Virus record (IMG/VR): IMGVR_UViG_3300033150_001069
Coordinates: 1-21,983 of that record
Source: a virus
Length of the DNA stretch: 21,983 nucleotides
Direction: 5' to 3' (one strand)
Positions 1-21,983 of this stretch are shown in pieces. Numbering within the stretch: position 1 is the stretch's first letter; every line of letters starts with the position of its first letter. The translations under genes and the position numbers were made by a program. The notes beneath the pieces are model-generated. The model had not been told where the DNA came from and did not search any database. It saw nothing but the letters and a program-made list of their open reading frames with translations.

Positions 1-539
1 CGGAAGCTGGCCTCGTTGACCTTGCCCGTCAACTCAAAGAGCGCCCGCTTGTAGCTGGCGGTGACGTAGGCGGCGGCCAGATAGTGGGTCTCGGTCCAGT
101 TGTAAACGGGCACGGTGATGTCCACGCCCTCGACGCCGGAATCAGAGACCCCGATAGCCTGCTGGTAGTCCGGCGCTTCCCAGCCGGGCGCAGCCTTTTT
201 GAACACCGTAGCAAGGCTTTGTGTGACGTGTTGCGTGCCGCCGCCGGTGTCGAACGTATAGCTGGACTCGCCCGTCTCTGGACGCTTGCGATCGGAGCGG
301 ACGTAGCGGACGCGCGCTTCCCAAAGACAGCGCTCGGGGGCGTTCACGTCCACGAACAAGGGCTTGACGGTAAGCTGGTCGGCGTCGCGGACCAGCGTAT
401 CGTGCAGGGTCGGCGCGGCGGCGAGCACGGCGTCGCGGACCGCCGCGTCGTCGGCGGTCCCGGTAACGGCGTAGATCAGATCCAGCGACCGCCCGTCGCC
501 GGCCCGGCTCTTGTCCCGCTCGGTGACTTCTATTGCCAT
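1..539 (-). CDS. Phage tail-region structural protein, 3'-truncated by the window edge (Dit position)
   Basis: An open frame starts at an ATG at 539 and stays open to position 1, giving about 179 residues without a stop. It begins MAIEVTERDK and contains the stretches ESSYTFDTGGGTQHVTQS and GVEGVDITVPVYNWTETHY, which look like an ordered, beta-rich structural protein. No transmembrane segment is visible. It starts 18 bases after the tape measure stop, with a moderate GGGGA ribosome site. In siphophages the gene after the tape measure usually encodes the distal tail protein (Dit) or another tail-tip protein. That position is the only basis for the role, because I do not recognise a defining motif. 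The C-terminus lies outside the window, so length and domain content are unknown. Confidence 0.7.
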   Translation of the reverse strand, partial: MAIEVTERDKSRAGDGRSLDLIYAVTGTADDAAVRDAVLAAAPTLHDTLVRDADQLTVKPLFVDVNAPERCLWEARVRYVRSDRKRPETGESSYTFDTGGGTQHVTQSLATVFKKAAPGWEAPDYQQAIGVSDSGVEGVDITVPVYNWTETHYLAAAYVTASYKRALFELTGKVNEASF

Positions 540-557
540 AGCGCTTGTCCCCGTGCC

Positions 558-2678
558 TTAGTGTGCCAAGCCCGCCGTATTATCCTCCAGCTTGTCCAGG
601 TGCTCCTCGGCGGCCTCGGCGGCGTCTGCGATGCGGTCCAGGGTCGAACCCGCGCCGAAACCCCACAGGGCCGACGCGGAGAACGTGCCCCGCGCCTCGG
701 CGACCGGCTCCATCGCAAGGCCACCGGAGAAGAAATCCTCGATGGTCTTGCCCCAGCCGGTCATCGTATCTTCCCACGTGGTGCGGCGCTCCGGGCCGCC
801 GCTCGGCGCTTCGCCCTCGGCTGCCATGCGGCGCAGGAAATCCTGCCGGGCGTCGTGCCAAAGGGCCATCTGCCGCCCGATCCGCTCGTTGATCTCCTGG
901 CGCGCCTGCCCGAACTCGGCGGTAATCTGCGCCGCCTCGTCGGCATAGCGCGAGAGCCGTTGCAGGCGGCGGTGGTGCGACTGCTCAACCTGGCGGTCCG
1001 CCTCTTTGATCCACCCGCCCAGGTCGACATCGGTCAGGTCCTCCAGCCACCCGGGGCGCAACTTCTCGGGCAGCTTCATCACCAGCTCGTGGAGCTTGTC
1101 GAAAATCCACTGGAGGGGCCGCTGGAGGGCCGACACGATGGCGCGCGCCAGCCGATTCCAGATGACATCAATAAACGTCACAGCCTCCCAAAAGACGACC
1201 TTTATCCCGAGCGCCGCCAAACGCGCGCCGGTCTTGATAGACTCCCACGCGATCAACGCCCCGGCCTTCATCTGCAACACCCGCTCGGCGACAAACATCA
1301 TGGCGCTGGTCAGGTGGTCGCCTATCTTCATCCCCGCCACGCGGACGCTCTGCGTGAGCTGAAAGAACCCGAGCTCCGTCTCCGTCAGGGCGTCACTGAT
1401 AGCCCATACAGCGGCCAACATCACGAACAACGGGCTGGTCGCCATCTTGACCACGAACGTGGCCGCCGATAGGGCCAGAAACGCCGCGCCCAGCCCCAGT
1501 AGGCCGGCGACGGCCTTCGCGATGCCCTTGATCATTTCGCCGTTCCGCTCCACCCACAGGCGCACCGCGTCGGCCCAGTAGGCCAGCCGGTCGATGATCC
1601 GGCCAACCGTAGGCAGCAGGTGTTGTCCAAGGGCGATGAACATATCCCGGATGACGTTCACCAAGCGCCGGACGCGGGCGTTCACCGTCCGCGCATAAGC
1701 CGCATACTCGCGGTTCAGGGACGTGCCCTCGCGGAACGACTGATTCGCCGTGTCGAGCGCCCGTTGGACCTCGCGCGTGTTCTGCGCCAGGGCCGCCAAG
1801 GCCGTAGCACTCTGCACGCTGAGCGCCTCGCGCAGACGCTCGGCGGCGCGTCCCCCGGCTTCCATCTGCGAAATCATCACCTTTATCACGTCAAGGGGCG
1901 CTTCGGTGCGCCACCGCCGCAGGTGAGAGACGGAGACGCCCAGGGCGTCGGCGATGCGGCGCATCCGGCGGGGCTCCATTAGCTCCGAAGCGAGGCGGCG
2001 CAGCCTGGTGCCCGCACGCTCGGCGCTCTCGCTGGTCGCGTTCAGGGCGGCAACCAGACCAAGGATTTCGGCCTGCGAAAGCCCCAACTGTGACATGGCA
2101 GCGCTGGCCCGCAACGCGCCGTCCACGATTTCGGCGGTGCTGGTGGCGAAAGTGTTGGACAGCTCGTTTATGGCCGCGCCCAGGTTCTCGACCTGCGCAA
2201 CGGGGGTGCGGGTCAGGTTGCTCAGGCGCGCCAGCGCCATACCAGCCTCGGAGGCGCTCAGCTCCGTTGCGACGGCCATGCGCGCCACCGTTTCGGTGAA
2301 CGCGCGGATGTTCTGGACGCCCCGGATTCCGAAGCGCGCCGCGTCGGCGGCGATTTCGACCAGCCCCCGGTGCGCGATGGGCATAGAGCGCGCCAGCGCG
2401 CGGATTTCGACGCCAAGGGCGCGGGCCGTTTCCGGGTCCGTGACCTTGGCGACCTCGGCCATCTGCTCCTCGAAATCGGCAGCGGCCTTGATCCCCAAGG
2501 TGAGGGGGACGGCCAGCACGCCGCCGACCGCCCCCACCCGTGCGCCGATCCCGGCCAGGCGCTTAGACCACTTGTGCAGGATGCCCTCGGCGACCAGTAG
2601 GTCGCGCCGGAGCTGGTCCAACCTCGCTCCGATAGCGACGTAGGCTTCGCCGGCCCTGATAGCCCCAGCACTCGCCAT
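558..2678 (-). CDS. Tail tape measure protein (TP901 family)
   Basis: This 706-residue protein has the composition of a tape measure: long helical Ala/Arg/Glu-rich stretches around a hydrophobic middle. Residues about 65-330 match the TP901-type core in style (AADFEEQMAEVAKVTDPE near the start, then GALRASAAMSQLGLSQAEIL). A run of hydrophobic helices at about 390-440 is typical of proteins that enter the host membrane during DNA ejection. The C-terminal third is charged and coiled-coil-like. The gene follows the two tail-assembly chaperone frames, the canonical order. The ATG at 2678 has a GAGGAG ribosome site. By the usual ruler relation, about 700 residues would correspond to a tail near 100 nm; this is inference. 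Confidence 0.9.
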   Translation of the reverse strand: MASAGAIRAGEAYVAIGARLDQLRRDLLVAEGILHKWSKRLAGIGARVGAVGGVLAVPLTLGIKAAADFEEQMAEVAKVTDPETARALGVEIRALARSMPIAHRGLVEIAADAARFGIRGVQNIRAFTETVARMAVATELSASEAGMALARLSNLTRTPVAQVENLGAAINELSNTFATSTAEIVDGALRASAAMSQLGLSQAEILGLVAALNATSESAERAGTRLRRLASELMEPRRMRRIADALGVSVSHLRRWRTEAPLDVIKVMISQMEAGGRAAERLREALSVQSATALAALAQNTREVQRALDTANQSFREGTSLNREYAAYARTVNARVRRLVNVIRDMFIALGQHLLPTVGRIIDRLAYWADAVRLWVERNGEMIKGIAKAVAGLLGLGAAFLALSAATFVVKMATSPLFVMLAAVWAISDALTETELGFFQLTQSVRVAGMKIGDHLTSAMMFVAERVLQMKAGALIAWESIKTGARLAALGIKVVFWEAVTFIDVIWNRLARAIVSALQRPLQWIFDKLHELVMKLPEKLRPGWLEDLTDVDLGGWIKEADRQVEQSHHRRLQRLSRYADEAAQITAEFGQARQEINERIGRQMALWHDARQDFLRRMAAEGEAPSGGPERRTTWEDTMTGWGKTIEDFFSGGLAMEPVAEARGTFSASALWGFGAGSTLDRIADAAEAAEEHLDKLEDNTAGLAH

Positions 2679-2681
2679 GTG

Positions 2682-3029
2682 TTACTCCTCGCCCGTATAG
2701 CGCCGCCACCGGCGGGCGATCTCGTCCTCCGGCAGCGACTTAGGCAGCCGCTCGCGCGCGCGTTCGCGCCACTCGCGCCATTCGGCGATTGCGACGGCGC
2801 GGTCGCGTCGCTGCCACGGGTCCAGCCGGGAAGCGTCGCCGCGCCAGCCCCAGGCGCGCAGGATACATGCCAGGGCGAACGACAGCCGCCGCCAGGCGAT
2901 CCGGTCCCGCTCCTCGGCCAGGCACCGCAGCTCCCATAGGGTCAGGCGGCGGGGGTCGGCGACTCCGGCAAGGGCGGCGTCTCGCCAGAGGTCGCGCCAC
3001 CCGTAGGAGGGCGCGTAGCCGAACCCTCC
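2682..3029 (-). CDS. Tail assembly chaperone, second frame (gpT-like), probably made only as a -1 frameshift product
   Basis: The frame continues from inside the preceding chaperone gene to a stop at 2682, three bases before the tape measure start. From about 3026 it reads GGFGYAPSYGWRDLW and continues with LTLWELRCLAEERDR, matching the usual look of gpT-like extensions (a W-rich segment, then an EL helix). The frame is open further upstream to 3185, but that part is Arg/Gly-rich shadow sequence with no supported start. It sits in the -1 frame relative to the first chaperone frame, the same arrangement as lambda G and G-T. The fusion would be about 230 residues. The slip site is proposed, not proven; the left boundary given is the candidate slip heptamer. 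Confidence 0.7.
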   Translation of the reverse strand, partial: GGFGYAPSYGWRDLWRDAALAGVADPRRLTLWELRCLAEERDRIAWRRLSFALACILRAWGWRGDASRLDPWQRRDRAVAIAEWREWRERARERLPKSLPEDEIARRWRRYTGEE

Positions 3030-3367
3030 ACGCCTCGCTCGCGCAGCTCCTCGGGGCTCATCCCAAGGAACGCCGCCAGCTCCTCCTGAAACGCCTCCGC
3101 AATGCGCAGTAGCGGCCCGGCGTTCAGGGTTCGGGCAAGCTCGTCGACGCTCACCCCCCGCTCCTGCCGCTCTTTTGCGCAGCACACGGCGAAGGCTACG
3201 ATAAGTTTGCGGAAGTCACGAAACAGCACCTCGGCCCCGGGCGCGTCGTCCGGGATTCCCGGCCTCGCCAGCAGGTAACAGCCCGTCCGGCGCTCGATTT
3301 CGTCCAGGGCTTCTATGTCCAGCCGGGGGTGCCAGTCCACCCCGTTCCTGTCGGTTACGCAAGCCAT
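2942..3367 (-). CDS. Tail assembly chaperone, first frame (gpG-like)
   Basis: This is a 141-residue soluble protein between the tail tube and tape measure genes. The N-terminal part (LDIEALDEIERRTG) and the helical middle (FRKLIVAFAVCCAKERQERG, LLRIAEAFQEELAAFLGM) are typical of siphophage gpG-like chaperones that bind the tape measure during tail assembly. The last 27 or so residues are Pro/Gly/Thr-rich and low in complexity, as expected for the tail of the unshifted product that is replaced in the frameshifted version. The ATG at 3367 is preceded by GAGGGAGG. Position and the overlapping second frame carry most of the assignment. Confidence 0.8.
   Translation of the reverse strand: MACVTDRNGVDWHPRLDIEALDEIERRTGCYLLARPGIPDDAPGAEVLFRDFRKLIVAFAVCCAKERQERGVSVDELARTLNAGPLLRIAEAFQEELAAFLGMSPEELRERGVEGSATRPPTGGATSGETPPLPESPTPAA
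3023..3029 (-). other. Candidate -1 ribosomal frameshift site in the tail chaperone gene
   Basis: Read on the minus strand, the heptamer is G GAG GGT (GGAGGGT), with the zero-frame codons GAG and GGT. Slipping back one base gives GGA GGG and then TTC GGC TAC, entering the frame that reads GFGYAPSYGW. The two reading frames differ by exactly -1, which is seen directly. GGAGGGT is not a perfect X-XXY-YYZ slippery site (the first triplet is not uniform), so the exact slip point is uncertain and could lie elsewhere in the overlap. Frameshifting at this locus is a well-known property of siphophage tail chaperones. Confidence 0.45.
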
Positions 3368-3400
3368 CTGCGGCCTCCCTCTTGCGTATTAGAGTTTCCG

Positions 3401-3796
3401 TTAGCTGCTCGGCGTCACCTGCGACACCGCGCCACGGCTCTTGAACGACGCGGAAAGCAAGACGGCGTCGTCGAGACTCTGCGGCCCCGGCCTCAGGCTC
3501 AGCACTCCGCACGTGCCGGAGTAGCCGTAGCCGGACGAGTCGGTGATCTCGAACGTCAAATCGCTGTCGTTGAACCACGCGTCCTCAAGCGCCGAGAGCG
3601 CCGTATCCGTAGGCACCCAAAGGGCCTCGACGTCGAAGGTGATACGCTTGCGGCCCTGCTGCCAGTTGTCCCACCCGTTATCGTTCCGGGTGGTGATGTC
3701 CTGCTCGTCGGCCTCAAGGGACGGCTCGACGTTTCGGGCGTAGCCCACGGTCTCGCCGCCCAGCTTCAGCACGCAGTTGAACCCCTTCTCGGCCAT
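3401..3796 (-). CDS. Major tail (tube) protein
   Basis: This is a 131-residue, beta-rich, slightly acidic protein. Its features are typical of TP901-1-like tail tube proteins: an N-terminal KLGGETVGYARNVEPSLEADEQDITTR strand pattern read in two pieces, then a DNGWDNWQQGRKRITFDVEA core, and a late SGYGYSGTCGVLSLRPG region. The gene follows the DUF3168 tail terminator and precedes the chaperone pair, the canonical place for the tube subunit. The ATG at 3796 has a GAGGAG ribosome site 6-7 bases upstream. Its product should polymerise around the tape measure protein. No immunoglobulin-like extra domain is present at this length. Confidence 0.85.
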   Translation of the reverse strand: MAEKGFNCVLKLGGETVGYARNVEPSLEADEQDITTRNDNGWDNWQQGRKRITFDVEALWVPTDTALSALEDAWFNDSDLTFEITDSSGYGYSGTCGVLSLRPGPQSLDDAVLLSASFKSRGAVSQVTPSS

Positions 3797-3811
3797 GTTT
3801 CACTCCTCCCG

Positions 3812-4252
3812 TCATTCCTCCAGTATTCGCGCCCGCACTTCAACCAGATAGCCCGGGAACCCGTCGGGGTCCGGGCTGGGGCGTGGCGGGCTCGCTTGCA
3901 CGCCCACGTCCTCGTATCCCTGGAGCACAAGCGGCGTCCGGTCGAGACACCGCCACACGGCCCAGGCGGTATCGCGCAGGGCGGCGCGGCTGGAGTGCTT
4001 CTCGCCCCACACCTGCACGTCAACAATCAGCTCCGCGCCCCGGTAGCTGCGCGTGCCCCAACTCGAACCGCCGGCCAGGTCTATTGCAATGGCGGGGAGC
4101 TGGGCGTCGGCGGGGATCGGCTGAAAACCGAACACGGCGGGCTCCTCCGCGTCGCCGCCGAAATCATACGTCGCCAGCGAGGCGGTGACTGCCGAATCCG
4201 AAAGCAGCGCCTCGCGCACCGCCTTCACCACCTTTGGCGCTTCGTCGGCCAC
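3812..4252 (-). CDS. Tail terminator / tail completion protein (DUF3168-like)
   Basis: This 146-residue protein begins with a helix (PKVVKAVREALLSDSAVTASL) followed by alternating strands, including LPAIAIDL, AELIVDVQVWG and LVEVRARILEE at the C-terminus. That is the pattern of DUF3168 / gpU-like tail terminators, which cap the tail tube and join it to the neck. The start is GTG at 4252; the nearest purine-rich sequence (GGGGGATGAT) is rather far, so translation may be coupled to the upstream gp10-like gene, which stops at 4254. The next gene downstream is the tail tube protein, which supports the role. Family membership is from memory of the pattern, not a search. Confidence 0.75.
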   Translation of the reverse strand: MADEAPKVVKAVREALLSDSAVTASLATYDFGGDAEEPAVFGFQPIPADAQLPAIAIDLAGGSSWGTRSYRGAELIVDVQVWGEKHSSRAALRDTAWAVWRCLDRTPLVLQGYEDVGVQASPPRPSPDPDGFPGYLVEVRARILEE

Positions 4253-4253
4253 T

Positions 4254-4643
4254 TCAGATCATCCCCCGGAACTGCGACGGGAACCTATGCGCCGCCGACA
4301 TCAGGGCGGGGCGCATGAACGGGCGCTTCGGGTGTATCCGCGTGCCGTATTCGTGGAACTTCCCGTAGTGCGCCGTCGGCCCCACAATGCAGCCCTCGGT
4401 TGCCGTCAGCGCGTGCGCCACGCTGCCGCGCAGGGTGCCGAACTGAAGGTGCGGCGGCGTGCCGGGTCGACTCGGCCTGTGGCGCGGCCCCCCGCCGCGC
4501 GAGAGTAGCCGCTTCGCCTCGGCCTCCACGATCATGCCGCAGCGCTCAAGGCGGGGCAGAGACGCCGCCTCGATGGCGCTCACGACTTTCGCGTGGTGCA
4601 TCCGCACCTCGGCCAGGGTAAACCGCAGTCCGTTACCTGCCAT
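4254..4643 (-). CDS. HK97 gp10-like neck / tail completion protein
   Basis: This 129-residue basic protein has the characteristic gp10-type ending: GPTAHYGKFHEYGT followed by KRPFMRPAL, and a helical N-terminus ending in AEAKRLL. Members of this family sit between the head completion and tail terminator genes in siphophages, exactly as here. A basic, Pro-rich loop (GGGPRHRPSRPGTPPHLQFG) precedes the conserved core. The ATG at 4643 overlaps the end of the head closure gene by 11 bases, so the two are probably translationally coupled. The ribosome site is weak (AGGTAG). Confidence 0.85.
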   Translation of the reverse strand: MAGNGLRFTLAEVRMHHAKVVSAIEAASLPRLERCGMIVEAEAKRLLSRGGGPRHRPSRPGTPPHLQFGTLRGSVAHALTATEGCIVGPTAHYGKFHEYGTRIHPKRPFMRPALMSAAHRFPSQFRGMI

Positions 4644-4920
4644 CGTAGCTACCTGTCGGGCGGTCCCGTTTCTGGAGCATCGCCTGAACGTATCGCGTGC
4701 GCCCGCTATCCACGAAGCCGACCACCTCGTAGAGCGCCCCGCCGGCTTCGAGCAGGTCGCCGACGCGCAGGGGCGTGGAGCTGCGCACGGTCGCCGTCAC
4801 CTCGGCGTCGTGCACGGCCAGGGCGGCGTAAACGGTCTGCGCCTCCCCCAGCGTGGTGGTCCAGCCCCCCTCGCCGTCGGGCGTTCGCGTCGGGCGGTAG
4901 TATCGCAGCGCTTTCAGCAT
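4633..4920 (-). CDS. Head closure / head-tail adaptor protein (SPP1 gp16-like)
   Basis: The 95-residue protein starts at ATG 4920 (MLKALRYYRP), with GGAGG seven bases upstream. A longer in-frame extension to 4983 is Arg/Pro-rich and overlaps the connector gene, so I rejected it. The pattern is a small beta barrel: GGWTTTLGEAQTVYAALAV, STPLRVGDLLEAGGALYEV and GRTRYVQAML. This resembles head-tail adaptor proteins of the SPP1 gp16 / HK97 gp7 type, which close the connector and receive the tail. The start overlaps the connector stop by 7 bases. Assignment rests on the fold pattern and on gene order. Confidence 0.75.
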   Translation of the reverse strand: MLKALRYYRPTRTPDGEGGWTTTLGEAQTVYAALAVHDAEVTATVRSSTPLRVGDLLEAGGALYEVVGFVDSGRTRYVQAMLQKRDRPTGSYDGR

Positions 4921-5423
4921 GGCGGGCCTCCGGCCAGGGATTGTAGGACGGCCATTTCGTCCGTATCGGCCAGGGCGCGCCACTCGACGGCATGGCCGCC
5001 GGCCCGCTCAGACGCCGCGCCGCCTCGCGCGTCGTAGGCGCGCCGGACCAGGCTCAGGATGCAGGACTCCAGCGACGCCGGAATCTCGCTGTATCCGGCG
5101 GTGTAGGCGACGACATACCAGATGGGCTCCCATTCGTCGTCGTGGACGATTGCGTTGCCCCGAACGGCGTAGGACGTAGACGAAATCGAGGAGCCGTCCT
5201 CGGTTTCCACAGAGCTCACAGAGACGACGGGCACCTTCGTCGGCCATAGGCAGCGCTCGCCGCCGAACAGGTGCTCCTCGACCTCCTGTTGGGACAGAAG
5301 CACGCCCCACTGGCCCTCGACCCACGATTCCACCCCGTCCAGGAGCGCCTGAATGAGGGTGTCCTCGTCGGTGCCCGCCACCTGGAGCATGGCTTTTGCG
5401 AGGTCAAGACTCACAACGCTCAT
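4914..5423 (-). CDS. gp6-like head-tail connector protein
   Basis: The 169-residue protein begins with two helices (LDLAKAMLQVAGTDEDTLIQ, ALLDGVESWVEGQWGVLL) and has a middle strand region followed by YVVAYTAGY and a C-terminal helix (LESCILSLVRRAYDARGG). The AYTAGY-x-IP-x-x-L-x-x-x-I pattern is a hallmark of HK97 gp6-like connectors, which form the ring below the portal. The ATG at 5423 has GGAGGG about 8 bases upstream and overlaps the previous small gene by 20 bases. It is the first neck gene after the accessory block, so the structural order resumes here. Confidence 0.9.
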   Translation of the reverse strand: MSVVSLDLAKAMLQVAGTDEDTLIQALLDGVESWVEGQWGVLLSQQEVEEHLFGGERCLWPTKVPVVSVSSVETEDGSSISSTSYAVRGNAIVHDDEWEPIWYVVAYTAGYSEIPASLESCILSLVRRAYDARGGAASERAGGHAVEWRALADTDEMAVLQSLAGGPPC

Positions 5424-5676
5424 CGCTTGGTCCCTCCAGCACGGCGGGAATGGCCCGCTCCGGGGCGCGCGAAAGCACGCGCACCTTGCCGCTCAGCACG
5501 CTGCCCAGGACGGCGCGCAGGGGCACGACGTCCTCGTCGCCGGGCCGGCGCGGGTAGGCGCGCCCCTCCACGATCAGAGCGCCCGGACGGTCCCACCGTA
5601 TCAGCACCTCGTCGTCCGGGCGAGGCTGGACCAGGGCGCGCCGCTCAGGTGCGGTCTCCGGTCTCCGCTTCGCCAT
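5404..5676 (-). CDS. Small phage protein of unknown function
   Basis: This 90-residue basic protein has no transmembrane segment. The middle part (EVLIRWDRPGALIVEGRAYP and VVPLRAVLGSVLSGKVRVL) suggests a short beta-strand domain. The ATG at 5676 overlaps the end of the holin-like gene and has a GGAG ribosome site. Overlaps on both sides place it firmly in the operon, and its position just before the gp6-like connector is often held by small poorly conserved neck or head accessory proteins. I do not recognise a family. Confidence 0.6.
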   Translation of the reverse strand: MAKRRPETAPERRALVQPRPDDEVLIRWDRPGALIVEGRAYPRRPGDEDVVPLRAVLGSVLSGKVRVLSRAPERAIPAVLEGPSDERCES

Positions 5677-5875
5677 TCGCTCGCTCCACCTTGCGGACGG
5701 CGGCCCGGAGGAACCCCAGGCCCAGGGCTCCCAGCGCCGCCCAAACGTAGTCGGGAATCTCGACGCCGTAGGCGTCCAGAATCCCGCAGAGCAAGATCAC
5801 CGCAGCCGTCAGGTAGCTGCGCTTGCCATCGAGCCAGCGGGCAATGGCCGCCGGCGGTTTCGCCTCGTCGCTCAT
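5645..5875 (-). CDS. Holin-like small membrane protein
   Basis: The 76-residue protein starts at ATG 5875 (MSDEAKPPAA), with GGAGGA upstream; the longer frame to 5926 has no good site. Residues about 22-40 (SYLTAAVILLCGILDAYGV) and about 43-63 (PDYVWAALGALGLGFLRAAV) form two hydrophobic segments separated by a short acidic turn, followed by a charged C-terminus. This layout fits small two-helix phage holins, and similar proteins are commonly annotated so. It starts on an ATGA overlap with the membrane protein upstream. No endolysin is next to it, which weakens the holin call. It could also be another virion or membrane accessory protein. Confidence 0.6.
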   Translation of the reverse strand: MSDEAKPPAAIARWLDGKRSYLTAAVILLCGILDAYGVEIPDYVWAALGALGLGFLRAAVRKVERANGEAETGDRT

Positions 5876-6087
5876 AGCCGTTCCTCCAATACTTTCCTGA
5901 CGCCCTCCCCCTTCAGTCGCCGCCACGGGCCGGTGCCCACGCGCATCGTGCAGAGCCGGACCGCCGCCGTGGCGATACGCACGGCGACCTCGGGCCAGAC
6001 GAAGGCGAGGAACCCCGCCATCACCAGCACGAACCGGAAGGCCCAGGGCACCCGCACGTGCACCTCAACTGCCATCCTCTGGCCCAT
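5872..6087 (-). CDS. Small single-pass membrane protein, unknown function
   Basis: This 71-residue protein has one strongly hydrophobic stretch at about residues 15-35 (WAFRFVLVMAGFLAFVWPEV), a second weak one after it, and a basic C-terminus (RRLKGEGVRKVLEERL). ATG 6087 has a GGAGGGG site at good distance; a second in-frame ATG at 6075 is less well placed. It overlaps the 63-residue gene upstream by 23 bases and ends on an ATGA overlap with the holin-like gene. The grouping of lipoprotein, helical protein and membrane proteins suggests an envelope-directed set, perhaps lysis-related. No family is recognised. Confidence 0.6.
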   Translation of the reverse strand: MGQRMAVEVHVRVPWAFRFVLVMAGFLAFVWPEVAVRIATAAVRLCTMRVGTGPWRRLKGEGVRKVLEERL

Positions 6088-6256
6088 GCGCCCCTCCGTT
6101 CGCTTCCCGCCACGCCTTCTCGGCCTCGTCGGCCCGCGCGAAGGCGAGCGCCAGGTCTCTCTTTGTCACGGTCTCCCCGTCCCGCAGGGCGCGTTCGATG
6201 AGCGCCAGCAGCTCGGAGACCACCCGCAGGGCCAACAGCACCTCATCTGTGGACAT
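6065..6256 (-). CDS. Small helical protein, unknown function
   Basis: The 63-residue protein starts at ATG 6256 (MSTDEVLLALRVVSE), preceded by GGGAGGG. The in-frame extension to 6424 is Arg/Pro-rich, overlaps the lipoprotein gene and is rejected. Almost the entire protein is predicted by eye to be amphipathic helix (LLALRVVSELLALIERALRD, then LALAFARADEAEKAWREA). It could be a small coiled-coil partner of the neighbouring lipoprotein, whose mature part has a similar helical character. It overlaps both neighbours in the operon. Function unknown. Confidence 0.6.
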   Translation of the reverse strand: MSTDEVLLALRVVSELLALIERALRDGETVTKRDLALAFARADEAEKAWREANGGAHGPEDGS

Positions 6257-6590
6257 TTGCACGTCCCTCCCAACGCAGACGCGCCAGTTCGCGCATCGCC
6301 TCGTTGAACTGCGCCGCCGGGCCGTCCACGGGCCGCCCCTTCTCCAGCGCCGCGCGCCAAGCGTCCAGGGCGGCGCGCGCCGTGGCCCGCCACCGTTCGA
6401 TCTCGGCGGCATGTTCGTCGTCAATCAACCCCGCCTTCCGGGCATCGGCCAGCACCCGCAGCGTGGCGGCGTAGGCGTCCACCGCGTTGCGAAGCTGCGC
6501 CCGTGGCGAGGCGCAGCCCACCAGCACCAGCAGCACACAGGCCGCCAGCGCGGTGGTGCACAGCAGCTCCAGTGTCGGCGTCCGCTTCAT
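6243..6590 (-). CDS. Phage-encoded putative lipoprotein
   Basis: The 115-residue protein has a lipoprotein signal peptide: a basic N-terminus (MKR), a hydrophobic core (CTTALAACVLLVLVGC), and a lipobox LVGC with Cys26. The mature part is a long Ala/Arg/Glu helix (residues about 30-110). The residue after the lipid-bearing Cys is Ala and the next is Ser, so there is no inner-membrane retention Asp at +2. In phages, small lipoproteins are either outer spanins (Rz1) or superinfection-exclusion factors. This one is longer and more helical than a classical Rz1 and is not nested in an Rz gene, so neither role is proven. It starts on an ATGA overlap with the methyltransferase stop. Confidence 0.7.
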   Translation of the reverse strand: MKRTPTLELLCTTALAACVLLVLVGCASPRAQLRNAVDAYAATLRVLADARKAGLIDDEHAAEIERWRATARAALDAWRAALEKGRPVDGPAAQFNEAMRELARLRWEGRANVHR

Positions 6591-7195
6591 GCTTCGCCTC
6601 CCTTCTCGCGCGAAACCTTATCCACGTAGGCGCAGCAATGGTGCGGCGCGCCCTCGAAGGCATGCGCCTCGCCCCAGTGCGCCAGGAACTCGCACAGCTC
6701 GTCGTCGCTGCGCCACCCCGTGGCGTGGCGATCATCCCGCTGCGCCGCCTCGCTCGGCATTCCACGGGGCACGGTCACAATCACGCGCCGCCTCGCAATC
6801 GCGGCCAGCAGGTCCATCAGCTCGGCGGGACGGGCGTAGTGCTCCAGGAGCTGGCCGGCGAACACCGTGTCGAACGCGCCCCGCATAGCCGGGCCGATCA
6901 CGGCGATGTCGCCGCAGAGCCAGAGCCGCCCCGGGCGGTCCTTCCGCGCCCGCGCGATGGCGATTTCGGATACGTCTACCCCGACGTAGATGGGCACGCG
7001 CGGCAGGTAGTCGGCCAGGGCTCCGAACGCACACCCCACGTCGAGCACCGAGCCGGTGCAGAGGGCCGCCACGGCGCGGTATTCGTCCGGGTGATCCCTT
7101 AGGTCGCCACGGTCGAGGTATCGGCGCACCTTGCTTTCCCACCAGCGCCGATCATCCTCTGAAAGGCGCAACGGACTTGTTCGGGTATCGGCCAT
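6587..7195 (-). CDS. Class I SAM-dependent methyltransferase, accessory
   Basis: The 202-residue protein starts at ATG 7195 (MADTRTSPLR). It has methyltransferase motif I at residues 49-58 (SVLDVGCAFGAL-type), an acidic end of strand two in VGVDVSEIA (71-79), GDIAV at 95-99, and a motif-IV-like FDTVFAGQLLEHY (108-120). This is the small-molecule / glycan type rather than a DNA methyltransferase, because no NPPY or SPPY motif is present. It overlaps the end of the glycosyltransferase gene by 97 bases, and a methyltransferase coupled to a glycosyltransferase suggests methylation of the sugar product or of the modified protein. That link is inference. The ribosome site is weak (AAAGAAAG), so translation may depend on the upstream gene. 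Confidence 0.8.
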   Translation of the reverse strand: MADTRTSPLRLSEDDRRWWESKVRRYLDRGDLRDHPDEYRAVAALCTGSVLDVGCAFGALADYLPRVPIYVGVDVSEIAIARARKDRPGRLWLCGDIAVIGPAMRGAFDTVFAGQLLEHYARPAELMDLLAAIARRRVIVTVPRGMPSEAAQRDDRHATGWRSDDELCEFLAHWGEAHAFEGAPHHCCAYVDKVSREKGGEA

Positions 7196-9165
7196 GTTAC
7201 TTTCTTTACCAGTCCATCGGCGCACTCGCCCACCTGCCCCGGCTGCCACCTGTGCCATGCCTCGCGGCGGTGCCGGGGCGAGCCGTCGCGCCGCTCGTAG
7301 AACGTATGCTTCTGCTCCATCAGATCGCGCGGAAGCGCGTGCCCCAGGTGGTAGATTACGCACTCGGGCACCTGCTCGGCGGCCTCGCGCGAGGTGTCGA
7401 GGTCGTACAATCGGTTCCCGCTGGCGTCCACCGGCGTCGGGTGCCGCAGGAACCGATAGCTGCCCCGCCAGACGCTCCAGCGGTAGTGGGGGCAGACCGA
7501 ACCGAAAGGCTCCAGGGGATAGCCCCATCGCCGCCCGGAGTTGAGCTCCGGCGTGTCCACGATCCAGTGGTCGAGGTCGTGCCAGAGCGTCACCCAGCGG
7601 GGGGAGCCGAAGGGCGGGTCGGCTTCGAGCCAGCGGTCCAGGCCGACCCAAATCTCGTCCGCGTCGAGGAGCAGTTGGCGGTTCCCGCGCACGTGCGCCG
7701 CCACCCAAGAGCGCATCTCCAGCTTGTCGGCCCACACGGGCCGGGCCTCGATGGTGATCTTGCCGTCCGGGTCGTCCATCGCCCGGAGCTGCTCCAGGAC
7801 GCCACGCTCAGGGTAGTCTTTCCAGAGCGTCGTCGGGCCGTAGGCGATGATGATCTCGTCCACGTGTGGATATACCGCCTGCACGGCGTCCACGGCGGTC
7901 GGGGTGGCATAGCAGATCATGTGCGCAGACACGGCGGGGCGGCGCGTAACGTGGTAGGGCACGCCCTCCAGCCGCCGCGCCATAGCGTCGAGCCCGTAGG
8001 TCCGCACCGCCCAGGCCCGGTCCCGGTCGGGGACTCGGCGAGGCTTCGCCGCCAGGTCGGCGACGGCGCGCGCGAAGGCCCGCTCGTCGCCGTTCGGGAC
8101 GTAGACCAGGCGGTCGCCGTAGGCGTCGCGCAGCACGGGCAGGTCGTAGACGATACAGGGGGTGCCCACCGCCAGGGCCTCCATCGGCACCATGCCGAAG
8201 CCCTCAAAGCGGCTGGGGGCGAGCACCGCCACGGCGTCGCGCAGGACGCGGAACTTCTCCTCGTCCGGGACCTGGCCGGCGTTGACCAGCTCGTGGCCCT
8301 TCGCCGGCGTCCCGCGTATCTGTTGGCCGACGTTCACCAGGTCCAGGGGGGCGTCTACCTCGCAGACGGCGCGCCAGGCCGTGTCGGCACCCTTATAGTC
8401 TGACGACCGCCCGACGCGCGCCATGTAGGGCTTGCCGCGCCGCCTCGGGTCCTGCGGGGCTCGGAGCGCCCTTTCCAGGGCGTCCGTATTGATGGCCGGC
8501 GGGAGCCACGTGCCGGGAGCGTCCGGCATGTCCACCCAGCGGCGCAGGTATTCCAGGCTCAGGGGGCTGTTGGCGATGAAGAACTGCGCCCGCTTCACCA
8601 CGTCCGGGGGGTTCGCCGCTTCGAGTCGCCGCGCGTAGTCGGGAGCATACTGCTGGACCCAGTTCGGGGTCTCGAAGTTCCAGGCCACCAGCGGACGCCC
8701 CATCTGCTCGGCGTAGCGCAGAGCCTCCCGCCCCAGGTCGCCCTTGCTGTCGGTGACCACCACGTCTATGTCGGCGGGAACGCGCGCCCGCGCAGTCAAC
8801 ACGCGCAGGCGGTCGTGCGGGCGGTAGTCGTCGGCCCACGCGGGGGCGCGGTCTGTGAAGATGAACACCTCCGCACCGTTGCGGGCCAGGCAGAGGGCGT
8901 ATTGCCAGACGTGCAGGCGACCGCCGCTGTAATGGGGGCTCGTGTGCATCCAGATGCCGATGCGAGGTCGGGTCGAACGGGCCGGCGCGTTCGGCAGCCG
9001 CCCGTCGGCGGGGCGGGGTTCACGCTTCGGGCCGATGTAGCCGCGCACCAGCAGGCGGGCCGCCTCGTGCCGGTTCACGATGTCCACGAGCTGGCCGGCG
9101 CGGATACGCAAGTCGCGGCCCCTCGCGTCCTTGCACGCGAAATCCTGCAACGCCCGGAACCACAT
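7099..9165 (-). CDS. Two-domain glycosyltransferase (GT4-like plus GT-A-like) with an N-terminal phage neck-type domain
   Basis: This 688-residue protein has three parts. Residues 1-46 (RALQDFACKDARGRDLRIRAGQ and following) resemble the short RALRDF-type domains often encoded between capsid and connector genes. Residues about 66-400 form a GT-B, GT4-like transferase: a Gly-rich YSGGRLHVW near 79-87, GRSSDYKG at 252-259, and the E-x7-E motif at Glu321 and Glu329 in EGFGMVPMEA. Residues about 412-620 look like a GT-A transferase with the metal-binding DADE at 501-504. The start is ATG 9165, with a weak site. The gene follows the major capsid gene and a strong inverted repeat, and overlaps a methyltransferase. 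The likely role is transfer of sugars to virion protein or host surface glycan; donor and acceptor are unknown. Confidence 0.85.
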   Translation of the reverse strand: MWFRALQDFACKDARGRDLRIRAGQLVDIVNRHEAARLLVRGYIGPKREPRPADGRLPNAPARSTRPRIGIWMHTSPHYSGGRLHVWQYALCLARNGAEVFIFTDRAPAWADDYRPHDRLRVLTARARVPADIDVVVTDSKGDLGREALRYAEQMGRPLVAWNFETPNWVQQYAPDYARRLEAANPPDVVKRAQFFIANSPLSLEYLRRWVDMPDAPGTWLPPAINTDALERALRAPQDPRRRGKPYMARVGRSSDYKGADTAWRAVCEVDAPLDLVNVGQQIRGTPAKGHELVNAGQVPDEEKFRVLRDAVAVLAPSRFEGFGMVPMEALAVGTPCIVYDLPVLRDAYGDRLVYVPNGDERAFARAVADLAAKPRRVPDRDRAWAVRTYGLDAMARRLEGVPYHVTRRPAVSAHMICYATPTAVDAVQAVYPHVDEIIIAYGPTTLWKDYPERGVLEQLRAMDDPDGKITIEARPVWADKLEMRSWVAAHVRGNRQLLLDADEIWVGLDRWLEADPPFGSPRWVTLWHDLDHWIVDTPELNSGRRWGYPLEPFGSVCPHYRWSVWRGSYRFLRHPTPVDASGNRLYDLDTSREAAEQVPECVIYHLGHALPRDLMEQKHTFYERRDGSPRHRREAWHRWQPGQVGECADGLVKKVTWPIPEQVRCAFQRMIGAGGKARCADTSTVAT

Positions 9166-9183
9166 ACGCCGGCCCTCGCGTTG

Positions 9184-9222
9184 GGCGGGGCCGCAGGCCG
9201 CTACTCAGGCCTGCGGCCCGCC
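9184..9222 (-). terminator. Strong inverted repeat behind the capsid gene (terminator-like or mRNA-end hairpin)
   Basis: GGGCCGCAGGCC (9188-9199) and GGCCTGCGGCCC (9208-9219) are perfect 12-base inverted arms around an 8-base loop, extendable to about 15 pairs with one bulged G. It begins 17 bases after the capsid stop in the direction of transcription. No U-tract follows on the minus strand, so it is not a classical intrinsic terminator. It may reduce read-through or protect the abundant capsid mRNA. It is the only sizeable noncoding gap (73 bases) inside the minus-strand operon. Confidence 0.5.
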
Positions 9223-9238
9223 ACAGCAGTTACGGCGT

Positions 9239-10594
9239 TCAGCTCGTGCCGGAGCTGAGAATCGCCATCGCGCGGGGCTGCCAGAGGCGGCCGCCCATCA
9301 CGCAATAGACGACGAACGCCATCAGGTTCTCGCGGAACTTATAGTGCTCGCTCCGCTTCACGACGACCTCCTCCTCGGACGCGATGGCGTACTCGGAGAA
9401 GTCGCCGAAAATCACGTCGCCGTCGCTCCCCAACTCAGGCTGACGCAGCGACACCAAGTAGGGGTAGCCCACCAGGCGGTCGCGCGGTCCGTCAGCCGTG
9501 GTAGCAGAGAACAGGGGCCGGTCCTGGGCGTCCGTCTCCAGCTCCAGGGTCAGCTCCACGTCGTCGTGGATCATAAAGCGCGCGTTGCTCCGATGGTGCG
9601 GAAGCACGGCGTGCTTCAGATTCACAAGGTCGGTGTAGCCGACGGAGTTGGCCGTCGCGCGCGCGACCGTGCGAATGCCGGTCGTGTTCACGATGCCGAG
9701 CGGTTCCCCGGTGCCGGTGCCGTTGATGAAAAGGTTGTCCAGGTAGGACTGGACGCCGGCGCGGTAGAGCCGGGCGAGGAGCGCCTCAAGGTCGATGGCA
9801 GACCGGGACAGCATACGGATACTGATTTCCGTATAGCCGGCCACCTCGTAGGTGGGAATCTCGATCTGCTCGAACTCGGGCTGGGTCTCCGGCTTGGAGG
9901 CCCCCTCGCTGATCACCTGGAACGACATGCCCCCGTATTCGTTGCTATCCGTCTGCACGAGACGGGGGAGCGTGACGTTGCCGGTGCGGCACGGGATGAC
10001 GGTTGCCAGACCCATAATATGGGTCGGCTCCGTCGGCAGCTCCAGCAGGCGGGCGATGTATTCCTCCGGGACGAGGTTTTCCTCGCCGCTGCCGGAGGAG
10101 CCGTCAGACAGAAGGGCTTTGCCCAGCGCCATCGCCGCCGCCCAGCGCTTCCCAAAGAACGCCGCGCGCAGGTGGGCCGGCACGCAGATTCCGTCCGCGC
10201 CCTCCTTGAACTTCGGGCTCTTTGGGGTCAGGACCTCCCTTTCGCGGTCGCTCAGGCTCTTGCCCTGCATGTAGCGCAGGAAAGCCCGCTCCTGTGCGAT
10301 GGCCTCTTTCATCGGGTCGCGCGGCGTAGCCGGCGCGACGGGGGCCACGTCACCGCCATTCTGCACGGTAGCGGCAGCACGCCAGCCGCCGATGCGCTGC
10401 CGCCGCTCCTTGGCCTTGATCTCCTGGTCAATCTGCGCCTCCAGGGCGTCGTACTCCTGCTCCTTGGCCTTCAGGTCGGCGGCGATCTTGCCCTTCACCG
10501 CCTCGTCTTCGGCCTCGGCCAGTTTCCGGCGCATGGCGTCCAGCTCGTCCAGGAGCGCCTCGGCCTTAGCCAAAAGCTGGTCGAGTTCCTCCAT
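9239..10594 (-). CDS. Major capsid protein (HK97 fold)
   Basis: This 451-residue protein has an N-terminal coiled-coil (residues about 2-66, LLAKAEALLDELDAMRRKLA and onward), the delta domain usually removed by the prohead protease. A linker rich in Ala/Pro follows (about 70-95), then the HK97-type core. Typical elements are EEYIARLLELP, VIPCRTGNVTLPRL, ISEGASKPETQPEFEQI, a YLDNLFINGTGTGEPLGI loop near the middle, and a C-terminal VVYCVMGGRLWQPRAM. ATG 10594 has a GAGGAG site. The length, including the delta domain, is usual for the family. The gene is directly downstream of the protease that should cleave it. Confidence 0.93.
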   Translation of the reverse strand: MEELDQLLAKAEALLDELDAMRRKLAEAEDEAVKGKIAADLKAKEQEYDALEAQIDQEIKAKERRQRIGGWRAAATVQNGGDVAPVAPATPRDPMKEAIAQERAFLRYMQGKSLSDREREVLTPKSPKFKEGADGICVPAHLRAAFFGKRWAAAMALGKALLSDGSSGSGEENLVPEEYIARLLELPTEPTHIMGLATVIPCRTGNVTLPRLVQTDSNEYGGMSFQVISEGASKPETQPEFEQIEIPTYEVAGYTEISIRMLSRSAIDLEALLARLYRAGVQSYLDNLFINGTGTGEPLGIVNTTGIRTVARATANSVGYTDLVNLKHAVLPHHRSNARFMIHDDVELTLELETDAQDRPLFSATTADGPRDRLVGYPYLVSLRQPELGSDGDVIFGDFSEYAIASEEEVVVKRSEHYKFRENLMAFVVYCVMGGRLWQPRAMAILSSGTS

Positions 10595-10607
10595 AGGACC
10601 GTTCTCC

Positions 10608-12155
10608 TCACTTCAACATGTCGGCGCGTGCCTTCGCCAACCGGAGCCGCTTGCGGCGCAGCTCCACCAAGCCGTCGGCGATCACCCGGTCCTGTCCCTC
10701 CCCGGACGGGCAAGACGCCAAAAGACCGCGCAGCCCCTCGGCGCTCTCCTCAAGCTGTGCCAGGAGCCGCTTGGCACCCTCCACGTCGTCGGCGGCCTGC
10801 GTGCGACCGGGGACGACGGCACACGCGAGGCGCACCAACTCTGTGGCGCGGTCCACCACCTCTTTCTTGGTTCCCGTGATCATCGCCAGTTCGTTCATGG
10901 GCACCAGGGTAATGGTGCCCTCGATGAGGGCCGCCTCGTGAATCGCGCGCACCATGCGGCCCTCCAGCTCGATGTCCTCGGCACGTATTTCACGATAACC
11001 GACGCTGAGGCCCCGCGCAATACCCGCGTCCGTCTTGGCGCGGGTTTCCTGCGCGAGGGGCGTATCCAGATAGGTAGCGTCGATGAACAGGCCGTGTTCG
11101 TCCTCGCGCGCCGTGAACGAACCGACCACCTCCGTTACGTCGCCGCCGTAGGCAGCGTGCTTCACCATGAGGGGCCAGGTGTCGTGTTCCTTGAGACTCT
11201 TTGCGAACGCACCCGGCATGAACATGTCGCCCCCGTAGTCGACGTTGCCGTAGACCGCCAGGTAGCCGTAGAACCCGCCGGTGTCGCCCTCGCCCTTGGC
11301 CTGGATGTCGGGCGCGGCGCTGGCCATAGCCTTCACGGCCCGCTTCGCCAGCAGGTCCACGGCGGTCTTGAACTCGGGCGGTTCCTTGTCGAAGCGCTTA
11401 TACTCGGCCGCCAGGTGATTGTAGCCGGCCCGGCGCACGGTATCAGACGCGCCCTTCGGGAAACCCTGATTGAGTCGGGACATAGCCGCTTTCAGGGCCG
11501 CCCAAACGAGCGTCCCGTCGGGGCGGTGGTGGGCGAACGAATAGTCGTCCTTCGTGTCGCCCTCGCCGCGCACGAACAGGGCCATGTTGTCGCGGAGCTG
11601 CTCGACCGTCGCCTCTTTGACGGCGGCCCCGGCGTCCCACTCGGCGTCCTCCGGCGCAAGCGGGCACCCTTCGTGCCGGCTGGCAGGGATAGCTTTCCAC
11701 TGCTCACTTTGCTTGCCCCCTGCCGCCTTCTGCCCTGGTCCTGGCCTTTCTGCCCGGCGCATCTCGCCGCCGCAACTCGGGCACTTTATGTCGCGGCAGT
11801 GGTCCGTGCTTTTGAGCGTATAGCCACAGTCGAGGCATTCGCACATATAGGTGCTTTCCGCGCCCGTTTCTTGTGGCACCAGGGGCGCTCCGCCCGCATC
11901 GCCCGTCAGCGCCTTGCCCGACGCGGCGGGCTCGAACGAACCGCTGGCCTCCGCGCAGTGCGCCCGCGCGTCGTCAGCGTCCCACTCCGCTTTCGGGTAA
12001 CGCATAGCCTGCAACTCGACGTCCCCTTCGTCTGTCACGCCCCATATAGCATCAATCCGCTTGCCGTCGTGCTTGCGCCAGTTGTTTTCTCGCCGGAAAC
12101 GGTCATAGCGGTCCGGGGGCCGGAGCCTGCAACTATGTTCATTCGGGTACGGCAT
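10608..12155 (-). CDS. HK97-family prohead protease with N-terminal zinc ribbon and accessory domain
   Basis: The 515-residue protein starts at ATG 12155 (MPYPNEHSC), with a strong GGAGGAG; the longer frame to 12257 is rejected. Residues about 1-78 form a small domain beginning NEHSCRLRPP. A zinc ribbon follows, with Cys107/Cys110 and Cys125/Cys128 plus extra Cys105 and Cys120. A helical XkdF-like region at about 155-260 has HHRPDGTLVWAALKAAM. The protease core at about 285-430 carries VKHAAYGG with His333 and RGLSVGY with Ser384, the expected catalytic pair of U35/HK97 proteases. The enzyme should cleave the capsid delta domain during head maturation. It is about twice the length of a minimal HK97 protease because of the N-terminal additions. 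Confidence 0.88.
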   Translation of the reverse strand: MPYPNEHSCRLRPPDRYDRFRRENNWRKHDGKRIDAIWGVTDEGDVELQAMRYPKAEWDADDARAHCAEASGSFEPAASGKALTGDAGGAPLVPQETGAESTYMCECLDCGYTLKSTDHCRDIKCPSCGGEMRRAERPGPGQKAAGGKQSEQWKAIPASRHEGCPLAPEDAEWDAGAAVKEATVEQLRDNMALFVRGEGDTKDDYSFAHHRPDGTLVWAALKAAMSRLNQGFPKGASDTVRRAGYNHLAAEYKRFDKEPPEFKTAVDLLAKRAVKAMASAAPDIQAKGEGDTGGFYGYLAVYGNVDYGGDMFMPGAFAKSLKEHDTWPLMVKHAAYGGDVTEVVGSFTAREDEHGLFIDATYLDTPLAQETRAKTDAGIARGLSVGYREIRAEDIELEGRMVRAIHEAALIEGTITLVPMNELAMITGTKKEVVDRATELVRLACAVVPGRTQAADDVEGAKRLLAQLEESAEGLRGLLASCPSGEGQDRVIADGLVELRRKRLRLAKARADMLK

Positions 12156-12171
12156 GTTCACTCCTCCGAGG

Positions 12172-12432
12172 CTAAAGGATGGCGTCCGGGGGCGGCGGGT
12201 CGGGCTGGAAGGGCTCGACGACCGTCGCCTCCATCCGCTCGGCAACATGGCGCACAAGCGCCGCCTCCGGGGCCGGGTCGTATTCGAAGCCCCCTGTCAG
12301 TGCTCTACGCAGCACGTGCACGCGGCCCACCACCTCGGCGAGCAGCGCCAGCTCGGGCGCGTCGTCGCACCGCCACTCGTTCCCGTCGTAGGTCAGATCG
12401 TAGCCTTTACAGTCGAGCCGCGCAGGTCTCAT
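12172..12432 (-). CDS. Small protein of unknown function between head protein and protease
   Basis: This 86-residue acidic protein has no signal or membrane segment. It starts MRPARLDCKGYDLTYDGNEW, with a possible small beta hairpin, followed by a helix (LALLAEVVGRVHVLRRALTG) and a Pro/Asp-rich end (FQPDPPPPDAIL). ATG 12432 has a GGGGAG site; the gaps to the neighbours are 15 and 16 bases. The protein could be a minor head or scaffolding-type factor because of position, but I recognise no family. Confidence 0.6.
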   Translation of the reverse strand: MRPARLDCKGYDLTYDGNEWRCDDAPELALLAEVVGRVHVLRRALTGGFEYDPAPEAALVRHVAERMEATVVEPFQPDPPPPDAIL

Positions 12433-12447
12433 TATCCACTCTCCCCG

Positions 12448-14253
12448 TCACAGCAGCCCTCGGAGAACGCCGAGGGTCCAGTTGAAATAGAACGGGTCCT
12501 GCCGGGCGAACCGCTCAGGATAGTGGAGGAGCTGCACGCCCATGCTGAGAACCTCCGTCGCATACGTGCCGCCCGCCTTCGGGGTGCCGTAGAGCTTGGC
12601 ACAGTATTCCTCCGGCCACGCGCCCTCGTCAAAGGGAAGGTAGATTTCGTCGGGCAGGTATTCCTTGTCGGGGAAGTCCACGGCCAGCTTCCGGGGCGGC
12701 CCGCCGTTCCATCGTAGCATCAGCAGCTCCTCGCAGCGGTTGTGCGCGTGCGGGCTCCACTCCTCGATGTGGTGCCCGAGCTCGTGGCTGAAGTCGTAGG
12801 CCATGCGCCGCTCGGCCAAGCGCACGGTGTTCTTGGTGCTGCCGTAGCTGCCCCGCGTCCCGGGCACCAGCTCGAAGACGACGTGTTGCTTCTCCAGGAC
12901 GTCGGCCCCGTCCAAGCTCCGGTCCACCAGGGAGTGGACGTGCTCCAGGCCCTCCCGCGCCTTGTCTTTCCACGCCTCGGGCACTTCGCGGACGCCGGGC
13001 ACCCTCGACCGGAAGCTGTGCGCCCAGGGGCGCGTCCGGTTCGGCGTCTGCAAAAGCGCCCGCTCGGCCCGTCGCAGGCGGTTGGTGACGCTGCTCAGCT
13101 CGTCCGCAAGCGCGTTGTAGCGCCGCCACAGGGGCTCGTAGTAGCGCTCCATCCAGTCCGTGTGTTCGGGCGAAAACGCGCGGAATGCCTTGGTGGCGCG
13201 GGCGTCCAGTTCGTCCAGCCGGGCCAGGTAGCGGCTCACCAGGGCGCTGGCGCGGTCCCTTTCCAGCGAGTAGATGTCGTCCAGCCGTTCGGCCCGGCGC
13301 AGGAACCAACCCGCGTAGTCGGGCAGGTGCTCCATCGCCTCCGTCAGGGGCATGGCGCGCAGTTCTTCGGGCGGCACGTCCGGTTCGGGCAGGCGCTCGG
13401 GCGCAGGCTCTTCCACGCGGACCCCGATAGATTCCAGGGACGGCGCGATGGTGCAGCGACAGTTGGGGTGCAGGGGCGGGTGCTCGACGACCAGGGGCAG
13501 GCGCATCACCTCCCCGCCGCTCTCGATTTCGGCCCCGGCGGGTAGAATCGGTTCGCCCAGCCGGAACTGGAGCCCGTCCAGCTCCAGGCAGAACGGACAC
13601 AATAGGTCGTCGGCGGTGACCACCCACTCGCCCACCTCCACCCCCACCTCGCGGTAGGCGATGGACGACGCCTCGCAGTGATTCCACACCGTCGCCGTGC
13701 GCGCGAGCAGGCGCGCCCGGGTCCGGGCGCGGACGACGCCCAGCTTGCGGAGAAGCCGCGCCTGTTTCTCCGGCCCCCAGCCCTCGCGTCGCCAGCGGTC
13801 CAGCAGGAACGCAATGCTGTCGCGCGTGGTCCCGGTCTCGACGGTGATAGTGTCGCGCAGGTGCGCCTCCAGCGCCGGGCGTAGTTGCCGCGCCACCAGC
13901 GCCTCGTGCTCGGGCGCAACTGTGAAATCGGCGAACTCCTGGTCGCCCGCCGCCTTGCCGGCCAGAGAGCGGGCAGATTTCGCCGCTGTGGGGCTCCAGA
14001 GTTCGACCGTGCGCTCGACTACGTCGGCCATCATGGCCAGCCCCAGGCGCAGCTCCAGGGCGTAAAGGCGTTCGGCCCACGTCGTCGTCAGGCGCTGCCA
14101 GGGCTCCCGGCGCTCCAGGGCGTCGGCCACCTCCAGCACCTCGCGCCGCACCTCACGCGCCAGGTGCCGCGTGAAGGCCCGTTCCCACCTGGCGGTAATG
14201 CGCGCCGCACGCTCGGCGGTCTGCCGCACGCGCGCGCGCGTCCAGCGCTTCAC
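12448..14253 (-). CDS. MuF-type head morphogenesis protein fused to an HExxH metallopeptidase-like domain
   Basis: The 601-residue protein has an N-terminal helical part and then a MuF / SPP1 gp7 signature at about 210-270: DDLLCPFCLELDG with Cys219 and Cys222, then HPPLHPNCRCTIAP with His262, Cys265 and Cys267. A helical linker of about 150 residues follows. The C-terminal domain contains the zinc-peptidase motif HELGHHIEEW with His490, Glu491 and His494, and a downstream ATEVLSMG with Glu567, a candidate third metal ligand. MuF proteins are minor head components that sit with the portal and are often ejected with DNA. They commonly carry C-terminal effector domains. The ATG start at 14253 overlaps the portal stop (ATGA-type). 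Confidence 0.85.
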   Translation of the reverse strand: MKRWTRARVRQTAERAARITARWERAFTRHLAREVRREVLEVADALERREPWQRLTTTWAERLYALELRLGLAMMADVVERTVELWSPTAAKSARSLAGKAAGDQEFADFTVAPEHEALVARQLRPALEAHLRDTITVETGTTRDSIAFLLDRWRREGWGPEKQARLLRKLGVVRARTRARLLARTATVWNHCEASSIAYREVGVEVGEWVVTADDLLCPFCLELDGLQFRLGEPILPAGAEIESGGEVMRLPLVVEHPPLHPNCRCTIAPSLESIGVRVEEPAPERLPEPDVPPEELRAMPLTEAMEHLPDYAGWFLRRAERLDDIYSLERDRASALVSRYLARLDELDARATKAFRAFSPEHTDWMERYYEPLWRRYNALADELSSVTNRLRRAERALLQTPNRTRPWAHSFRSRVPGVREVPEAWKDKAREGLEHVHSLVDRSLDGADVLEKQHVVFELVPGTRGSYGSTKNTVRLAERRMAYDFSHELGHHIEEWSPHAHNRCEELLMLRWNGGPPRKLAVDFPDKEYLPDEIYLPFDEGAWPEEYCAKLYGTPKAGGTYATEVLSMGVQLLHYPERFARQDPFYFNWTLGVLRGLL

Positions 14254-15509
14254 AGCTCACCCTCCCCGGCGGGGCGCTCGATCACCGTAGCGGGCAGGCA
14301 GAACACGTCGCCGTCCTCCGCGTCCAGCTCGGGTAGCCCGGCGATGGCACGTGCCTCGTTGCGGGTGATCACCCCGCTCTGGAATAGCCTGGCCGCCCGT
14401 TCGGCTTCCTTCTGCGCGTCGCCTTGCAGCTCGGCGACGCCGCGCAGGTCGAACATGAACTTCACGCCCGTCTCGCCTTCGTCGTGTAGCAAGCCCTTCG
14501 TGAGTCCCTCGGCGAGCATGGCCCACAGGGGCCGCATCGTCTCGCGGTAGAACGACCGCCTCGCCTCCTGATAGTTGGCATAGGTCGAGCGCTCGATGCC
14601 GATACGCGCGCCCACCAGGATAGGCGGCACCCCGAACGCCCCGCAAATGCGGGGCTCCGTAGCCCACATCAGGCCCTCGGTGTCGATGTCCCGGAGCGGG
14701 TTGAGCACGTCCACCCGCGCGCCGCCGGCCAGAATCAGGTGTCGCCCCCGTCCCCCCTCGCCCAGCCGACTCACCAGGGCGGCGCGGATGTCGTTTTTCT
14801 CGTGCGGCGTCAGTTGACGGTCGCTCGTGATGACCGCGCCGGGCACGTTGAGGTTCTGGAGCAGCTCGGCGAGCAGCGTCATGCGGCGCTGCTCCGTTTG
14901 CACGTCCCGCTCGATGGCGTGGAGCGGCCCGAACGCCCGCCAGGTGCACCCGGGGTGCGGCATCCACTGCCGCACCATATCGGCGGGCTGAATGACCTTC
15001 CCGCCGCTCCGGCCCTGGTGCAGGACGTAGTGGCTAATCAACTCGTTGCCCTTGCCGGTCTTGACGGTCACCCAGCTCGACGGGACGGGCCAGAGCTCGC
15101 GCACACCGAGCCGCGCGCGCCACTTCCAGATGTAGTATTCCCCCGTCAGCAGCAGGCGCGTGGTGATAAAGGCCAGGAGCGCCCGCTGCGAGTAGTAACT
15201 GTTCGGCTGCTCGATGAGGGCGGCGGCCTCGTGGTCCTCGACGGGCTCCAAAGTCCCGGGCTCCGCGTCCTCGCGGACCAGCACCAGGGGGGCCTCCGTA
15301 AGCGACGTCACGATATACTGGACGCACGAATAGACCAGGCTCACCTTGCGGGTGAGCGCTTCTTGATCTTTCGTCGAGAGCGTCTCCCACGTCCCCGTCG
15401 CCTTCGCCGCGTCGCCGGTCCCGAAAACCGACCAGCCGTAGTAGCCGGCCTTAGCGTCGTCCACGATACTTTTGCCCAGCAGTCTCTGCACCCAGCGTCT
15501 CAGGCCCAC
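14250..15509 (-). CDS. Portal protein (HK97 family)
   Basis: This 419-residue protein shows the expected HK97-portal blocks: RKVSLVYSCVQYIVTSLTEA near 54-73, LLLTGEYYIWKWR near 118-130, a PVPSSWVTV turn, then ADMVRQWMPHPG. Later blocks are TLLAELLQNLNVPGAVITS, the IERSTYANYQEARRSFYRET helix, and an acidic C-terminus. The start is GTG at 15509, two bases after the terminase stop codon, so it is probably translated by coupling. The portal is the twelve-fold ring at the capsid vertex through which DNA is packaged. Length is normal for the family. Confidence 0.92.
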   Translation of the reverse strand: MGLRRWVQRLLGKSIVDDAKAGYYGWSVFGTGDAAKATGTWETLSTKDQEALTRKVSLVYSCVQYIVTSLTEAPLVLVREDAEPGTLEPVEDHEAAALIEQPNSYYSQRALLAFITTRLLLTGEYYIWKWRARLGVRELWPVPSSWVTVKTGKGNELISHYVLHQGRSGGKVIQPADMVRQWMPHPGCTWRAFGPLHAIERDVQTEQRRMTLLAELLQNLNVPGAVITSDRQLTPHEKNDIRAALVSRLGEGGRGRHLILAGGARVDVLNPLRDIDTEGLMWATEPRICGAFGVPPILVGARIGIERSTYANYQEARRSFYRETMRPLWAMLAEGLTKGLLHDEGETGVKFMFDLRGVAELQGDAQKEAERAARLFQSGVITRNEARAIAGLPELDAEDGDVFCLPATVIERPAGEGEL

Positions 15510-15510
15510 G

Positions 15511-16866
15511 TTAGACCACCTCCACGGTCAGCGCGCTCTGCTCGCGCAAAAAGTTGAACGCCAGGGCCGCCGCGTCAACCAGGTCGTCGTGCACCCCCGC
15601 CAGTGTGCCGAAGCTACTTGCTTGCTGAACGAAATCCGAAACGTGCGGTCCCTCGACCAGCTTTATTAGACCCTGCTCGGCGGCGATTGACAACGGCGTA
15701 GCCCGCTGAGTTTTGCTTCCGGTCGCCGGAACGCCCTTGAAAGCGAAGCCGGCGAGGGTCCGCGTCGCGTAGTCGTCTATCACGATCTTGCCCGACGCCC
15801 CTGGCTCCTGCTCCATCACGATGGGGCAGTTTAGGCCGTCGAGGGCCGCCTGCTGGCGCACCACGGCGCGGCAGGCCGCCGGGGAGCCCCGCATGAGCAC
15901 GATGCGGTCGATGTAGTAGACGCCCGCCTTCACGGCCATGCGCAGGCCCGCCGTATAGTCTGGGTCTTTGCCGGCCTTTTCCTCCGTGGCCGCCATGTCC
16001 CAGGCGCGCACCTCCGCGTCCGGGGGCTCCGGGCGCGCGCGCACGATTTCGAGCCAGTCGGGCCGGAACATACTGCCCGTGGGGATGAAGGTCCAGTCAC
16101 CCTCGCGCAGCCGCCGCCGCGTCACAGGGTCGAGCTGCGCCAGGCTCTCCTCGTAGGATTCGCGGTCCAGGTGGGGGTTGTCCTCAAGGCGCGCCGGGAT
16201 GAAGGGCCGCCCATGCTCGCGCCCGTCCACCAGGAACCTTTCCCGCACCCACTCGACGCCCGGGCCGACGGGGCCGCCGGCGGCGCGCATCCGCAAGGGG
16301 ACGCGCGCGGTTTTCAGTCGGCGCAGGCGCGAGTGTAGAAAACGGTATTGTTCAGCCCCGATCAGCGTTACCTCGTCAACCCCGATGAACTGATACTCGG
16401 CGGTCGAATAGTTGTATTCGTCGCCCGGCGATTGCAGGTAGCCGAAGTCGAGGCGCGCGCCGCTGGGGAAGTACCACCTGTGCTCGCTCGCGTTGTAGCG
16501 CGCGCCAGTGTCGGCCAACCACTCGCGCGACCGGGGAATCGGCGAGTTCGGCTTCGTCAAGTCTGAGTACGACCGCATCACGATCAGCGCCGCGTAGCCG
16601 GGCACCTCGACGTATTGGAGGGCGGCCATGAGCAGGGCGTCGGTTTTGCCGCCGCCCGCCGCGCCGCCGTAGAGGGCCTCGCGGTGGGGCAGCGACAGGA
16701 ACAGAGCTTGGGGATACGTCGGCTGGTGCGGGATGAACGGGTTGGCGTCTACGGTGGCCAGGACCAGGGCTGCGCCTTCAGTCGTCCACTCCGGTAGAAG
16801 CGCCCGTTCCGTTCCCGGCAGGGCCGTCAGCCTGCCCGCCTTGTAGGAGGTCCCGGTAATACTCAA
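15511..16866 (-). CDS. Terminase large subunit (TTG start)
   Basis: The 451-residue packaging motor has a Walker A motif GGAAGGGKTD (67-76, Lys74) and a Walker B FIGVDEV (160-166, Asp164 and Glu165). The C-terminal RNase H-like nuclease has Asp290 in AWDMAATEE, acidic MEQEPGASGK (Glu352, Glu354), and HDDLVDAAA (Asp427, Asp428, Asp431). The start codon is TTG at 16866, with a GGAGG ribosome site six bases upstream. No ATG lies between it and the Walker A motif. It overlaps the small subunit by 89 bases. All catalytic residues appear intact. Confidence 0.93.
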   Translation of the reverse strand: MSITGTSYKAGRLTALPGTERALLPEWTTEGAALVLATVDANPFIPHQPTYPQALFLSLPHREALYGGAAGGGKTDALLMAALQYVEVPGYAALIVMRSYSDLTKPNSPIPRSREWLADTGARYNASEHRWYFPSGARLDFGYLQSPGDEYNYSTAEYQFIGVDEVTLIGAEQYRFLHSRLRRLKTARVPLRMRAAGGPVGPGVEWVRERFLVDGREHGRPFIPARLEDNPHLDRESYEESLAQLDPVTRRRLREGDWTFIPTGSMFRPDWLEIVRARPEPPDAEVRAWDMAATEEKAGKDPDYTAGLRMAVKAGVYYIDRIVLMRGSPAACRAVVRQQAALDGLNCPIVMEQEPGASGKIVIDDYATRTLAGFAFKGVPATGSKTQRATPLSIAAEQGLIKLVEGPHVSDFVQQASSFGTLAGVHDDLVDAAALAFNFLREQSALTVEVV

Positions 16867-17245
16867 CGCGCGCCTCCAGGTCCACCGTCTGTTTACTATC
16901 CACCTGACCGGTATGGTGCAGGTAAACCTTGTCGGCGAGGCGGTACTTGTCCCCCGCGTTCGCCTTCAGCCAGAAGATGATTAGGGCCGCCGGCAGGCCC
17001 TGTTCGCTTCCCGGGTCGAGCGCCACGAGGATACGCTGGAAAAGCGCGTCCTCGATCATCCCGATGCGGAGCTTGTGCTGCTCGACCTTCGCGTCCTCAT
17101 ACTCGCGCCCGAAGTCCGGGTCTCGCTGCGCCCAGCGGCGCACGGTCCGCGCCGTGCACCCGACCTTCTTGGCCGCCTGCGCCACCGTGAGCGGGCGCGT
17201 GCGGTAGAGTTGCAGGAACCGCCGTTGCTGGCGCGTCAGCGCCAT
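16778..17245 (-). CDS. Terminase small subunit
   Basis: This 155-residue protein has an N-terminal helix-turn-helix: LTRQQRRFLQLYRTRPLTVA, then AAKKVGCTARTVRRWAQRDP at about 24-43. A central helical region (YEDAKVEQHKLRIGMIEDAL, AALIIFWLKANAGDKYRLAD) is typical of phage terminase small subunits, which recognise the packaging site and assemble as a ring. The C-terminus is flexible and Gly-rich. ATG 17245 has a GGGGGAG site. It lies directly upstream of the large subunit, which confirms the assignment. Confidence 0.88.
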   Translation of the reverse strand: MALTRQQRRFLQLYRTRPLTVAQAAKKVGCTARTVRRWAQRDPDFGREYEDAKVEQHKLRIGMIEDALFQRILVALDPGSEQGLPAALIIFWLKANAGDKYRLADKVYLHHTGQVDSKQTVDLEARVEYYRDLLQGGQADGPAGNGTGASTGVDD

Positions 17246-17248
17246 CGT

Positions 17249-17581
17249 TTACTCCCCCGGAAAGGTCCGCTCGACGTGCTCGGCGGTGATCACGCGCCAG
17301 CCCCAGCCGTGCAGGTAGTCGAGGAACTTGTCGCCGTCCACGACCTCCGGGTCGGCGCACAGGTCCACGTAGACGCCCCGCTCTCCCGGGCGCAGAAGCA
17401 GGACCGCGTGTCCCTCCACCATCAGCACGGCGAGGCTGTAGCCCCCCGTCGCCAAGCGGTGCTCGACGTAGGTGAGCGTGCGCCCGCCGGCGTGCCAGCA
17501 GGCGTTGACGAGAAACGACCTTAGCTCGACGTCGGCGGTCTTTCGCGGCGTGTCGAGCACGGCCAGCGTATGACGCATCAT
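17249..17581 (-). CDS. SpeD-like (S-adenosylmethionine decarboxylase-like) small protein lacking the catalytic serine
   Basis: The 110-residue protein resembles bacterial SpeD/SpeH over most of its length. It has a short first strand (MRHTLAVLD), a helix, then GYSLAVLMVEGHAVLLLRPG and GVYVDLCADPE, a helix (DKFLDYLHGWG), and a final strand ending RVITAEHVER. Against the SES-H-x6-P-x7-D-L block of true enzymes, Glu56, His58, Pro65, Asp73 and Leu74 align without gaps. The Ser that becomes the pyruvoyl group is Gly57, and the catalytic His and Cys positions are Leu62 and Asp77. If homologous, it cannot form the pyruvoyl cofactor. It starts at ATG 17581, overlapping the methyltransferase stop, with GGAGG upstream. 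The family call is from pattern memory; other small alpha/beta folds are possible. Confidence 0.5.
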   Translation of the reverse strand: MMRHTLAVLDTPRKTADVELRSFLVNACWHAGGRTLTYVEHRLATGGYSLAVLMVEGHAVLLLRPGERGVYVDLCADPEVVDGDKFLDYLHGWGWRVITAEHVERTFPGE

Positions 17582-18498
17582 TGCGGCAACCTCCCCACGA
17601 GTAGATATTCGTGAACGCGCGGCAGAATCCGGTGCTTATTCTGCGGGACGCTGAACAGGGTGTTCGTTCCTCCGAGAAGCGTGTCGGGGAGAATGGCGAC
17701 GTCCCAGGGGTCGAACCCGGCGTCGGCCATCGTGCGGAGAATGTCGGCGTGGAAGGGATAGAACCGCCCCTTGTAGCGGAAGTCCCCGACGTTGACGACG
17801 AGCCACGCGCGGGGCGCGGCCTGCGCGCGCATAGCCCGCCACACCTGGGCCATCGACGCGAGAAACTCCTGGTAGGTCAGCCGGGTGAGCTGGCGCGGGT
17901 CGTCGTCGTATTTCTCGACGCACCAGTAGGGGGGCGAGGTGAAACAGAACTGCCAGCCCCGCACCTCGCGCCCTATGGTGCGCGCGTCCTGGTCCCGCAC
18001 CTCCAGGCGCAGCTCCGTGGGCTGGAGCCGCCCGATGACGGCCCGGCAGAAGCGGAGATAATCCTGGCAGACGTCGTAGCCGACATAGTGGAGCCCCAGC
18101 GCATGGGCGACCTGGAGCCGGACGCCGTGGCCGGCGAACGGGTCGCAATAGAGCTGCCCGGGCTCGGCGTAGTATTTGACGGCGAACTCGACGAGCACGG
18201 AGGGCATCACGGAGGCCGCCTTTCCAGGCTTCGCGCCGCGCGATTGCACATGCCCGACGGTGCTTTTCCAGGACGGGTCGGCGGCGGCGTATCGCTGGAG
18301 CGACGGCGAGGAGCCCAGGGCGTAGCGGGCGAGGCCCGTCTCGTCCTGATACTGGAGCACCGTCATGCCGTCCTTGCGGTGGAGCTTGAGTATGCTGCGG
18401 GGGATACAGCGGAAGCGCCGGCGCATACGTCGGCGGTCCCGCCGGCTCCGCGCGAGGGGGCCGGTGACGACTTCGCCCAGCTTCAGCGCCTTAGCCAT
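17578..18498 (-). CDS. DNA methyltransferase (SPPY type, N4-cytosine or N6-adenine)
   Basis: The 306-residue enzyme starts at ATG 18498 (MAKALKLGEV), with AGGAGAG upstream; the in-frame extension to 18549 has no good site. It carries SAM-binding motif I as DPFAGHG at 119-125, a YVGYDVCQ strand at 138-145, and the catalytic motif IV TSPPYW at 187-192. Further conserved blocks are LVVNVGDFRYKGRFYP (233-248) and a C-terminal HEYLLVGR. Motif I precedes motif IV. The sequence alone does not tell whether adenine N6 or cytosine N4 is the target. The basic N-terminus (residues 18-32, eleven Arg) may bind DNA. It overlaps the ParB-like gene by 8 bases. Likely role: protection from host restriction or marking of the phage genome. 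Confidence 0.88.
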   Translation of the reverse strand: MAKALKLGEVVTGPLARSRRDRRRMRRRFRCIPRSILKLHRKDGMTVLQYQDETGLARYALGSSPSLQRYAAADPSWKSTVGHVQSRGAKPGKAASVMPSVLVEFAVKYYAEPGQLYCDPFAGHGVRLQVAHALGLHYVGYDVCQDYLRFCRAVIGRLQPTELRLEVRDQDARTIGREVRGWQFCFTSPPYWCVEKYDDDPRQLTRLTYQEFLASMAQVWRAMRAQAAPRAWLVVNVGDFRYKGRFYPFHADILRTMADAGFDPWDVAILPDTLLGGTNTLFSVPQNKHRILPRVHEYLLVGRLPQ

Positions 18499-19210
18499 CG
18501 TTGCTCTCCTCGCCCTCGCCGTCCTCGTCGCCCAGGACGTCGGCCACAAACGCGGCCAGCTTGTCGGCGAGCAGGTCTCCGGGCCGGGCCAGGATCGCCT
18601 CGCGGAGGCGGTCGGCGTCGTCGGGGTCGACCCACCCCTTGAGGGCGTAGCCGCACTCGAAGGGGACCAGGGTATCGGCCAGGGTCGACGGCTCGTTCTC
18701 GCCGTCGCCCTCAGTCCAGGGGGAGCCGCCCTCCCCCTCGCCGCCGGGAGTCTCGGGGCCGTAGGCGAACACGAACTCTGTTAGGTCGATTTCGGGGAAG
18801 TTGAAGTCCTCCAGCTCGTCGAAGCCGATGCCAGACTCGACGACGAACTCGTAGAGCCCGTCCTCCGTGACCTCGCCGAACTGCGACGTCAGGGCCAGCA
18901 CCTTCCGTTTCGCCTCGGCTATGTCCTTGGCCTCGACTACGGAGACGGGCACGGGCGGCACCTCGTAGCCGTCCTTGGCCATCTCCTGGAGCACCCGAAC
19001 CCGCTGGTGGCCGTTGAGCACATAGCACTTCCCCTCGTGCTCCCATACCGCCACGGGCTCGGAGAAGCCGAGCCGGAGAATCTGCTTGCGGAGCCGCTCG
19101 AAGTTTGCCCTCGACAGGCTTTTCAGGGAGCCCTGAAACGGCTCCAGCTTCTCCAGGGGCCTCGTGTCGGCCCCATCGCACGCCATCTTCACCCGCCGTC
19201 GCTTCGCCAT
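18491..19210 (-). CDS. ParB/Sulfiredoxin-fold nuclease-domain protein
   Basis: This 239-residue protein has a ParB N-domain: a lead-in at about 18-57 (RPLEKLEPFQGSLKSLSR, ILRLGFSEPVAVWEHEGK) and the phosphate-binding motif VLNGHQRVRVLQEM at 64-77. The following EVPPVPVSVVEAKDIAEAKR block is typical of phage ParB-like proteins. The last 70 residues are acidic and low in complexity. No clear helix-turn-helix follows, so it is not a plasmid-partition ParB. Such domains commonly neighbour DNA methyltransferases in phages and may act as nucleases or nucleotide-dependent DNA-binding proteins. It is the first gene of the operon: ATG 19210, with GAGAGG seven bases upstream. Function beyond fold is unknown. 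Confidence 0.85.
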   Translation of the reverse strand: MAKRRRVKMACDGADTRPLEKLEPFQGSLKSLSRANFERLRKQILRLGFSEPVAVWEHEGKCYVLNGHQRVRVLQEMAKDGYEVPPVPVSVVEAKDIAEAKRKVLALTSQFGEVTEDGLYEFVVESGIGFDELEDFNFPEIDLTEFVFAYGPETPGGEGEGGSPWTEGDGENEPSTLADTLVPFECGYALKGWVDPDDADRLREAILARPGDLLADKLAAFVADVLGDEDGEGEESNDG

Positions 19211-19262
19211 GCCCGCGCCTCTCTGTCGCGCCCCGGGCCTTGATCATCCGCACACCGCACAG

Positions 19263-19312
19263 GGCGGGGGAGCGCCGCGCCCGCACTGTCCGGTTGCTGG
19301 TCGCTCCCCGCC
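19263..19312 (-). other. Inverted repeat in the leader of the minus-strand operon
   Basis: GGCGGGGGAGCG (19263-19274) and CGCTCCCCGCC (19302-19312) can pair over 11 bases with one bulged G, enclosing 27 bases. It lies about 50 bases upstream of the ParB-like start, inside the proposed 5' leader. In GC-rich sequence such repeats arise by chance, so a regulatory role is only possible. Confidence 0.3.
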
Positions 19313-19390
19313 TGCGTCCGGTCCTGGGGCGCGGGGATAGGACCGTCGCCCCTGTGCGGCCCCGTGGCGTGGGAGGTGCCCACGGCGTCT

Positions 19391-19420
19391 ATGCTACTCC
19401 GGCCCCCCGCGCCTTGTCAA
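19391..19420 (-). promoter_or_regulatory. Candidate promoter for the structural operon
   Basis: Read on the minus strand, a perfect -35 TTGACA (19420-19415) is followed after 18 bases by TAGCAT (19396-19391), a four-of-six match to the -10 consensus. Transcription would begin near 19384, leaving a leader of about 174 bases before the ParB-like ATG at 19210. A run of nine G on this strand lies immediately upstream of the -35. It assumes a sigma70-like host factor. Confidence 0.5.
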
Positions 19421-19429
19421 CCCCCCCCC
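19421..19429. repeat. C9 homopolymer tract (G9 on the minus strand)
   Basis: Nine consecutive C on the plus strand directly abut the proposed minus-strand -35 element. Tracts of this length can slip during replication and can also be misread by sequencers. A shift here would change spacing only between the -35 and any upstream activator or UP element. Confidence 0.8.
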
Positions 19430-19490
19430 TGTCGCCAGCGGCCCGCCTTTTCACGACCCTGCGGACAGAGCGGACACCCCCCGGGTCGGC

Positions 19491-19526
19491 GCGTCCCCGG
19501 TTTTTCCAGGCGTCCCGGTTTTTTCC
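19491..19526 (+). repeat. Short direct repeat
   Basis: GCGTCCCCGGTTTTTCC (19491-19507) is followed two bases later by GCGTCCCGGTTTTTTCC (19510-19526). The copies differ only by the C and T run lengths. The spacing of 19 bases, about two helical turns, would suit binding of two protein copies on one DNA face. The function is unknown. Confidence 0.6.
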
Positions 19527-19567
19527 GTTTCTCTGCGGCGGCTTTTCGGATTTCTCGCGCGCGCGCG

Positions 19568-19600
19568 GTAGTTGTTACTCTACGTAGAGTCTATAACTAC
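19568..19600. promoter_or_regulatory. Palindrome, candidate operator
   Basis: A perfect 14-base palindrome ACTCTACGTAGAGT (19577-19590) is flanked by a second pair of inverted arms, GTAGTT (19568-19573) and AACTAC (19595-19600). The spacers between the pairs are three and four bases. The nested symmetry in an AT-richer patch between divergent operons fits a dimeric or tetrameric repressor site. No repressor gene is in the window. Confidence 0.5.
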
Positions 19601-19658
19601 CTACGGAGAGGGGAGTTGCGGAACCTTGGGTTTTTTCGGGAAAAATCCAGTTTTGGGC

Positions 19659-19687
19659 TGGACACCCGCCCCTGTATCCGGTATCAT
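19659..19687 (+). promoter_or_regulatory. Candidate promoter for the plus-strand small-gene operon
   Basis: TGGACA (19659-19664, five of six against TTGACA) is followed after exactly 17 bases by TATCAT (19682-19687, five of six against TATAAT). The start of transcription would be near 19694. That is about 24 bases before the ATG at 19718 and 93 before the ATG at 19787. The -10 is part of a perfect palindrome TATCATGATA (19682-19691), so a repressor could compete with RNA polymerase here. Confidence 0.6.
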
Positions 19688-19691
19688 GATA
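19682..19691. promoter_or_regulatory. Palindrome overlapping the -10 element
   Basis: TATCATGATA is a perfect 10-base palindrome containing the proposed -10 hexamer. Its placement suggests an operator, though a 10-base AT-rich palindrome can occur by chance. The sequence differs from the 14-base palindrome about 90 bases upstream, so the two would not obviously bind the same protein. Confidence 0.35.
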
Positions 19692-19786
19692 ACCCGAATC
19701 GAGGAGAGGAGAGAGCGATGAGGGACGCGAGGGAAAGCCGGAAGCCGGAAAGGGACGAAAGACTCCAGACGAGGGAGGAGAAGGTT

Positions 19787-20146
19787 ATGAACGTTAGTGA
19801 GCAGTTCGTCGGCTGGGCGCGCGGGCGCGACGGCGGCAGCGTCAGCCTGGAAGTGTTCGACGCCGAAGGGGTCTTCACCGGGCGCGTCGTCGTTCTGACC
19901 TGCGGGCAGTCCTACGACCTGTTGCCCGGCGAAACGCTGGTCCGCGCGGACATCATCACCGGCGACCAGTTCTTTACGGGCGGGACGGTTCGCCTGGTCC
20001 AGCGAGGGGGCGAGCTGATCTTGCGGCACGAGCAACCCGGCGGGGCCGAGGTCGACGACGACCTGACGGCCGACCCGGAAGACGCGCGCGCCGACGAGAT
20101 CATCGAGCGGGCCGCGCGGGATACTCAGGACGGGGAGGACGACTAA
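19787..20146 (+). CDS. First gene of the small-gene operon, unknown function
   Basis: The 119-residue acidic protein begins MNVSEQFVGWARGRDGG and has alternating strands (GSVSLEVFDAEGVFTGRVVV, GETLVRADIITGDQFFTGG, GTVRLVQRGGELIL), suggesting a small beta barrel. An acidic tail ends DTQDGEDD. The start at 19787 has GGAGG eight bases upstream. An in-frame ATG at 19718 also has a strong site and lies closer to the proposed promoter. It would add 23 charged residues (MRDARESRKPERDERLQTRE at the start) with rare AGG/AGA codons, so I prefer 19787 but cannot exclude it. The stop overlaps the next start as TAATG. Confidence 0.7.
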   Translation: MNVSEQFVGWARGRDGGSVSLEVFDAEGVFTGRVVVLTCGQSYDLLPGETLVRADIITGDQFFTGGTVRLVQRGGELILRHEQPGGAEVDDDLTADPEDARADEIIERAARDTQDGEDD

Positions 20147-20148
20147 TG
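20132..20148 (+). promoter_or_regulatory. Repeated gene-junction ribosome site, copy 1
   Basis: GGGGAGGACGACTAATG carries the ribosome binding site, the stop of the upstream gene and the start of the next in 17 bases. In the upstream frame it encodes G-E-D-D-stop. Nearly identical junctions occur at 20410-20426, 20907-20923 and 21671-21685. Confidence 0.8.
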
Positions 20149-20424
20149 AGCGACGAGCGGATTACGACCCTGGCGGCCCGGAGCGCCCAAATCGCCGCGC
20201 AGCGGGACCATTTCTCCCTCACCCGGGTCACGCCCCAGGGCCAGGACTACTTTTACCTGCGTTACCGCCTCGGGCGCAACCCCACACGCCTGGAGGCCAA
20301 ACGGTTCGTGGACGCCTACGTCGACCATTTCGTCGGCTACCTGGCCGCACACCTGCGCAGGGCCGTAATGGACGACATGAAGCGCCGGTCTTTCATCGAC
20401 TCAAGCGATGGGGAGGACGAGTAA
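20146..20424 (+). CDS. Small operon protein 2, unknown function
   Basis: The 92-residue protein begins MSDERITTLAARSAQIAAQR (helical), followed by a strand-rich segment with aromatic residues (HFSLTRVTPQGQDYFYLRYR). A helix (PTRLEAKRFVDAYVDHFVGY) and a basic helix then run to the acidic end SSDGEDE. It has no Cys, signal or membrane segment. The strand-strand-helix order with alternating hydrophobics suggests a small alpha/beta domain. The start overlaps the upstream stop (TAATG), and the stop overlaps the next start in the same way. No family is recognised. Confidence 0.75.
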   Translation: MSDERITTLAARSAQIAAQRDHFSLTRVTPQGQDYFYLRYRLGRNPTRLEAKRFVDAYVDHFVGYLAAHLRRAVMDDMKRRSFIDSSDGEDE

Positions 20425-20426
20425 TG
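20410..20426 (+). promoter_or_regulatory. Repeated gene-junction ribosome site, copy 2
   Basis: GGGGAGGACGAGTAATG differs from copy 1 by a single base (C to G before TAATG), changing the last acidic residue from Asp to Glu. It again combines stop and start as TAATG. Confidence 0.8.
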
Positions 20427-20921
20427 CGCCCCTACGCACCCAAAGACGAGCTGATCTTCGCAGGCACGGCGGCGACGGACGGGCGCTGCGAGAGGTGCCT
20501 GGGCCTCATCCGCGCAGGCGAGGCCCACTACCTGGACCCCGACCATGCCCGATACCCCTACGCCCAGCGCACCCCGGCCTGGGTGTGCACCCGCTGCGCC
20601 GACTCGCCGGACGGGTATTGCAGCGAGAAGGACTTCGAGGAGGAGGGCGAAAGGATGCATGCATACGAGGTGGAGTACTGTAAAGGACGGGCCGGGTTTG
20701 AGCGGACGCTCGCTCGCGAAGTCGTCTTCGCCGCCTCAGCCGAAGAGGCGCTGGCGCTCTGCATGCATGGCGAGGATTGGCCGGTGCAGGTTCGCGACCG
20801 GCACTTCGCCGCTGCGTGCAATCCGAAATACGCATCAAGCGATGACTACTCGGAGTGTTATATCGCGGAGCGGCTCAGCACGGACGATTACCAAGACCTT
20901 GACGACAAGGAGGACGACTAA
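20424..20921 (+). CDS. Zinc-finger-like two-domain protein, possibly with an internal start
   Basis: This 165-residue protein has an N-terminal zinc-binding pattern, Cys22-x2-Cys25 and Cys55-x2-Cys58, with His35 and His41 between them; it looks like a small treble-clef finger. A short acidic linker (DFEEEGER) leads to Met78, which has a strong ribosome site of its own. The C-terminal domain (MHAYEVEYCKGRAGFERT, then REVVFAASAEEALALCM) is alpha/beta, with an acidic end (DLDDKEDD). The internal ATG at 20655 would give an 88-residue protein. The gene may be a fusion of two ancestral small genes. Function unknown; nucleic-acid binding is possible for the finger. Confidence 0.75.
   Translation: MRPYAPKDELIFAGTAATDGRCERCLGLIRAGEAHYLDPDHARYPYAQRTPAWVCTRCADSPDGYCSEKDFEEEGERMHAYEVEYCKGRAGFERTLAREVVFAASAEEALALCMHGEDWPVQVRDRHFAAACNPKYASSDDYSECYIAERLSTDDYQDLDDKEDD
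20637..20657 (+). promoter_or_regulatory. Internal ribosome site and in-frame ATG in the zinc-finger-like gene
   Basis: GAGGAGGAGGGCGAAAGG directly precedes an in-frame ATG at 20655. The same motif, GAGGAGGAGCGAAAG then ATG, forms the genuine start site at 21201-21218 in this operon; the internal copy has only two extra G. Independent initiation of the C-terminal domain is therefore plausible. Confidence 0.5.
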
Positions 20922-20923
20922 TG
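20907..20923 (+). promoter_or_regulatory. Repeated gene-junction ribosome site, copy 3
   Basis: AAGGAGGACGACTAATG matches copy 1 except for the first two bases. It encodes K-E-D-D-stop and starts the next gene on ATGAACAC, the same first codons used after copy 4. Confidence 0.8.
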
Positions 20924-21229
20924 AACACGCGGAAACGATTGCCGCTGCGGCTGACGCGCCGGCAGCGGGCGGTCGTCAAGCGGGCGCTGGCGGCCATGGC
21001 GGCCTTCCCGCACGAGCAGAGCGACCGGGCCTACACGCCCGACGCCCTGCCCGTGATCAGCGCCGGCGTCCTGTTCGCCGTCCCGACCGCCGCCGGCTTC
21101 GCCGCCCTTCACGAGCTGGCGTGTCGCCTGGAGGCGCGAACCCACGACCCGGCGGCCCGCAGCGTTGCGCGCCGCATTCGTGCCGTCTACCAGATTCCGG
21201 GAGGAGGAGCGAAAGATGGGAGCGCTTGA
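20921..21229 (+). CDS. Small basic operon protein, unknown function
   Basis: The 102-residue protein has a basic N-terminus (MNTRKRLPLRLTRRQRAVVK), a helix, then a hydrophobic middle (LPVISAGVLFAVPTAAGFAA) too short and broken for a confident membrane segment, and a C-terminal helix (LACRLEARTHDPAARSVARR). The basic start suggests nucleic-acid binding, which is only inference. The last 14 bases overlap the next gene; the codons for GGGAKDGSA at the end carry that gene's ribosome site. The start overlaps the upstream stop as TAATG. Confidence 0.7.
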   Translation: MNTRKRLPLRLTRRQRAVVKRALAAMAAFPHEQSDRAYTPDALPVISAGVLFAVPTAAGFAALHELACRLEARTHDPAARSVARRIRAVYQIPGGGAKDGSA

Positions 21230-21686
21230 CGACGTAATGGCGGCCCTTACCAGGGTCGGGGACCAGATGCAGCGTATCATCCTCGCCGAAGGCGAGATCC
21301 GGGCCGCGCAGCAGCGCCACCCGGAAGCTGCCAACCGTATCAACCGCGCATTCATGCTGTGCGCCAAGGGCTCCGTGGCGCTTCGCGCGCCGGAGCGGGC
21401 GTTCCTGCTCCACGTGCGCGAGCTGCTCGACCGGGTGGCCGCGCGCGAGGACACGCGCCCCGCAACGGACGGCGAGCTGATTGCCGTATTCTCGATGGCC
21501 TCGCAGGTCTGCCCGCTCCAGCTTGACGCGGCCTCGGCCTACGTGAAGCTGGGCCGGAAGCACGGGCTCCTGGAGGACGACGGTGTGGTGCTGCCGGAAT
21601 CGTATCCCGGCGCTATTGACGACACGATCGCACGGCTGCGCGCCCAATGGGCCGTTCCAGACCGCGTGCTGGAGGACGACGAATGA
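21216..21686 (+). CDS. Helical operon protein, unknown function
   Basis: The 156-residue protein starts at ATG 21216 (MGALDDVMAALTRVGDQMQR), with GGAGGAG upstream; the longer frame to 21165 is rejected because it overlaps the previous gene and lacks a site. It is mostly helical, with repeated amphipathic segments (IILAEGEIRAAQQRHPEAAN, RAFLLHVRELLDRVAARED, LDAASAYVKLGRKHGLLEDD). The C-terminus is acidic (RVLEDDE). It ends on an ATGA overlap with the next gene through the shared junction sequence. No motif is recognised. Confidence 0.75.
   Translation: MGALDDVMAALTRVGDQMQRIILAEGEIRAAQQRHPEAANRINRAFMLCAKGSVALRAPERAFLLHVRELLDRVAAREDTRPATDGELIAVFSMASQVCPLQLDAASAYVKLGRKHGLLEDDGVVLPESYPGAIDDTIARLRAQWAVPDRVLEDDE
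21671..21685 (+). promoter_or_regulatory. Repeated gene-junction ribosome site, copy 4
   Basis: GGAGGACGACGAATG matches the other copies except that TAATG is GAATG. The upstream frame therefore runs two bases further and stops at TGA inside ATGA. The start of the following gene (ATGAACAC) equals that after copy 3. Confidence 0.75.
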
Positions 21687-21892
21687 ACACCCGCCCCATA
21701 GAGGAACGCCTCGACGACCTGGCGATGGACGCCCTGGCGACAGACTACGCCCTGGGCAACCTGGTGGAGCGTGTGGAGGAACTGGCGCGGGCCGTGCACG
21801 CCCTGCGCAGGCGCGTGGAGAGCCTGGAGCGGGGCATCGCCCGCGCCTCGATTGACCTTTCGGACCTGCGGCGGGGAGGAGGCACACGATGA
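21683..21892 (+). CDS. Small coiled-coil protein
   Basis: The 69-residue protein starts at ATG 21683 (MNTRPIEERLDDLAMDALAT), with the shared GGAGG junction upstream; the in-frame extension to 21647 is rejected. Heptad-spaced Leu, Val and Ile run from about residue 22 to 60 (LGNLVERVEELARAVHALRR, then VESLERGIARASIDLSDLRR), indicating a coiled coil and probable oligomerisation. The end is GGGTR, and the stop overlaps the next start as ATGA. The next gene has a similar helical character. Function unknown. Confidence 0.7.
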   Translation: MNTRPIEERLDDLAMDALATDYALGNLVERVEELARAVHALRRRVESLERGIARASIDLSDLRRGGGTR

Positions 21893-21983
21893 GCGCAACG
21901 TCAGCGATAGACGGGCGCATTGCCCGTATGGCCTGGAAGATTCACCGGCTGGAGCGACGCATCGCCGACCTGACAGAGCAAGC
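21889..21983 (+). CDS. Small helical protein, 3'-truncated by the window edge
   Basis: An ATG at 21889, overlapping the previous stop as ATGA and preceded by GGGGAGGAGG, opens a frame that runs to the window end (31 residues seen). The residues MSATSAIDGRIARMAWKIHR and then LERRIADLTEQ look like another short amphipathic helix. It resembles the preceding coiled-coil gene in layout, so it may be a diverged neighbour or partner. It shows that the operon continues beyond the window. Confidence 0.6.
   Translation, partial: MSATSAIDGRIARMAWKIHRLERRIADLTEQ

Follow-up and report, generated by a model that had tools for sequence, protein, structure and literature searches.

Glycosylation of the phage particle is documented, in the literature covered here, for a few mycobacteriophages, whose capsid and tail-tube subunits are described as bearing glycans at their C-terminal ends (Freeman et al., 2023, as cited in PMC12619734, PMC11256854 and PMC11600133). 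Such glycan coats influence antibody recognition (PMC11256854, PMC11600133). They may perhaps also influence particle stability or adsorption. The best comparisons for the locus described here are Che8 and the cluster O phages Corndog and Dylan, for which virion glycosylation is reported, in the accounts cited, together with one or more phage-encoded glycosyltransferases and a methyltransferase. The capsid and tail-tube proteins, the reported targets according to the same accounts, both end in Ser in Che8 and Dylan, with the termini ...TGS and ...DGS in Che8 and ...VGS and ...GDS in Dylan, as they do in the present phage. The head-region glycosyltransferases of Corndog are produced in infection and are absent from purified virions, and its authors suspected a modification of the capsid because capsid peptides were under-represented (PMC4351075). 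Cluster O phages thus resemble the phage studied here in carrying glycosyltransferases in the head gene region; however, theirs are separate single glycosyltransferase genes between portal and protease, without a fused N-terminal domain after the capsid gene, and their hosts are actinobacterial. Although phage virion glycosylation itself is already known, the architecture reported below is new.

The window, i.e. the whole 21,983-bp stretch of an IMG/VR virus record that was analysed, contains a siphophage head–tail module encoded on the minus strand, to which all window coordinates below refer. The genes follow the order terminase, portal, Mu-F-like head protein, S78 protease, HK97-type capsid protein and a three-part glycosyltransferase (GT) gene, and then methyltransferase, small ORFs, head–tail adaptor, neck/tail completion proteins, tail tube and tape measure. 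The major capsid protein (9239..10594; Phage_capsid, E 2e-46) ends in ...SSGTS, and its C-terminal Ser codon, AGC, encoding a proposed acceptor, lies at 9242..9244. The GT gene (7099..9165) begins with an ATG preceded by GAGG, 73 bp beyond the capsid gene stop, and its 3' end shares 97 nt with a gene for a 202-residue SAM methyltransferase (6587..7195). The head–tail adaptor (4914..5423; phrog_442, 2.6e-24) is the first connector gene past the glycosylation genes, and the major tail (tube) protein, assigned from position and homology (3401..3796), ends in ...VTPSS, its C-terminal Ser codon (3404..3406) specifying the second proposed acceptor.

As modelled by AlphaFold2 over its full length with an alignment of 29 relatives (pLDDT 90.7), the 688-residue product is predicted to consist of three separately folded parts: an N-domain (residues 1–48; 9022..9165), which is joined by a linker (residues 49–65; 8971..9021; pLDDT < 50 at 49–54) to a GT4 domain of the GT-B type (residues 66–400; 7966..8970), and a GT-A domain (residues 405–675; 7141..7953). 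A Pfam search of the protein matched the GT4 domain only, with PF13692 (4.5e-15, 56.6 bits against a cut-off of 27) and PF00534 (1.9e-14, 54 bits against a cut-off of 26.4), and gave no match at either end. The PDB fold matches of residues 66–400 are MshA, sucrose-phosphate synthase and BshA, at 1e-15 to 1e-11, and both glutamates of the E321-x7-E329 motif (8179..8205) are unchanged across the 29 relatives. The domain shares its GT-B fold, its E-x7-E motif and a Pfam score over the cut-off with the GT4 family of the MshA, TarM and PimA type; unlike these enzymes, it is fused to a GT-A domain and to a phage N-domain. The phage glycosyltransferase family phrog_2170 also matches it (7.5e-14), over residues 191–352 only.

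The C-terminal part, residues 405–688, gave a pLDDT of 92 when modelled alone and combines a GT-A fold with the DxD-type acidic motif DADE (residues 501–504; 7654..7665), the presumed metal-binding motif. D503 is unchanged and D501 and E504 are at least 90% conserved in the 29 relatives, and the motif is degenerate in the relative L039. A fold search with the model placed SunS first (4e-8), SunS and ThuS, both S-glycosyltransferases of glycocin peptides, being followed by the polypeptide GalNAc-transferases; these are the nearest structures and share the fold and the acidic motif, but the matches are modest (TM about 0.46, range 0.3–0.47; identity 10–17%) and membership of these families is not claimed. 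Since PF00535 has no match in the window protein itself, with weak matches in 11 of the 29 relatives, the domain is filed as GT-A-like and not as GT2. The initial annotation, which had placed a 688-residue protein with a GT4-like domain (Glu321/Glu329) and a GT-A-like domain (DADE at 501–504) directly after the capsid gene, was right in its coordinates and residue numbers, and both domain assignments are borne out by these results. It had also proposed the stepwise building of a disaccharide, which is plausible for two transferases in one chain. Two Dylan proteins from the GT region show no detectable homology to the GT-A domain, so the link to the mycobacteriophages is one of analogy.

When 2.9 million viral contigs were scanned, first with the single sequence and then with a profile, relatives of the GT protein were found in about 40 contigs, mostly full-length and with identities of 34–50%. 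No relative was found among 50,697 isolate phages, searched at both the DNA and the protein level, and bacterial genomes contained just distant GT4 proteins, the best of which (L046) stands alone as a GT4 protein in surroundings that resemble a chromosome. The homologues with the same layout beside capsid genes that the initial annotation had called for therefore exist, in many phages among these contigs. Wherever a viral contig extends to the upstream side, at most one gene separates the GT gene from the capsid gene that precedes it. The same holds for L039 and L042, in which the GT lacks the N-domain and the capsids belong to other lineages, and synteny is thus kept while the capsid lineage changes. 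The architecture itself varies: in L010 (7295-9574) the N-domain occurs in two tandem copies ahead of GT4, whereas L025 (6461-9319) and L031 (6936-9797) encode three transferases in one chain of about 952 residues, GT2, GT4 and GT-A, in which the added GT2 follows a short N-terminal segment and precedes GT4. The capsid gene of L040 (2470-3805) is broken into two frames (400 and 53 residues), whereas that of the near-identical L041 is intact, and the break is probably an assembly error. In contigs L171–L178 the first ORF past the capsid gene encodes a conserved 147-residue protein, possibly for decoration, and is followed by a small ORF of 83–108 residues in the same post-capsid position.

Focusing on the ends of the structural proteins, the capsid C-terminus is Ser in 28 of 30 non-redundant GT-bearing genomes and the tail-tube C-terminus is Ser in all nine examined. 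In the same genomes, conserved proteins other than these two end in Ser in 12 of 169 cases (p 2e-22), and the isolate-phage controls do so for two of 13 capsids (p 9e-7) and two of 11 tail tubes, the pattern having been noticed first and tested afterwards in sampled phages that are not fully independent. Seven further GT-bearing loci, reached via the capsid gene, all have the Ser end. The capsid tail past the last conserved Leu is 4–7 residues long, and its penultimate and neighbouring residues vary; the last residue is Ser except in two capsids and is never Thr. The terminal Ser is written with all six codons (TCN and AGY) and is followed by all three stops, which places the constraint on the amino acid and removes a DNA-level cause in the codon or stop context from consideration. 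The capsids of L031 and L036, which carry the GT with another capsid lineage, do not end in Ser, and the capsid of L157, which ends in Leu, is accompanied by a GT fragment of 73 residues only.

Given that capsid and tail tube nearly always end in Ser, as they do in two mycobacteriophages from groups with reported glycosylation, these phages probably coat their own virions with sugars. The locus combines, as a pattern only, phage-encoded glycosyltransferases in or near the late genes with a Ser-ended capsid and tail tube, the features by which virion glycosylation would be recognized. We consider it probable that the three-part protein is a phage-dedicated bifunctional O-glycosyltransferase, with the C-terminal Ser of the capsid and tail-tube subunits as the site at which it assembles a short glycan. 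The enzyme would act in the cytoplasm, where the GT-A domain probably puts the first sugar on the terminal Ser; it is proposed as the starter because its nearest solved folds are enzymes that glycosylate peptides. The GT4 domain, which is predicted to be retaining, would add the next sugar. We infer the acceptor, the order of transfer and the sugars themselves.

The serine rule is strong but not exclusive. Where the neighbourhood has no three-part GT, 11 of 18 related capsids still have the Ser end, by which the proposal that the Ser end is restricted to GT-bearing phages was rejected. Among these 11 Ser-ending cases, five contigs carry other glycosyltransferases and three, two of them short, show none; of five non-Ser contigs searched, four have none and L180, with a capsid ending in Gln, has a GT2 gene. 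The same 11 cases are what favours the possibility that virion glycosylation is real but has its acceptor elsewhere, the terminal Ser being a structural or lineage feature of the capsid and tail proteins. This is unlikely, however, because the Ser end occurs in two unrelated proteins, the capsid and the tail tube, and recurs in other capsid lineages (L039 and L042) as well as in Che8 and Dylan; furthermore, it is kept in 22 of 24 clusters when the capsids are clustered at 50% identity, with tails of variable length and TCN and AGY codons mixed.

In the model, residues 1–48 have their own beta-beta-beta-beta-alpha fold, after which residues 49–60 are disordered. Ten relatives have an extra, separate small gene between the capsid and GT genes that encodes the same N-domain with an SH3-like tail. 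Profiles of the fused and separate N-domains align in hhalign with a score of 68.8 (P 4e-13), as compared with at most 16.1 for 60 column shuffles, and in HMMER searches with the fused N-domain profile the separate genes were found at 1.2e-9, 2e-5 and 4e-4, with no other match in those contigs. With its own fold, a linker and profile kin encoded as separate genes, the segment is more than the start of the GT domain, which is the reading of residues 1–46 that could have undone the initial annotation. A PDB sequence search with the N-domain gave no match. The small post-capsid ORFs of L165 and L170 were dropped as N-domain kin, as hhalign gave them no support. A different GT4-like protein is encoded near the capsid gene in L168 (5230-6345) and L170 (5131-6246), and its start resembles a small post-capsid domain; homology of this start to the N-domain was unsupported by hhalign.

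A weak tblastn match (E 6) fell exactly on the post-capsid gene of the Gordonia phage RayTheFireFly, whose product belongs to phrog_2322 (4.7e-28). In 157 Gordonia and Mycobacterium records the phrog_2322 gene lies just after the capsid gene and before the head–tail adaptor. Its profile aligns with the fused N-domain over 48 columns (hhalign score 47.4, P 4e-9, probability 96), whereas 60 column shuffles reached at most 15.6. The phrog_2322 proteins therefore resemble the fusion in their homologous N-terminal part of about 48 residues and in being encoded directly after the capsid, but they have no GT domains, and their own conserved C-terminal segment is missing from the window protein. As only the first 48 residues align, the fusion shares a domain with phrog_2322 and is not a member of it. 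The name of this family, 'head–tail connector', is given by annotation alone, and many of its records read 'hypothetical'. Of the earlier proposal of a short phage neck-type domain, the homology to a siphophage protein encoded at the same place is thus upheld by the profiles, whereas the name 'neck' has annotation as its only source.

This homology to a capsid-adjacent protein annotated as a head–tail connector is what speaks for the fusion being a head or neck accessory of the virion that carries both transferases on the particle and uses them there or at the host surface. Such a role has a low probability in our judgement: apart from the origin of the connector label in annotation, enzymes that depend on nucleotide sugars would find no donor once outside the cell, and the Corndog precedent is one of head-region glycosyltransferases missing from purified virions (PMC4351075). 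In addition, the ten relatives that encode the separate N-domain protein beside the fusion argue that the fusion is no replacement for it there. The tie between glycosylation and the particle in the initial annotation is accordingly supported through the C-terminal serines, whereas its virion accessory protein is disfavoured by the Corndog case. For the bifunctional O-glycosyltransferase preferred here, the N-terminal 48 residues, which are found elsewhere as a separate small protein at the same spot, would instead recruit the enzyme to the capsid or to head-assembly intermediates, and the enzyme is probably absent from the finished virion.

The neighbouring genes are sugar-building and sugar-decorating genes inside the head gene cluster. 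A methyltransferase homologue is adjacent to or near the GT gene in about 13 relatives. The 73 ORFs that follow the GT gene in relatives encode methyltransferases most often, together with sulfotransferases, GT2 glycosyltransferases and rhamnosyltransferases, an epimerase, a DegT aminotransferase, a PIG-L deacetylase and a pyruvyl transferase. In the window, the methyltransferase from the overlapping gene would cap the glycan. The gene directly past the capsid gene of L013 (7259-8011) joins APS-kinase-like and nucleotidyltransferase-like domains, and the APS-kinase-like part, as needed for sulfation, suggests sulfated virion glycans. That the enzyme instead modifies phage DNA bases against restriction or host surface polysaccharide for a receptor or serotype change, both frequent roles for phage glycosyltransferases (PMC12619734), is improbable in our judgement, as the absence of a thymidylate-synthase-type base-modifying gene from 15 contigs of the GT family, which are fragments, makes DNA modification unlikely, and the capsid adjacency, the late-gene position and the C-terminal serines argue against either substrate.

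For the group as a whole, we see an even chance that these environmental siphophages form a widespread, previously undescribed group whose capsid and tail tube are glycosylated at the C-terminal Ser by a capsid-targeted bifunctional enzyme, and that the Ser-COOH mark has been reached more than once. If this is true, a Ser-COOH end of the MCP and of the tail tube, in a phage that has a GT, could be read from the genome as a general sign that the particles are glycosylated. The GT family suggests that virion glycosylation is common among uncultivated phages. The family offers, as a candidate, an enzyme that carries its own capsid-region domain, together with a specific, testable rule for the acceptor, and a transferase for C-terminal serines, if confirmed, would also be of practical use for joining sugars to proteins.

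The 601-residue head protein of the window (12448-14253) has a Mu-F-like N-terminal part (about residues 158–269) and a long C-terminal part with a HELGHHIE zinc-peptidase-like motif, which may represent a fused metallopeptidase. The S78 prohead protease (10608-12257) carries a 300-residue N-terminal extension with a zinc-ribbon-like CxxC...CxxC stretch and a weak match to DUF7129. Upstream of the terminase genes, a DNA methyltransferase-like gene lies beside a ParB-like gene (17578-18549 and 18491-19210).

Follow-up and report, generated by a model that had tools for sequence, protein, structure and literature searches.

Four near-identical gene joints in a small-gene operon of a GC-rich viral contig: probably ordinary translationally coupled joints

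The window, which is the whole stretch of DNA analyzed here, is an IMG/VR viral contig of 21,983 bases that is possibly incomplete and has a GC content of 68%. Most of its genes are on the minus strand, including those for portal, terminase, a ParB-like protein, and a methyltransferase, and the translations suggest that the tape measure, capsid, protease, and small terminase genes are also on this strand. The plus strand carries a small-gene operon, the site of the repeated joints, which is presumably early judging from its orientation and gene type. This operon and the ParB-like gene are separated by a control region of ~500 bases, where promoter-like sites, identified by consensus match only, point both ways. 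Between positions 19200 and 21983, two promoter-like pairs were seen, compared to 0.2 expected in shuffled sequences, and they are on opposite strands, each directed toward its own operon. Between the divergent operons, the control region also contains a perfect 14-base palindrome (ACTCTACGTAGAGT, 19577-19590), which is a candidate operator. RNA families and tRNAs were looked for in the window and none were found.

The first six genes of the operon encode small proteins of 69 to 165 amino acids. No significant pair was found when genes 1 to 6 were compared with each other for paralogy, so that the sequence-only reading of this DNA, in which the genes looked unrelated, was borne out. In IMG/VR, searches with genes 1, 2, 3, and 5 and with the ParB-like gene turned up no relatives, genes 1 to 5 had no relative among GenBank phages (tblastn), and a local tblastn of genes 1 to 6 against every fetched locus yielded no early-gene relative. 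The N-terminal half of gene 3 (CERC...CTRC) resembles a small zinc-binding domain, its sole match being a sub-threshold hit to zf-A20.

Table 1. Genes, joints, and promoter-like pairs of the small-gene operon and its control region.
Feature	Position	Strand	Description	Relatives or basis
Promoter-like pair	19391-19420	-	faces away from the small-gene operon, toward the opposite operon	consensus match only
Candidate promoter-like pair	19659..19687	+	TGGACA-17-TATCAT, 5' of the small-gene operon	consensus scan, 10/12
Gene 1	19718..20146	+	142 aa (119 aa if from the ATG at 19787); C-terminus ...DGEDD	no relative found
Joint 1	20134..20148	+	GGAGGACGACTAATG; gene 1/gene 2; 1-base overlap; GGAGG-to-ATG spacing 7	
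Gene 2	20146..20424	+	92 aa; C-terminus ...DGEDE	no relative found
Joint 2	20412..20426	+	GGAGGACGAGTAATG; gene 2/gene 3; 1-base overlap; spacing 7	
Gene 3	20424..20921	+	165 aa; Cys-rich N-terminal half; C-terminus ...DKEDD	no relative found
Joint 3	20909..20923	+	GGAGGACGACTAATG preceded by AA (AAGGAGG); gene 3/gene 4; 1-base overlap; spacing 7	
Gene 4	20921..21229	+	102 aa; 14-base overlap with gene 5 via a different joint	
Gene 5	21216..21686	+	156 aa; C-terminus ...LEDDE	no relative found
Joint 4	21671..21685	+	GGAGGACGACGAATG(A); gene 5/gene 6; 4-base ATGA overlap; spacing 7; register as joints 1-3	
Gene 6	21683..21892	+	69 aa; coiled-coil-like; MNTR start as in gene 4, otherwise unrelated	

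Four joints of this operon have nearly the same 15 bases, reading GGGGAGGACGACTA and variants, and each lies on the plus strand where one open frame closes and the next one opens, as had been claimed. All four join same-strand genes through a start/stop overlap (TAATG in joints 1-3, ATGA in joint 4), with a Shine-Dalgarno (SD) GGAGG inside the upstream gene, seven bases before the next ATG. The shared GGAGGACGA starts at 20134, 20412, 20909, and 21671, and is always read in the upstream gene as GAG-GAC-GA(C/G). The earlier description of four nearly identical junctions linking consecutive genes holds for the shared register and, as to gene order, for joints 1-3. Joint 4 departs from it, since its overlap is of the ATGA type instead of TAATG and it comes two genes later, after the unrelated gene 4/gene 5 joint GGGAGGAGGAGCGAAAGATG. 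Joint 4 reads CTG GAG GAC GAC GAA TGA, in which the TAA of joints 1-3 is replaced by GAA and the upstream protein is one codon longer. The gene 6/gene 7 joint GGGGAGGAGGCACACGATGA also has a different sequence. Joints 3 and 4 had been noted to share the sequence that follows as well, and indeed they match at 22 of 24 bases, through ATGAACACsCGs and including ATGAACAC, where the likeness ends. Outside the joints, similarity between the flanks was at chance level. The accessibility of the four starts showed no clear difference from that of the late starts (mean unpaired 0.54-0.62 vs 0.52).

A TAA/ATG overlap of one base with GGAGG seven bases upstream forces the upstream frame to be xxG-GAG-Gxx-xxx-TAA, which encodes Glu followed by Val, Ala, Asp, Glu, or Gly. 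Because the upstream frame must read GAG-Gxx, the acidic protein ends are mainly, or in part at least, a by-product of the ribosome site, and most of the likeness among the joints likewise follows from the constraint of a strong ribosome site at a given spacing before TAATG. Among 1-base overlap joints from the fetched stretches, not counting the motif copies that had brought those stretches in, two acidic end residues were found at 10 of 90 joints with the SD core, compared to 1 of 197 without it. In the sequence-only reading, each joint had a double role, providing the next gene with its ribosome site and encoding an acidic tail, and the sequence together with the evidence for convergence suggests that this is the case.

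The identity may nevertheless go beyond what a ribosome site needs, with flanks at chance level yet spacer agreement above codon expectation. With up to two mismatches allowed, GGAGGACGANNAATG occurred five times in the window, four of them exact, against an expectation of 0.5. The early genes prefer the codons GAC and GAG, and under their codon usage ACGA is the likeliest four-base filler of the spacer (p = 0.03). The Monte Carlo probability that four of the six joints have the same four spacer bases was 5e-5 under early and 5e-6 under late codon usage, values that assume SD, spacing, and register at every joint and are not corrected for the selection of this finding out of a scan covering many windows. 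Codon usage alone thus falls short of explaining four matching fillers (about 5e-5), which counts against convergence.

Comparable joints were collected from neutral GC-rich IMG/VR stretches, terminase relatives, and three annotated phages, using a simple open-frame finder with 40 codons on each side and a GGAGG spacing of 5-9. A spacing of 7 was the commonest (42 joints), compared to 14-27 joints for each of the spacings 5, 6, 8, and 9. GGAGGACGA was present at only 1 of 125 comparable overlap joints elsewhere and at none of ~24 late-operon starts of the window, and both counts speak against convergence. Among 301 sequences, the window had the highest repetition (four of its ten SD joints, vs a maximum of two elsewhere), a ranking that is weak because only eight of the 301 had at least four such joints.

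At least 119 IMG/VR stretches contain GGAGGACGACTAATG as an exact 15-mer, with a GC content of 31-72% among the matches listed. In these listed matches, 108 of 121 copies lay between open frames, compared to 229 (11%) of the 2144 remaining TAATG sites in those stretches, and ~100 distinct proteins were found on either side of the motif. The joining of ~100 different upstream and downstream proteins indicates that the motif arises independently, and its recurrence at many joints that this is a solution reached repeatedly, rather than a lineage-specific device. The motif was nearly always present as a single copy per stretch among the matches listed. In another phage, represented by L044 (3227-3402) and L125, two successive identical GGAGGACGACTAATG joints are 161 bases apart.

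On their layout, we class the joints with translationally coupled overlapping gene pairs, which overlap by one base (-1, TAATG or TGATG) or four bases (-4, ATGA) and are translated by termination-reinitiation (PMC6728339, PMC10666635, PMC12548453). The likeness lies in the 1- or 4-base stop/start overlap, the SD inside the upstream coding sequence, and the same-strand operon; the difference is that here the 15 bases, spacer included, are almost identical at four joints of a single short operon. Among coupled spacings, -4 and -1 overlaps occur most often and are favoured (PMC12548453), and in four of five E. coli pairs reinitiation fell by 60-90% or was lost altogether once the intragenic SD had been removed (PMC6728339). 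With the GGAGG core lying within the final codons of the upstream gene, at a spacing of seven bases from the stop-overlapping ATG, a terminating ribosome would restart on the next gene or be recruited to it with the help of the SD, as we infer from this published work on overlapping pairs. We consider it likely that the four sites are ordinary translationally coupled joints that became nearly identical by convergence, a short operon with a preference for GAC and GAG codons having probably settled on one good solution, to which copying of one joint, notably of joint 3 to joint 4, may have contributed. Selection on coupled stoichiometry, which had been proposed as a reason for the joints, is possible.

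The copying of a joint could account for more than such a contribution, if one joint had been duplicated or exchanged, by micro-duplication or by recombination across the short identical stretch, with small genes thereby placed downstream of a ribosome site that already worked. The spacer identity above the codon-usage prediction, the 22 of 24 bases shared by joints 3 and 4 with ATGAACAC among them, and the pair of successive joints in the L044/L125 phage all fit this explanation. However, the identity enters neither flank, a length of 13-24 bases is little for homologous recombination to act on, the 15-mer occurs independently at ~100 gene pairs among the matches listed, and no gain or loss of genes between joints was seen in relatives, as the search found no relative with the operon; we therefore regard copying as an unlikely main cause. 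Joints 3 and 4 would be the best candidates for micro-duplication. A more elaborate form, in which the phage spreads one optimised joint of coding sequence and ribosome site by micro-duplication and new small genes plug in with translation pre-coupled, appears very unlikely. The idea of the sequence-only reading that a modular joint lets genes be gained or shuffled accordingly found no support: similarity is confined to the joint, the 15-mer recurs at the ~100 gene pairs in unrelated phages, and no relative with the early operon was found. We read the joints as locally convergent, possibly micro-duplicated, and repeated more often than expected, with no sign of a gene-shuffling device; the repeat is real and locally enriched, and its cause is mostly ordinary.

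Two further explanations place the cause in a wider signal or habit. The closest known case of over-conserved, ribosome-site-like repeats directly before the starts of unrelated genes is the Start-Associated Sequence (SAS) of cluster K mycobacteriophages and cluster EF Microbacterium phages (PMC3203893, PMC7302621), and the conserved bases beyond the SD core might similarly be the target of a phage or host factor controlling early-gene translation. The ACGA after GGAGG adds nothing to canonical anti-SD pairing, the motif is limited to the presumed early, non-structural operon, much as SAS is confined to the non-structural half in cluster K (PMC3203893), and a similar motif is present in the cluster EF phages (PMC7302621). 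But SAS is a 13-bp GGGATAGGAGCCC or GGGAAAGGACCCC that is present in 10-19 copies and frequently has an extended element upstream (PMC3203893, PMC7302621), whereas GGAGGACGA is unlike both published consensus sequences, lies within coding sequence, and has no extension. With only four copies, in a record of 21,983 bases that is possibly incomplete, the joints fall below the about 10-19 copies per genome of SAS. Moreover, two other joints of the same operon are without the motif, and the matches listed show it to be widespread among unrelated phages, with rarely more than one copy per stretch, which makes an SAS-like element highly improbable. The least credence is given to a host-wide or phage-wide habit of codon and SD usage, by which all genes of the host group would use the same joint. 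The richness of the early genes in GAC and GAG is in keeping with such a habit, but the joint is at none of the late-operon starts counted above, and among the TerL relatives in IMG/VR (L004-L014; L134-L180) the motif was at no joint and gave one non-junction match. Such a general bias had been named in advance as what would refute the modular-joint idea, and the data at hand, including the 1 of 125 comparable joints elsewhere, do not favour it.

If the four sites are ordinary coupled joints, a strong ribosome site within the end of a gene dictates an acidic protein tail, and unrelated phage genes then come to resemble each other at their joints. Caution is therefore needed, as such likeness need not mean shared ancestry or a recombination site. 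Were a joint copied instead, phages would have a way of acquiring small genes whose translation is provided for from the outset.

Two features of the minus strand were also observed. A long glycosyltransferase-like frame (7099-9165) is located in the late operon, downstream of the capsid gene. The ParB-like and DNA methyltransferase genes, which are adjacent (17578-19210), each correspond to one half of a single PHROG family (phrog_498), as would be expected after the splitting of a fused protein or a fusion of the two elsewhere.
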